Below are positions 1 through 64,000 of a DNA stretch of 64,000 bases, one piece after another. The stretch spans positions 57,136 to 121,135 of the forward strand of contig JAICXJ010000005.1 of the NCBI GenBank assembly GCA_025980465.1, given 5' to 3'. A program made the position numbers and the translations under genes. The notes beneath the pieces are model-generated. The model was not told the DNA's origin and made no database searches. It worked only from the letters and a program-made list of their open reading frames with translations. Every line of letters begins with the position of its first letter. The stretch's first letter is position 1. This DNA is from Frankiales bacterium (GTDB lineage Bacteria; Actinomycetota; Actinomycetes; JAFAQI01).

Positions 1-1023
1 GTAGTTCTTGTTCGCGTTGATCGGAACGGCGGTGGAGGTGAGCACTGCCTTGACCTGGTCCGGAGTCAACGACGGGCGCGCGCTGATCACATCGGCGGCC
101 GCGCCCGACACGATCGCCGCCGACTGCGAGGTTCCGGAGCCGCGCAAGAACCGGCCACCGAAGATCGCGTTCGGGTTCTGCTGGGCGAGGGTGGAGTTCG
201 GCGACAACAGGCCATAGACGTAGGTACCGGGAGCGACCAGGTCGGGATGCCGGACCCCGGTGCCCCGCTGCGAGAACGACGCGACGGTGTCGTCGCCCGG
301 GGTGAGGGTGCCCTGGGTCTCGTCAGCGCCCACCGCGATCAGGTACGGGTCGGTCGCCGGGTCCGCCACCGTGTTCGCGCCGTTGACCAGATCGTTTCCG
401 GCCGAGACGACCACCACGATGCCGTGTCGCCAAGCGACCTCGGCCGCGTGCGCCAGCGGGTCGGAGGTGTAGGCCTGGGTGCTGTCCGTACCCAGCGACA
501 GGTTGAGGACACGGATGTTCATACCGTTGTCGTGGGCGTGCGCCACCACCCAGTCGATGCCAGCGATGATCTGTGAGACGTCCGCTGCGCCCGTCGAAGC
601 CCCGACCTTCACGCTGACGATGCGGGCCTGCGGGGCCACCCCCTGGTAGCCGCCGGCGGTGCCGTCATTGCCGGCGATGATGCCCGCCATGGCGGTTCCG
701 TGGCCGTAGCCGTCGAGGTAGGACGCTCCTGGCAACTGGGAGTCGAAGGAGATGTCAGGGCCGTAGATCAGCTTGTTCGGCCCATTGAGGCCCTGCACCG
801 GGGTGACGCCGGTGTCGACGAGGGCGACGTCGACGCCGTGACCGTCAGCACCCTGGGCCCACGCCGCCGGAGCGCCAACCACCTGATCGATGGAGGACTC
901 ATCCGCAAAGGAGTTCGGCGGGGTTGATGCGGAGGCGAGCCCCGCTCCCGCGGCGATCGTGCCCGCGACCAGGAACACCGCGAAACCGCGGCCGACCGCT
1001 GATATGCTGAGCTGAGCCTGCAT
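1..1023 (-). CDS. S8 family serine peptidase (subtilase), 3' end runs off window
   Basis: Minus-strand open frame from ATG at 1023 to the window edge (not in the ORF track because no stop is reached): MQAQLSISAVGRGFAVFLVAGTIAAGAG..., Asp motif VALVDTGV, His motif GYGHGTAMAGIIAG, Ser motif GTSQSAAIVSG; N-terminal signal peptide. Confidence 0.9.
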   Translation of the reverse strand, partial: MQAQLSISAVGRGFAVFLVAGTIAAGAGLASASTPPNSFADESSIDQVVGAPAAWAQGADGHGVDVALVDTGVTPVQGLNGPNKLIYGPDISFDSQLPGASYLDGYGHGTAMAGIIAGNDGTAGGYQGVAPQARIVSVKVGASTGAADVSQIIAGIDWVVAHAHDNGMNIRVLNLSLGTDSTQAYTSDPLAHAAEVAWRHGIVVVVSAGNDLVNGANTVADPATDPYLIAVGADETQGTLTPGDDTVASFSQRGTGVRHPDLVAPGTYVYGLLSPNSTLAQQNPNAIFGGRFLRGSGTSQSAAIVSGAAADVISARPSLTPDQVKAVLTSTAVPINANKNY

Positions 1024-1335
1024 GTGTTCCCTCGCCGTCCTTCGCACCCAGGCCCAACGACTCTCGGCAGGCCGGGACTCCAGTCCGCAGCGGAGGGCAC
1101 GCGCAGACATTCGGTCCTGACATGCGTATCGGCCCTGCCGCCGGCCCAACGCATGGCCCAGCGGAGGCATCTTTCATTGGCCCGCGAGGACGGGCCCGGT
1201 CGAACTAGCACGATCAGCCGGCGGCGGCGGCGATGCTGCGCCAACCGGGCGCACCCAAAACCAGTGCATATGCACCAGGCCCGCGAATGGCACATAGGTG
1301 GGGCCAGGACCCCACTGATGGCACATGCGCGGGGG

Positions 1336-2742
1336 TCAGCAGGCGGGGAGGCGGTCCAGCAGGTAGTGCTCGACGCCGTCGAGCGACACCCGCTCCTGCG
1401 TCATGGTGTCCCTCGACCGGATCGTGACCGCGTTGTCCTCGAGCGTCTCGAAGTCGACAGTGATGCAAAACGGCGTACCGATCTCATCCTGGCGCCGATA
1501 ACGACGTCCGATTGCGCCGGCGTCGTCGAACTCCACGTTCCACCGGGTACGCAGCGTCGCCGCGAGGTCCCTGGCCTTGGGCGAGAGGTCGGCGTTACGC
1601 GACAGCGGGAGCACCGCGGCCTTCACCGGCGACAGTCGCGGATCGAGCCGCATCACAGTGCGCTTCTCCATCACACCCTTGGCGTTGGGCGCCTCGTCGG
1701 TCGCCAGGGCTGAGAGCAGGAACGCCAGCACGCACCGGGTAAGACCAGCCGCCGGCTCGATGACGTACGGCGTCCAGCGCTCGCCCCGGTCCTGGTCGAA
1801 GAAGGACAAATCCACACCGGAGTGCTTGGAGTGCGTCGTGAGGTCGAAGTCGGTGCGATTGGCGATGCCCTCGAGCTCGGCCCACTCCGAACCACCGAAC
1901 CGGAACCGGTACTCGATGTCGACCGTGCGCTTGGAGTAGTGGGACAGCTTCTCCTTCGGATGCTCGTAGAAGCGCAGATCCTCCTCGCCGAGCCCGAGGT
2001 CGAGGTACCAGTCCCATCTCGTCTTGAGCCAGGTCTCGTGCCATTCCTCATCGGTGCCGGGCTCGACGAAGAACTCCATCTCCATCTGCTCGAACTCCCG
2101 GGTCCGGAAGATGAAGTTGCCGGGGGTGATCTCGTTGCGGAACGACTTCCCGGTCTGCGCGATGCCGAACGGCGGCTTCTTCCGCGCCGCCGTCATGACG
2201 TTGAGGAAGTTGACGAAGATGCCCTGCGCGGTTTCGGGACGCAGGTAGTGCAGCGACCCTTCGTCCTCGGTCGGACCGAGATTCGTTCGCAGCAGCCCGT
2301 TGAACATTCGTGGCTCGGTCCAGGCGTCTTTGGTCCCACAGTTCGGACACGGCACCTGGGCGAGCACCACCTTGCTCTCATCGAGCTTCTTGCGCTCGGC
2401 GTACTCCTCGCGGAGCTGGTCCTCGCGAAACCGCTTGTGGCAGGACTGGCACTCGACCAGGGGGTCGACGAACGCATCCAGGTGGCCAGAGGCTTGCCAG
2501 ACGTCGGTGGCGAGGATGACGGCGGAGTCGAGCCCGACGATGTCGTCGCGGGACTGCACCATTGCCCGCCACCACTGCTTGCGGATGTTCTCCTTCAACT
2601 CCACGCCAAGCGGGCCGTAGTCCCAGGCGGACCGGGAGCCGCCGTAGATCTCAGAGGACTGAAAGACGATGCCGCGTCGTTTGGCGAGACTAACGAGATC
2701 GTCGATGCGAGCGGCATCACGGGACGCTGGCGTGCTGGCCAT
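1336..2742 (-). CDS. glyS: glycine--tRNA ligase
   Basis: 468 aa; class II aaRS sequence [49 protein letters not shown]. Confidence 0.96.
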
Positions 2743-2820
2743 GACAACGGCTCCATCCGGCTGGCGGTCGGCGAGAAGTGCAAAGCCTAGTGGGAGTTAT
2801 GCCGGATCACCTATGCCGGG

Positions 2821-3096
2821 TCAGACCGAATCGATGACCTCGAACGCAGTCGGCTCCGGAACGACCGCGGCCATCAGCGCACCGCTGAGCATTTTCACGT
2901 CGTACGACGAGAGCGCGCGGCGATACGAACCCACGTTCTCCCACTCACTGACTACTACCCACACCGAAGGGTCATCGAGCGCCCGGGCCAGTCGGCTGGA
3001 CAGATGGCCGGGCCGGGCGGCCATCGCCTCGATCGCATTCCGCACCGCTTCGCGGAAGGTGTCGTCATCCGACGCGGGTCGAAGTCGCGCGACCAT
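2821..3096 (-). CDS. antibiotic biosynthesis monooxygenase (ABM)-like small protein
   Basis: Likely start at internal ATG of ORF 2821..3270 (MVARLRPASDDDTFREAVRNAIEAMAARPGHLSSRLARALDDPSVWVVVSEWENVGSYRRAL), ABM-like pattern. Confidence 0.6.
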   Translation of the reverse strand: MVARLRPASDDDTFREAVRNAIEAMAARPGHLSSRLARALDDPSVWVVVSEWENVGSYRRALSSYDVKMLSGALMAAVVPEPTAFEVIDSV

Positions 3097-3120
3097 CAGC
3101 ACGCCTGTGAGGATGTCACT

Positions 3121-3354
3121 GTGCCGGAACGCCTTCGCAACCTGCTCGGGGCCGCGATCGTCGCTGCGCTGTTCATCGCCGGCCTGGTCATCCACGGCGC
3201 GCTCGGTGGCGTCCTGCTGCTCATCACCGCGCTGATTCTCGGTGTGATGACCAGCGCGGTCTGGCATCACATCCCGTCACGCGGCCGACCGCTGCGCATT
3301 CTGATAGTCCTGGTGATCATCGCGCTGGCGCTGATCAACTTCGCCCTGGCCTGA
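3121..3354 (+). CDS. small membrane protein
   Basis: GTG start; VPERLRNLLGAAIVAALFIAGLVIHGALGGVLLLITALILG..., two predicted TM segments. Confidence 0.65.
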   Translation: MPERLRNLLGAAIVAALFIAGLVIHGALGGVLLLITALILGVMTSAVWHHIPSRGRPLRILIVLVIIALALINFALA

Positions 3355-3362
3355 CTTCGCGG

Positions 3363-3737
3363 CTAGCGACCTCGGCGGGTCGTTTCGAGCAGCTCGATGC
3401 GGTTGCCGAGGGGATCGCGAGTCGAGCCGCGGCGGCCCCCGAACAGATCGGGCTGCTCCTTCCACTCGGCTCCGGTCTCGGCGAGCCGCGCCAACGTCGC
3501 CTCGAAGTCGTCGAGGACCAGCGCGAAGTGCATGTCGTCGTGCATGACTGCGTCGGCGCGCTCGGAGATGTGCACCTGAGTGCTGTCGTCGATGTCGAAC
3601 CAGGCGCCGCCCGGTGAGGTGCCGTGCTCGGGCTTCGCGGTACGCCGCAACCCGAGCACGTGTTCGTAGAAGCGGCAGATCTCATCGGTCTCTCCCGGCT
3701 TCACGACGATGTTCACGTGGTGCAGACGCGGGGACAT
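3363..3737 (-). CDS. VOC (glyoxalase/bleomycin resistance) family protein
   Basis: MSPRLHHVNIVVKPGETDEICRFYEHVLGLRRT...DPLGNRIELLE. Confidence 0.85.
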   Translation of the reverse strand: MSPRLHHVNIVVKPGETDEICRFYEHVLGLRRTAKPEHGTSPGGAWFDIDDSTQVHISERADAVMHDDMHFALVLDDFEATLARLAETGAEWKEQPDLFGGRRGSTRDPLGNRIELLETTRRGR

Positions 3738-3797
3738 GCGGTCATTATCGCTTGCGCCTCACCTTGCGCCGCCCCGTCTGGACGACGGTCCGCGCCG

Positions 3798-4589
3798 TCA
3801 AATCGGGTCTAGACCGCCGTACCGACGATCGCGTCGGGCGTACTCCTCGACCGCCGCCCACAGGTCCCGCCGGTCGTAGTCGGGCCACAGCGTGTCCTGA
3901 AACACCAGCTCGGCGTACGCCGACTGCCAGAGCAGGAAGTTGGAGGTCCGCTGCTCCCCCGACGACCGCACGAACAGGTCGACGTCAGGCATCTCCGGCT
4001 CGTCGAGATAACGCGCGAGCACCCGCTCGGTGACCTTGCCGGGGTCGACTCGGCCGGCGGCCACATCGCGGGCGAGCGCGGCGGCGGCATCGGCGATCTC
4101 GGCCCGGCCGCCGTAGTTGACGCACATCGTCAGCGTCAGCACCTTGTTGTGCCGGGTCAGTTCCTCGGCGATCTCGAGCTCCTCGATCACCGACTTCCAC
4201 AAGCGCGGCCGTCGGCCGGCCCAGCGCACCCGCACGCCCATCGCGTGCATGTCGTCACGGCGACGGCGGATCACGTCGCGGTTGAAGCCCATCAGGAACC
4301 GCACCTCGTCGGGTGAGCGCTTCCAGTTCTCGGTCGAGAAGGCGTATGCCGACAACCAGCCGACTCCGATCTCGACCGCCCCCTCGACGACATCGAACAG
4401 CGAGCCCTCGCCCTGCTCATGTCCGGCAGTGCGGGGCAGCCCACGCTGGTTGGCCCATCTTCCGTTGCCGTCCATGACGATCGCGACGTGCCGCGGGATC
4501 AGCTCCGGCGGCAGCTTCGGCGGCGTGGCGCCCGATGGATGGGGTTGCGGCGGCCGCACCGGCCGGCCCGAGCGGATCGAGCTCCTCAC
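3798..4589 (-). CDS. uppS: isoprenyl (undecaprenyl diphosphate) transferase
   Basis: [63 protein letters not shown] start 4589 overlaps recO stop by 4 nt (GTGA). Confidence 0.93.
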
Positions 4590-5347
4590 GGTCGCTCGAC
4601 CAGGCTGCGTTCGACGAAGCGCAGCGAGCGCAGTCCGCGTTCGAGATGCCACTGCAGGTACGTCGCCACCAGCCCGCTCGCCTCCCGCTGGACCTTCGGC
4701 TCGACGCCGTCGGCATTCGCCCAGTCACCCGACATCAGTGCCAGCATCAGCTCGATCCCGTCGGGCGTGGCGGCGGCAGCGCCGGGCGGCCGATGGTCGC
4801 GGCACACCAGGCCACCCGATCCGACCGCGAACGCCCGATGCGGGCCGGGCTCGCCACAGACCGCACAGCCGGACAGCACCGGCTCGTATCCGGAGATGGC
4901 CAGCGCCCGCAGGATGAATGCGTCGAGGATCAGGCTGGGCGTGTGCTCGCCGTCAGCGAGCGACCTCAGCGCACCCACGACCAACAGGTAGAGCCGCAAC
5001 GACGGCTCACGCTCCTCCGCGGTGAGCCGCTCTGCAGTCTCGAGCACCGCGGTGCCCGCGGTGTAACGCGAGTAGTCCGCCGCGATCGCCTCGCCGTACG
5101 GTCCGAGCGTCTCCGCCTGAGTGACGATGTCGAGCCCGCTCCCGTTCTCGTTGTTGGCGGAATGCAGCTGGAGGTCGACATGCATGAACGGCTCGACCCG
5201 GGAGCCGAACTTCGAGCCGGTACGCCGCACCCCCTTCGCAACCGCGCGAACCCGGCCGTGACGGCGGGTCAGCAACGTGACGATGCGGTCGGCCTCGCCC
5301 AACTTCTGGGTGCGAAGCACGACAGCCTCATCGCGATACAGCGGCAT
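4586..5347 (-). CDS. recO: DNA repair protein RecO
   Basis: [54 protein letters not shown]; CxxC...CRDH region. Confidence 0.92.
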
Positions 5348-5460
5348 CCACTCATTCTTGCCGTGCCGGAGGACGTTTCCGGCGATTCGGCTCTCCAGAG
5401 TTTTCCTGCCGTGCAGGTAGCGTGAGCCAGGCTCTTGACGGCACTCACGGAAGAGACTTG

Positions 5461-7929
5461 ATGCCCTACCGCCGCCGTTTTCTTCGCCCTTTGGTCCTGA
5501 TCGGCAGCGGCGCTCTGGTCGCCGGAACATTGGCAGCAGCGCCGGCTCGCGCGAGCGGTCCGACGACCGGTGTCACGGTGCTGTTGAAGGCCCCCAACTC
5601 CGCCGGGCTGAAGCGGCTGGCCGCAGCCAGCGGCCTGACTCACGCCCAGCGGATGGCCGCTCTGGCCCCGTTGCTGCCCGGCCCGGCAGCCCACCGTCAG
5701 GTCGTCACCGCGCTGCAGGCCGACGGCTTCACGATCGACCACGAGACCGCCTGGACCGTGGATGCAACGGCACCACAGACGGCGGTAGCCGACGCATTTG
5801 GTGGCGTCAGCCGGCTGCGCGCAGCGGCACTGCCGGCGATCCCGCCAGTGATCGCGGGGGTGACGGCTGCCGTCCTGCCCTCGACCGGGCCGACCGGCGT
5901 CTTCACTGCGCAGGATGACTGCCCGGCGACCTGCCGCGACGGCGTCGATCTCCGCAACGCCTACACCGCACCCGGCGTGCCGCCGGATGCCGGCCACGAC
6001 AGCAAGGCCACCCTCACGATCGCCAGCCTGCAGTTCGCCGACTGGAACGCCTCGGACCTCTCCAAGTACGGGACGGCCGTCGGAACGCCGCTCGCCAGCG
6101 GGCAGTACCAGCAGATCCCGGTGAAGGGCAGCACCGTCAGCGGCGCTTCGACGGCTCAGAACGGTCTCGACGAGGAGGTGGACCTCGACCAGGAGGCGCT
6201 GCTGGCGACGGACCCGTACGCCAACCAGCGCGCCTACTTCGACACCAACAGCACCCGCGGCTACATCCAGTCGCTGAGCCAGGTCCTCGCCGACGTGACC
6301 CAAGGCCAGGGAAGGGTCGACGGCGGTGACCCGCACATCGTCGCGCTGTCCACCTCGTGGGGATCGTGCGAGAACGACTTCAACTTCAACTTCCCCGGTG
6401 ACACCAAGTCGGCGATCGAGAGGCTGCTCCAGTCGCTATCGGCAGCCGGGGTGACGATCTTCGCCGCCTCCGGTGACGACGGCGTCTATGACTGCGGCCT
6501 GTCGAAGTCCTCGACCCAGGTCGCGGTCGACTACCCCGCCTCCTCACCCGAGGTGGTCGGCGTCGGTGGCACCCGGCTAACACCGATCGGTGGCAACGCC
6601 GCGAACGACGGATCCAACTGGGACGAGACGGGCTGGACCTGTGCCAGCACTGCGGCGTGTGAGGCAGCGCGGGGCACCGGCGGCTCCGGCGGCGGAGAGT
6701 CGAACACCTACCCGATGCCGACGTATCAGTCGCTGGGCATCGGGCACCACCGGTTCCGCACCTCGACCGGGATCAAGGGGGACTTCGGCTCCCAGCCGCA
6801 CCGGCTGGTTCCCGACATCGCCGCGGACGGCGATCCGAAAACCGGCTTCGACATCCTGACCAGCGACCCGGTCGATGCCTGCCAGGCCTCGGTGCTGCCG
6901 CCGGTCTGCCAGCAGCTCAACAACCCGAGCGGGCTGACCACCACGGTCGGAGTCGGCGGCACCAGCCTCGCGGCGCCGGTCTCCGCAGCGCTGTTCACCA
7001 CCATGCTCGCCGCTCACGGTGTCACCAGCGGCGTCGGCGACATCCACGGTGCGCTCTATTCGGCGTACGCCGCGCACAACGGCGCCTTCCGCGACGTGAC
7101 GACGGGGAGCAACGGGCATCAGCAGGATGTCGATGTCCAGGCCTCGCACCACAAGGCGGCCGACCTGCCGGTGAGTGCGAGGACCGGCTACGACACCGTC
7201 ACCGGGCTCGGCGCGCCGTACTGGGAGCGGATCGCGCCGTACCTGTTCGCCGCGAAGTCAGCGCAGCCGAGCGCCTCGCTGCGGCTCAGGAGTCCGCACA
7301 GCCAACAGCATCCGACCCGCGTGAAAGCGCATTGGTCGTCGCACCTCGCCGGAGCGGGTGCCGCGATGCTGCCGGCAGCGGCTCGCGTCACGATCACCGA
7401 AGCCGGTAGGGCGAAGCCGGTCTACCACGCGTCCCATGCACCCACGACCGGGTCGTTCAGCTTCACAGCCAACCAAGGCAGCACCTACACCCTGACCGTC
7501 GCAGATCGCGACATCTCCGGTCATCGGTCCGCCCCGACGGCGCACACGCTGGTCGTGCCCTACGACGACACGTCGTTCACGGTTAATGGGAAGTGGTCCC
7601 GGGTGCACTCGCACCGTGACTTCGGCGGTTCCCACATCGTCACCACCAGCAAGTCGGCGTCGGCGCGGGCGGAGGCGGTTGGCCGGCGGTACGCCGTGAT
7701 GGTCCGGACCGGGCCGGCCTACGGTCGACTGGCGATCTTCCACGGTGCGTCGAGGGTCAAGGTCATCGATCTGTTCTCGACCTCGCCGGGCCGGATCCTG
7801 GTCGGCTTCTTCGGCGGCGCTCGGACGGCGGTCAAGCGGCGGACGTTCGTGTTCCGTGAGACCGGCACCCGCAGTGGGCTGCCGTCCGGAACGGCGGTCA
7901 ACCTCGACGGCCTGGCGGCGACCCGGTAG
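5461..7929 (+). CDS. S53 family peptidase (sedolisin), secreted
   Basis: Signal peptide, propeptide, E/D pair in EEVDLDQEALL, STSWGSCEND, GVGGTSLAAPVSAALF serine motif. Confidence 0.9.
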   Translation: MPYRRRFLRPLVLIGSGALVAGTLAAAPARASGPTTGVTVLLKAPNSAGLKRLAAASGLTHAQRMAALAPLLPGPAAHRQVVTALQADGFTIDHETAWTVDATAPQTAVADAFGGVSRLRAAALPAIPPVIAGVTAAVLPSTGPTGVFTAQDDCPATCRDGVDLRNAYTAPGVPPDAGHDSKATLTIASLQFADWNASDLSKYGTAVGTPLASGQYQQIPVKGSTVSGASTAQNGLDEEVDLDQEALLATDPYANQRAYFDTNSTRGYIQSLSQVLADVTQGQGRVDGGDPHIVALSTSWGSCENDFNFNFPGDTKSAIERLLQSLSAAGVTIFAASGDDGVYDCGLSKSSTQVAVDYPASSPEVVGVGGTRLTPIGGNAANDGSNWDETGWTCASTAACEAARGTGGSGGGESNTYPMPTYQSLGIGHHRFRTSTGIKGDFGSQPHRLVPDIAADGDPKTGFDILTSDPVDACQASVLPPVCQQLNNPSGLTTTVGVGGTSLAAPVSAALFTTMLAAHGVTSGVGDIHGALYSAYAAHNGAFRDVTTGSNGHQQDVDVQASHHKAADLPVSARTGYDTVTGLGAPYWERIAPYLFAAKSAQPSASLRLRSPHSQQHPTRVKAHWSSHLAGAGAAMLPAAARVTITEAGRAKPVYHASHAPTTGSFSFTANQGSTYTLTVADRDISGHRSAPTAHTLVVPYDDTSFTVNGKWSRVHSHRDFGGSHIVTTSKSASARAEAVGRRYAVMVRTGPAYGRLAIFHGASRVKVIDLFSTSPGRILVGFFGGARTAVKRRTFVFRETGTRSGLPSGTAVNLDGLAATR

Positions 7930-7936
7930 GCAGCGG

Positions 7937-8833
7937 TCAGAAACCGAGCTTGCGCAGCTGCTTCGGGTCTCGCTGCCAGTCCTTGGCGACCTTCACCCGA
8001 AGGTCGAGAAAGACCGTGGTCCCGAGCAACGCCTCGATCTGAGTCCGGGCAACCGTGCCGACGGCACGAAGCCGGGAGCCACCGGCGCCGATGACGATCC
8101 CCTTCTGGCTGTCCCGCTCGACGTAGAGCAGGGCCTGGATGTCGACCATGCCGTCGCCGCCATCACGGCGGCTCATCTCTTCGACGACCACTGCGATGGA
8201 GTGCGGCAGCTCGTCGCGCACCCCGGACAGCGCCGCTTCGCGGATCAGCTCGGCGACCATCACCTCCTCCGGCGAGTCGGTGAGCTCGCCTTCCGGATAC
8301 AGCGCCACCCCTTCCGGCAGCCGGGCGACCAGCAGGTCGGCGAGCAGGTCGACGTGAAACCCACCGACCGCACTGACTGGCACGATGTCGGCCCAGTCGC
8401 CGAGTGCGCCGACCTCGAGCAGCCGGACACCGACGGTGTCCCGGTCGACCAGGTCGGTCTTGGTCACCACGGCGATCGCAGGCGTCGTCCCCGCGACCTT
8501 GGTGAGCTGATCGGCAATGAACCGGTCTCCTGGACCCACCTTGTGGTCGGCCGGCACGCACATCGCGACGACGTCGACCTCGGCGACCGTGGTGAGAACC
8601 AGGTCGTTGAGCCGTTCGCCCAAAAGAGTGCGGGGGCGATGGAAGCCGGGGGTGTCGACCAGCACCAGCTGCGCGTCCGGCCGGTTGACGATCCCGCGGA
8701 TCGTGTGACGAGTGGTCTGCGGTCGGTCGCTCATGATGGCGACCTTGCTGCCGACGAGGGCGTTGGTGAGAGTGGACTTGCCGGTGTTGGGACGACCCAG
8801 GAAGCAGGCGAAGCCGGAGCGGAACTCGCTCAC
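7937..8833 (-). CDS. era: GTPase Era
   Basis: MSEFRSGFACFLGRPNTGKSTLTNALVGSKVAIMSDRPQTTRHTIRGI, DTPGFH, NKTD-like VVTKTDL, KH domain GIVIGAGGSRLRAVG. Confidence 0.96.
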   Translation of the reverse strand: MSEFRSGFACFLGRPNTGKSTLTNALVGSKVAIMSDRPQTTRHTIRGIVNRPDAQLVLVDTPGFHRPRTLLGERLNDLVLTTVAEVDVVAMCVPADHKVGPGDRFIADQLTKVAGTTPAIAVVTKTDLVDRDTVGVRLLEVGALGDWADIVPVSAVGGFHVDLLADLLVARLPEGVALYPEGELTDSPEEVMVAELIREAALSGVRDELPHSIAVVVEEMSRRDGGDGMVDIQALLYVERDSQKGIVIGAGGSRLRAVGTVARTQIEALLGTTVFLDLRVKVAKDWQRDPKQLRKLGF

Positions 8834-9354
8834 TCGGTGCGTGGCTCCTCGCTGCGGAGCTTGGAGTACATCACCATATCGCGCCAGGCACCGCCTCGAA
8901 AGCAGGCACGGCGCAGCACGCCCTCGCGGGTAAATCCCGCCCGCTCGAGGGCCCGCTGTTCGGCAATGTTGTCGGCCTCGGTGCTGGCCTCGACCCGTTC
9001 CATCTGCGTGTGGTCGAAAAGGTAGGCAGCACCGAGCCGCTGCGCCTCAGTGCCGTGGCCCTTCCCCCGGTGATCCGGTCCGATCCAGATCCCCAGGTTC
9101 CAACAACCACCGCCCGGCGGTGGCTGCCTGAAGACCTTGATCCACGACAGCGTGCCGACGGCTTTGTCGTCGTTATCGACGATCGTCAGCACGCCACGAT
9201 CGACCGTGAGGGTCTCACCTGCCTCGAGCCGGTTCGCGAAATGGCCGCGGTCGCGAAAGCCGAACCAGCCGTAGCGACCGGCGGCCTCCACCGAGTCGAA
9301 CTCGGACTCGAGGAAGTCGAGATCTCGCGGCTCGACCCGACGCAGCCCGGTCAC
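8830..9354 (-). CDS. GNAT family N-acetyltransferase
   Basis: GIWIGPDHRGKGHGTEAQRLGAAYLFDHTQMERVEASTEADNIAEQRALERAGFTREGVLR; 4-nt overlaps with era and the upstream gene. Confidence 0.88.
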   Translation of the reverse strand: MTGLRRVEPRDLDFLESEFDSVEAAGRYGWFGFRDRGHFANRLEAGETLTVDRGVLTIVDNDDKAVGTLSWIKVFRQPPPGGGCWNLGIWIGPDHRGKGHGTEAQRLGAAYLFDHTQMERVEASTEADNIAEQRALERAGFTREGVLRRACFRGGAWRDMVMYSKLRSEEPRTE

Positions 9355-9644
9355 GCCGACACCACGTGGACGACCGGACCGCCGAGGCCATCAAGTGCGC
9401 TGCGGTCGACGTCCGCCGACGTGGTGACGACCACCGCTGCCTCCAGCGCCGTCGCCCCGCTCGACGCCGCGGCCGCGACCGCCGCCTGCAGTGCCGTCAG
9501 CGTCAGAGAGGGTAGCGACACCGTCGCCGCGACGTAGGTACGGCCGATGTCGTCCCGGACCGCCGCCCCCTCTGCGCTTCCGCTGCGGACCCGGGCCGAC
9601 CGGGCCAGCGTCACGAGCTTCTCGTCTTCCGGATCCACGTCCAC
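9351..9644 (-). CDS. cytidine deaminase-like protein lacking zinc-binding motifs
   Basis: Short product VDVDPEDEKLVTLARSARVRSGSAEGAAVRDDIGRTYVAATVSLPSLTLTALQAAVAAAASSGA...; CDA-like spacing but no HAE or PCxxC; start uncertain (ORF extends to 9746). Confidence 0.65.
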   Translation of the reverse strand: MDVDPEDEKLVTLARSARVRSGSAEGAAVRDDIGRTYVAATVSLPSLTLTALQAAVAAAASSGATALEAAVVVTTSADVDRSALDGLGGPVVHVVSA

Positions 9645-9817
9645 CTCCGACGGCGGCGACCACCGCCGACTGTTCTTGAGGCTACGTGTGACGCGGGCGG
9701 CGCAGCGGGCGAAATCTGGCGGTACCGTACCGATTGCGTGCCTCATGCCTCAGGCAGCGGCGTGACCCACGCAGTAGTCACCGGAGTTCCTGCATCCCGC
9801 TGTAGCAGGCTAAAGCG

Positions 9818-10543
9818 GTGACAGCCGGCCCTCCTGTGACCGCCCCACCGCTGAACGGTCGCGTGCTGTTCGACCAGTGCTGGACCGATCTCGCGTTCAT
9901 GCACTGGCCGCTTGATCCGGACCTGGTGGCACCGCACCTTCCGCCCGGAGTGCGGCCTGACGTCATCGACGGGGTGACCTACGTCGGTCTCGTGCCGTTT
10001 CACATGCGCCGAGTCGGGCTCGGGCGTGACCACCCGGTGCCGTACTTCGGCGACTTCCTCGAGACCAACGTTCGCCTGTACAGCGTCGACGACGTGGGCC
10101 GACACGGTGTGGTGTTCCGCAGTCTCGAGGCGAGCCGGCTCGCGACGGTGCTGGCCGCCCGATGGATCTACCGGTTGCCCTACGTCTGGTCACGGATGCG
10201 GGTGAACATCGACGGCGACATCTGGACCTGGCGTAGCCGGCGACGATGGCCGGATCGCGGCCTGACCAGCCACATCGCGATCCGGGTCGGCGACGACCTC
10301 ATTGAGCCGACCCCCCTGGATGTCTGGCTGACCGCCCGATGGGGGCTGCACCATGAGGTCGCCGGCCGGGCTGTCTGGACGCCGAATGAACATCCGCCGT
10401 GGCCATTACGGTCGGCCGAGGTGCTCGAGATCTCCGACGAGTTGGTGACCGCGGCCGGACTGCCCGTCAGCGGACCACCGCCGGTGCCGACCCGGTTCAC
10501 CACCGGAGTGCAGACCGTCTTCGGCTGGCCGCGTCGCGCGTGA
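9818..10543 (+). CDS. DUF2071 (YqjF-like) family protein
   Basis: FDQCWTDLAFMHWPLDPDLVAPHLPPGVRPDVIDGVTYVGLVPFHMRRVG. Confidence 0.88.
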   Translation: MTAGPPVTAPPLNGRVLFDQCWTDLAFMHWPLDPDLVAPHLPPGVRPDVIDGVTYVGLVPFHMRRVGLGRDHPVPYFGDFLETNVRLYSVDDVGRHGVVFRSLEASRLATVLAARWIYRLPYVWSRMRVNIDGDIWTWRSRRRWPDRGLTSHIAIRVGDDLIEPTPLDVWLTARWGLHHEVAGRAVWTPNEHPPWPLRSAEVLEISDELVTAAGLPVSGPPPVPTRFTTGVQTVFGWPRRA

Positions 10544-10554
10544 GACTCGCGCCA

Positions 10555-11835
10555 TCAAACCGGGTCGGGCGGGTCCTGGACCGCCCCCGTGATCAACACC
10601 GTCCCGACCTGGTTACGCCGGCCCTTCGCGCTTTCGGCAGCGAAGGTGAGGCCTTGCACTTCCACCTTTGCGCCGGGGATCGGCACCCGGCCGAGCTCGT
10701 TCGCAAGCAACCCGCCGACGGTCTCCACATCGGCCAGGTTGAACCTGACGTCGAACAACTCCTCCAGGTCGTCGATCGGCAGCCGCACGTTGACGCGGAT
10801 CGACCCGTCGTCGAGCTCCTCGATCCGCGGCGCCTCCCGGTCGTACTCGTCGGCGATCTCGCCGACGATCTCCTCGAGGATGTCCTCGATCGTCGCGAGC
10901 CCGGCCGTTCCGCCGTACTCGTCGATGACGATCGCGACGTGAACCTGCTTGGTCTGCATCTCGCGAAGCAGCTCATCGACCGGCTTCGAGTCGGGGATGA
11001 AGTACGGCGTACGCATGACGTCCTCTACCAGCTCGCTGCCGGCGTGGTCGGCATCCTGGGTACGACGGGCGAGGTCCTTGAGGTAGACCACGCCGACAAT
11101 GTCGTCCTCGTTGTCGCCGATCACCGGGATGCGCGAGAAGCCACTGCGCAGCGCCAGCGAGAGTCCCTGCCGGACCGTCTTTCCGCTCTCGATCCAGACC
11201 ATGTCGGTCCGGGGGACCATGACCTCGCGGACGAGCGTCTCGCCGAGCTCGAACACCGAATGGATCATCTCCCGCTCACTGCTCTCGATGAGCTGGCTCT
11301 CTTCGGCGCGATCGACCAGATCGCGTAGCTCAGCTTCGGAGGTGAGACCGGAGTCGCGCGGGAGCTTTCCGGGGATCAAGGCACTGCCGAGACCTATCAA
11401 CAGGTCCGGGATCGGACCCAGGATGCGCGTGAGAGACAGCACGAGTGCGGCTGAGGCGAGTGCCACGCCGTCGGCATGTTGCCGGCCGAACGCCCGGGCA
11501 CCCACTCCGACCCCGACGTAATGGATCGTCGCCATGCCGAGGCCGGCGATGAGCACCGCCTGCCAGCCACCGAGCCGCCGGTCGACCACCACCGCCGCGA
11601 GTGTCGTCGCGATCATCTCGGCTGAGGTGCGCACCAGCAGCAAGACATTCAACGGACCGCCGGCGTCGGCGACCACGCCGGCGAGCCGCTTCGCTCCTCG
11701 CCGGCGGTCTCGGACCAGCCCCTCGACCCGAAGCCGTGAAACATGGGCGATCGCGGATTCGCTGGCCCCGAGTACGCCGGCAACGAGGACCAGGAGACCC
11801 GCACCGACGAGCGCCCAGGCGTCAGTGACAGTCAT
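10555..11835 (-). CDS. CNNM/hemolysin-C family transporter with CBS domains
   Basis: DUF21-type TM region, CBS pair, VMVPRTDMVWIESGKTVRQGL, IVIDEYGGTAGLATIEDILEEIVGEI, C-terminal CorC_HlyC domain. Confidence 0.93.
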   Translation of the reverse strand: MTVTDAWALVGAGLLVLVAGVLGASESAIAHVSRLRVEGLVRDRRRGAKRLAGVVADAGGPLNVLLLVRTSAEMIATTLAAVVVDRRLGGWQAVLIAGLGMATIHYVGVGVGARAFGRQHADGVALASAALVLSLTRILGPIPDLLIGLGSALIPGKLPRDSGLTSEAELRDLVDRAEESQLIESSEREMIHSVFELGETLVREVMVPRTDMVWIESGKTVRQGLSLALRSGFSRIPVIGDNEDDIVGVVYLKDLARRTQDADHAGSELVEDVMRTPYFIPDSKPVDELLREMQTKQVHVAIVIDEYGGTAGLATIEDILEEIVGEIADEYDREAPRIEELDDGSIRVNVRLPIDDLEELFDVRFNLADVETVGGLLANELGRVPIPGAKVEVQGLTFAAESAKGRRNQVGTVLITGAVQDPPDPV

Positions 11836-12296
11836 TGGGCCTGCTGCGTCCAGCCCGCGAGAATCCGGGTCTGCAGGCCGAACATCTCGCGTTCCTCGCT
11901 GTCGTTGCCGTGGTCGTAGCCGAGCAGGTGCAGGATGCCGTGGGTGCAGAGCAGCTGTAGCTCTGCCTCGAGCGAGTGCCCCGCTTGCTTGGCCTGGCTG
12001 TCGGCGACAACCGGGCACAACACGACATCACCGAGCAGCGTCGGCGGAAGGTCCTTGCTGTCGAGGTCATCACGCTGGTCGTTGAGCTCGTCCATCGGAA
12101 ACGCCAGTACGTCGGTCGGACCGGGCATCTTCATGAAGTGCTGGTGAAGCGCCGTCATCGCCTCCACATCGACGAGCCGGATCGACAGCTCGACCAAGGG
12201 GTGCACCTTCATCTCGGTGAGGACGTGCCGAGCAAGCTGCTCGAGCCTGCGTTCGTCGACGGCCACGCCGGACTCGTTGGCGATCTCGATGCTCAT
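11832..12296 (-). CDS. ybeY: rRNA maturation RNase YbeY
   Basis: MSIEIANESGVAVDERRLEQLARHVL, CTHGILHLLGYDHGNDSEEREMF (H-G-x-LHLxGYDH zinc motif). Confidence 0.95.
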   Translation of the reverse strand: MSIEIANESGVAVDERRLEQLARHVLTEMKVHPLVELSIRLVDVEAMTALHQHFMKMPGPTDVLAFPMDELNDQRDDLDSKDLPPTLLGDVVLCPVVADSQAKQAGHSLEAELQLLCTHGILHLLGYDHGNDSEEREMFGLQTRILAGWTQQAQ

Positions 12297-12309
12297 CGTC
12301 GTCGGAAGG

Positions 12310-13347
12310 CTAGCGACCGCGCGACTGACGTCGCTGCTGCGCCGGCCGCGTGGACTGCTGTTGCTGCGCACTCTGCTCGGCGTCGTACTTGGCGTACGCA
12401 TCCACGATCTCGCCGACCAGCTTGTGCCTGACCACGTCGTGCGAGGTGAGGTAGCAGAAATGGACGTCGCGCATCCCATCCAAGATCGACTGCACGATGC
12501 GAAGCCCGCTGTGTGAGCCGGCCGGCAGGTCGATCTGCGTGACGTCGCCGGTGATGACCATCTTCGAGCCGAACCCGAGCCTGGTGAGGAACATCTTCAT
12601 CTGCTCGGGCGAGGTGTTCTGCGCCTCGTCGAGAATTACGAAGGAATCGTTGACCGACCGACCGCGCATGTATCCGAGCGGCGCGACCTCGATGACACCG
12701 GAGGCCATCAGCCGCGGGATCGAGTCAGGGTCGACCATGTCGTGCAACGCGTCGTAGAGCGGCCGTAGGTAGGGGTCGATCTTCTCGCTGAGAGTTCCGG
12801 GCAGGAAGCCGAGCCGCTCCCCGGCCTCGACCGCAGGCCGGGTCAGGATGATCCGGTTGACCAGCTTCGACTGCAGTGCCTGCACGGCCTTCGCCATGGC
12901 CAGGTAGGTCTTTCCAGTACCGGCCGGCCCGATGCCGAAGGTGATGGTGTGTTGGTCGATCGCGTCGACGTACCGCTTCTGGTTCAGCGTCTTGGGCCGC
13001 ACGGTACGGCCCCGGCTCGAGATGATGTTCATCGAGAGCACCTCGGCCGGGCTCTCCTCGGTCTGCTGCCGCAGCATCGCCAGCGACCGCTGAACCGCGT
13101 CGGCGGTGAGCACCTGGCCGGTATCGAGCAGCTTGATCAGCTGCTCGAACAGCTGCGTGGCGAGCTCCACCTCGTCAGGTGGCCCGGACAGCGTGATCTC
13201 GTTGCCGCGGACGTGGATGTCGCAGTGCAGCGAGGCCTCGATGATGCGCAGTAACTCGTCGCTGGACCCGAGCAGGGTGACCATGCTGTGCGCGCCGGGC
13301 ACGACGATGCGCGTCGTCGTCGATGTTGCTCGTTGGCCGTTCGCCAT
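12310..13347 (-). CDS. phoH: PhoH family ATPase
   Basis: [63 protein letters not shown]. Confidence 0.95.
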
Positions 13348-13392
13348 GTCTGGATTCAGTCTAGGACGCAAGCCGCCTGATGATCGTCGCGA

Positions 13393-13743
13393 TCAGCCGG
13401 GTGGCCAGCCCATCGGTCGGCCTCCGAGGACGTGGACGTGAGCGTGGAAAACGGTCTGATGCGCCTGCGCGCCGGTGTTCGCGACCAGTCGATAGCCGCT
13501 CTCCGCGATGCCCTCGGTGGCAGCCACCTCGCTGCAGAGCCGGAACAGATCCCCGGCGTCGACATCACCGGCTGCGGCAACCTCGCCGACGTTCTGGTAG
13601 TGCTCACGCGGGATGACCAGCACATGGGTCGGCGCCTGCGGATTGACGTCACGGAACGCGATCGCGGTGTCGGACTCGGCGACGATGTCGGCAGCGATGT
13701 CACCGGCCACGATCTTGCAGAACAAGCAGTCGGGATCAGACAT
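13393..13743 (-). CDS. histidine triad (HIT) nucleotide-binding protein
   Basis: MSDPDCLFCKIVAGDI...QTVFHAHVHVLGGRPMGWPPG. Confidence 0.95.
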   Translation of the reverse strand: MSDPDCLFCKIVAGDIAADIVAESDTAIAFRDVNPQAPTHVLVIPREHYQNVGEVAAAGDVDAGDLFRLCSEVAATEGIAESGYRLVANTGAQAHQTVFHAHVHVLGGRPMGWPPG

Positions 13744-13765
13744 GGCCGCAGCCTATTAGTGAGGC

Positions 13766-14485
13766 TCACTGCCAGCGGCAGCGTGCGGACATGACTGCGA
13801 GGGCAGCGATGCCGGCGGTCCCACTGCGCAACACGGTGTCGCCCAGCCTGACGATGCGGCCGCCGACATCGTGAAGCGCCTGCAGCTCGTCGTCGCTGAT
13901 CCCGCCCTCTGGCCCCACGACGATGACGACTTCGCCCGCTGCCGGCACCTCGATCGCCGCGAGCGAGTCGCTCGACGACTCGTGAAGTACGACGCCGAGC
14001 GTCGCATTGCGCAACCGTTCCGCGACGGCCGCGGTGGTCGCCGGCCCCGACACCTCAGGCCACCAAGCGCGCCGTGACTGCTTGGCGGCCGCAGCCACTG
14101 TCGACTGCCACTTCGCGGCACTACGGTCGGTCCACTTCGCGATGCTGCGCGCCGCTGTCCAGCCGACGACCTCATCGACTCCGACTTCGGTCATCGCCTC
14201 GATCGCGCTCTCGTCGCGACCACCCTTGGCCAAGGCCTGCACCACCACCAGCCGCGGCGTCGGCACAGGCACGCGCTCGACCGAATCGATCATCACGTCG
14301 AGCTCGCCCCGGCGAACGGTCACGATCTCACCGCGAGCCAAGAGACCGGCACCGTCAGTGAGCCAGACCGGCTCGCCGACCTGCAGCCGCATCGCGTCAG
14401 CGGCGTGACGTCCCTCGGGCCCGCCGAGGGTGACCTGCGTGCCGCCGGTCACACCGACGGCCGCGCGGAACAGTGGCGGAGTCAC
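13766..14485 (-). CDS. rsmE: 16S rRNA (uracil(1498)-N(3))-methyltransferase
   Basis: ALAKGGRDESAIEAMTEVGVDEVVGWTAARSIAKW, IVVGPEGGISDDEL, LGDTVLRSGTAGIAALAVM. Confidence 0.93.
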   Translation of the reverse strand: MTPPLFRAAVGVTGGTQVTLGGPEGRHAADAMRLQVGEPVWLTDGAGLLARGEIVTVRRGELDVMIDSVERVPVPTPRLVVVQALAKGGRDESAIEAMTEVGVDEVVGWTAARSIAKWTDRSAAKWQSTVAAAAKQSRRAWWPEVSGPATTAAVAERLRNATLGVVLHESSSDSLAAIEVPAAGEVVIVVGPEGGISDDELQALHDVGGRIVRLGDTVLRSGTAGIAALAVMSARCRWQ

Positions 14486-14497
14486 CGCAATGCTCGA

Positions 14498-15646
14498 CTA
14501 CTTGAACGCGTCGCGCAGCCGGGAGAACAACCCTTGACCATTGTCGCTGGACGCATTGCTCACGGTGATCTGCGGCGTCTGTTCACCGCGAACCCTCGCG
14601 AGCTCCCGCAGCAGCCGCTCCTGCTCCTCGTCGAGCTTTGACGGCGTGACGACGTCGTAGTGCACATGCAGGTCGCCACGGCCCACGCCGCGATTGAGAT
14701 GAGGCACGCCGCGACCGCGCAGTGTGGCGACCGATCCGGCCTGGGTGCCCGGCCTGATCACGAGCCGCTCCTCGCCGTCGAGGGTCTCAAGCGTCACCTC
14801 CGTGCCGAGCGCGGCCGCCGTCATCGGCAGCTCGACCCGACAATGCAGGTCGTCGCCGTCGCGGGTGAACGCCGGGTGCTCCCGCTCCCGGATCTCGACG
14901 TAGAGGTCGCCGGCCGGGCCACCCCCCGGACCAACCTCGCCCTCGCCGGACAGCCGTAGGCGCATCCCGTCCTCGACACCGGCCGGCACCTTGACGGTGA
15001 CGGTACGACGCGCGCGCACCCGGCCGTCGCCGCCGCAGTCCGGACATGGGTTGCGGATCTTCGATCCGACGCCGCCACAGTCCGGACATGGTCGCGCTGT
15101 CACGAGTTGACCGAGGAATGATCGTTGAACCGACTGCACCTCGCCTCGTCCGCCGCAGGTGCGACAGGTCTCGGGGTGGGTGCCCGCCGCTGTGCCGGCG
15201 CCGTCACAGGTCGCACAGCGGATCGCAGTGTCGAGGGTCAGGTCGCGCGTGGTGCCGAACGCGGTGTCGGCCAAGTCGAGCTCGATGCGGATCAGGGCAT
15301 CCGCGCCCGGGCGGACCCGGGACCGCGGGCTACGGGTCGCGCCCATTCCCGTCGCGCCGCCGAAGAACGCGTCCATGATGTCGGCGAAGCCGCCGAACGG
15401 TCCCGCCGCCGCGCCGGCGCCGCCGGACTGCAGCGGATCACCGCCGAGGTCGACGATCTGGCGCTTCTGCGGATCCGACAGCACCTCGTATGCGGCTGTG
15501 ACGTCCTTGAAGCGCTCCTGCGCCTCCTCGCTCGGATTCACGTCAGGGTGCAGCTCGCGGGCGAGTCGGCGGTAGGCCTTCTTGATCTCGTCGGCAGAGG
15601 CGTTCTGACGCACGCCGAGGATGCCGTAGTAGTCGCGGGGAGGCAT
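14498..15646 (-). CDS. dnaJ: chaperone protein DnaJ
   Basis: J domain with HPD, four CxxCxGxG-type zinc repeats ([32 protein letters not shown]). Confidence 0.96.
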
Positions 15647-15654
15647 GAGTCGCG

Positions 15655-16683
15655 TCAGCCTTCGGCCAAGATATGACCGACATAACGCGCGACCGCACGC
15701 ACCGCGGCCATCGCGCCCGGATAGTCCATGCGGGTCGGGCCGACGACACCGAGTGACGCGAGCGCGCCGGCGGACTCTGCGCCGTACCCAGTCGACACGA
15801 CCGATGCGGCGCGCAACCCCTCGTGCGGGTTCTCGCCCCCGATGCTCACGTGCACGATCTGCTGGTCGCTCTCACCGAACAAGCGGAGCAGCACGACGTG
15901 CTCCTCGAGCGCCTCGAGCACCGGCTGGAGCGTGCCCGGGAAGTCGAGAGCGCCGCCTCGGGCGAGGTTGGCGGTGCCGGCCATCACGACCCGCTCATCG
16001 ACGTGCTCGACAAGGGTTTCGAGCACAGTCGACAACACCGCGATCACCGACGCGCGCATCGCCGGCGAAACGGTCGCCGGCAAGTCAGCGACAAGTGTGG
16101 CGGCGTCGGTCAGCGGATGGCCGGCGATCCGCGCATTGAATGCGGTGCGCAGGTCGGCCACCGACTCCTCGGTCAGTGGGTCGGGCAACTCGAGCACCCG
16201 CTGCTCGACCCGGCCGGTGTCGGTGATCAGCACGATCATCAGCCGCGTCTCCGACAGCCGAACGATCTCGAGGTGCCGGACCGCGGACCGGGTCAGCGAC
16301 GGGTACTGGACGATCGCAACCTGGCGGGTGAGTTGCGCAAGCAGTCGCACCGTCCGGTTGACCACGTCGTCAAGCCCGACCGCTCCGTGAAGGAACTCGT
16401 CGATCGCGCGGCGCTCCGCCGCACTCAGCGGCTTGACCGTCGACAGCTTGTCGACGAACAACCGGTAGCCCTTGTCCGTCGGCACCCGCCCGGCGCTGGT
16501 GTGGGGCTGGGTGATGTAGCCCTCTTCCTCCAGCGCGCCCATGTCGTTGCGAATGGTCGCGGGCGACACCCCGAGTTGGTGTCGTTCGACAAGTGCTTTC
16601 GAACCCACCGGTTCGTTGGTCGAGACGTAGTCCTCGACGATGGCGCGCAGCACGTCGAGCTTTCGATCGTCGAGCACGCACAC
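15655..16683 (-). CDS. hrcA: heat-inducible transcriptional repressor HrcA
   Basis: [75 protein letters not shown]. Confidence 0.96.
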
Positions 16684-16693
16684 CTCCCGACTG

Positions 16694-16720
16694 CTGGCAC
16701 TCGCCGTCGTTGAGTGCCAA
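16694..16720 (-). promoter_or_regulatory. CIRCE element (HrcA operator)
   Basis: Minus strand TTGGCACTC-N9-GAGTGCCAG, matching CIRCE TTAGCACTC-N9-GAGTGCTAA with minor changes, 11 bp upstream of the hrcA start. Confidence 0.92.
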
Positions 16721-16953
16721 GTGTACGGCGCAGCCGGCCGGTCGCCGGGTTCATGGCGTGGTGGGTGCTGATTGACACCGTCGGCAACAAGACCGGCACG
16801 CCCGCGCGACGGTTCACGAGATGAGCGCCGCCGCCGCGGGCGAGCTCACCCGCTACCAACGATTCGGAAACCTCGCGGCCGCCCTCGAGCCGATGTTGGT
16901 CCGGCTCGAGCTCGCCGACTGAGGTAGGACGCGGCGCAACGACAGACCAAACC

Positions 16954-18174
16954 TCACTCGACAAGCTCGCGGATCACGGCGTCCGCGAGCAGCCGCCCAG
17001 TGGTGGTGAGGACGACCACCCCCGCCGCCATCGCCGCAGCGTCGACCAGCCCGTCCGCGACGGCGCGGCGGGCCGCCGCCACAGCGCCACGACCAAGTGC
17101 GGCGGTTGGCAGCCCGTCCTTGAGCCGCACTCGCAGCATGATGCGCTCGACCTCACGCTCGGCGGCGCTCAGCACCTCCCGTGCGGCTGCCGGCGACTTG
17201 CCCACCGCGAGGCGTTCGCTGTAGTCGCGAGGGTGTTTGACGTTCCACCACCGCACCCCGCCGACGTGACTATGAGCGCCCGGACCGATCCCCCACCAGT
17301 CACCGCCTGACCAGTACAGAAGGTTGTGACGCGAGCGAGAGGCATCGCTTCGTGCCCAGTTCGACACCTCATACCAGCCGAGGCCAGCCGCAGTCAGGAC
17401 CGCATCAGCCATCAGGTAGCGATCGGCGAGCCGGTCATCGTCGGGCATCGGAAGCTCGCCGCGGGCCACCCGCGCCGCCAGCCGGGTGCCGGGCTCGACG
17501 ATGAGCGAGTATGCCGACACATGGTCGACGCCGGTGTCGATCGCGGCCTGCAGCGACGCCCGCCAATCGGCCTCGCTCTCACCCGGTGTGCCGTAGATCA
17601 AGTCGACGTTGATGTGCTCGAAGCCGGCCGAGCGAGCCAGCCTGACCGCCTCCGCCGCGCGACCCGGAGTGTGCACCCGGTCGAGTGTGGCCAGGACATG
17701 AGTGGCGCTCGACTGCATGCCGAAGCTGATCCGGGTGAAGCCGCCGGCTCGTAACTCGGTCAGTGATTCGGCAGTGACTGATTCCGGATTGGCCTCGGTC
17801 GTGATCTCGGCGCCCCGGGCGAGACCGAACTCCTTGTCGATGCGCTGCACCAGCCCGACCAGGTCGGCAGCGGGCAGCAGCGTCGGCGTGCCGCCACCGA
17901 CGAACACGGTGTCGACCGGCACCTCACGCGATCCGAGGACCCGGCGCGCGAGCCCGATCTCAGCGGCTGCCGTTTCGGCGTACCCGGCCTGGGATGCACC
18001 GCCGCCGAGCTCGGTCGCGGTGAAGGTGTTGAAATCGCAGTAGCCGCAGCGGCTGGCGCAGAACGGGACATGCACATAGATCCCGAACGGTCCCTCGCCG
18101 CACGCCGCGAGCACCGACGCCGGCAGTTCGCCGGACGCCGGAGCCGGGTCACCATCAGGTTGCTGCGCCACCAC
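16954..18174 (-). CDS. hemW: radical SAM heme chaperone HemW (coproporphyrinogen III oxidase-like)
   Basis: YVHVPFCASRCGYCDFNTFT radical-SAM CxxxCxxC, VFVGGGTPTLLP, HINVDLIYGTPGE. Confidence 0.93.
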   Translation of the reverse strand: MVAQQPDGDPAPASGELPASVLAACGEGPFGIYVHVPFCASRCGYCDFNTFTATELGGGASQAGYAETAAAEIGLARRVLGSREVPVDTVFVGGGTPTLLPAADLVGLVQRIDKEFGLARGAEITTEANPESVTAESLTELRAGGFTRISFGMQSSATHVLATLDRVHTPGRAAEAVRLARSAGFEHINVDLIYGTPGESEADWRASLQAAIDTGVDHVSAYSLIVEPGTRLAARVARGELPMPDDDRLADRYLMADAVLTAAGLGWYEVSNWARSDASRSRHNLLYWSGGDWWGIGPGAHSHVGGVRWWNVKHPRDYSERLAVGKSPAAAREVLSAAEREVERIMLRVRLKDGLPTAALGRGAVAAARRAVADGLVDAAAMAAGVVVLTTTGRLLADAVIRELVE

Positions 18175-18198
18175 TCCAGTGTGAGGGCGGTGGGCGGG

Positions 18199-18849
18199 TC
18201 AGCCGCCGGAGGGCATCGGGGGCAATGGGAATCCGAATGCGCCGTATTGAACCGCACGGGCTCCCTTCGGCCGCTTCGAGATGTCGAGCGTCCGTTCCCG
18301 ATAGAGGCTGTCAATGAGGTCCCGGGACTGGCGACCGAGGTCCTCGAGCTCGTCCGGTGTGAGGTACAGCAACGAGGCGTTGGTGAACCCGACCCGCCAC
18401 TCCTCGGGTTCATTGTGACCTGTCGCCAGGAACTGACGCACCCGCGCGAACACCCGCTCGACGGACATCTCCGCGAACGCCTGCGCGGCGGCCAGGCCTT
18501 CCTGCTCCTGCTCGCGCAGGTCGAGTGACTCACCCAATGCCACGCGTCGCCACGGCCGAGCCCGACCGGTGCTGCCCGGTACCTCCTCGACGAAGCCGTA
18601 CTTCGCCAGCGTTCGGAAATGGAACGAGCAGTTGGCGGGCGACTCCCCCACGATCTCCGCCGCCTCGGTTGCGGTCAGCGGGCCCTCGCGCATGAGTGCT
18701 TCGAGCAGCGCGATGCGCACCGGATGAGCAAGGGCGCGGACCGCCTTCGGATCGGTGAGCTGCTTGACCCCGCTGTCACGCGCGACCTGCGTCGGCCGGT
18801 CCGATCGCTTCGCGGCCGGCTTCCTGGCGGGCGAGGCCTTCGCGCTCAT
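18199..18849 (-). CDS. ArsR-type winged-helix transcriptional regulator
   Basis: KQLTDPKAVRALAHPVRIALLEALMREGPLTATEAAEIVGESPANCSFHFRTLAKYGFVEEV. Confidence 0.88.
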   Translation of the reverse strand: MSAKASPARKPAAKRSDRPTQVARDSGVKQLTDPKAVRALAHPVRIALLEALMREGPLTATEAAEIVGESPANCSFHFRTLAKYGFVEEVPGSTGRARPWRRVALGESLDLREQEQEGLAAAQAFAEMSVERVFARVRQFLATGHNEPEEWRVGFTNASLLYLTPDELEDLGRQSRDLIDSLYRERTLDISKRPKGARAVQYGAFGFPLPPMPSGG

Positions 18850-19058
18850 CGCGACACCGCCGGCCCGGTCGCCAGCCGCAGACCAAAGGTCACCAACCAC
18901 CAACCGGCCCGCCTCCGGACCCGGCCGGGGGAGCGAGTGCGAGCCTCCCGCCGGGCGAGCTGGGAGCAACCGCGGCCGGCTTTTCGGGCCGTGGCGTCGC
19001 GATGCAAGTCGGCGATGTGCTCCGCGGCCACCGCCGCAATGAGGTGCGGATTCTGCAT
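18846..19058 (-). CDS. small Arg-rich protein with C-terminal hydrophobic segment
   Basis: MQNPHLIAAVAAEHIADLHRDATARKAGRGCSQLARREARTRSPGRVRRRAGWWLVTFGLRLATGPAVSR; stop overlaps regulator start by 4 nt (ATGA). Confidence 0.6.
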   Translation of the reverse strand: MQNPHLIAAVAAEHIADLHRDATARKAGRGCSQLARREARTRSPGRVRRRAGWWLVTFGLRLATGPAVSR

Positions 19059-19067
19059 CACAACAAC

Positions 19068-19107
19068 CCTTTCGAAAGAACCATTTAGAAAATAATCTTT
19101 CGAAAGG
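19068..19107. promoter_or_regulatory. duplicated palindromic operator candidate (two CTTTCGAAAG boxes)
   Basis: CCTTTCGAAAGA at 19068-19079 and its exact reverse complement TCTTTCGAAAGG at 19096-19107, directly upstream of the small-protein/ArsR operon start. Confidence 0.7.
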
Positions 19108-19173
19108 CTCGTTGTCAAGCGCTCCTCACCGGGATCGACACAACCTGACGATCACCTCGGGCGTCTCAGCACC

Positions 19174-19821
19174 ATGATCAAGACCTTGGGGGCCGTGGCC
19201 ACTCTCGCCGCGGTAGTCGCAACGGGGTGCAGCACCACAACCGCGCGGGTGATCTCGACCAAGCCCGCTGCGAACCACCACACGTCCACGAACTCACCAA
19301 CCAGGTCCAAGGCGGGGGGAATCGTCGAGTCCTCCGCCACCGCCGGTGGCACGACGTACCGGCTCGTCTACCGCCACACCGGGTGCCCCGGGCCTTGCAA
19401 CCCGCTGTTACAGGCCGCGCCGGCAGGGACCACTACCTGGACGACTCTGCGTCATGTCACGAGCGGCTTCGCTGCCTCCGTAGCGGCAGGCAGGTCGCTG
19501 GTCGTCGTCACCGTCTTCGGCCATCCGGCCGGCGGGGCCTCGGACGCACACGCCAGCTACCTGATCTCCTCCGACCGCGGTACGACGTGGCGGACCCGAT
19601 CCGATCCCTGCGGCGGGAGCGGAATGCAGGAATGGGACACCTCCAACCTGGCCGTGTCCGGCCACTCGATCGCCGCGTTGTGCGAACGACGGCAGGCGCC
19701 GCCGACCTACGCACTCGTGATCTCTCACGACGCTGGCGCGACGTTCTCGGCACGCCAGCCGGTGGCCGGCGGGGCACCGGTCGGCCGGCGCTGGCTTCGC
19801 CAGCAGCTGTCGGCGAGCTGA
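19174..19821 (+). CDS. secreted lipoprotein, BNR/sialidase-repeat-like, possibly truncated
   Basis: MIKTLGAVATLAAVVATGCSTTT lipobox; two BNR-like motifs (SSDRGTTWRT, SHDAGATFSA); unexpected short C terminus. Confidence 0.65.
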   Translation: MIKTLGAVATLAAVVATGCSTTTARVISTKPAANHHTSTNSPTRSKAGGIVESSATAGGTTYRLVYRHTGCPGPCNPLLQAAPAGTTTWTTLRHVTSGFAASVAAGRSLVVVTVFGHPAGGASDAHASYLISSDRGTTWRTRSDPCGGSGMQEWDTSNLAVSGHSIAALCERRQAPPTYALVISHDAGATFSARQPVAGGAPVGRRWLRQQLSAS

Positions 19822-19905
19822 AAAATACGTCCAGGCGATAGCGCATCCTGCGGACACATGGGAATCTGGCGTCGAAATCTCCCAGGCGCATAGAAGGGCA
19901 ACCAC

Positions 19906-20388
19906 ATGAACCGGCCGATCGCTCTCGCCGCCGGCGCGCTCGTCACGCTCGCCGCCGGCACCGTTGTCGCGACAACCGCAGCCGCCACCGGTACCACGAC
20001 CACTCTGAAGGTCACCGGCACCGAGCTGAGTCACACCCAATTCAGCACCACGACCGAGAGCGAGGCAGACCTGCTGCACCTGCCGAACACCTCGATCAGC
20101 AACAAGGGTGCCCTCGGCAAGAAGGCCGGCTACGCGACCGAGAGTTGCGTCGCCGGCCCCAGCAGTGACGTGTGCGCGGTGGCGATCGCCCTCAAAAGGG
20201 GAATTCTCTTCGGTCGCTACGCCTTCCCGATCAGCGGCGGCATCGCCTCGTCATTCGCGCACGGCAAGATCCTCGGCGGGTTGAACGCCTACAAGAACGC
20301 CACCGGCACCATCACGCTGCGCACCCATCCGGCGACCCCGGACTCCCCGGCGACCGGCAGCTGGGTCATCACGTACACGCTGCCCTGA
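19906..20388 (+). CDS. secreted protein, allene-oxide-cyclase/dirigent-barrel-like
   Basis: Signal peptide MNRPIALAAGALVTLAAGTVVATTAAA; body resembles bacterial AOC-barrel/dirigent-like proteins (GGLNAYKNATGTITLRT). Confidence 0.6.
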   Translation: MNRPIALAAGALVTLAAGTVVATTAAATGTTTTLKVTGTELSHTQFSTTTESEADLLHLPNTSISNKGALGKKAGYATESCVAGPSSDVCAVAIALKRGILFGRYAFPISGGIASSFAHGKILGGLNAYKNATGTITLRTHPATPDSPATGSWVITYTLP

Positions 20389-20435
20389 CCATTAACCGCT
20401 GCGACCGGACTGCCACGACGGCGGCTAGCCGCCGC

Positions 20436-22292
20436 CTATGACTTGGTCGGCTCGGAGGTGGACAGAGCCGCGATGAAGGCCTCCTGCGGGACCTCGACGC
20501 GGCCGACCATCTTCATCCGGCGTTTGCCTTCCTTCTGCTTCTCGAGCAGCTTGCGCTTGCGGGTGATGTCGCCGCCGTAACACTTCGCCAGGACGTCCTT
20601 GCGCATGGCGCGAATGTTCTCTCGGGCGATGACACGCGAGCCGATCGCTGCCTGGATCGGCACCTCGAACTGCTGGCGCGGGATCAGTTCCCGCAGCTTC
20701 GATGCCATCGCGGTGCCGTAGGAATAGGCCTTGTCCTTGTGCAGGATCGCGCTGAAGGCATCGACGGTCTCTCCCTGCAGCAGGATGTCGACCTTCACCA
20801 GGTCCGCCAACTGTTCCCCTGCCGGCTCGTAGTCGAGCGAGGCGTAGCCACGGGTACGCGACTTCAGCTGGTCGAAGAAGTCGAAGATGATCTCCGCCAA
20901 CGGCATCGTGTACTTGATCTCGACCCGATCCTCGGACAGGTAGTCCATGCCGCGCATCGTGCCCCGCCGGCTCTGGCACAGATCCATGACCGCACCGACG
21001 TAGTCGCTCGGCAGCAGCAGCATCGCATCGACGACCGGCTCGTACACCTGGCCGATCTTGCCGAGCGGCCAGTCGGCCGGGTTCGTGACGACGACCTCCT
21101 CGCCGTCCTCCGTCTCCACCCGGTACACGACGTTCGGCGCCGTCGAGATCAGCGCGAGGTCGAACTCGCGCTCCAGCCGCTCGCGAACGATCTCCAGGTG
21201 GAGCAGACCGAGGAAGCCGCACCGGAAGCCGAAGCCGAGAGCCGTCGAGGTCTCGGGTTCGTAGACAAGTGAGGCGTCATTGAGCTGCAGCTTGTCCAGC
21301 GCGTCGCGCAGCAGCGGGTAGTCGCTGCCATCGATCGGATACAGGCCGGAGTAGACCATCGGCTTCGGATGCTGGTAGCCGCCGAGTGAGGATCGCGCGG
21401 GGTGGGACGCGGTCGTGATGGTGTCCCCGACTCGCGCCTGTCGGACATCCTTCACGCCCGAGATGACGTACCCGACCTCGCCGACCCCCAGGCTCGCCGT
21501 GGGCGTCGGGTCGGGCGCGGCAACGCCGACCTCGAGCGTCTCGTGGGTCGCGCCGGTCGACATCATCAGGCAGCGGTCCCGGGTGGTGAGCCGGCCGTCG
21601 ACGACGCGGACATAGGAGATGACTCCGCGGTAGACGTCGTACACCGAGTCGAAGATCAGCGCGCGGGCCGGCGCGTCGGCGTCACCGACCGGATGCGGGA
21701 CCTGCGCCACCACCTGGTCGAGCAGCTCCCGCACGCCCTCGCCGGTCTTCGCCGAGACCCGAAGCACCTCGCTCGGCTCGCAGCCCATGATGTGGGCGAT
21801 CTCATCGGCGTACTTCTCCGGCTGCGCAGCGGGAAGGTCGATCTTGTTGAGCACCGGGATCAGGTGCAGATCGTTGTCGAGTGCGAGGTAGAGGTTGGCG
21901 AGGGTCTGAGCCTCGATCCCCTGCGCCGCGTCGACCAGCAGGATCGCGCCCTCGCAGGCGGCCAGCGACCGGCTGACCTCGTAGGAGAAGTCGACGTGAC
22001 CAGGAGTGTCGATGAGGTGCAGGACGTAATCCGCGCCGCCGACGCGCCATGGCAGCCGGACGTTCTGGGCCTTGATGGTGATGCCACGCTCGCGCTCGAT
22101 GTCCATCTTGTCGAGGTACTGAGCGCGCATCTGGCGAGCGTCGACCAGGCCGGTCATCTCCAGCATGCGGTCGGCGAGCGTCGACTTGCCGTGGTCGATA
22201 TGCGCGATGATGCAGAAGTTGCGGATCTGGCCCGGGTCGATGCGCGCTGGATCGGTGCGCACCGGGGTCGAGGTCACGTTCCATCGTGGCAT
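20436..22292 (-). CDS. lepA: elongation factor 4 (LepA)
   Basis: [66 protein letters not shown]-terminal [22 protein letters not shown]. Confidence 0.97.
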
Positions 22293-22361
22293 GGCCCGCT
22301 GCGCCTGCTAACCTTTTGAGCGCAGTTTCAACAATCCGGAACCGAACGAGGTAGCTCCCGC

Positions 22362-22622
22362 GTGGCCAACATCAAGTCGCAGATCAAGCGCAACAAGCAG
22401 AACGAGGCCGCGCGCCTGCGCAACAAGGCCGTGAAGTCCGAGCTCAAGACCGCAGTTCGCCGGTTCCGCGAAGCTGCCGATGCCGGCAACGCCGCCGACG
22501 CCAACACCGCGTTTCGCAGCGCTTCACGGCTGCTCGACAAGGCGGCGAGCAAGGGCGTGATTCACAAGAACCAGGCTGCCAACCGCAAGGCGGCCATGGC
22601 GACCCGCGCCAACGCCCTCTAG
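22362..22622 (+). CDS. rpsT: 30S ribosomal protein S20
   Basis: [35 protein letters not shown]...[19 protein letters not shown] start. Confidence 0.96.
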
Positions 22623-23104
22623 CCCGCCTCCGGCGAATTGCTGCGCCGGAGGGCTCCGGCGACCACGTCGTTGAGCTTCACGAGTACGGCGACGACGACC
22701 GGCAGCACGATGATCGTCCAGATGCTCGCCGCCTCGGCAAGGACCAGCACGACGCCTAGCCCGACCGAGCCTTCGATGAACAGCGCCCTGAGCAAGCCGT
22801 TCGGCCGGATGTAACGAAGTCGCAGCAACCGCCAGTACATCGGCCGCCGCCCGTGCGCCCTGCCTGAGACAACCGCGGCTTTCGGCAGGGAACGCGACAC
22901 CGGCACAGCCGGCTGGTCCGGTCGCGGTGCCGCCGCAACCGGTGGCGAAGACGCTGGCTGCGCCGGCGGGTGCGTCGCCGGAGGTGGCCTCGGTGCGCGG
23001 CGAGGCCGCGGCATCGAGAGCCGGGGCAGGTCTGGCAGCAGCAGCCTGCGGTGGGCCCGCAACTTGAACGGCGGGTGCTCCACCGGAGGTTCTGGCTTCC
23101 TCAT
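22619..23104 (-). CDS. hypothetical membrane protein
   Basis: Proline-rich N terminus then TM segments ([41 protein letters not shown]); 4-nt overlap with holA. Confidence 0.65.
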
Positions 23105-24066
23105 GCTGCCGCGTTCGCCGCCGCTGCCACGATCAACACCGCCCGCTCGACGGCGTACGCCGCATCGTCGCCCGCGCCTTTGAGGTCAGCGTCCGCGATG
23201 GCCACCGCTCGGACCGCCTCGGCCAACGAGTCGGGACGCCAGCGCCGCAACCACCCCTGGGCTCGCCGCACCTTCCACGCCGGCATGCCGAGCAGACCGG
23301 CGAGACTGTCCGGCGATCCCGGGCCGGCGGCAGCGACCTGGGCGATCAGCCGAAGGTTCGCGGCGAGCGAGCTGCTCACCAGGATCGGGTCGAGGCCGGT
23401 GGAGAAGGCCCATCGCATCGTCTCGATCGCCGCTGCCGCATCGCCTTCGACCGCACGGTCCGCGACCGCGTAGCCGCTGGACTCGGCCCGGCCGCGGTAG
23501 TACGTCGCGACCTGCGCCACCCCGATCGGCTTGCCCACATCGGCGACCAGCTGGGCGACCGCCGTCGCGAGCTCACGGATATCCGTGCCGATTGCCCCGA
23601 CCAGGTCGACAGCGGCGTCGCGGTCGATCCGACCCCCGGATCGCTTCGCCTCGTCGACGACGAACTGCTCGCGGTCGCGTCCGGTCTTGATCTTCGGCAC
23701 GGTCACGACGTCGGCTCCGACACCACGCAACGACTCGATGACAGCCTTGCCCTTCCCACCACCAGCGTGGGCGGCGACCACCGCGACATCGACGCTGAGA
23801 TCCTCCACAGCGGCAACGAGTGAGGCCGTCACCTCCTTGTCGAGGTCCTGCGCTGCCCGCACGACGAGCACCCGGGTCTCCGCGAACAGCGACGGCGACA
23901 CCAGTTCCTGGAGAGCGTCGAGGGTCACCTCAGCGCCGGACACCTCGCTGACCGCCGGATCGATCCCGCCATCAGCAGCGGCTGCCGTGGCTCGCGCGAC
24001 CGCGCGCGACACCTCCCGATCAACAAGAAGGTCCTCGTCGCCCACCACGAGGGTCACGGTCGCCAC
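23101..24066 (-). CDS. holA: DNA polymerase III subunit delta
   Basis: VTLVVGDEDLLVDREVSRAV...SPSLFAETRVLVVRAAQDLDKE...LAANLRLIAQVAAAG...PAWKVRRAQGWLRRW. Confidence 0.92.
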   Translation of the reverse strand: MATVTLVVGDEDLLVDREVSRAVARATAAAADGGIDPAVSEVSGAEVTLDALQELVSPSLFAETRVLVVRAAQDLDKEVTASLVAAVEDLSVDVAVVAAHAGGGKGKAVIESLRGVGADVVTVPKIKTGRDREQFVVDEAKRSGGRIDRDAAVDLVGAIGTDIRELATAVAQLVADVGKPIGVAQVATYYRGRAESSGYAVADRAVEGDAAAAIETMRWAFSTGLDPILVSSSLAANLRLIAQVAAAGPGSPDSLAGLLGMPAWKVRRAQGWLRRWRPDSLAEAVRAVAIADADLKGAGDDAAYAVERAVLIVAAAANAAA

Positions 24067-25520
24067 GCATCGAGAATGTCATGTCGGGCCGACCATGCGC
24101 CGAACCTCGCGAGGAGGATCAGTGCGCCCAACCCAAGCAGCCCGAGCCCGACCGAGATCGACCAGCGCAGGTCGGCACCGGGCATCGCCGCAAGCTCGCG
24201 GGCAACCACCGCGATGACTCCGGCCGGTGCCGCGCCGACCATCGCGAGTGGCGTCGCCGCCGGCAACCAGATCGTCGCGATGATCGCGGCGAGGACCCCG
24301 AGGATGGTGGCCGGGACAACGGCCGGTGCGGCAAGCAGGTTCGCCGGCACCGAATACGGCGCCAGCTGCCCGAAGGCAAGGATGAGCACCGGGGTGCAGG
24401 CGAACTGTGCCGCCGCCGGCACCGCGATGGCCACCGCAAGAGGTCTGGGCACCCATCGCGCCAGCCGCTCGGTCCAGTTCGGCGCCAGCAGCACGATGCC
24501 GCCGGTGGCAGCGACCGACAGCACGAAACCCACCGTTCGCGCGAGGAACGGGTCGACCACCACCAGCGCGATCACCGCCGTACCCAACGAAGGCAGCGCC
24601 GCCGACCGGCGACCGACGACCAGCGCCAGCAGCGCGATCGCTCCCATGACAGCGGCGCGCAGCACGCTCGGCGACGGCCGAGCCAGTACGACGAAGCCGA
24701 CCAGAGCCAGCGCGCAGAGGGCCGCCCGGCCGCGGCGGCGAAGGCCGACCGCCCGGGCGAGAGCCAGCGTGACCACGATGACGACGGTGACGTTCTCACC
24801 TGACACCGCCTCGAGATGGCTCAGACCGGTGACCCGAAGGTCCCGCTGCAGCGATGGCGGAACCGCTGCGTCGTCCCCATCGACCAGGCTCGGAAGCAGT
24901 CCCCGCTCATCCGCCGGCAGCCGGGCACTCGCGATCCGCAACCGGGACCGGGCCCGGCCGGCCAGCCGTTCCCACCACGGCGCGCGGCCTTGCGGCGTCG
25001 GTGGAGCCCGCGCCGAAAGGACCGCGGCGACGTCATCGCCGCTGCGCGGCGGGCCGAGCCGCCCGGTGACATCGACCCGCTGACCGGGCAGCAGCGCCCG
25101 CCAGCCGCTGCCGTATGAGAGCACCAGAACCGGCGAGTTCACGTGTTGCCAGCCGCCGCGACTCCACACCGAGGTCACCGTCGCGTCGGTGAGGGTCAGC
25201 CCGATGCCGGACGCCGAGGTGGTGACGACCGGGTCGCGCACCAAGCGGGCGATGACCTCGACCTCGGCATGGTCGCGGGCGAGGGAAGGAAGTGGTCCGC
25301 CGCGCAGAGCATGGACATGCTGCGCTGCGGACCCGGCGCCGAACCCCACACCTAGGGCGATAGCCGCGACGATGGGCAGCCGCCGTCGCATCGCCGTCGC
25401 GACCAGGACTGCACCGACGGCGATCCGCACCGAGGTGAGCGGGGCGAGCAACGTGGTGCTCGCCGCGGCGGCCCAGGCCCCGATCGCGACCGGCACCAGA
25501 AGGAACTGCCGGCTCGCCAC
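24054..25520 (-). CDS. comEC: ComEC/Rec2 family competence protein
   Basis: GLSHLEAVSGENVTVVIVVTLALARAVGLRRRGRAALCALALVGFVVLARPSPSVLRAAVMGAIALLAL; start GTG 25520 inferred (ORF extends to 26174 but overlaps comEA). Confidence 0.9.
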   Translation of the reverse strand: MASRQFLLVPVAIGAWAAAASTTLLAPLTSVRIAVGAVLVATAMRRRLPIVAAIALGVGFGAGSAAQHVHALRGGPLPSLARDHAEVEVIARLVRDPVVTTSASGIGLTLTDATVTSVWSRGGWQHVNSPVLVLSYGSGWRALLPGQRVDVTGRLGPPRSGDDVAAVLSARAPPTPQGRAPWWERLAGRARSRLRIASARLPADERGLLPSLVDGDDAAVPPSLQRDLRVTGLSHLEAVSGENVTVVIVVTLALARAVGLRRRGRAALCALALVGFVVLARPSPSVLRAAVMGAIALLALVVGRRSAALPSLGTAVIALVVVDPFLARTVGFVLSVAATGGIVLLAPNWTERLARWVPRPLAVAIAVPAAAQFACTPVLILAFGQLAPYSVPANLLAAPAVVPATILGVLAAIIATIWLPAATPLAMVGAAPAGVIAVVARELAAMPGADLRWSISVGLGLLGLGALILLARFGAWSARHDILDAWRP

Positions 25521-25525
25521 CGCGG

Positions 25526-26392
25526 TTACGGCGTCACGAGCGGCGAGATCTCGGCATAGTGCGCTGGCCCAATACCCGGCACCTGCTGCAACTGGGCAAC
25601 CGAGGAGAACCCACCGTGCGCCCTCCGCCAGTCGATGATCTTCTGCGCGGTCACCGGCCCCACTCCTGGCAACGTCTCGAGCTGATCGAGTGTCGCGGTG
25701 CTCAACGACACCGGACTCGATGAGCCGTCGGCGCCGGAACCCGAAGTCGCTCCTGGCGGTGCATCGGATGACGGTGCGACCCCGACCAGCAGGAACTCGC
25801 CATCCGACACCCGCTGCGCTAGGTCGATGCGGTCGAGCTCCCGACGGCGCAGCGGGCCCCCGGCGGCATCGATGGCGTCGGCGATCCGGGCGCCGAGGGG
25901 CAAGGTGACCAGTCCGGGCTTTCGGACTCGGCCGCCGACATCGACGACGATCGAAGCCGCGTCGGTCGTCGGATCCGGCGGCGCCGAACCCGTCGTGCTC
26001 GCGGAGCCTCCGGGTGTGCCGGCGCCATAGGACGCTCCCGATGAGTACGACGACCCTCCCGGCGTGCCGTGATGCCGAAGCTGCACGATGCCGACGATGA
26101 GGACCGCGATGAGCGCGACCAGCACCAGGAGGATCGTGCTTGGTGCCGCGCGCTCGACGCCGTCTGCCGCCCACAGCGGAAGCCGGGCGGCAATCGCTGC
26201 GCGGAGCGCCTCACCGGCCAGCGGACGGGTAGCACCGGCATCGACCGACTCCTCGACCGGGGCCGGTGGAGCGGCGGTTGAGACGACCGCGGGCTGGTCA
26301 GGGACCCAGCCTGAGGTTCGCGCCGGCAGGCCGAGCGAGCCCAGCCGGTCCGCGGGGAGCCGGCCGGCCGGCGGCTCGTCGCGGGCAGGCAC
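25526..26392 (-). CDS. comEA: ComEA family helix-hairpin-helix DNA-binding protein
   Basis: TM segment + SLBB (DVGGRVRKPGLVTLPLGARIADAIDAAGG) + HhH (LDQLETLPGVGPVTAQKIIDWRRAHGGFSSVAQLQQVPGIGP). Confidence 0.92.
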   Translation of the reverse strand: MPARDEPPAGRLPADRLGSLGLPARTSGWVPDQPAVVSTAAPPAPVEESVDAGATRPLAGEALRAAIAARLPLWAADGVERAAPSTILLVLVALIAVLIVGIVQLRHHGTPGGSSYSSGASYGAGTPGGSASTTGSAPPDPTTDAASIVVDVGGRVRKPGLVTLPLGARIADAIDAAGGPLRRRELDRIDLAQRVSDGEFLLVGVAPSSDAPPGATSGSGADGSSSPVSLSTATLDQLETLPGVGPVTAQKIIDWRRAHGGFSSVAQLQQVPGIGPAHYAEISPLVTP

Positions 26393-26492
26393 CCGCCGAA
26401 CCTAGGAACCCAACCGGCCGCCCCAGGTGGTGGCCGGGTGAGCTGTGGAACTCACTACCTCACCCCGCTCCTGTGGAGCCTGCGGTCCGCGG

Positions 26493-28973
<2,481 letters not shown>

Positions 28974-29026
28974 CTGTCTTCCCTCTCAGGTCGCCTTCCG
29001 GCGTTCGCTTGACTTCACTTGGACAT

Positions 29027-29053
29027 AGAAAAGGCCCCCGCACATCGAGGGCC
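29027..29053 (-). terminator. intrinsic terminator in the leuS leader
   Basis: Minus strand GGCCCTC-GATGTGC-GGGGGCC-TTTTCT: 7-bp stem (one G-U), 7-nt loop, U tract; 54 nt upstream of leuS. Confidence 0.8.
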
Positions 29054-29084
29054 GCCGCGCTGAAGTGTTGCTTGTCAGCGCGGC
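29054..29084 (-). promoter_or_regulatory. leuS leader hairpin 1
   Basis: Minus strand GCCGCGCTGA-N11-TCAGCGCGGC, perfect 10-bp inverted repeat immediately upstream of the terminator hairpin. Confidence 0.75.
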
Positions 29085-29113
29085 TCGGGAAGGAGCAAGC
29101 GGTACGCCGTCAC
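29075..29113 (-). CDS. putative leuS leader peptide MTAYRLLLPEPR
   Basis: GTG ACG GCG TAC CGC TTG CTC CTT CCC GAG CCG CGC TGA; three consecutive Leu codons; stop inside the 5' arm of hairpin 1; GTG overlaps stop of upstream GGDEF gene. Confidence 0.6.
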   Translation of the reverse strand: MTAYRLLLPEPR

Positions 29114-30972
29114 GTCGCGAGTGTAACGCGTGGCATCTTCCGGACCTCGGTGATGCGGCCAGCGACCTCGACCCGGTTGCGCCCGTTTCGCTTCGCGGCG
29201 TACAGCGCCGCGTCGGCGGCGGCGACGATCAGGTCGGCGGTGTCCAGCGCCGCGCCGAGCTCGGCGATACCCACCGAGATCGTCACCGACAGATCACCCT
29301 TGGCTTTGGTTGCGTAGCGCTGCTCGACGACCCGCCGCAACCGCTCCGCGACGACTACGGCACCGTGGCTATCGGTGTCGCGGGCGAGTACGGCGAACTC
29401 CTCGCCGCCGTACCGGTAGACGGTGTCCCCGGCCCGCATCTGCTCGGCGAGGAGATGAGCCACCTCGACCAAGACGGCGTCGCCGACGGCATGGCCGAAG
29501 GTGTCGTTGACTCGCTTGAAGTGATCGATGTCGAGCATGAAGAACGACAGCGGGCGAGCGTGCCTGGCCGACCTCTCGATCTCGAGCATGAGGTCCCGGT
29601 CGAGCTGGCGCCGGTTGGCGAGCCCGGTGAGCGGGTCCGACAGCGACAGCGATTCGGTCAGCGCGTACATCAATGCGGCGTCGATGGCGGTTGCGGCTTG
29701 GGCCGCCATCGCTTCCAGCAGCTCGATCAGCTCGGGCTTCGGCTCGGTCACGCCGGGAAGCAACAGGATCTCGATGACGCCGACCAGCCGCGGCCCCTTC
29801 AGCATCGGCACGGCCAACGCGGTCGAGCGCATCACCGCCGGCTCGGTCTCGCCGGCGAGGCCGTCGCACAGGCACACCCGGTGGGTCTGCGCGGCTTGCC
29901 CGAGCCCGCCGTACCCGATCGATCGGGACGTGAACGGGACCAGCTCGCCGGTGATCGAGTCATGCTGCAGGGTGAGGCTGCGCCCGCCCTCCTCGACCAG
30001 CCACACCCGCGCTCGCGGTGCTTCGGCGAACCGGCGAGCGGCCGTCGCAACGACGGCGAGACTCCGGGCGAGGGTCGGGGTTTCCGACACCTCCCGGGCG
30101 AACGCCAGCACCATCTTCAGCCGGCGGTTGCTCGCGGAGACATCCGCCGCCCGGCTGGCCAGAGCCTCCTGCTGGAGACGTAGCGAGCCACTCATGTTGC
30201 TCAGCTCGTCGCGCAGCTCGAGCAGCTCGGCCGGTGCGGTCATCATCGGAGCAGCACCGAACTCACCGCGGCCGACAGCCCGGACCTTCTCCAGCAACAA
30301 GTCGATCGGCGCGACCACCCGCACCCTGAGCTGGTTGCGTCGCCGCAACGTCGTCACGGCGACCCCGGCGCCGATCATCAGCAGCACGGCGAACACGACG
30401 GCCAGGAGGATGACATCGGTACGGCGCTCACGCGACTGCGCGACAGTGGCCGCAGCGAGAACAGCGCGCTGCGACTCGGTGACGGCCGTGAACGAGGCCC
30501 GGCCGGAGGAGATGAACGCGGCGAGCGGTCCGAGACGGAGCTCGCCGTTGGCGGCCTTGATACTGCTACGAGTGGCCGGCGCCTCGGCCTGGGCCACCCA
30601 TCCGGTCTGCCACCGGCGGTCAGCCGCGACGAGCGCGTCGAGCCGGGACCTCGGGATGGCGTTGCTCAGTGTCACCAGGCCGTGTTCATCGGCGGCCACC
30701 CGCGCCTGAGCGGTCCGGAAGGTGACCAGCAAGATCGGATCGGGCGCGACGAGGTACGCGCGAATCGCGGACTCTTCGTTGAGCAACGCGCCCTGTAGAT
30801 CATTGCTCAGGGTCACTGCCCGCCCAGCGTCCGAGCTGCGCGGTTGGGCGAAGGCAACCAACCAGATCAGCGACCCCGCGAGGATCAGGGCGACGGCAGC
30901 GGCACCGGCGATGACGACGCGAAACGCCCGCGTCACCTCGTCCGCAAGTCCGCGGTCCCGGTCCCGTTCCAT
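29110..30972 (-). CDS. CHASE3-HAMP-GAF-GGDEF diguanylate cyclase
   Basis: CHASE3-like periplasmic region between TM segments, GAF, YRYGGEEF active site with RAGD I-site five residues upstream. Confidence 0.92.
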   Translation of the reverse strand: MERDRDRGLADEVTRAFRVVIAGAAAVALILAGSLIWLVAFAQPRSSDAGRAVTLSNDLQGALLNEESAIRAYLVAPDPILLVTFRTAQARVAADEHGLVTLSNAIPRSRLDALVAADRRWQTGWVAQAEAPATRSSIKAANGELRLGPLAAFISSGRASFTAVTESQRAVLAAATVAQSRERRTDVILLAVVFAVLLMIGAGVAVTTLRRRNQLRVRVVAPIDLLLEKVRAVGRGEFGAAPMMTAPAELLELRDELSNMSGSLRLQQEALASRAADVSASNRRLKMVLAFAREVSETPTLARSLAVVATAARRFAEAPRARVWLVEEGGRSLTLQHDSITGELVPFTSRSIGYGGLGQAAQTHRVCLCDGLAGETEPAVMRSTALAVPMLKGPRLVGVIEILLLPGVTEPKPELIELLEAMAAQAATAIDAALMYALTESLSLSDPLTGLANRRQLDRDLMLEIERSARHARPLSFFMLDIDHFKRVNDTFGHAVGDAVLVEVAHLLAEQMRAGDTVYRYGGEEFAVLARDTDSHGAVVVAERLRRVVEQRYATKAKGDLSVTISVGIAELGAALDTADLIVAAADAALYAAKRNGRNRVEVAGRITEVRKMPRVTLAT

Positions 30973-31270
30973 GAGGTGATCCCTCGCCGTCGCGATGGCG
31001 CGTGCCCAAGGTGGACCGCGCACACCTTCGATTTCGGGCCTAGTTCATGATCGCTTCAGCCGATCTCGCCAAGTTGGTCCACTTCGGTCACCAATCGCCG
31101 CCCTAACTGACTAGTGCAAGTGCATCGCCTGGCCCCGTTGGCGCGAACCGACTAGACCGGCCGGCTGTCCGCCCCCGGGAGCGGCGTGGCTGGTTTCTGG
31201 CCCCCGTTTTGGTGGGACTCCTCGCATACAGTGGGCCAGCCGGGGGCTGGGGACGGAAGGCCGATCAAAG

Positions 31271-32476
31271 ATGCGCACCGCGCGAGGCGGCGGGTTGGCG
31301 ACGCTTGTCGTCTGCGGTGCCGTGCTGACCGCGTGCGGTGGGCACTCATCGAACTCAACCCGCGCCGGCGGGACACCGGCGCCTGTCCCATTGCTGCACG
31401 TGGTTTCAGTGTCACCTGCGACGCTGTCCGCCAGCTCGCCGATCGTGGTCACCTTCCGCCAGCCGCTGACCACCCAGGCGCCGTTGCCGACCCTGCGTCC
31501 CGCACTTCCCGGGCGATGGGTGCGGGCCGGCTCGACGGCGACCTTCACCCCGGCGCAGGCCTATCCTCCGGACACCAGGATCAGGTTGAGTCTGGCCCGC
31601 AAGCCGGGGGCGTTGCCTCGGACGATCGCGAGCCTTCGCGCCGGTCATGGATCGCTACGATTCGCGCAACAGATCCTCAGCCGGCTCCACTACCTTCCGC
31701 TGTCGACGACCGCAGTTGGTCCGAGCGACCCCGCCTCGGAGGCCACTGCCGTCTATCGCCCGCCAACCGGCCGCTTCCACTGGCGTTTCGGCAACGTCCC
31801 GACAACGCTGCGGAAAGACTGGGCGGCGGGCAAGCCCAACACTGTGCTTCGCGGCGCGGTCATTGCCTTCCAACACCACAACCACCTGACCATGGATGGT
31901 GCGATCGGGCCGGCGACGTGGAAGGCGCTGCTGGCAGCGGACCTTGCTCATCGGATGGATCCCAACAACTACAGCTACGTGTCGGCCAACCTCTACCTGC
32001 CGCAGCGACTGTCGGTATGGGTCAACGGCCGCACTGCCCTGACCAGCCCGGTCAACGGCGGCGTGGCCGGCGCGCCGACGCCGCTCGGTACGTTCCCGAT
32101 TTTCCAGCGGTTCACGTCCACGACGATGCAGGGCACCAATCCCGACGGCTCCAAGTACAAGGACCCCGGAGTGCCGTGGGTCAACTACTTCTCAGGCGGG
32201 TCCGCGGTCCACGGCTTCCCGCGTGCGTCGTACGGGAGCCCGCAGTCGGTCGGATGCCTCGAGCTTCCGATTCCTACCGCTGCCGAGGTCTACACGATGA
32301 TCAACTACGGCACGCTGGTCACCGTCACGGGGCCGTACGTGCCGTCGTCATCCGCCGCGCCCGCGGCCCCGTCGACTCCGAAACCGAAGTCCGCAGGCTC
32401 AGCGAAGCCGAGCACCCACGGCAGTGCGACGGCCTCCCCCGCCGCGACGGCGTCGCACCACCCGAAGCACCACTAG
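31271..32476 (+). CDS. lipoprotein L,D-transpeptidase (YkuD) with Ig-like and peptidoglycan-binding regions
   Basis: Lipobox VLTACGG; VHGFPRASYGSPQSVGCLELP YkuD catalytic motif. Confidence 0.9.
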   Translation: MRTARGGGLATLVVCGAVLTACGGHSSNSTRAGGTPAPVPLLHVVSVSPATLSASSPIVVTFRQPLTTQAPLPTLRPALPGRWVRAGSTATFTPAQAYPPDTRIRLSLARKPGALPRTIASLRAGHGSLRFAQQILSRLHYLPLSTTAVGPSDPASEATAVYRPPTGRFHWRFGNVPTTLRKDWAAGKPNTVLRGAVIAFQHHNHLTMDGAIGPATWKALLAADLAHRMDPNNYSYVSANLYLPQRLSVWVNGRTALTSPVNGGVAGAPTPLGTFPIFQRFTSTTMQGTNPDGSKYKDPGVPWVNYFSGGSAVHGFPRASYGSPQSVGCLELPIPTAAEVYTMINYGTLVTVTGPYVPSSSAAPAAPSTPKPKSAGSAKPSTHGSATASPAATASHHPKHH

Positions 32477-32483
32477 CGGACTC

Positions 32484-33077
32484 CTACCAGCTCGGTAGCA
32501 GTTCCCCGACCGGGATCTCGACCGAGGTCCGGTTGCCCGCTGGGGCGAGTGGGCAGGCCCACGCCTCGTCGTAGGCGCATGACGGGTTGTAGGCGAAGTT
32601 GAAGTCGATGACGAGCGAGCCACCACCTCTCGCCCCATCGATCGCTCCCCCGAGATCGGCGCCCTTGACGGTGTCGAGTACGTAACGACCGCCGCCGTAG
32701 GTCTGCGGCGACGCATCGCGAACCGGCAGCCACACTCCCCCGCCGTAGGAATCGAGCCACCACAGGTCGAGTTCGCCCACCCGTGGCGCGACGACCCGGC
32801 CGATCCGTTCGAACGGCACGACGCCGTCGGTGCCGGTGGCAATCTCCAGCCGGGCCGCGGCAACGGCGGGCTCGACGTCGAGGACGAAGCGCCACGCCGG
32901 GTCGTAGTCGGCGACCTGCAGGACCGCCGAGGGATTCGGGGACGCCGGGTGCTCGCTCACCATGCGTTGCCGGGTTTCGATCCAGATCCGGTGCGCCGCT
33001 GCCGGGTCGAACTCGTCACGAACGGCGCGATAGAGCGCGGCAACCGATCGCCGCCAGTCGAGCACCGCGAAGCTCAC
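32484..33077 (-). CDS. DUF1684 domain protein
   Basis: WLDSYGGGVWLPVRDASPQTYGGGRYVLDTVKGADLG...LVIDFNFAYNPSCAYDEAWACPLAPAGNR. Confidence 0.9.
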   Translation of the reverse strand: MSFAVLDWRRSVAALYRAVRDEFDPAAAHRIWIETRQRMVSEHPASPNPSAVLQVADYDPAWRFVLDVEPAVAAARLEIATGTDGVVPFERIGRVVAPRVGELDLWWLDSYGGGVWLPVRDASPQTYGGGRYVLDTVKGADLGGAIDGARGGGSLVIDFNFAYNPSCAYDEAWACPLAPAGNRTSVEIPVGELLPSW

Positions 33078-33103
33078 CGCTGCACCCTACGCACAGAGCG
33101 CGG

Positions 33104-34147
33104 TCAGGCCTGCAGGTCGATCACGACCTTGATGTCATCGGGCTGCCGCTGCAGGGACGCCGGCCACTCATCGATCGGCACGGTGCGAGTGATGATCTTG
33201 GCGAGCCAGCCCTTGTCGGCCTTCGACAACGCCTCGGCCGCTTGGGCGTAGTTCGCAAGCCCGGCATTCACCGAGCCGAACACCACTTCGTTGCTGAGCA
33301 CTATCGCCTTGTTGATCGCGTCGGCCTGGGCGTCGATCGCGCGGGTACCGGAGGAAATTCCGGTCAGGCAGACGATCGCGTCGGGCGCGGTGCGAGCGAT
33401 CACATCGAAGACCAGCTGGCCGATGCCGGTCGCCTCGATGACGACGTCGGGCGGGCAGGGCAGATCGTCGAGCGAGGTCACGTACGTCGCGCCGAGGTCC
33501 CTCACCATGCCGGGCTTCGGACCCTCGGTCACCCGGTCGAGCACGGTGACGTCGAAGCCGCGCTGCCGGCCGATCATTGCGGCGAGCAGGCCGATCGGGC
33601 CGGCGCCGGTCACCAACGCGGTCGATGCGGTGACGGCCGAGCGCAGCGCGATCTTCCCGACCTGGTCCCAGGCCTTGGCGACCACCGACGTCGGCTCGAG
33701 CAGAACCCCGAGCGTGTCGAGCGACGGGTCGAGCTTGATCGCGAACTTGGGCGCCACCCGCCACCGTTGCGAGCCGTATCCATCGCGACCCTTGATGCCG
33801 CGCTCGGTGAACTGTCCGTTGCGGCAGAAGTCCCACTGGTCCTTGCTGCACGGCTCGCACGGGACCGGGTCGGGTCGTCGCACCACGCCCGCGACCAGGT
33901 CGCCGGCGGCGACCCCGGACCCTTGCGGCGCCTCCAGCACACGACCGAGCGACTCGTGGAAGAGCACCAGCCGCTGGTGTCCCGCGGGCGGCTCGCCGTA
34001 CCCCTCCTTGGACACCTCGAGGTCGGTCCCGCAGATGCCGACGTACAAGCCCTCGACGAGCACCTCGCCGTCGGAGTCGGGCGGTTCGGGGATCTCCTCG
34101 ACGCCTGCGCTCGACAGGTCACCAGGCTTTACCGTGCACGCCTTCAC
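33104..34147 (-). CDS. zinc-type glucose 1-dehydrogenase-like MDR dehydrogenase
   Basis: GLYVGICGTDLEVSKEGYGEPPAG, ESLGRVLEAPQGSGVAAGDLVAGVVRRPDPVPCEPCSKDQWDFCRNGQFTERGIKGRDGYGSQ. Confidence 0.85.
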   Translation of the reverse strand: MKACTVKPGDLSSAGVEEIPEPPDSDGEVLVEGLYVGICGTDLEVSKEGYGEPPAGHQRLVLFHESLGRVLEAPQGSGVAAGDLVAGVVRRPDPVPCEPCSKDQWDFCRNGQFTERGIKGRDGYGSQRWRVAPKFAIKLDPSLDTLGVLLEPTSVVAKAWDQVGKIALRSAVTASTALVTGAGPIGLLAAMIGRQRGFDVTVLDRVTEGPKPGMVRDLGATYVTSLDDLPCPPDVVIEATGIGQLVFDVIARTAPDAIVCLTGISSGTRAIDAQADAINKAIVLSNEVVFGSVNAGLANYAQAAEALSKADKGWLAKIITRTVPIDEWPASLQRQPDDIKVVIDLQA

Positions 34148-34202
34148 GTCGGACTCCTCGGATTACCCCCGGCGTCCGACGTTATGCCCTGCCCGGCCGC
34201 GA

Positions 34203-35654
34203 CTACTTCAGCGGGTGCAGCTGCAGCGGGAAGCCGTCAGCCGGCATCGGTAGGGCGACGAGGTCCCACGGCACTTGATACCCGGGGGTGGTCGTCCACC
34301 GATAGCGGCGCAGGAAGTGATGGAGCAGCATCTTGACCTCCTGCGTGCCGAAGTACATTCCGATGCACTTGTGCGCGCCACCGCCGAACGGCACCCACGC
34401 GAAGCGATGCTTCTTGTCCTCGCAACGGGGCTCGGCGAACCGTTCCGGGTCGAACGTCTCCGGATCGGTCCAGTACTCCTTCATGTAGTGGCTGAACCAC
34501 GGGGAGATCGACACGAACGTCCCCGCCGGGATGTAGTGGCCGAGCAGCTCGGTGTCCTTGATCGCCTTGCGGGCAAGGGACGGGACCGGTGCGACGAGCC
34601 GTAGCGACTCCTTGATCACCAGGTCGAGCACAGTGAGCTGATCAAGTGCCTCGAGGGTCAGCTCGCCGTCCAGCGCGAGCGACTGCTCGCGGGCCTTCTC
34701 CTGCCATTCCGGATGCGCCGCCAGCGCCGCCAGCACCGCCGAGGTGGTGATGGTCGAGGTGTCGTGAGCCGCCATCATCAAAAAGATCATGTGGTTGACG
34801 ACGTCGTCGTCACTGAACGTCTCGCCGTCCTCGGTCTTGACGTGACACAGCGCCGAGAACAGATCATCGGAGTCGGCAGCACGCTTCGCCGGGAGCTGTG
34901 CGCGGAAGTAGTCCTCGAGCACGGCTCGACCCTCGAGCCCTCGCTTCCATCGCCCACCCGGAACCGGCACCCGCAACATCGACACGCCGGCGCGCACCGT
35001 GTCGATGAACGCTTTCTGCAGTCGGGCGTCATCGGCATTCGACGGCCCGCCCATGAAGACCTCGGAGGCGATGTCGAGGGAGAGCCGTTTGAGGGTCGGA
35101 TAGGCGCGGATGGTGCCTGACGCCGGCCAGTTGTTGAGGTCGGAGCGGACCAGCGCGTCGGCGTTCTGCAGGTACGCCGCGAGCCTCGGCCGGGTGAACG
35201 CCTCCTGCATGATTCGCCGATGCAAGAGGTGCTCGTCGAAGTCGAGCAGCATCAGGCCGCGCCGGAAGAACGGTCCGATGAAGAACTCCCACCCGGTCTG
35301 GGAGAACGCTTTGTCCGCGTTGATCAGCACCGACTGTGTGGCGTCCGGGCCGAGCGCGAGCAGAATGTTCACCCCGGCGCCTCTGGTCCAGGACAGCGGG
35401 CCGAACCGGTCGTAGATCCGCTGGGAGAAGCTCGTGCTGTCGAAGAGGATCTCGATGGTCCGACCGAGGACCGGGAGCCCGCCGGTTCCGGGAACGGCTT
35501 TGAGGCCGGAGCCCGCCGGGGGCTGACCCAGCGGCTTGCCGCCGCTGGGTAGCCGCGAGAACGCCGCTGCAATCCGCGCCGCACCAGGCATCGCGGCCGG
35601 CCGGATCTTGTCCGGATGCTTCCAGGTCGTCGCGACGCCGGTGTCGGCGCTCAT
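34203..35654 (-). CDS. cytochrome P450
   Basis: I-helix AAHDTST, ESLRLVAP, heme loop FGGGAHKCIGMYF. Confidence 0.93.
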   Translation of the reverse strand: MSADTGVATTWKHPDKIRPAAMPGAARIAAAFSRLPSGGKPLGQPPAGSGLKAVPGTGGLPVLGRTIEILFDSTSFSQRIYDRFGPLSWTRGAGVNILLALGPDATQSVLINADKAFSQTGWEFFIGPFFRRGLMLLDFDEHLLHRRIMQEAFTRPRLAAYLQNADALVRSDLNNWPASGTIRAYPTLKRLSLDIASEVFMGGPSNADDARLQKAFIDTVRAGVSMLRVPVPGGRWKRGLEGRAVLEDYFRAQLPAKRAADSDDLFSALCHVKTEDGETFSDDDVVNHMIFLMMAAHDTSTITTSAVLAALAAHPEWQEKAREQSLALDGELTLEALDQLTVLDLVIKESLRLVAPVPSLARKAIKDTELLGHYIPAGTFVSISPWFSHYMKEYWTDPETFDPERFAEPRCEDKKHRFAWVPFGGGAHKCIGMYFGTQEVKMLLHHFLRRYRWTTTPGYQVPWDLVALPMPADGFPLQLHPLK

Positions 35655-36382
35655 AGCGCCGCCCCGACGCGGTGCTCGTTGATCCCATGCTCGGTCACGC
35701 CGAGGTTGAACGCAGTCGGTGACACCGGCACCTCATCCTTTTGCGGGAATGTGCGGAGGACGTGGTCGGCGAGATGAACGGTGACGCCGAACCAGTACTT
35801 CTCATTGCGGTAGTGGTGCAGTCGATGCGCCCGGTAGACGTAGGTGTAGTACCGGCGCTTCGGCTTGTACGTCGAGTGGATCAGGAAGTGGATCCACTCG
35901 TAGGCGAGGAACATCGAGTACGCCGTGGCCATACCCGACAACGCCAACCGCCAGGTCGGGGTGATCGCCCACATGATCGGGGCCTCGAGCACCACCGAGG
36001 TGAGCAGGATCTGCCGAGGCACCAGGACGAGCCCCAGCACCTTCGGATCGGCGTGATGTTGACGGTGGCGTCGAGCACCGAGCGGATCGATCGTCACCGC
36101 TGCGACCCGGCGGGGCGTGAAGTGCAGGACGAACACGTGGATCAGCCACTCGGTGAAGGGCTGGAAGCCGAGAATGATCGCCGCGATCCCTAGGTCCCAC
36201 CATCGCCAGCCGCCGAGAGCCAGCCGCAGCGCAACGGAGATGACCACCGCGGGGATGAGCACCCAGGCGCTGAAGGTCCGGACGAAGATCCGCGCGGCGA
36301 CCGGCAGTGTCAGGCCCGGCGCGGTGTAAGCGTCCGGCTGCGGCTCGCGCTCCCGGACCGGCCGCTCGTTGGTGACCGTCAC
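35651..36382 (-). CDS. sterol desaturase/fatty acid hydroxylase superfamily protein
   Basis: Membrane protein with His-rich motifs (HVFVLHF, HRQHHAD, HFLIHS, HRLHHYRNE); GTG start 36382; ATGA overlap with the P450. Confidence 0.8.
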   Translation of the reverse strand: MTVTNERPVREREPQPDAYTAPGLTLPVAARIFVRTFSAWVLIPAVVISVALRLALGGWRWWDLGIAAIILGFQPFTEWLIHVFVLHFTPRRVAAVTIDPLGARRHRQHHADPKVLGLVLVPRQILLTSVVLEAPIMWAITPTWRLALSGMATAYSMFLAYEWIHFLIHSTYKPKRRYYTYVYRAHRLHHYRNEKYWFGVTVHLADHVLRTFPQKDEVPVSPTAFNLGVTEHGINEHRVGAAL

Positions 36383-36429
36383 TCCGGAATTGTGACACGG
36401 CGCGGTGTCAGTGGCGCCGCCGGCTGATG

Positions 36430-37992
36430 CTAGGAACAGCGGTACGCCGGGACCCGCCGGGTATCCAGTGCCAGGTAGGAGAAGGCGCCGGCGCCACAGT
36501 CCTGGCGTCGGGGTACCTGGCCGGCGCATCCCAGTCGCAGGTTCTCGCAATCGAAGCGCTGACCGGAGTCGAGCGTGATGTCGATGCGTGACCGGTAGTA
36601 GGTCGAGTACAGGTTGGCGTCGTGTGACGGATCGACCTTGCCGGTCTCCGAGTCGCTCCGCCAGCGGCTGGTCAGCAGCATCTGGTCGGCTCGAGGGTCG
36701 TGACGGAGGTACTTGTCGAACCACGCCAGGGTGTACCAAGTGGTGAGGTCGATGCCGCGCCTGCTCGCGGGCAGTAGGCCGTTGGGGTAGTCGTTGAACT
36801 CGTAGTGGGTGCCCCCGCGAATCACGATCTGTGCCGTGTCGACTCCGGCCTGGCTCAACGCCAACGAGCCGAGCCCTTTCGCGTCCGGATCGGGCAGCGA
36901 GGTGTAGGGCTGCGGGAAGAGGAAGTAGTCGGAGCTGAGGCCGAGCATCGGCGTATGCAGCGACGGGGTCTGACTCAGCGGCGAGCCAAAACAGTCACGA
37001 GACATCCCGAAGAAGCCGGTGCGGTTGATCGGCGCCTGGGCCAGGGCATCTGTCTCGGCCGGCGACGGCGCCACTGGCACACAGAGGTCGTCCCATGCCA
37101 CGCCGGCCTTCACTCGTGGATCGGACTGGGCGAGCCAGCTGGCCGCCTCGGCGCCGTAGGAATGTCCCGCGATCCCGATCTGCTGCCGGTTGATCATCCG
37201 CCACAGCGGATCGAAGCCGGCATCGAGGCCCGCCGCGACCCGCTGACCTTGCTTGGCGGCATGACTCGTGCCGGAGGTCCGACTCGGGACCGGCCGGTAG
37301 GGGTCGTCGGGCGTGGACAGCAGGAAGTTGAGGCTGTCCTCACCGCCGTCGTAGAACGGCAGCCCGCTGCCACCCAGATCGTGGGTCTGACCGATGAACG
37401 GCGTCCCGGCGAAGGCGCCCTCCTGCTGATCCGGGGCTTGGCCGTACTGGTCTGACATTCCCTCGCCCTGAGCATCGAAGGTCATGACCACGAAACCGGC
37501 TCGGGCCAGGGCCTGCGCGGCGAACCAGTAGATCTGCTCGTAACCGATGATCGAGCCGTTGATGATCAGTACCGCCGGACGGTGGGCCGGTCCCTGCTTG
37601 GTCGCCCACACATGCCCCGACAGCGTGGCTCCACTGCGCGCCGTGTAGAGCACCGGCTTGACGATCCCGCCGTAGCGGCGCCAGTGGTTCAGGCGCGGGT
37701 CGATCGCGCAGATCACGACGGTCGTGCAGGGGTTGGGGTTGGGGGCGCGGCCTGGGTCGACATGCTGACGCGCGGCCTGGTACGCCGCAGTCGCCTTCGC
37801 GACCCGATTCATGAATCCGAGCGATCCGAACTGCGCTTCCCGCTCCTGGGAAACCAGCAGGTTCTTGATCTCGTACCCCGGGTTGACCGTGGCCGCCCGG
37901 GCAGGTGCTGTTCCGGCAACTGCACCCAACGCGAGCACGCCGGTTGCCGCCCAACCGGTGAGCCGCCGGCTCACGTGGTGTGCCGGCACCAT
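36430..37992 (-). CDS. secreted alpha/beta hydrolase
   Basis: Signal peptide; nucleophile elbow GIAGHSYGAEAASWLAQ; FVVMTFDAQGEGMSDQYG; GGTHYEFND. Confidence 0.85.
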   Translation of the reverse strand: MVPAHHVSRRLTGWAATGVLALGAVAGTAPARAATVNPGYEIKNLLVSQEREAQFGSLGFMNRVAKATAAYQAARQHVDPGRAPNPNPCTTVVICAIDPRLNHWRRYGGIVKPVLYTARSGATLSGHVWATKQGPAHRPAVLIINGSIIGYEQIYWFAAQALARAGFVVMTFDAQGEGMSDQYGQAPDQQEGAFAGTPFIGQTHDLGGSGLPFYDGGEDSLNFLLSTPDDPYRPVPSRTSGTSHAAKQGQRVAAGLDAGFDPLWRMINRQQIGIAGHSYGAEAASWLAQSDPRVKAGVAWDDLCVPVAPSPAETDALAQAPINRTGFFGMSRDCFGSPLSQTPSLHTPMLGLSSDYFLFPQPYTSLPDPDAKGLGSLALSQAGVDTAQIVIRGGTHYEFNDYPNGLLPASRRGIDLTTWYTLAWFDKYLRHDPRADQMLLTSRWRSDSETGKVDPSHDANLYSTYYRSRIDITLDSGQRFDCENLRLGCAGQVPRRQDCGAGAFSYLALDTRRVPAYRCS

Positions 37993-39671
37993 GGATTCGC
38001 CGGCACGCCGGCGCAGGGGTTCGGCATGGTCTTCTGCTTCGGCACCCGGTGCATCACGACCCGGGTCAGCCGCGGGTAGTTGGCGACCGTGGTCGACGGG
38101 CACGGGAAGAAGGCCTGCGTCGCGCATGCCACTTGCGCGCCCAGCACCCCGGTCGACGCAGGGTCGGGATAACCGAGCGGGTTGTTGCAGTTGCCCTGAA
38201 GCGCTGCCATGTCCAGCGGCCAGGTCGTCACCGAGCCCGACAAAGACTTGTTGCCGCCAACGCAGTCCGCGGGCGCCCCCGGTGACTCCGCCGGAGGGAT
38301 GGACAAATCGGCGATGTCGCCGTTGGTCTGGTTCCGGTAGAAGCCGTTGTCCTTGAAGGTGTTGCCGAAGATCCGGTTGCCCCAATCGTCGAACAGGCAC
38401 GGGACTGTCTGGCCGCCGAGATCGGCCGGCAGCAACCCTGCGAGAACACCACCGTGGCAGTTGGAGATATTCGTCGAGGCCTCGTGTCCGCTGTCGGGGA
38501 ACAGCGTCGGAAGCACGCCCCACGCGCCGTTGTGAATGAAACGGTTGTTCGCAATCGTGTCGTTGCGGCCGCCGGCGATCACGATGCCGGTTCCGACCGG
38601 GCCGATGGCCGCATCGCCGACCGCGGGCACGTTCGGGTCGTTGTTGTCCTTGACCAGGTTGTTACGGAAGATCCAGCAGGAGTTGCTTCCCTTGAATCCG
38701 GTCTTGCCCGTCGGGCAGGCGCCGTTCTGGGGCGACGGTGCATCCGCGCTGTTCTGACTGTTGGTGACGAAGCCGGTCTTGTTTCGATCGAATTCCGAGT
38801 TCTCGACGATGAGCTGACCCCCAGAGTTGGTACCGGAGTACCCGAGTGCGTTGAACTCTGAATGGGCGTGGTCGATCAACGCTCGACAGTTGGGGCACGC
38901 GCCGATGTAGTAGCCGGAGTCAGAGAAGTTGCTCGCGTAGGTGAAGCTCATCGAGCCGGGTCCGCGCGAGTTGCTGACGAACAGGCCGTACTGCGCGGCA
39001 GTGTCGGCGTGCTTCTTGCTGAAGTAGGTCGACGTGGCAGTGAGGTAGTTGCCCCACCAACTACCCAGGCCGATCTTGCCGCCGTCGTCGCCGCCGTTCC
39101 ACCAGATCTCGTTGCCGGAGTCGGCGCTGCCGGACAGGAAGTTACAGACGGTGAAGTTCTCGAAGTAGTCGCCACTGGTCCGCAACGCGTCAATGCCGTT
39201 TCGACCGCGATGCTGGCCCGAGCTGTCCTTCGGTCCGAAGTCCTGGTTCTTGGTGCGGGCCGAGCACGCCGGCGATCCGCGCCGCGTGCCGTCGATGATC
39301 ACCCGGTTGCGGTTCATTCCGCGGATGTGGACCCGGGGGACAGTGATGTTCATCGCGGCGGGATAAGTGGCGGTGCGCTGGCTGCGCGCGTAGTCCATCC
39401 GCGGGTGCCAGTCACCAGGCCCGATGAGCAGCCAATCACCCGGCCGCAGCCGCTTGATCGCCGCGGCGAGGGAAGGCTCGTTGCCGGGGATGCCGTGCCA
39501 GCTACCGACCCGCAGCACTCGGGGCGGGTGGTGGGCGCGGGCGGCGTCAGCGACCGCCGAACCGCCCAAATCGGTCCGCGCCATTCGGGTGATTCCGTGA
39601 GCAGCGATCGGCGTCGTGGCGATGATGACCACGACACCCAGCGCAGCGAGCAAACGGGCGCGAACCGACAC
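37971..39671 (-). CDS. secreted right-handed parallel beta-helix repeat protein
   Basis: Signal peptide (SVRARLLAALGVVVIIATTPIAAHG); repeated VxNSEFDRNKTGFVTNSQN / NDTIANNRFIHNGAWG / NRIFGNTFKDNGFYRNQTNG; GTG start 39671 with GGAG upstream. Confidence 0.82.
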   Translation of the reverse strand: MSVRARLLAALGVVVIIATTPIAAHGITRMARTDLGGSAVADAARAHHPPRVLRVGSWHGIPGNEPSLAAAIKRLRPGDWLLIGPGDWHPRMDYARSQRTATYPAAMNITVPRVHIRGMNRNRVIIDGTRRGSPACSARTKNQDFGPKDSSGQHRGRNGIDALRTSGDYFENFTVCNFLSGSADSGNEIWWNGGDDGGKIGLGSWWGNYLTATSTYFSKKHADTAAQYGLFVSNSRGPGSMSFTYASNFSDSGYYIGACPNCRALIDHAHSEFNALGYSGTNSGGQLIVENSEFDRNKTGFVTNSQNSADAPSPQNGACPTGKTGFKGSNSCWIFRNNLVKDNNDPNVPAVGDAAIGPVGTGIVIAGGRNDTIANNRFIHNGAWGVLPTLFPDSGHEASTNISNCHGGVLAGLLPADLGGQTVPCLFDDWGNRIFGNTFKDNGFYRNQTNGDIADLSIPPAESPGAPADCVGGNKSLSGSVTTWPLDMAALQGNCNNPLGYPDPASTGVLGAQVACATQAFFPCPSTTVANYPRLTRVVMHRVPKQKTMPNPCAGVPANPWCRHTT

Positions 39672-39773
39672 GAATTCTCCGCCTCTCACGTTCCACCATG
39701 CACAGCACCCCGACCCATCACGATCGTGCCGTACCGCTTCGGGGTAGCGCCAGGCACCTTGCCGCTTCCTATG

Positions 39774-39785
39774 AATTTCGAAATT
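39774..39785. promoter_or_regulatory. AT-rich palindrome AATTTCGAAATT in a divergent intergenic region
   Basis: Perfect 12-bp palindrome in a GC-rich context between beta-helix (-) and DUF5666-like (+) genes. Confidence 0.45.
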
Positions 39786-39875
39786 TGGTGAATCCATTCC
39801 GGCCGGTTGGTCGATGACATCAATGCGCACGACCGTCGCCGGTGATGTACGGCGGGATACCACAGGAGGCACGAC

Positions 39876-40907
39876 ATGCAAGCAATGCATTCGCGACGCG
39901 GACAGAGCATCATCGCGCTAGCCGCGGTCGCGGGTGCCGGTGCGGCGATTGCGCTGTCCGCCGCGCCGGCGGCGGCGTCTTCCTCGGCGCCGCGCCTCGC
40001 CTCGGCACACCACCACTCTTCCGGCCGCCACCGCCACGCGAGCCGGGTCCACATCGTCGGCCTCGTGGCAGCCCATCACCGCCACTCGTTGACGGTGTTC
40101 GCGCGAACCGCAACGGCCGGCGCGACGACTCAGCACAACCAGCGTCTCCACATCAGCTTCGCCCGCAATGTGCACGCGCGCACCCACGTTCCGGTGGGCG
40201 ACATGGTCACGATCAATGCGCTCGCCAAGGTGCACGGCCACAGCCTCGTGATCGTGCGCCACAACAGCGAATCGGTTTCCTCGTCGGAGGCGACTCTGCT
40301 GTTCGGCACTGTCACCGCCATTAACGGCACCGAGCTGATGGTCTCCGAGCACGCCCGCGACAACGGCGACAACGAGGACGGAAACGACAGCCAGGACGGC
40401 AACAACCAGGGTGACGGCGACCGGCACTCGATCGCGGTGGACGACTCGGAAGCGACGATCATCGTCGACAATGGCGCGAATCCCCTCGCCGTCGGCGACA
40501 CCGTCGCGATTCTGGGTGAGGTCACCGACAACACCGTCGTGGCAGAGGCAATCTTCGGCTTCTCAACCCGGCCGGCGTTCCTGCGTGGCGAGGTCGTCAG
40601 CGTCAACGGCAACTCGGTCACCGTCGCCACCGGCGAGGACGGCATGAACCGCGACAGCCTGGCGCGGGACCGCGGCCCTGGTGACGACGGCAACACCACC
40701 TCGACCTTCGACCTGTCGGACGTGGCTCTCGCGCTGAACGGGAGCAGCGCCCGCCCAAGCGACCTGGTGCCGGGCGACAAGATCATCCTGCTCGGCCCGG
40801 CCAACCCGGAGACCGGGCAGGTCGTTGCGGAGGTGGCGTTCGCGTTCAACGGCCACGACAACCACCCAGCCGACGACAATCAAGGCGAGGACAGCCAGGG
40901 CGACTAG
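39876..40907 (+). CDS. secreted DUF5666-like protein with Asp/Asn/Gly-rich segment
   Basis: Signal peptide; repeated VxxVNGNSVTV / GTVTAINGTELMV beta units; DNGDNEDGNDSQDGNNQGDGD linker. Confidence 0.65.
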   Translation: MQAMHSRRGQSIIALAAVAGAGAAIALSAAPAAASSSAPRLASAHHHSSGRHRHASRVHIVGLVAAHHRHSLTVFARTATAGATTQHNQRLHISFARNVHARTHVPVGDMVTINALAKVHGHSLVIVRHNSESVSSSEATLLFGTVTAINGTELMVSEHARDNGDNEDGNDSQDGNNQGDGDRHSIAVDDSEATIIVDNGANPLAVGDTVAILGEVTDNTVVAEAIFGFSTRPAFLRGEVVSVNGNSVTVATGEDGMNRDSLARDRGPGDDGNTTSTFDLSDVALALNGSSARPSDLVPGDKIILLGPANPETGQVVAEVAFAFNGHDNHPADDNQGEDSQGD

Positions 40908-40922
40908 CGGGTTCGCGCCACC

Positions 40923-42212
40923 TCAGCGAGCTGGCGCCGGTGTCCATTCGATGTGCAGGCTCGACAGTCCGCGAAGCACCCACGTCGGCTCGTAGCGGAA
41001 GCGTCGCGAGCCCGGCGGCCCGTGGTGCTCGTCGGAGAGCCGGATGTCGTGCATCCGGGCGAGAATCCGCTCGATCGCGACCTTGCCCTCGGCCCGCGCC
41101 AGCGGTCCGCCCGGGCACGAGTGGTTGCCGCGACCGAATGCGATGTGGGTCCGGATGCCGGCGCGATCGATGTCGAACTGCGATGGGTGGTCGAACTGTC
41201 GCGGGTCCCGGTTGGCGGCGCCGTTCAGCATCATCACCGGCGTACCGGCCTTCACTTCCACGCTGCCGATGGTCGTCGTACGACGGGCTAACCGGAAGTC
41301 GGCCTTGACCGGGCTCTCGACGCGCAGCGTCTCCTCGATGAACTCCGGAATACGCTCCGTGTGGGCGCGTAGCTCGTCCTGCACGGCGGGGTTCTCGGCG
41401 AGGTACTTCAACGCAGCGGCGAGCATCCGCGCGCTCGTCTCCTGCCCGGCGGCGAACAGGAACGTCGCCGTTCTCACCACAGCAGTCACGTCGGGCAGCG
41501 ACCCATCGGGATAAGTCGCCTGGGCGAGCTCGGTCAGTACGTCGCCGCGCGGATTGGCGCGTCGGTCCTCGATGTAGTTCGCGAACCACCGGTCCGCCCA
41601 CCCCAGCAGGTTCAGGTCGTCCGCCTCGCTGTACTGGTCGGTCTCGCCCACGGCGCCCGGGGCGGTCGACAAACCGAAGCCCTCCCGGAAGGCGTTGTGG
41701 TCCTCCTCGGGCACGCCGAGCAGGTCCGCGACGACCAGCATCGCGTAGGGCTGGGTGAACGCGCGGATGAACTCGCATGCGCCGTCCGCCACGAACTCGT
41801 CGAGCTGCTTGTCGGCGAGCCGCCAGATGAACTCCTCGTTCTCCTTCAGCCGCTTCGGGGTGATCAGGCGCATCAACAGCGCCCGCTCCCGCGTGTGGTC
41901 GGGTGGGTCCATCGTGACCATGTGCTCGTGCATCGGGAGCTGTCCGCGGTACTTGTCGACCAGCTCGCCGACGTCGTCGCCCTCGAGTGGCACCGGGAAT
42001 TGTGCGAATGGCCCGACCACGGAGTTGCACGAGGAGAATGTCTCGGCGTCGCGGTAGACCTCACAGATCTCCTCGTAGCCGCTCACCGCCACCACGCCGA
42101 GATGTTCGAGCGGCAGTACCGGGCATTCGGCCCGAAGCTGGTCGAAGTACGGGTAGGGATCCTCGACGAGGGCCTCGTCGCTGAAGAAGTCGATCGTCTT
42201 CCAGTCGCTCAA
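40923..42212 (-). CDS. cytochrome P450
   Basis: FAAGQETSARML I-helix, FGRGNHSCPGGPLARAEG heme loop. Confidence 0.94.
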   Translation of the reverse strand: MSDWKTIDFFSDEALVEDPYPYFDQLRAECPVLPLEHLGVVAVSGYEEICEVYRDAETFSSCNSVVGPFAQFPVPLEGDDVGELVDKYRGQLPMHEHMVTMDPPDHTRERALLMRLITPKRLKENEEFIWRLADKQLDEFVADGACEFIRAFTQPYAMLVVADLLGVPEEDHNAFREGFGLSTAPGAVGETDQYSEADDLNLLGWADRWFANYIEDRRANPRGDVLTELAQATYPDGSLPDVTAVVRTATFLFAAGQETSARMLAAALKYLAENPAVQDELRAHTERIPEFIEETLRVESPVKADFRLARRTTTIGSVEVKAGTPVMMLNGAANRDPRQFDHPSQFDIDRAGIRTHIAFGRGNHSCPGGPLARAEGKVAIERILARMHDIRLSDEHHGPPGSRRFRYEPTWVLRGLSSLHIEWTPAPAR

Positions 42213-42315
42213 CTTGATCCCCTTCCGAGGGCCGCCCCGCCGCGAGCTGGTGGCTGCCAGAGTTGCGCCGCGTCCCAGTGAGGTGCTTGTGTGCTGTGCA
42301 AGTGCTTAGCATGCC

Positions 42316-43410
42316 ATGTCTTCGACCGAGATGGGACGACCAATGCGGACTTCGCAGGACCGGCCGCTTCGAGTGGTGCAGTGGACCACCGGCAACGTGG
42401 CTCGTCAGGCCGTGCAGGCGGTCGTCGAGCGCGCCGACCTCGAGCTAGTCGGCGGGTACGCCTTCAGTGCTTCGAAAGTCGGCTGCGACATCGGCGAGTT
42501 GGCCGGGCTCGGCCGCGATCTCGGCGTCACGGCGACGGATGACATCGAGGCGCTGGTCGCACTCAATCCCGACTGCGTCCTCTACATGCCGTTGCATCCC
42601 GACGTCGAGCTGCTGGAGCGGCTACTTCGGGCCGGCATCAACGTGCTGACCACCGCGTCGTTCCTGACCGGCCGCGCGTACGGCGAGGATGCCCGCACCC
42701 GCCTCGACGCCGCCGCCCGGGCCGGCGACGCCAGCCTGTTCGGCAGCGGAGTCAACCCCGGCTTCGCCGACTACCTCACCGTGGTCGCATCGAGCGTGTG
42801 CCGCGAGGTGAACTACGTCCGGATTCTCGAGTCCTTCGACATCGGCACCTGGGCCGCGGACGCCAACCAGGACGAGCTGGGCTGGGGGCGGCCGGCTGGC
42901 GATCCGGGTCACGCCGAGGACATCGTGAAGGCGACGGCACCGTTCGGCGACGCCGTCGAGGCGGTTGCCGAACTGCTTCACGCCGAGCTGGATGCCATCC
43001 GCTGTGAGGTGGAGTTCGCGCACGCAACGAGCGACCTCGAGGTGCCCGGCCGCGACGTCAAACAGGGAAGCGTTGCAGGCATCGATGCGAAATGGTTCGG
43101 CTCGTGCCACGGCACCGACGTGATCGAGGTCAACGTCCGATGGACGATCACACCACACCTCGACCCGGCGTGGGAGATCGCGATGGCGTATCAGATCGAG
43201 GTGCGCGGCCATCCGCAGGTCAACGTCCGCGCCGAAGTCCTGCCGCAGGACTTCACCTCGCTGACACTCGAGGAGATGCTTGCGATCGGTTCGGTCATCA
43301 CGGCGATGCCGGTGGTCAACGCGATCCCGGCGGTGGTCGCCGCGCGGCCGGGAATCGTCACCTACGCGGATCTCCCCACCCAGGCCTCGCGACTGGTGGT
43401 CAAGTCGTAG
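42316..43410 (+). CDS. DapB-like NAD(P)-binding dehydrogenase (amine dehydrogenase-like)
   Basis: LRVVQWTTGNVARQAVQAVVERADLELVGGYAFSASKVG...GSGVNPGFADYL; start may be ATG 42343. Confidence 0.85.
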   Translation: MSSTEMGRPMRTSQDRPLRVVQWTTGNVARQAVQAVVERADLELVGGYAFSASKVGCDIGELAGLGRDLGVTATDDIEALVALNPDCVLYMPLHPDVELLERLLRAGINVLTTASFLTGRAYGEDARTRLDAAARAGDASLFGSGVNPGFADYLTVVASSVCREVNYVRILESFDIGTWAADANQDELGWGRPAGDPGHAEDIVKATAPFGDAVEAVAELLHAELDAIRCEVEFAHATSDLEVPGRDVKQGSVAGIDAKWFGSCHGTDVIEVNVRWTITPHLDPAWEIAMAYQIEVRGHPQVNVRAEVLPQDFTSLTLEEMLAIGSVITAMPVVNAIPAVVAARPGIVTYADLPTQASRLVVKS

Positions 43411-43413
43411 CGG

Positions 43414-43812
43414 CTAGCTGATGAAGGTCGCCGCGCGATGGTGGAAACGCCAGATGCCATGGTCGTTGTGCAGGCGGTCCTGATAGCGACCGACGAGCAG
43501 CACTGACCAGCCGGACTCGCCGCCGAGCAGGAACACCACGTCGCTGACCGCGGTCGCCTCCGACTCGCTCCAGTCACTCACCAGTGTGTTCAGCACGAGA
43601 TGTCGTTGCGGCACCCGCGGCTTGACCGCGTCGTACGCCGCCCGGAGTGCGTCGTGGCCCTGATGCGCACCGAGCCCCGGGATGTCGCAACTGCCGCCGG
43701 CGCAGAAGGTCGCCACGACGTCCGCGGTGCGGCCGTCGTCGAGGGCCTGCGTGTACGCCGCGAGGGCAGCGCGCACGCCCTCGGCGACGTCGGCGTACCT
43801 GGTCTCGCTCAT
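43414..43812 (-). CDS. nuclear transport factor 2 / SnoaL-like protein
   Basis: YTQALDDGRTADVVATFCAGGSCDIPGLGAHQGHDALRAAYDAV. Confidence 0.85.
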   Translation of the reverse strand: MSETRYADVAEGVRAALAAYTQALDDGRTADVVATFCAGGSCDIPGLGAHQGHDALRAAYDAVKPRVPQRHLVLNTLVSDWSESEATAVSDVVFLLGGESGWSVLLVGRYQDRLHNDHGIWRFHHRAATFIS

Positions 43813-43827
43813 GACGCTCCGGTCTGC

Positions 43828-45195
43828 TCAGAAGCCGAGATCGACGATCGGCATCTCCAGCGGATTGACGTTCACCGAGCGCAACGCAGGCAGCAGCCGC
43901 TCGTACGGTAGGCCGGCCAAGAACCCGTCCACCACCCGCTCGAAGTTCGACAGGCCGCCTTCGGCGCGCTCGGACAGCCGCATGTACTCGAAGCCCTTCG
44001 CGTGAAGCCCTCGCTGTTGCCGGGGCAGGTTCGAGAAGTCCTGCGCCGGAATTGGTGGCCAGCGGGGGTCGTCGCACTCCCAGACCTCCGGTGTGGGTAG
44101 CGGCACCGGCTCCGAGTCGGACGCGAACCTGGTCAGTGACCAGAGCTCCATCAACGTCTCCTCCGGACCCAACGGCCGAAACCGATAGGACGAGGCGCTC
44201 GAGTACATCGGCAGGACGAAGAAGTGCGGGAAGCAGTGCCCCATCGGCTCGTTGAGGCCGTCTCGCTCGAGCGCGTTGAGGTCGGGCACGTCGTGCCCGG
44301 CCGACTCGTGCCACTCGACGACGGCATCGTTGAGTGCGCGGTTCCACATCGGGATCGCGGCCACCGGATCCACCGGTAGCTCCATCGTTCGCAGCCCCTC
44401 CGCGGTGCCGACGTCGGAGGCATGCACCATGCCCGCCATCCCGTCGCTCATCGCATGCAGATACTGCAGCTCTGAATCGATCCAGGCCTGCGGGTCGAAC
44501 GGCTTCCCGTCCCGCGGCGGGATCCGGCCCGGGATGCGGAGCTGCGGGTGCGTCTCGAGCACGTGGTACTGCTCCATGAACGCTTCCATCGCGAGCTTCC
44601 AGTTGACCGGCAGCCGGCAGGCGTACCACCACTCGGCCCGCATCGACTCCAGCTTCCAGGCGTCGAACACGGTGGCAAACGGTTCGATGCATTGACGGAG
44701 AGGCGGGGCCTCGAGGTCCAGATTGATCCACGCGCACCCGCCCCACGCCTCACTGCGCACCGACGCCAGGTTGATGTCGTCGGGATCGAGGTTGTGCTCG
44801 GCGAACGAGCGCGACTGGGTGACGGCGGTGTTCGCCCCATCGACTCCGTAGCACCAGCCGTGGAACGGGCAGGTGAACCCTGACGACTTCAGCGAGCCGC
44901 GGCCTTCGACGATCTGCACGCCACGATGGCGGCAGGCGTTCTGGAACGCCCGCACTCCGCCGTCACCGGTGCGGAGAACGATGACGGACTGGTCGAGGAA
45001 CTCGTAGGTGATGAAGTCGTTCGGCTCCGGGATCTGTTCGAGCCGGCACGCCATCTGCCAGACCCGCGGCCAGAGTTGCTCGGTTTCGAGCCGGTAGAAC
45101 TCAGCGTCGTAGTAGCGCTCCTTGCGCGCCCGATCCGGATGCTCCATTGCGAACGGCACCGACAGCGTTGGCCGCTTCGGCGCCTCGCTCGTCAC
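43828..45195 (-). CDS. aromatic ring-hydroxylating dioxygenase alpha subunit (Rieske)
   Basis: Rieske CRHRGVQIVEGRGSLKSSGFTCPFHGW; mononuclear iron region MEQYHVLETHPQL. Confidence 0.92.
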   Translation of the reverse strand: MTSEAPKRPTLSVPFAMEHPDRARKERYYDAEFYRLETEQLWPRVWQMACRLEQIPEPNDFITYEFLDQSVIVLRTGDGGVRAFQNACRHRGVQIVEGRGSLKSSGFTCPFHGWCYGVDGANTAVTQSRSFAEHNLDPDDINLASVRSEAWGGCAWINLDLEAPPLRQCIEPFATVFDAWKLESMRAEWWYACRLPVNWKLAMEAFMEQYHVLETHPQLRIPGRIPPRDGKPFDPQAWIDSELQYLHAMSDGMAGMVHASDVGTAEGLRTMELPVDPVAAIPMWNRALNDAVVEWHESAGHDVPDLNALERDGLNEPMGHCFPHFFVLPMYSSASSYRFRPLGPEETLMELWSLTRFASDSEPVPLPTPEVWECDDPRWPPIPAQDFSNLPRQQRGLHAKGFEYMRLSERAEGGLSNFERVVDGFLAGLPYERLLPALRSVNVNPLEMPIVDLGF

Positions 45196-45207
45196 GACGT
45201 GAACGTA

Positions 45208-45223
45208 TACCAACCGGTCGGTA
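45208..45223. promoter_or_regulatory. TetR-type operator candidate, site 1
   Basis: TACCAACCGGTCGGTA; reverse complement TACCGACCGGTTGGTA; lies in the 40-bp gap between divergent Rieske and BVMO genes. Confidence 0.75.
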
Positions 45224-45235
45224 CAATTCGCTGCA

Positions 45236-46864
45236 ATGCCAACCACTCCCCCGCGCTACGACGTGCTGGTCGTCGGCGCCGGCATCACCGGTATCTACCA
45301 GCTGTACCGCGCCCGCGAGGCCGGCTTCGGTGCGTACCTCGTGGAATCGGGTGAGGGTGTCGGCGGCACCTGGTTCTGGAATCGGTACCCGGGCGCGCGC
45401 TTCGATTCCGAGAGCTATACCTACGGCTACCTGTTCTCGAAGGAACTGTTCGACGAGTGGGAGTGGCGGGAGCACTTCGCCGAGCAGCCGGACATCGAGC
45501 GCTACCTCAACCACGTAGTCGACCGCTTCAAGTTGCGCGACGACATTCGCTGCGGCGCCGAGGTCACGGCTGCGAGCTACGACGACGCCGTCGGGTCGTG
45601 GCAGGTGACGGTGAACGATTCCGAGACGATCCACGCGCGCTTCCTGGTCAGTGCGACGGGCGTGTTGTCGGTGCCGTTCGTTCCCGACGTACCAGGCCGT
45701 GACGAGTTCGCGGGCCAGCAGGTGCACACCGCACGGTGGCCCGCGACGCCGGTGGACTTTGCGGGCAAACGGGTGGCGATCATCGGGACCGGGTCGAGCG
45801 GAGTCCAGCTCGTACCGATCGTCGCGGAGCAGGCGGCGGCGCTCACTGTCTACCAGCGCACCGCCAACTGGTGCACACCGCTGAACAACGCACCGATCAC
45901 CGCCGACGAGCAGCAACGGCTCCGCTGCGATTTCGACACGATCGTCGAAACCCTCAACACCTCGCCGAGCGGATTCCTGCATCCGCTGCACGACCGCGCG
46001 GCGTTCGACGACTCGGCCGAGGACCGCCAGCGGTTCTACGAGCGGATGTGGCAGGTCCCGGGTTTCGGCAAGCTGATCAGCCACTACACCGACCTGACGT
46101 TCAACGTCGAAGCGAACGCGGAGTGGTGCGAGTTCGTCGCCAGGAAGATCCGCAGCATCGTTCGCGATCCCGACACTGCCGCGAGGCTCATCCCCCGTGA
46201 CCATCGGTTCGGCGAGAAGCGGCCGCCGTTCGTGACCGGCTACTTCGAGGCGTTCAACCGGCCGAACGTGCGCCTGGTCGACCTCCTCGAGTCCCCGATC
46301 GTCCGGCTGACCTCGACCGGCATTGAGACCGCCGACGGCGTGGCTGAGCTCGACCTCGTCATCTGGGCGACCGGTTTCGACTTCGGCACCGGTGCGCTGT
46401 CCCGGATGGACATTCGCGGTCGAGACGGGCTCGCGCTCAACGACCATTGGTCCGACGGTCCGAGGACCTACCTCGGCGTCCAGACCGCCGGCTTCCCGAA
46501 CTTCTTCTTCCCCGGCGGCCCCCACGCGGCGGCGGGCAACAACCCGCGCTACAACGGCGATCAGGTCGACTTCGTGACCGACCTGCTGGTCTACGCGCGC
46601 GACCAGGGCTACGGCGTCGTCGAGATCGACCCCGGCGCCGAGGCAACCTGGACCAACATGATCGACCGTGCCGCTCGCAAGGCTCCGTCGTTCGGGGAGT
46701 GCAGCTACTACTTCGGGACGAACATCCCCGGAAAGCCGCGCAAGTACCTGCTCAACTCCGCCGGCCGGCCCAAGCTGCTATCGATGATCGCCGAGATCAA
46801 GGCCAACGACTTCGCGCCGTTTCAGTTCGCCAGGGTCGCGGACCACGGCTTCGCCGCCCGCTGA
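45236..46864 (+). CDS. flavin-containing / Baeyer-Villiger-type monooxygenase
   Basis: VVGAGITGIYQL; BVMO fingerprint FAGQQVHTARWP (FxGxxxHxxxW); IIGTGSSGVQL second Rossmann. Confidence 0.93.
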   Translation: MPTTPPRYDVLVVGAGITGIYQLYRAREAGFGAYLVESGEGVGGTWFWNRYPGARFDSESYTYGYLFSKELFDEWEWREHFAEQPDIERYLNHVVDRFKLRDDIRCGAEVTAASYDDAVGSWQVTVNDSETIHARFLVSATGVLSVPFVPDVPGRDEFAGQQVHTARWPATPVDFAGKRVAIIGTGSSGVQLVPIVAEQAAALTVYQRTANWCTPLNNAPITADEQQRLRCDFDTIVETLNTSPSGFLHPLHDRAAFDDSAEDRQRFYERMWQVPGFGKLISHYTDLTFNVEANAEWCEFVARKIRSIVRDPDTAARLIPRDHRFGEKRPPFVTGYFEAFNRPNVRLVDLLESPIVRLTSTGIETADGVAELDLVIWATGFDFGTGALSRMDIRGRDGLALNDHWSDGPRTYLGVQTAGFPNFFFPGGPHAAAGNNPRYNGDQVDFVTDLLVYARDQGYGVVEIDPGAEATWTNMIDRAARKAPSFGECSYYFGTNIPGKPRKYLLNSAGRPKLLSMIAEIKANDFAPFQFARVADHGFAAR

Positions 46865-46936
46865 CGGGCACCCGGGCAGGTCAGGCCCCGGGTGATGGCG
46901 AAGAATGTCGGCCGAGGACACCTCTAGGGGGCCGAC

Positions 46937-48349
46937 ATGAGAGCGCTGCAGCGCCGCACCGTGCTGAAGGCGCTCGCGCTCGCCGGTGGCGGGATGGCGG
47001 TTCGTCCCGCGTTCGCCGCCTCGGCACTGGGCGGTCTGCCCGGGACGGTCGGCGCGTCTCGCCGCTCCCGGCTCGACAGGTCGGGTTCGTTGCTGTTGGT
47101 CCACACCGACCTGCACAACCACAGCATCATGGGCGGTGACGCGGATGGCGACCCTCGTGATGCGCTCAAACAGTTGCGAACCGCGGGCCTCGACGCCGCC
47201 TGTATGACGGAGCACGCGGTCTCCGGCAAGGGCTGGGCGCAGGACGTCTGCGGTCACTGGCAAAACGGCGGGTGCCGATTCATCACCGGGATCGACGGGC
47301 CGGACTGGGCAACGATGGCCACGATCGCCGACGAGGCCTACCAGCCCGGCCGCTTCGTCTCCTTCCGCGGCTTCGAATACAGCACTCCCACTGTCGGCCA
47401 CATCAACGTCTGGTTCGGCAAGGACTTCACCGACCCGTTGCATGAGGGCGCCCTGCTGACCGCTGCCGAGCTCGGGCAGGCCTACCGGGTCTTCCCGCCC
47501 CTGGCGCCGCTGAATGGCCTCCTCGACAAGTTGCCGGACACCGCGACGATCCTGCCGTTCTATGACTGGCTGACCTCGCCGCCGGGCAGCGAGCCGTTTG
47601 GCGGCGGGAGCGACGCGATCTGTAGCTTCAACCACCCCGGCTACTTCGGGAACTTCCAGTCCTTCATCTACCACGCCAAGGCCGCCAAGCAGTTCTTCCT
47701 GATCGAGGCGTTCAACGCCATCACCTACCTACAGGACCAGACCCACGGCCACAACGCCACGGACTACTTCTGGTACGGCCGCGACCAACACCTGCCGCAA
47801 CCCTTCAACGCCTGCCTCAACGCCGGCTGGCAGGTCGGGTTCACCGGCGTCAGCGACGAGCATTCCGGTACCTACGGGCAGACCGGGAAGGGTCGCGGCG
47901 GGCTGTACGTCCACGACCTGACCCGCAGCGAGGTACGCCGCGCGATCATGACCCGCCGCAGCTTCGGCACCCGCGAAGCCGGGCTGCGGCTCGACGCGAC
48001 CGCCAACCACGTGCCCATGGGCTCATACGTGAAGGACAACGGCAAGCCCATGACGGTCCGGCTCGACATCGACCGCGGCCCGAAGTGGGTAGGCAAGAAG
48101 CTCTACGTCCAGGTGGTCGGGCCGGGCAAGGATGATCCGACGCTGCTCGACGTGTTCCCGATCTACGTTCCTGGCCCGGCCGCCGATCAGATCATCTCGT
48201 TCGACGTGAAGCCCCGGGGCGACTGGCTGTTCCTGCGGATCACGGACCCGAAACGACCCAACGACCCGCTCGGGCAGGCGCCGTTCGAGGACACCCGATA
48301 CGGCGGCGCGTGTGCCTACGCCAGCCCATGGTTTTTCAGACGGGCATGA
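46937..48349 (+). CDS. Tat-exported PHP-domain-type metallohydrolase
   Basis: RRTVLKALALAGGG Tat-like signal; TDLHNHSIMGGDADGDPRDAL, ACMTEHAVS, GFEYSTPTVGHINVWF, GVSDEHSGTYG. Confidence 0.78.
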   Translation: MRALQRRTVLKALALAGGGMAVRPAFAASALGGLPGTVGASRRSRLDRSGSLLLVHTDLHNHSIMGGDADGDPRDALKQLRTAGLDAACMTEHAVSGKGWAQDVCGHWQNGGCRFITGIDGPDWATMATIADEAYQPGRFVSFRGFEYSTPTVGHINVWFGKDFTDPLHEGALLTAAELGQAYRVFPPLAPLNGLLDKLPDTATILPFYDWLTSPPGSEPFGGGSDAICSFNHPGYFGNFQSFIYHAKAAKQFFLIEAFNAITYLQDQTHGHNATDYFWYGRDQHLPQPFNACLNAGWQVGFTGVSDEHSGTYGQTGKGRGGLYVHDLTRSEVRRAIMTRRSFGTREAGLRLDATANHVPMGSYVKDNGKPMTVRLDIDRGPKWVGKKLYVQVVGPGKDDPTLLDVFPIYVPGPAADQIISFDVKPRGDWLFLRITDPKRPNDPLGQAPFEDTRYGGACAYASPWFFRRA

Positions 48350-48354
48350 CGCAC

Positions 48355-48398
48355 TTGTCAGCGCCTCCGGGGGCCATAGCACCCGGTGAGGCTGACAA
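48355..48398. terminator. bidirectional terminator-like hairpin between convergent genes
   Basis: TTGTCAGC...GCTGACAA perfect 8-bp outer stem with inner CCTCCGGG/CCCGGTGAGG pairing. Confidence 0.6.
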
Positions 48399-48415
48399 CT
48401 TTCGGAATCGGCGAC

Positions 48416-49501
48416 TCACACCGTCGCGACCGGCGTGACCGGGGAGCCGACCGCGCCAGGAAGGCGCAGCGGCGGGGCGGTAAGCAGAAAGCGGCTGCGG
48501 TTGTGCTCGCGCAGCCAGGTCGCCAGCTCGTGCAGATACCACATCTCACCCAGCGGTACGCCGAGCCGGAACAGACACAGGTGGTGGATCGGCAGGAACG
48601 AGTGGCGCGACGGGTCAGGGTCCTTGCCGAGCAGCCCCTCGACCGCGTAGTTGTCGGCGACGAGGGCCGCGATGTTGGAGTCGGCGATCCACTCGAGCAT
48701 CGCCGGGTCGCGGGCATCGAGCCAGCAGCACATTCGATGGATCTGCTTCGGGTCAGGGTTGCGGTCCCACTCGAGCACCTTGGTCGCGAACCCGGTATGG
48801 ATCAGCAGGACATCGCCGGCCTCGACGACCACGTCATCGGCTGCCATCACCTCGGTCAGCATCTCGAGGCTGATCGCACGCGGCTGATGGCCGAAGTGAT
48901 GCGCGAGGTCGACAAGTACGCCGCGACCCTGCACTCCATGTCGGGCCATGTGCTCGAGGCCGAGGTGGTGCGCGAACGAACGGTGACCACTGCCGTCCCC
49001 GCGGGCGTCCTCCGACGGTCCGACGAGATCGATGCCCGCCCGGTAGCCGTTGTAATACACCGACTCCTCGACGCCGTCCCCGTCGGCATCAAATACGGCA
49101 CCGACGTGCGCCAGCGAGTCCCACTGCGTCGAGTACTGCAACGACAGGGTGACCACGTCGTCCGCCCAGACGTCGACGTACCGCGGGTCGCCCCACTCCG
49201 CCATGTCGCTCATGCGAATGTTGAAGAAGGTGTCGGCGACGCCGTTCATGTCCTCGGTCGGAGCGAGCCGCGGTGGGTGGCGCCGCTGGTTGAGCGACGT
49301 ACCGCCTGGGAAGTCCAGCGGCAGGCTGAGGCAGAAGCTGAGGCCATGCTCGACCTCCCTGGCACCCTCCAGCACCTTCTCAGGCGTGAGCAGGTTGATC
49401 CGCCCGAGCTCGTCGTCGTCGCCCCACTCGCCCCAGGTCGAGCCGTCCGGGCGCAGGGTCCAGCGCTTCGCCACGCCGCCTCCCTCGCTATCGATCGCCA
49501 C
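48416..49501 (-). CDS. cyclase family protein (kynurenine-formamidase-like)
   Basis: WGDDDELGRINLLTPEKVLEGAREVEHGLSFCLSLPL...WDSLAHVGAVF...GVLVDLAHHFG...VVVEAGDVLLIHTGF. Confidence 0.88.
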   Translation of the reverse strand: MAIDSEGGGVAKRWTLRPDGSTWGEWGDDDELGRINLLTPEKVLEGAREVEHGLSFCLSLPLDFPGGTSLNQRRHPPRLAPTEDMNGVADTFFNIRMSDMAEWGDPRYVDVWADDVVTLSLQYSTQWDSLAHVGAVFDADGDGVEESVYYNGYRAGIDLVGPSEDARGDGSGHRSFAHHLGLEHMARHGVQGRGVLVDLAHHFGHQPRAISLEMLTEVMAADDVVVEAGDVLLIHTGFATKVLEWDRNPDPKQIHRMCCWLDARDPAMLEWIADSNIAALVADNYAVEGLLGKDPDPSRHSFLPIHHLCLFRLGVPLGEMWYLHELATWLREHNRSRFLLTAPPLRLPGAVGSPVTPVATV

Positions 49502-49513
49502 TCACATTGCGTG

Positions 49514-49528
49514 TACCGACCGGTTGGT
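49514..49528. promoter_or_regulatory. TetR-type operator candidate, site 2
   Basis: TACCGACCGGTTGGT, identical over 15 nt to the reverse complement of site 1; between divergent cyclase and amidohydrolase genes. Confidence 0.75.
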
Positions 49529-49574
49529 CTAGCGTCGGAAACGACGTTATCGGCTGCGAGAAAGACCGTCACAG

Positions 49575-50819
49575 ATGCCCCAGAAGGACTTCGTGGTCTC
49601 GGCGGACGGGCATGTGCTTGAGCCGCCCGACCTGTTCAAGACCCGGCTGCCGAGTCACCTTCGTGACCGCGCGGTGTGGGAGGACGACTTCGAGATCGAG
49701 CCACTGGTCGAAGGCGGTGCCCGCCTCTTTCGCCGGCTGCACACGGCGGGCTATGAGGGCTGGACGATCTCCCGGTACCGGCAGACCGGCGGCCGGATGC
49801 CGGAGGGTGACCCCGAGCACATCCTCGAGGACATGGCACTCGACGGAGTCGACGTACAGGTGATGCATCCGAACCTCTCGCTGTTCGGCCTGTACTCCGA
49901 CGACCACGAGCTGTCGATGGCGCACGCCCGGGTTTACAACGACTACATCATCGAGCGGTTCTCGCAGTACTTCGACCGAATCTGCCCGACGGCGCCGGTT
50001 CCGATCAGCGATGTCCCCGATGCCGTCGCCGAGATCGAGCGGGTCGCTGCGGCCGGGTTCCGAGCGATCCTGCTACCCGCGACGCCGCCGCGCAACTACT
50101 ACAACCGCGAGCTCGACCCGGTGTGGGCGGCAGCATCCGCAAGCGGCGTCCAGGTCTTCTTCCACACCCAGACCGGCGGGGTGAAGGTCAACGACACCGA
50201 AGCGACGACGCTGAAGGTGGTGCTGGAGAACGCCGCCCAGGTCAACCAGCCGATGACCGGGAAAGCCGCGGCGAAGCGGATGGTCACGCAGGCGGTCTAC
50301 AGCACGCTGGTTCCCCAACAGCTCCTCTGCCAGCTGGTCGGCGGCGGGGTACCCGAACGATTCCCCGACTTGCACTTCTTCCTCATCGAGTTCAATGCGC
50401 ACTGGCTGTCTTCGCTCGTCGGCGGGATGGACAAATGCTGGGTGACCGGCATCGGCCAGGACGCCGACTGGTGGCTCGGGCAGTGGGACGACACCCGACC
50501 AGCGGATGACCAGCCCAACATGGCGCAGCTGTTCCGGCTCAACGAGAAGTGGCCCTACCCGTTGCTGCCGAGCGACTACATCCGGCGCCAGTTTCACGTG
50601 CAGTTCCAGGACGACCCGGTCGCCATCGCCTGTCGGCACATCACCGGGATCTCGACGTTGATCTGGGGCAACGACTACCCGCACGCCGAAGGCACCTTCC
50701 GCGGCAGCCAGGAGCTGATCAAACAGCAGTTCGCCGGGGTGCCGGACGACGAGCGGCGAGCGATCCTCGGCGGAACTCTCGGCGACCGGCTCGGGTACCC
50801 GGCCCCGGTGCCGGCCTGA
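49575..50819 (+). CDS. amidohydrolase family protein (ACMSD-like, COG2159 type)
   Basis: VVSADGHVLEPPDLFKTRLP, EDMALDGVDVQVMHPNLSLF, FFLIEFNAHWLSSLVGGMDKCW, IWGNDYPHAEGTF. Confidence 0.9.
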   Translation: MPQKDFVVSADGHVLEPPDLFKTRLPSHLRDRAVWEDDFEIEPLVEGGARLFRRLHTAGYEGWTISRYRQTGGRMPEGDPEHILEDMALDGVDVQVMHPNLSLFGLYSDDHELSMAHARVYNDYIIERFSQYFDRICPTAPVPISDVPDAVAEIERVAAAGFRAILLPATPPRNYYNRELDPVWAAASASGVQVFFHTQTGGVKVNDTEATTLKVVLENAAQVNQPMTGKAAAKRMVTQAVYSTLVPQQLLCQLVGGGVPERFPDLHFFLIEFNAHWLSSLVGGMDKCWVTGIGQDADWWLGQWDDTRPADDQPNMAQLFRLNEKWPYPLLPSDYIRRQFHVQFQDDPVAIACRHITGISTLIWGNDYPHAEGTFRGSQELIKQQFAGVPDDERRAILGGTLGDRLGYPAPVPA

Positions 50820-51715
50820 GCGAGCACCGCTTCGACGGCCGGGTAGCGGTCGTCACCGGTGCCGGCCGCGGCATCGGTCGCGCCTACGCGCACCTATTGG
50901 CGGCACGCGGGTGTTCGGTTGTCGTCAACGATCTCGGTAGCTCGATGACGGGGGGCGGCGCCGACCCCGAACCGGCCGAGTCGGTGGCAGCGGAGATCGT
51001 CGCAAAGGGCGGCGCTGCCGCGGCCGACAGCTATGACATCGCAACGGTCGAGGGCGGCGAGGATGTCGTCGCGCACGCGCTGTCTGCGTTCGGGCGGATC
51101 GACATCGTCATCAACAACGCCGGCGTGATCGAGTGGGCCGCTCCACCAGAGCTGGACTCCGGCAACATCCAACGCCACCTCGACGTCCACCTCCTCGGGT
51201 CGTTCCACCCGGTGCGAGCGGCGTGGCCGCACTTTCAGACCCAGGGCTATGGCCGAGTGGTGATGACGACCTCCGCGGGGATCTTCGGGTTGCCGAACAA
51301 CGCCGGGTACGCCGCTGCGAAGGGCGCAGTGATCGGGCTGACCCGCAGCCTCGCCGTCGCAGGCGAGCCGATCGGCATCAAGGTCAACGCGATCGCGCCG
51401 GCGGCGATGACGCGGATGGCCGGGCCTGCGAGCGAGGAAATGACGAAGCAGATGGATCCGGCTCTGGTCGCGCCGATGGCGGCGTACCTGGCGCACGAAA
51501 GCTGCCCGGTGAATGGTGAGATCTATGCCGCCGGCGCCGGCCGGTTCGCGCGGATCTTCATCGCGACCAGCCCCGGTTACCTCGCTGTCTCACCTTCGCC
51601 GACCGTCGAGGACATCGCCTCGCAGTGGGACGCGATCAACGACCAAACCGGGTTCGTCGTACCGGCGAGCTTGATGACGTGGTCAGCTGAATTCCTCTCG
51701 CACCTACGGGACTAG
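50816..51715 (+). CDS. short-chain dehydrogenase/reductase, probable CTG start
   Basis: VAVVTGAGRGIGRAYAHLLAARG, INNAGVIEW, YAAAKGAVIGLTR; only sensible in-frame start adjacent to upstream stop is CTG (CTGA overlap). Confidence 0.85.
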   Translation: MSEHRFDGRVAVVTGAGRGIGRAYAHLLAARGCSVVVNDLGSSMTGGGADPEPAESVAAEIVAKGGAAAADSYDIATVEGGEDVVAHALSAFGRIDIVINNAGVIEWAAPPELDSGNIQRHLDVHLLGSFHPVRAAWPHFQTQGYGRVVMTTSAGIFGLPNNAGYAAAKGAVIGLTRSLAVAGEPIGIKVNAIAPAAMTRMAGPASEEMTKQMDPALVAPMAAYLAHESCPVNGEIYAAGAGRFARIFIATSPGYLAVSPSPTVEDIASQWDAINDQTGFVVPASLMTWSAEFLSHLRD

Positions 51716-52791
51716 ACGCGTACCTCGTAGTAGAGGTTCGCCGGATCGTCGAAGTCGTGGACGACAAAGGTGCTGAAGCCGGCATCACGCACCATCCGTG
51801 CAGCGAGTTCGGTCGTCAGGCCGAGGGTGCCAAGCCCGGCGCCACCCGGCTCGGACAACGCACTCGACATACAGGTGGCGACCGAGGTGCCGTAGAGCAT
51901 CGCGAGCAACGGATTGCGTCGGTTCTCCTGCCAGTCACTGCGCGCTCGGATGTCCTTGATCAGCCACACGCCGTCGTCGCGGATGGCGGCCCGGATCGCG
52001 CTCATAGCCTCGGCGGGACGCGGCATGTCATGCAGGCAGTCGAGCGTGAGCACCAGATCGTACGTCGGCTCGCTCGGTAGGTCCGCCGCCTCGGCCACCT
52101 TCAGACTGACGTTGGACAGCTCGCTCGCATTGAGGCGCGCACGCGAGATCGCATGCTGGGAGGGGTCGTATCCGGCGAAGCTCGACGCCGGGAACCGCTC
52201 GGCCATCGCTACCAACGCCACTCCCGCTCCGCAGCCGACGTCCACCACTGATGCGCCCGCTTCAAGCCGGTCCATGACGCCCGGCAAAGTGGGGAGGATG
52301 AACGGTACGAGCGCCAGCCGGACCCAGGGCCCGAGCATGCGCTCCACGCTATGTGCCGCCGATTCACCGAGGTCGTCGTAGGTCAGTCCGATCCCGGTCC
52401 GGAACGCCTCCGCGAGCCGGTCGACGATGTCCGGCGTCGCAAGGCCGCCCTGAAAGGCGCCCGCAGCAAAGAACACGCTGCCGGTCTCGTCTGCCAGGAC
52501 CGCAGCTGCCTCGGGCGTCATTTCGAAGACGTGTCCGTCGGCGGTGTCGATGAGCCCGGCGGCCGCCTGTGAACGCAACCACTCGAGAACCCAGCGCTCG
52601 TCGAGGCCATTGCGTTCGGCCAGCTCAGCTGCTCGCAGCGGGCCGGCACCTACCATCGCCCGGTACAGCCCGAGCCGGTCGCCGAGGTGAATCATCAACG
52701 AGACGACCTCGCCCTGCTTGTACTCCCACACCGACAGCGCGAACCTGCGCAGCCGCTCGTCGTCAACGGATCTTGAACCCGAAGCCGTCAC
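51712..52791 (-). CDS. class I SAM-dependent methyltransferase with N-terminal winged helix
   Basis: GDRLGLYRAMVGAGPLRAAELAERNGLDERWVLEWLRSQAAAGLI; VVDVGCGAGVALVAMAERFPAS; GTG start 52791. Confidence 0.9.
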   Translation of the reverse strand: MTASGSRSVDDERLRRFALSVWEYKQGEVVSLMIHLGDRLGLYRAMVGAGPLRAAELAERNGLDERWVLEWLRSQAAAGLIDTADGHVFEMTPEAAAVLADETGSVFFAAGAFQGGLATPDIVDRLAEAFRTGIGLTYDDLGESAAHSVERMLGPWVRLALVPFILPTLPGVMDRLEAGASVVDVGCGAGVALVAMAERFPASSFAGYDPSQHAISRARLNASELSNVSLKVAEAADLPSEPTYDLVLTLDCLHDMPRPAEAMSAIRAAIRDDGVWLIKDIRARSDWQENRRNPLLAMLYGTSVATCMSSALSEPGGAGLGTLGLTTELAARMVRDAGFSTFVVHDFDDPANLYYEVRV

Positions 52792-52801
52792 GTCTGTCCT
52801 C

Positions 52802-54367
52802 CTACCTCGGGTCGTGGCTTGGGCGGAGGTCGCGCTTGAGAACCTTGCCGGAAGGGTTGCGCGGCAGCGCATCGATGAACGTCACGGCCTTCGGCACCTT
52901 GAACTTTGCGAGTTGAGCGCGACAGTGCTCGAGCAGCTCGTCGCCGGTCGCCGCTGCGCCCTCCCGCAGGACGACATAGGCAACCGGCACTTCTCCCCAC
53001 CGCTCGTCCGGCCGGCCGACGACGGCCGCCTCCAGCACGGACTCGTGCTCATACAGAACCCGCTCCACCTCGGAGCCGGAGATGTTCTCGCCGCCGGAGG
53101 AGATCATGTCCTTCAAACGGTCGACGATGAACAGGTAGCCATCCTCGTCTCGGATACCGATGTCGCCACTGTGAAACCAGCCGCCGGCGAACGCGGTTGC
53201 CGTTGCCGCCGGGTCTCGCCAGTACCCCTTGAACACCTTCGGGCCGCGCATCACGATCTCGCCGCGCTCCCCCGGCCGTACCGACTGACCGTTCTGATCC
53301 CAGACGTCGAGCTCGAGATGCAGGCACGGACGGCCGACGCTCCCGAGCTTCGCGATGATGCTGTCGCGGTCGAGGAAGGTGTCGCCTGACACGGTCTCGG
53401 TCAGCCCGTACGCATCGGCGAACCACGCCGACGGGAACACCCGCTGGATCCGCTCGATCAGCGGGATCGGCATCTTCTCGCCGCCGTTGATGATGACCCG
53501 AACCGAGGAGAGGTCGCGGCGGTCGACGTCGGGTAGCGCCATGATCGCGTTGACCATCGCCGGCGCCAGCCACACCGTCGTCACCCGGGACCGTTCGATC
53601 TCGTTGACGACCGCAGCGGCGTCGAAGGCCCGATGCACGATCGTGGTCGCGCCCGCAGCGATCAACGTCGTCGTCGTCAGGTCGAGGGCTCCCACGTGGT
53701 ACAGCGGCCCACAGGCCAGTCCGAGATCGGCATTGGTGAACCCGAACTCGACGAGATGCGCGAGGTTCTTCCAGGCGAGGTTCGCATGCGTGATCATCAC
53801 GCCCTTCGGCCGGCCGGTAGTGCCCGACGTGTACATCAGGCGGTGCACATCGTCGCCGGCCGCCGGCACGCGTGGCAGCGGCATATCCGGCCCGCGCACC
53901 TCAGCCAGTGACAGCCAGCCATCCGCGACGCTCGAGGCAGACCGGGTCATCCGGATCAGCGATGACTCGATTCCCTTCGTCGCCTCGCCGCCGAGCTCGA
54001 GCAGCTGCTCGTCACACAACAACGCGCCGGCTCCGGAGTGCTCGATCAGGTATCGCACCTCCGGGGCAGCGAGGCGCCAGTTGATCGGCATCGCGATCGC
54101 GCCCAGGTAGTTGGCGGCGAACAACGTCTCGAGGAACTCCGGGCAGTTGAACGACAGCAGTCCGACAACATCGCCCGCGCTGATCCCGCGCGCCGCCAGT
54201 CCGGTGGCCAGCGTCGCAACCCGGCCGGCCATCTCGCCGTACGACGTCGGCACGCCCTCGAAGACGAGCATCGCCGCGTCCGGGGTGCGGATCGCGTGAT
54301 GAGCAAGTACGCCGGCCCAGTTCAGGTCCGCGGACGCCGATTCCGGGCCAGCTGCGGCTGTCGACAT
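52802..54367 (-). CDS. AMP-binding acyl-CoA synthetase
   Basis: LMYTSGTTGRPKGVMITHANL, YGLTETVSGDTF, WFHSGDIGIRDEDGYLFIVDRLKDMISSGGENI, PRNPSGKVLKRDLR. Confidence 0.95.
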   Translation of the reverse strand: MSTAAAGPESASADLNWAGVLAHHAIRTPDAAMLVFEGVPTSYGEMAGRVATLATGLAARGISAGDVVGLLSFNCPEFLETLFAANYLGAIAMPINWRLAAPEVRYLIEHSGAGALLCDEQLLELGGEATKGIESSLIRMTRSASSVADGWLSLAEVRGPDMPLPRVPAAGDDVHRLMYTSGTTGRPKGVMITHANLAWKNLAHLVEFGFTNADLGLACGPLYHVGALDLTTTTLIAAGATTIVHRAFDAAAVVNEIERSRVTTVWLAPAMVNAIMALPDVDRRDLSSVRVIINGGEKMPIPLIERIQRVFPSAWFADAYGLTETVSGDTFLDRDSIIAKLGSVGRPCLHLELDVWDQNGQSVRPGERGEIVMRGPKVFKGYWRDPAATATAFAGGWFHSGDIGIRDEDGYLFIVDRLKDMISSGGENISGSEVERVLYEHESVLEAAVVGRPDERWGEVPVAYVVLREGAAATGDELLEHCRAQLAKFKVPKAVTFIDALPRNPSGKVLKRDLRPSHDPR

Positions 54368-54392
54368 CCTTCGCTCCGGAACGTGACAAGGT

Positions 54393-54410
54393 GTGTACCG
54401 AACGTTCACC
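54393..54410. promoter_or_regulatory. possible TetR operator, site 3 (diverged)
   Basis: GTGTACCGAACGTTCACC with core palindrome GAACGTTC; shares GTGTACCGA with site 2; between divergent acyl-CoA synthetase and tetR genes. Confidence 0.5.
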
Positions 54411-54439
54411 CTATAGAGCCGTAGCCGGAAGGGGCGTAG

Positions 54440-55063
54440 GTGCCGAGGACCAAACCGGTGGCCGACGCCGGGGCGACTCGCCGCAGTCCCAACTGGGAGG
54501 CGCGGCGTGAGGCGATCGTCGACACCTCGGCCCGGGTGTTTGCGCGCGGCGGCTACCACGGCACCGGAATCGCGGAGCTGTGCGAAGCCAACGAGCTCGG
54601 AAAGGGCGCGCTCTACCACTACATCGGCTCCAAGGAAGAATTGCTCGCCGCGATCCATGACCGGGTCATGGACGAGGTGATCCAGAGCGCCGAGCGGGTC
54701 GGCGCCGCCGACGGATCGCCGCCCCGCCGCCTCGCGATGCTCGGCGATGAGCTGCTCGGCATCATCGCTCGCTATCCGGATCATGTATGGGTGTTCCTGC
54801 ACGAGTTCCCGGCGTTGACCGGCGCCCGCGCCAATCGCTTCCGCAAACGACGGCGCAGCTATGAGCAGGCGCTCGAGCAGATCCTCATCGATGGGGTCTC
54901 CTCCGGTGACTTCCGTGAGATCGACACCCGGCTGACCGCGCTGGCATGGCTCGGCATGCACAACTACACCTATCTCTGGCTGAAGCAGAACGGCGCGCTG
55001 TCCGCTCACGACGTCGCCATTCGCTTCTCCGACATCTTCATCCGCGGCATCGCAGCCGGTTAG
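54440..55063 (+). CDS. TetR/AcrR family transcriptional regulator
   Basis: REAIVDTSARVFARGGYHGTGIAELCEANELGKGALYHYIGSKEELLAAI. Confidence 0.95.
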   Translation: MPRTKPVADAGATRRSPNWEARREAIVDTSARVFARGGYHGTGIAELCEANELGKGALYHYIGSKEELLAAIHDRVMDEVIQSAERVGAADGSPPRRLAMLGDELLGIIARYPDHVWVFLHEFPALTGARANRFRKRRRSYEQALEQILIDGVSSGDFREIDTRLTALAWLGMHNYTYLWLKQNGALSAHDVAIRFSDIFIRGIAAG

Positions 55064-55072
55064 GTTGACCGG

Positions 55073-55900
55073 ATGAGGTTGGGCCTTGACGTCGCGCAAC
55101 AACGGATCAGCTGGGATGAGCTGGTTCGCCGGGTGAGGTTCGCCGAGGACCTCGGCTTCGACGGGGTGTGGGGCTTCGACCACTTCCAGCCGATGTACGG
55201 CGAGGGACCGGGCGAGACCTTCGAGGGCATCACGACCCTCGCCGCGCTCGCTGGAGTCACGTCACGGATCCGGCTCGGCCTGCTGGTCACGGGCGTGACC
55301 TATCGGCACCCCTCGGTGCTCGCCGCGCAGGCGGTGACGATCGACCACGCCTCACACGGCCGGCTCGAGCTCTCACTCGGCGCCGCCTGGTTCGACAAGG
55401 AGCACCACGAGCTCGGCATCCCGTTCCCGCCGACCGGGCAACGGTTCGATCTCCTCGAGGACGCCCTCGAGATCTGCACCCGGCTGTTCACCGGCGATGT
55501 CGTGGACTACGACGGTCGACAGATCTCGCTCAAGCGGGCCCAGCTGCGCCCGCTGCCGGTACAGCAGCCACATCCGCCGATCTGGATCGGCGGTCAGGGC
55601 CCCCGTCGCACGCTACCGCTCGTCGCGAGGTACGCCGACGTGTGGCATGCCTGGGGGTCGCCGAACTCGCTTCGGGAAAGCAACGAACTGCTCGACACCC
55701 TCGCCTGCGGTGCCGGCCGTGACCCGACGGCGATCCGCCGGGCCAGCTCGCTCTCGCTCGACGACCTCGAGACCAGCCGTAAGCATGGGGGAAAGTGGCG
55801 GGACGCTGGCTACGACTACCTGGTGTGTGGCTGGCCGGATGCCGGCGACGGTCAAGTCGAGGCGTTCGCCCGCGACGTGATGCCCGACCTCACGTCGTAA
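55073..55900 (+). CDS. LLM class flavin/F420-dependent oxidoreductase
   Basis: RFAEDLGFDGVWGFDHFQPM, RIRLGLLVTGVTYRHPSVLAAQAVTIDHASHGRLELSLGAAW. Confidence 0.93.
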   Translation: MRLGLDVAQQRISWDELVRRVRFAEDLGFDGVWGFDHFQPMYGEGPGETFEGITTLAALAGVTSRIRLGLLVTGVTYRHPSVLAAQAVTIDHASHGRLELSLGAAWFDKEHHELGIPFPPTGQRFDLLEDALEICTRLFTGDVVDYDGRQISLKRAQLRPLPVQQPHPPIWIGGQGPRRTLPLVARYADVWHAWGSPNSLRESNELLDTLACGAGRDPTAIRRASSLSLDDLETSRKHGGKWRDAGYDYLVCGWPDAGDGQVEAFARDVMPDLTS

Positions 55901-55910
55901 GCGAGCTGCT

Positions 55911-56504
55911 GTGGCCAAGCTGATCTACTCCGCCATCGCGTCGCTCGACGGGTACATCGAGGACACCAGCGGCAAGTTCGACTGGGCGGCGCCCGATGAC
56001 GAAGTGCATGCTTTTATCAACGACCTCGAGCGCCCGGTCGGCACCTACCTCTACGGCCGTCGGATGTACGAGACGATGGTCTATTGGGAGACCCTGAGCA
56101 CCGATGCTGACCACGATGCGGTGTCCCGTGACTACGCCGCCGTCTGGCGAGCGGCCGAGAAGGTCGTGTACTCGCGAACGTTGCAGTCGCTGGCGTCGGA
56201 GCGCACCCGGATCGAGCGAGACTTCGACGCGGTGGAGATTCGCCACCTCAAGGCAACCTCCGCCAGCGATATCAGCGTCGGCGGGCCGGAGCTAGCAGCA
56301 CACGCGCTCGCGGCCGGCCTGGTCGATGAATGCCATCTGTTCCTGCACCCGATCGTGGTGGGCGGCGGGAAGCGTGCGCTTCCGAACCACGTCCGCATGC
56401 CGCTCGAGCTACTCGCGGAACGTCGCTTCACATCCGGCGTCGTGCATCTGCACTACCGGACGAAGTGTCGTGACACTAGCGAGCGAGTCCAGCGATCAGG
56501 TTGA
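55911..56504 (+). CDS. dihydrofolate reductase family protein (RibD C-terminal type)
   Basis: AKLIYSAIASLDGYIEDTSGKFDWAAPDDEVHAFINDLERPVGTYLYGRRMYETM...DISVGGPELAAHAL. Confidence 0.93.
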   Translation: MAKLIYSAIASLDGYIEDTSGKFDWAAPDDEVHAFINDLERPVGTYLYGRRMYETMVYWETLSTDADHDAVSRDYAAVWRAAEKVVYSRTLQSLASERTRIERDFDAVEIRHLKATSASDISVGGPELAAHALAAGLVDECHLFLHPIVVGGGKRALPNHVRMPLELLAERRFTSGVVHLHYRTKCRDTSERVQRSG

Positions 56505-57111
56505 TGGCAGACGCGAGGATCACCGCACCGAACAGGTACGACAGCAGAGCGTGCATGAGCACGAGTCGACGGAACTCGGTGGTTTGCAGGTCGGTGTCAG
56601 AGACCTGGAAGGTCATGCCGACGGTCAGCGCGAGATAGGCGAAATCCGAGTACGACGGCCGGACCCGGTCTTCGAATTCCACCCCGCCCTCGTCGCCGCG
56701 GTAATACAACCGTGCATAGCGCAGCGTGAACAGCGTGTGCACGAGCAGCCATGAGATCACGACGGAGCCGACCCCGACTCCGAGCTCTACCGCCTGCAGT
56801 ACGCCCTTGCTGGAATGAGACTGCGCGATGAGAGCCGCGACCGCGACCAGGCTCGCGACCGCGGCGAGCAAGATCGCCGCGTCCGAGATCCCACGCGAAG
56901 GGTCATCGTGTTTCGACGCGTGATCGGCGCTGCCGTCGGCATCAAGCGGCCAGACCGTGCGCCAGATCACGGCAAGGTAGACGATCCCGGCCGCGTCCCA
57001 GCCGGCAACCGGCCCGATTTCAACCCGGTAGAAGACTCCGACCACCGCGCCGACGACGACGCCGACGGCGGCAGCAGAAAGCTCGAGACGCGCGGCGGGG
57101 CGCATCATCAC
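56476..57111 (-). CDS. DUF1345 family membrane protein
   Basis: VVISWLLVHTLFTLRYARLYYRGDEGGVEFEDRVRPSYSDFAYLALTVGMTFQVSDTDLQTTEFRRLVLMHALLSYLFGAVILA. Confidence 0.9.
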   Translation of the reverse strand: MMMRPAARLELSAAAVGVVVGAVVGVFYRVEIGPVAGWDAAGIVYLAVIWRTVWPLDADGSADHASKHDDPSRGISDAAILLAAVASLVAVAALIAQSHSSKGVLQAVELGVGVGSVVISWLLVHTLFTLRYARLYYRGDEGGVEFEDRVRPSYSDFAYLALTVGMTFQVSDTDLQTTEFRRLVLMHALLSYLFGAVILASAINLIAGLAR

Positions 57112-57144
57112 GTGACGGTCGCGCCGTCAGCGCGACCGCGATTG

Positions 57145-57339
57145 TCAGGCCGTCTTGGACAGCGGTACCACCGCGTCGACGTCCTGGCGGCGGGACGCAG
57201 CAGAGATCTCCTCGTAGCCGGTGAACGCACAGATAGCGTCGTAGAACGCGACTTCGACGCGTCCTACGCCCATCATCACCCGTCGCAACACCGGTGCCAC
57301 GTAATGAGCCGCGGCGTCATCAAGGCGACTCCGACTCAC
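57145..57339 (-). CDS. small hypothetical protein
   Basis: 64 aa MSRSRLDDAAAHYVAPVLRRVMMGVGRVEVAFYDAICAFTGYEEISAASRRQDVDAVVPLSKTA; not antisense to a better gene. Confidence 0.4.
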   Translation of the reverse strand: MSRSRLDDAAAHYVAPVLRRVMMGVGRVEVAFYDAICAFTGYEEISAASRRQDVDAVVPLSKTA

Positions 57340-57451
57340 TGATCTCTCCTCGCTCCTGCGGCGAACCCACCGCGCCGATCGGGTTGAGCGTGGACTTTCC
57401 CGATGTACTGACTAGTAACCCGTTACCGGACTATGAGTTCCGGGACGATTG

Positions 57452-57682
57452 TCATGTCGACGTGTCAACCTCGCCGTCGGGCTTGCCCGCGGGCACTTGT
57501 GCCGTCTCCGGGACGATGCCGGCGTGGGTCAGCGACGGGTCGTTCGCGGCGCGACCGGCAGCATCCTTCGGCTCCGGAGGGGGCTGCTCAGGGCTACCCG
57601 TGCTTTCTTCGACCGGTTGGTTCGCGGCCGGCGGATCGGTCTCCGATGACTTCGAACGGGTGCGATCTTCAGGCTCTGTCAC
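57452..57682 (-). CDS. small hydrophilic, probably disordered protein
   Basis: 76 aa Pro/Glu/Ser/Asp-rich; GTG start; no competing gene. Confidence 0.35.
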   Translation of the reverse strand: MTEPEDRTRSKSSETDPPAANQPVEESTGSPEQPPPEPKDAAGRAANDPSLTHAGIVPETAQVPAGKPDGEVDTST

Positions 57683-57758
57683 ACCCGAAACCTTCCCGGT
57701 CGCGGCCTGTCAATGCCTACGGCGGGGCTACGGCGTGCGAACCTTCGATCCGCATGTC

Positions 57759-59351
57759 CTACGACGCCGCGCCGTCAGCCGGCTGGTGCGCCACGAAGTC
57801 CTTGGCTCGGATCAGCACGAAGGCGAGCGCGCCGGCGACCAGCGCGATGATGGCCGACACGAGCAGGATCTCGTTGAGCCCGGCGGTGAAGCTGGCCCGG
57901 GCGACCTGAACCGCGATCGGCTTCTGGTGCGGCGACAAATGATTGAGGTAGCCAGCGATCTGCCCGCTCTTCAGGGCCCCGCCAAGCTGCGGGCCGTTGC
58001 TCGCCAGCGGGGTATGAGCGAGGCCGCTCATCACATCGCTGGCGGTCCGCTTCGCGAACAGGGTGCCGAGCAGCGCGATGCCGGTGGCGATGCCGACCTG
58101 CCGGAAGGTGTTGTTGATACCGGAGGCCATCCCGGCCCGATGCGGCTGTACGACGCCGACCGCGGTCGATGCCAGCGGCGGGTTGATCATGCCGACCCCG
58201 ACGCCTCCGACGATCAGGCCGGGGATCAAGTGGGTCCAGCTCGAGCCCGCGCTCAGCCCCCGCATGAGGAGCAGCGACACACCAACGATCAGCAGCCCCG
58301 GACCGATCAGGAGTCGCGCCGGCACGTGTGACGACACCCGCCCGGCGATGGTCGCGACGACGAGGATTGCGCCGGAGAGGATCACCAGGCGCAGGCCGGT
58401 CTGCAGCGCGCTGTACTGCAGCAGGTCCTGAAGGTAGAGGGTGAGGTAGAGCAGCATCGAGAAGATGCTGGCGGAGATCCCGAACGCGGCTATCGCACCG
58501 CCACTGAAGGTCGGCAACCGGAACAGCGACAAGTCGAACATCGGATCGCCGACGTATCGCTCCGCGATCAGGAAGCCGATGAGGAGCACCCCGGCCAACA
58601 CGAAGCAGCTGACAACGCGGGTCGAGCCGAAACTCGTCAGACCGGCCTCGATCAAGGCGTAGATGAGGCTGGACAGACCCGCGGTGAACAGAATGAATCC
58701 CCACCAGTCGGGTCGACGCGGCGCCGGGTCGCGCGACTCCTCTACGCGCATCCTCGTCAGGGCCAGCGAACCGATCCCGATCGGCAGGTTGACGAAGAAG
58801 ATGAACCGCCAGGACAACCCACTGACCAGCGCGCCGCCCAGCACCGGGCCGACGGCCACCGCGAATCCGGTCGTCGCCCCCCACACTCCGAACGCCAGGC
58901 CGCGGTCCTTTCCGCGGAAGGCGTGCGCAAGTAGCGCGAGTGAGACCGCGAACATGATCGCGCCGCCCACACCTTGCAAGGCGCGCGAGAGCTCGAGCAT
59001 CACCGAGCCCTGTGCGACCCCGCACAGCACCGACGCGACGGTGAAGATTGCGAGGCCGAGACTGTAAAGACGACGTCGTCCGTACATGTCGGCGAGGGCG
59101 CCGGTCGTGAGAAGCAAGGCGGCCAAGGTCAGGGCGTAGGCGTCGACGACCCATTGCAGGTCGGAGAAGCTCGAGTGCAGGTCATCCTGGATCTTCGGCA
59201 AGGCGACGTTCACGATCGTGATGTCGAGCAACAGCATGAACGTCCCGAGGCAAACCGCGATCAGTGTCCACCACTTGTTGTCGGCACCGGTTGCGGCACT
59301 GGGGACGGACGAATCGGCGGTTGCCTCGTGCATCGAGGAGGGGTGGGACAT
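57759..59351 (-). CDS. MFS transporter, DHA2 (EmrB/QacA) family
   Basis: CLGTFMLLLDITIVNVALPKIQDDLHSSFSDLQWVVDAYALTLAALLLTTGALADMYGRRRLY. Confidence 0.94.
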   Translation of the reverse strand: MSHPSSMHEATADSSVPSAATGADNKWWTLIAVCLGTFMLLLDITIVNVALPKIQDDLHSSFSDLQWVVDAYALTLAALLLTTGALADMYGRRRLYSLGLAIFTVASVLCGVAQGSVMLELSRALQGVGGAIMFAVSLALLAHAFRGKDRGLAFGVWGATTGFAVAVGPVLGGALVSGLSWRFIFFVNLPIGIGSLALTRMRVEESRDPAPRRPDWWGFILFTAGLSSLIYALIEAGLTSFGSTRVVSCFVLAGVLLIGFLIAERYVGDPMFDLSLFRLPTFSGGAIAAFGISASIFSMLLYLTLYLQDLLQYSALQTGLRLVILSGAILVVATIAGRVSSHVPARLLIGPGLLIVGVSLLLMRGLSAGSSWTHLIPGLIVGGVGVGMINPPLASTAVGVVQPHRAGMASGINNTFRQVGIATGIALLGTLFAKRTASDVMSGLAHTPLASNGPQLGGALKSGQIAGYLNHLSPHQKPIAVQVARASFTAGLNEILLVSAIIALVAGALAFVLIRAKDFVAHQPADGAAS

Positions 59352-59409
59352 ATCTTCAGTCTGCCGCGACCGGCGGAGATGCGAGGTCGCGGGTCGTCGC
59401 TGCGATGCT

Positions 59410-59985
59410 CTACAGACCCGCGGCGAACAGACAGCCGGGAGGAGCCTGCGGGTCTGTCACGCAGGACGCAATAGTCGTGATGGTGGACACGAGATCTCCG
59501 AACTCGCTTGCGAACGCGTTCACTCCGCCCGCGATCGAGGTGCCCAGCGGGATCAGCATCGGGTCCAGCCTCGTGAGGCCGGAACCGACGGTGAGGTCGA
59601 GCCACTCCAGCCGAACCTGTTTGTTTGCCGACACGTTGTATGCCTCGACGAGCACATGCGCTGTCTGCGGCAGCTGCGGGGTGCCGGCGATCAAGCCCGA
59701 GATCGACATCGAGATCCCTCGTGGCCAGTCGCCCGCAATCGTGAGGAAGTCGTCCGAGCGTCTGGGCGATCCGTCCGTCAGGTGCACTTCGTATGGGTGG
59801 CCCACCGCCGCTGCCGGCAGCGCCGCCATCGCAGCATGGTTCGACGTCAGTAGGAAGGTGTGAGCAGTGCCGGCCAGCGCCGGCGTACCCGCGACCACAA
59901 CGCCAGCGGCGGCCAATGTTGCGGACGCGAGAGCCTGGGCCCGGCGTACCCGACGCGTCCATGCTGAACGCCGCGACAGCTTCAC
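59410..59985 (-). CDS. secreted hypothetical protein (putative Ig-like)
   Basis: Signal peptide ASATLAAAGVVVAGTPALAG; PRGISMSISGLIAGTPQLPQTAHVLVEAYN putative-Ig pattern. Confidence 0.65.
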   Translation of the reverse strand: MKLSRRSAWTRRVRRAQALASATLAAAGVVVAGTPALAGTAHTFLLTSNHAAMAALPAAAVGHPYEVHLTDGSPRRSDDFLTIAGDWPRGISMSISGLIAGTPQLPQTAHVLVEAYNVSANKQVRLEWLDLTVGSGLTRLDPMLIPLGTSIAGGVNAFASEFGDLVSTITTIASCVTDPQAPPGCLFAAGL

Positions 59986-60165
59986 GCCGCCTCCCGTCTC
60001 GGTTCCGGGTCCCCCACGAAGTGACTCCGCACTCCGGCCGCACCGTAGAACCGTCGCGAAAGCACGTCAACGCAGCAGCGATACCGTGTCGTTGGCCGTC
60101 GTCGTCGGCGACGTGCAGCAGGCAGGCCGTCCTGACCGAGTACCCATCTGAGCTGGGAGGCTCCA

Positions 60166-61671
60166 GTGCGCGTCTCGGTCGTGGTGCCGGTCTACAACCC
60201 CGGGGACAGCCTTCGTCGCAGCGTTGAGTCCTTGCTCACCCAGTCGCTGCCGCCGGAGTCGACCGAGCTGATCTTCGTCGACGACGGGTCCACCGACGGT
60301 AGCGGCGACCTGTTGGACGAATTGGCCGCCCGTCACTCGCACCTGCAGGTGATTCACGAGCCGAATTCCGGATGGTCCGGCCGACCACGAAACGTCGGGC
60401 TGGATGCCGCCACCGGCGAGTTCGTGCAGTTCGTCGATCAGGACGACGCCCTCGGCGAGCAAGCCCTGGAACGGCTGAGCAGCTACGGGGCCGCGAACGA
60501 CGCCGACATCGTGATCGGCAAGGTCATCAGCGACTTCCGTCGCGTGCCGCACGAGCTGTTCCGTCGTAACATCCCTCGCTGCTCGATCCGCGACACGGCT
60601 CTGATTCGCAGCCTGACGCCACACAAGATGTTCCGCCGCAGCTTCCTGATCGACAACAAGCTGCGGTTCGCTGAGGGGCGTCGCCGGCTCGAGGACCAGC
60701 TGTTCATGACCCAGGTGTATCTCGCGACCGATGCGGTCGCGGTTCTCGCCGACTACCCGTGCTACTTCTATCTGCGCCGCGAGGACCGCGGCAACTCGGC
60801 CAAGCCCAACTACGACCCCGCCGACTACTACGGCTACGTCCGCGAGGTGCTCGACGTCGTCGCGGCGCACACCGCTTCGGGCGAGTTCCGCGACAGTCTG
60901 CACGAGCGCTTCCTCAACGCGATGCTGCAGAAGGTTGCGGACACGCTGCAACCGCGGCGCGAGAAGCGGCTGATTGCGCTCATGGCTGAGATCAACGCTG
61001 TCGCGGATGCGTACTTCAGTCCGCAAGTCGCCCAACGTGCTCCGATCCTGCGCCGCCAGCTGGCTGCCGCCATCCGCCGCGGCGAGCCTGAGACAGTCCG
61101 AGAGGCGAGCGGTCGGTACGACGACCTCGCCGCGACAGTCCGTTCGCTGACGGTCGAAACGTCCGCCGACAACGGATGGACGGTCTCGGTCACTGCGGCG
61201 ATGACGTTCCGCGATGGGTCACCCATCTTGTTCCAGCCGGCGGCGGACGGCTGGCGCGTGGATCAGCGGCTTCAAGTGGATGGTCTCGAGGTCGGGGTCG
61301 AGTCGATGGATGAGCTGCTTCATCGAACCAGCGGCGACCTCGTTCTCCGCTCCTCCGAGACCCCCCTCGAGTGGCTCGGCGCGACACCTCTGACGCCGAG
61401 CTTCGATCCGCATCCGACGATTGACGGCGCTCATCATCTACAACTGACCGGCACCGTTGAGATCGACCCGAGCAGCTTTGCCGCCGGCGCGCCGCTGCCA
61501 GCAGGGACCTGGCGGGTGTCCGTCAGGCTCACCGCCCTCGGCCGCTCTCGGAGCACTCCGATCCGACGTCGCCACGTCGGCCAGCTGCCCCGCCGAAACG
61601 CGCGTGGACGCCGCGGCGCGGCGACACTCCAATTCAGCGACCGAAGGCTGAGCGTCCTGGTGCCGTCCTAA
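60166..61671 (+). CDS. glycosyltransferase family 2
   Basis: VRVSVVVPVYNPGDSLRRSVESLLTQSLPPESTELIFVDDGSTDGSGDLL...EPNSGWSGRPRNVGLDAATGEFVQFVDQDD. Confidence 0.93.
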   Translation: MRVSVVVPVYNPGDSLRRSVESLLTQSLPPESTELIFVDDGSTDGSGDLLDELAARHSHLQVIHEPNSGWSGRPRNVGLDAATGEFVQFVDQDDALGEQALERLSSYGAANDADIVIGKVISDFRRVPHELFRRNIPRCSIRDTALIRSLTPHKMFRRSFLIDNKLRFAEGRRRLEDQLFMTQVYLATDAVAVLADYPCYFYLRREDRGNSAKPNYDPADYYGYVREVLDVVAAHTASGEFRDSLHERFLNAMLQKVADTLQPRREKRLIALMAEINAVADAYFSPQVAQRAPILRRQLAAAIRRGEPETVREASGRYDDLAATVRSLTVETSADNGWTVSVTAAMTFRDGSPILFQPAADGWRVDQRLQVDGLEVGVESMDELLHRTSGDLVLRSSETPLEWLGATPLTPSFDPHPTIDGAHHLQLTGTVEIDPSSFAAGAPLPAGTWRVSVRLTALGRSRSTPIRRRHVGQLPRRNARGRRGAATLQFSDRRLSVLVPS

Positions 61672-62492
61672 CCGTGAGTGCGCCGGAAACGGGCGGCGAT
61701 GGGGTGTCCGTTCGCGCCATGTCGAAGCGCCCGCGCCCAGGTGTAGACAAATGTCGGCGGGCTGCCGTAACCACCGACCAGCACCTCGGCGATTGATGCG
61801 CCGGCAGGCTTCCCCGTGCCGGCGCCGGCGGTGAGCATCGGGAAGCCCTTGTCCGGATAGAGGATGTTCTCGCGATGACCCCAGCAGCCCGACGCGGTGG
61901 GCGTCTTGCACGCAACGTTGATGCCGTCAGCCCCGGCGTACCCGTCGTTGTACATCCAGTCGTAGTCCGAAGCCAGCGGACCGACGTCCTCAGCCCAGAT
62001 CGACCCGTATTCGCCTGCACCGAGTTTGTGCATGAGCGCAAAGCCGATCGCGGGATCGACTCTGAGAACGGCCGCAGCATGCGAGACGTGATTGAGCGTC
62101 TGGGTCAGCCCGGCATAGGGACGCAGGCCACGGTCGACACGCTCGAGGTCGGTGATCACGAAGGTCTGCTCGGCGACTGAGAGCTTGCGGTAGTCGTTGG
62201 GAAGGATCACCGGGTATTTCTTCATGTGCTCGTGAGCGCGGGCGTTGTCGATGGCCTCGACCGTCTGCCTGATGCATGCCGGACTGTTGTGGCCCCTCGT
62301 CGCGCAGACCGTGAAGAAGTCCGGTGACGGCGTCTGGTTGCGCAGATGGGATGGCTGCGGGGTCCGGTTGACCATTGTTGGAGCGCCGAGAGTGACAACA
62401 GGTGCCATCGCGCCCGCCGGCAGGCGTGGGACCCAGACGCCGGTCAGCGCGGTCGCGATGACGAATGCGACAAATGCGGTGTTTTTCCGCAT
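61668..62492 (-). CDS. secreted CAP/SCP-domain-like protein
   Basis: Signal peptide/TM N terminus; GCWGHRENIL motif typical of CAP domain; conserved VLVGGYGSPPTFVYTWAR. Confidence 0.75.
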   Translation of the reverse strand: MRKNTAFVAFVIATALTGVWVPRLPAGAMAPVVTLGAPTMVNRTPQPSHLRNQTPSPDFFTVCATRGHNSPACIRQTVEAIDNARAHEHMKKYPVILPNDYRKLSVAEQTFVITDLERVDRGLRPYAGLTQTLNHVSHAAAVLRVDPAIGFALMHKLGAGEYGSIWAEDVGPLASDYDWMYNDGYAGADGINVACKTPTASGCWGHRENILYPDKGFPMLTAGAGTGKPAGASIAEVLVGGYGSPPTFVYTWARALRHGANGHPIAARFRRTHG

Positions 62493-62683
62493 ATTTCAGC
62501 GATCGGGAAACCCAACCCTCGATGACGATCCGCCATTCGGATGATCTTGGGCAGAATCGCGTTCACTCCAAGGGCGAGGAGCCGTAGCCCATCCGATGGG
62601 CAGTCCCGCGAGCGCCATCGGAAAACCGCTGAGTTTCGGTCGGTCGCCGCGTCTATCCTCCGAACCCGAAGGAGGAACGGACG

Positions 62684-64000
62684 ATGGTGGATGCGCGCCG
62701 GCGCTGGGTGGCGTTCTACGTGCTGTGCCTCGGCACGCTGATGGTCGTGCTCGACTCGACGATCGTCAACGTCGCGCTGCCCTCGATCCGGGCGAGTCTC
62801 GGCTTCTCCCAGGCCTCCCTCGCATGGGTCGTTAACGGCTACCTGCTCACCTTTGGCGGCTGTCTCCTGCTTGGTGGGCGGCTCGGTGACCTCTACGGCC
62901 AGCGGCGGATCTTCGTCATCGGAATCACCGGCTTCACCCTGGCCTCGGTGGGATGCGGCCTGTCCCAGACCCAGGCGATGCTGGTCGGCTTCCGGGCGCT
63001 GCAGGGGGTTGGGGGCGCGCTTGCGACGGCCGTGGGCTTCGCCGTGGTCGTCACGCTGTTCCCCGAGCCGGCGGAACGCGCGAAGGCGATGGGGATCACC
63101 GGCTTCGTCGCCTCCGGCGGCGGCGCCGTCGGCGTCGTGCTCGGTGGCGTGCTGACCGATCTCCTCAACTGGCACTGGATCTTCCTGGTCAACGTGCCGA
63201 TCGGCGTCGTGGTCGTGGTTCTGATGCTGCGACTGGTCGACGAGTCGGTCACGAGCGATGGTTCTCGGCGGCTCGACGTTGCGGGAGCCGTGACCGTCAC
63301 CGGCGCGCTCATGCTCGCCGTCGATGCCGTGGTCAACGCCGACCAGGCCGGATGGACGTCGGTCCGGACCACGGGTTCCCTCGCAATCGCCGCCGTACTG
63401 TTCGCAACGTTCCTGGTCATCGAGACACGGACCGCTGTCCCGCTGGTGCGACTGTCGCTGTTCCGGTCACGAAACCTCTCGGCCGCCAACGGGATCGGGG
63501 TGCTCTGGGCTGCCGCGATGTTCGCGTGGTTCTTCCTGTCAGCCCTCTATCTGCAGCTGGTCCTCCACTACAGCGCGCTGCAGGTCGGGCTCGCATTCCT
63601 CCCCGGCGACCTAGTGATGATGGCGTTCTCGGTGTCCTGGTCGGCGACGCTCGTCACCCGCTACGGCTTCCGCCGACCGTTGGCCGGAGGACTGCTCGTC
63701 GCGTCGGCGGGCCTGCTGCTGTTCGCGCGGGCGCCTGTGGGGGGAAGCTATTGGCTCGATGTGCTTCCGAACATGCTGCTGCTCGGGCTCGGGGCCGGGA
63801 TTGCGTTCAACCCGGTGCTACTCGCCGCGATGAGCGACGTCGCGCCGGAGGAGTCCGGCATCGCGTCGGGAGCGGTCAACACCTCATTCATGATGGGCGG
63901 CGCTCTGGGCCTCGCCGTTCTGGCGAGCGTCGCCGCCGCCCGGACGGGTCAGCACAGTGACCCGGCATCGTTGCTGTCGGGCTACCACCTGTCGTTCGCG
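62684..64000 (+). CDS. MFS transporter, DHA2 family (3' end beyond window)
   Basis: AAGGAGG RBS then MVDARRRWVAFYVLCLGTLMVVLDSTIVNVALPSIRASLGFSQASLAWVVNGYLLTFGG... Confidence 0.94.
   Translation, partial: MVDARRRWVAFYVLCLGTLMVVLDSTIVNVALPSIRASLGFSQASLAWVVNGYLLTFGGCLLLGGRLGDLYGQRRIFVIGITGFTLASVGCGLSQTQAMLVGFRALQGVGGALATAVGFAVVVTLFPEPAERAKAMGITGFVASGGGAVGVVLGGVLTDLLNWHWIFLVNVPIGVVVVVLMLRLVDESVTSDGSRRLDVAGAVTVTGALMLAVDAVVNADQAGWTSVRTTGSLAIAAVLFATFLVIETRTAVPLVRLSLFRSRNLSAANGIGVLWAAAMFAWFFLSALYLQLVLHYSALQVGLAFLPGDLVMMAFSVSWSATLVTRYGFRRPLAGGLLVASAGLLLFARAPVGGSYWLDVLPNMLLLGLGAGIAFNPVLLAAMSDVAPEESGIASGAVNTSFMMGGALGLAVLASVAAARTGQHSDPASLLSGYHLSFA

Follow-up and report, generated by a model that had tools for sequence, protein, structure and literature searches.

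In Streptomyces, classical attenuators were predicted before leuS of S. avermitilis and S. coelicolor by Seliverstov et al. in 2005 (PMC1262725). In S. lividans TK24, the leader peptide LeuL2, MRAVRLLLSEPR, precedes leuS together with a hairpin and a U tract, and it is leaderless according to RNA-seq (PMC8079986). For the ilvBNC operon of C. glutamicum, a terminator, an antiterminator, and an anti-antiterminator were shown by mutation (PMC11857589). The LEU element is described as having a pseudoknot that pairs to the leuA Shine–Dalgarno (SD) sequence and no clear terminator (PMC1262725). The trp and leu attenuators of E. coli control biosynthetic operons, whereas the element described here precedes an aminoacyl-tRNA synthetase gene. 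A later comparative study by Lopatovskaya et al., in 2010 (cited in PMC4833913), is said to have covered attenuation both in amino acid operons and in those for aminoacyl-tRNA.

The leuS attenuator type is already known in Streptomyces, and the present locus is a further case, in an uncultured Frankiales-like lineage. It lies in a window (the whole stretch of DNA analyzed) of 64,000 nucleotides from a draft genome of 3.4 Mb (G000), and its features are as follows:

29120–29125, minus strand: −10 box TACACT, 6 nt upstream of the leader GTG (from the sequence; the same TANNNT in relatives).
29075–29113, minus strand: leader ORF MTAYRLLLPEPR*, GTG start (29113–29111), 12 codons (from the sequence; homologous leaders within the class and in another class).
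29090–29098, minus strand: control codons TTG CTC CTT (Leu-Leu-Leu), with 6 nt between the last one and the hairpin arm CCGCGC (from the sequence).
29075–29084, minus strand: 5′ arm of hairpin H1, GCCGCGCTGA, with the leader stop codon inside (from the sequence; covariation).
29054–29063, minus strand: 3′ arm of H1, TCAGCGCGGC (from the sequence; covariation).
29029–29053, minus strand: predicted intrinsic terminator GGCCCTCG-ATGTG-CGGGGGCC-TTTT, no gap after H1 (from the sequence; predicted fold; relatives).
26493–28973, minus strand: leuS, leucyl-tRNA synthetase, the gene presumed to be regulated, with its own SD-like AGAGGGAAG (TIGR00396 leuS_bact, E 2.9e-284; Pfam editing and catalytic domains).

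The leader codons on the minus strand (29113–29075) are GTG ACG GCG TAC CGC TTG CTC CTT CCC GAG CCG CGC TGA; MTAYRLLLPEPR contains a run of control codons for the amino acid concerned. H1 consists of 10 perfect pairs, and the leader stop codon forms the final three bases of its 5′ arm. The terminator hairpin, GGCCCTC(G)/(C)GGGGGCC (29053–29033), is followed by TTTT at 29032–29029, which places a predicted intrinsic terminator (29053–29029) between the leader ORF and the downstream gene, whose identity as leuS is certain from its domain matches. The ATG of leuS, at 28973, lies 55 nt past the T tract. The predicted fold of the region comprises H1 and the terminator, with z = −2.5, and a covariance model whose training set included the window sequence gives the element 74.1 bits. 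A weak match of this model elsewhere in the window (3214–3302, 17.8 bits) was taken as chance. The upstream gene encodes a GAF-GGDEF protein, and its stop overlaps the leader GTG as GTGA. An earlier note on this DNA had described the leader, the Leu codons, the hairpin, the terminator, and the GTGA overlap, and direct reading of the minus strand bears them out to the base. The note also called TTG and CTT unusual; with 10.5% and 8.2% of the Leu codons in four neighboring window genes, respectively, they are indeed minor, though not extremely rare. The Streptomyces leuS attenuator (PMC1262725, PMC8079986) went unmentioned there.

The layout of LeuL2, i.e., leader, H1, and terminator directly before leuS with an LLLxEPR motif, is present in the window. 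Both cases involve the same gene, a 12-residue leader ending in LLLxEPR (leaderless, which is likely here as well), a hairpin, and a terminator with a U tract. Within the class set, the leaders of family f19 are letter for letter MRAVRLLLSEPR, and the window leader is nearly the same. Yet, the H1 loop is 11 nt in the window and ~33–36 nt in Streptomyces, and the window leader has a GTG start, Pro instead of Ser following the Leu run, a shorter distance from terminator to leuS, and an overlap with the stop of the upstream gene. With the E. coli trp and leu attenuators, the element shares a leader peptide with control codons, a first hairpin over the leader stop, and an intrinsic terminator, but it shows no clear antiterminator and a probable leaderless start without an SD sequence.

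The actinobacterial ilvB and leuA leaders and that of C. glutamicum ilvBNC resemble the element in having control codons for branched-chain amino acids and in being often leaderless. The LEU element differs in that the window element has a strong predicted terminator and precedes leuS. An assignment to the LEU element of leuA was rejected, the gene here being leuS with an intrinsic terminator between leader and gene. A pairing of CTCCTT with the terminator 3′ arm or the leuS SD in the style of the LEU element, considered by eye, was also dropped, as Streptomyces has CTTCTGCTT at that place. Separately, in a genome of another class (G174), the region L180 (1380–1760) carries a leader MTSTRIHRSALLLL*, a hairpin, and a T-rich terminator before leuA, whose protein reads as 2-isopropylmalate synthase; this leuA leader has a terminator, whereas the LEU element is described without a clear one. 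In family f39 (L179, L182, and L188, near 1500), leaders ending in LVLIT* or VLLIT*, with a hairpin and a terminator, stand upstream of a small conserved reading frame (~100 aa, MKFEFENGKYLGTAEWQGPG...), behind which lies a gene resembling that of acetolactate synthase (ilvB).

The leuS gene was found in 148 of 148 class genomes; 120 upstream stretches were taken, plus those of the closest relatives, and 123 regions were usable. Leader, hairpin, and terminator precede leuS in 50 of these 123 regions according to a script in which Leu-Leu was a requirement and a −10 box raised the score. Because these settings make the search partly circular, it was run again with codons ignored and on loci chosen regardless of the −10 box. 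With the covariance model, at least four more regions join the 50 (L114, L105, L110, and L121), for a total of at least 54 of the 123 regions, and L046 is an additional one outside the 123. The homologous leaders end in LL(L)-x-[E/G]-P-R-stop. Behind them come the covarying hairpin and, directly adjoining it, the terminator, which is predicted at this position in each of the 50 loci. Family f28 (L105, L110, and L121) has leaders of the LLLVQPR type and a terminator-like hairpin, AGCCCCTC...GGGGGGCTCTC, without a proper T tract.

Every sampled genome has the element in families f19 (11/11), f20 (5/5), f10 (4/4), and f12 (3/3), and none has it in f5 (0/8), f18 (0/11), f35 (0/5), and f25 (0/6). 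A phylum-wide search matched 34 of 297 genomes. In three genomes of another class, outside the training set (G228, G382, and G394), the matches have E values of 1e-15 to 8e-17 and each lies directly before leuS, with the leaders MAAALLLSWPR, MAAALLLSPPR, and MAAHLLLIWPR. In 84,980 species genomes, the 21-base core CTYCTTCCCGRGCCGCGCTGA is found without a mismatch 23 times. Twenty of these occurrences lie just before leuS, chiefly in uncultured ‘Frankiales’, ‘Frankiaceae’, and ‘Pseudonocardiales’ MAGs, one is at the end of a contig, where the downstream sequence is missing, and the remaining two, not near leuS, are in a Saccharibacteria MAG and S. mexicanus. Since the core also occurs a single time in the window and in 0 of 100 shuffles, chance is excluded for the element. 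The element is missing in L004 and L008, from a sister genus in the family of the window, and before many other leuS genes of the class. In L004 and L008, a −10 box, read by eye, immediately precedes the start codon of leuS; the leuS transcript itself thus appears to be leaderless there, and the attenuator was apparently lost by fusing the promoter to leuS.

The codon-blind search, for a hairpin of at least 8 pairs adjoining a terminator, yielded 49 tandems on the sense strand versus 4 on the reverse strand. Leu-Leu stands at a fixed distance from the hairpin in 47 of these 49 loci, with synonymous variation. Of the 50 loci, 41 have CTT as the last Leu codon, 9 have CTC, and none has CTG, although CTG occupies this position in L046, the later member outside the 50. 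The H1 arm starts 6 nt past the last Leu codon in 45/50. H1 itself, the first hairpin overlapping the leader end, is conserved as an RNA structure: two-sided compensatory changes occur at 7 of 11 pairs with 95% of cells paired, none of 500 shuffles is as good, and a one-column slide destroys the signal. Own H1 arms pair at −15.5 kcal/mol versus −12.7 kcal/mol for swapped arms (0/5000). In L045, L077, L088, L127, and L155, the stop codon lies just before the H1 arm while the spacing from Leu codon to arm is kept, which indicates that the Leu codons and the hairpin are under separate selection. As the arm stays in place when the stop moves, the PR end of the peptide is set by the RNA. The alignment of related leuS upstream regions, proposed as a check in the earlier note, thus returned conserved Leu-codon runs and a covarying hairpin, and all the parts recognized there (leader peptide with its Leu run, hairpin, terminator, and cognate leuS) recur in relatives.

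These results bear on two other explanations of the locus. That the terminator merely ends the upstream GGDEF transcript, with a chance leader ORF and a separate downstream promoter for leuS, would fit the overlap of the GGDEF stop with the GTG and a terminator sitting where that of an upstream gene could be. However, what the element accompanies in different families, and also in another class, is leuS and not the gene before it: the gene upstream of the leader is GGDEF in the window, sigma-factor-like in L212, and divergent in L205. With the Leu codons kept at a fixed place in 47/49 codon-blind loci as well, this explanation deserves almost no credence. T-box regulation of leuS is common in Firmicutes, where the gene is a frequent target, and a tRNA- or protein-binding leader (T-box-like, or autoregulation by LeuRS) with a secondary ORF might be considered on that ground. 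It is nevertheless very improbable, since Rfam searches, run on this region of the window and on seven relatives, found no relevant family, T-box included, the region holds H1 and the terminator only and leaves no room for a T-box, and the Leu codons are conserved as codons and not as sequence. As no Rfam family matches this RNA, it has probably been missed in annotation.

The position of the −10 box concerns the start of transcription. TANNNT lies 6–7 nt upstream of the start codon in 50 of 50 class leaders, a count that is partly circular because the choice of start rewarded a −10 box. It is also found there in 23 of 26 loci picked by leader and hairpin sequence alone, with the −10 box disregarded, and two of the three exceptions are the non-leuS matches; the background is 4% of ATG/GTG codons. 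Given this spacing almost everywhere and the RNA-seq report on LeuL2 of S. lividans (PMC8079986), the leader transcript is likely to be leaderless in this organism too, starting at or beside the GTG, and the leaderless start suspected in the earlier note gains support from the relatives. Through the GTGA overlap (29110–29113), the leader could also be reached by coupled translation on transcripts arriving from the GGDEF gene. In Cellulosimicrobium (L210, 4221–4241), a leader and an H1 arm precede leuS, but the −10 box is missing from its normal position, and inspection by eye shows no terminator.

Most likely, and by a considerable degree of confidence, the element is a ribosome-mediated transcription attenuator tying leuS expression to charged leucyl-tRNA. 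The anatomy, its conservation, the covariation of H1, the fixed codon–hairpin distance, the linkage to leuS, and the position of the −10 box are observed; the leaderless start in this organism, the stalling, and the antiterminator step are inferred. The leaderless transcript would start at the GTG and be translated at once by a 70S ribosome. When Leu-tRNA is ample, the ribosome would pass the Leu codons, read the stop inside H1, and depart; H1 and the adjoining terminator would then form, and RNA polymerase would halt before leuS. When charged tRNA-Leu is scarce, the ribosome would stall on the last Leu codons with its footprint extending to where the H1 5′ arm begins. H1 would open as a result, and the freed 3′ arm (UCAGCGCGG) could pair with the loop side of the terminator (GCGC:GUGC in the window), allowing readthrough into leuS. 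Counting against this model, only ~4 nt of the H1 arm should be covered when the ribosome sits at the last Leu codon, and many leuS genes of the class, among them those of L004 and L008, lack the element.

The antiterminator is the part without statistical support as a family feature. In the window, the H1 3′ arm forms only 4–5 pairs with the terminator loop side (GCGC:GUGC), in agreement with the lack of a strong antiterminator remarked in the earlier note. A pairing of 9 bases, UCAGCGCGG:CUGUGCUGA, exists in L149, and good competing pairings are also found in L151, L099, and L127. Across the set, own and swapped antiterminator pairings do not differ (p 0.29), permuting the terminator loops leaves the pairing equally good (14 families, p 0.36), and folding with the 5′ arm masked to +12 gives the antiterminator form in 17/50. 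As a result, how stalling would prevent termination still has to be inferred: either a short transient pairing would suffice, as argued for the overlapping hairpins of C. glutamicum ilvBNC (PMC11857589), or termination would be controlled otherwise.

One such possibility, which we regard as unlikely, is a leucine-sensing leader without a classical antiterminator, in which the ribosome, stalled or moving, would change termination by directly hindering H1 or the H1–terminator stack, or by staying close to RNA polymerase. Conservation is seen for H1 and for its immediate adjacency to the terminator, but for no antiterminator pairing. However, some lineages do have strong antiterminators (L149, L151, L099, and L127), the Streptomyces members were modeled with one (PMC1262725), and the related C. 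glutamicum ilvBNC attenuator uses terminator and antiterminator hairpins that overlap and have transitions of low energy (PMC11857589). There is likewise only a small chance that the element is a phylum-wide leaderless version without a conserved antiterminator, in which a ribosome, positioned by a leader at the extreme 5′ end and stalled at a fixed 6 nt from the hairpin, would act on termination by impeding H1 and the stacking of H1 on the terminator. If true, with the last codon mostly CUU and otherwise CUC, it would sense mainly the tRNA-Leu reading CUY.

For the attenuator tying leuS to charged leucyl-tRNA, the alignment yields covariation evidence for the first hairpin and fixes the distance between control codons and hairpin. 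The antiterminator, a step that is commonly assumed, turns out to be the unsupported part, which bears on how actinobacterial attenuators work. The comparison confirms a proposal made for a few Streptomyces, and extends it: the same leucine-rich leader attenuator precedes leuS in a large part of the class and in some of the phylum outside it. Collectively, the element is real and widely conserved in actinobacteria, and it very probably raises LeuRS when charged leucine tRNA is low.
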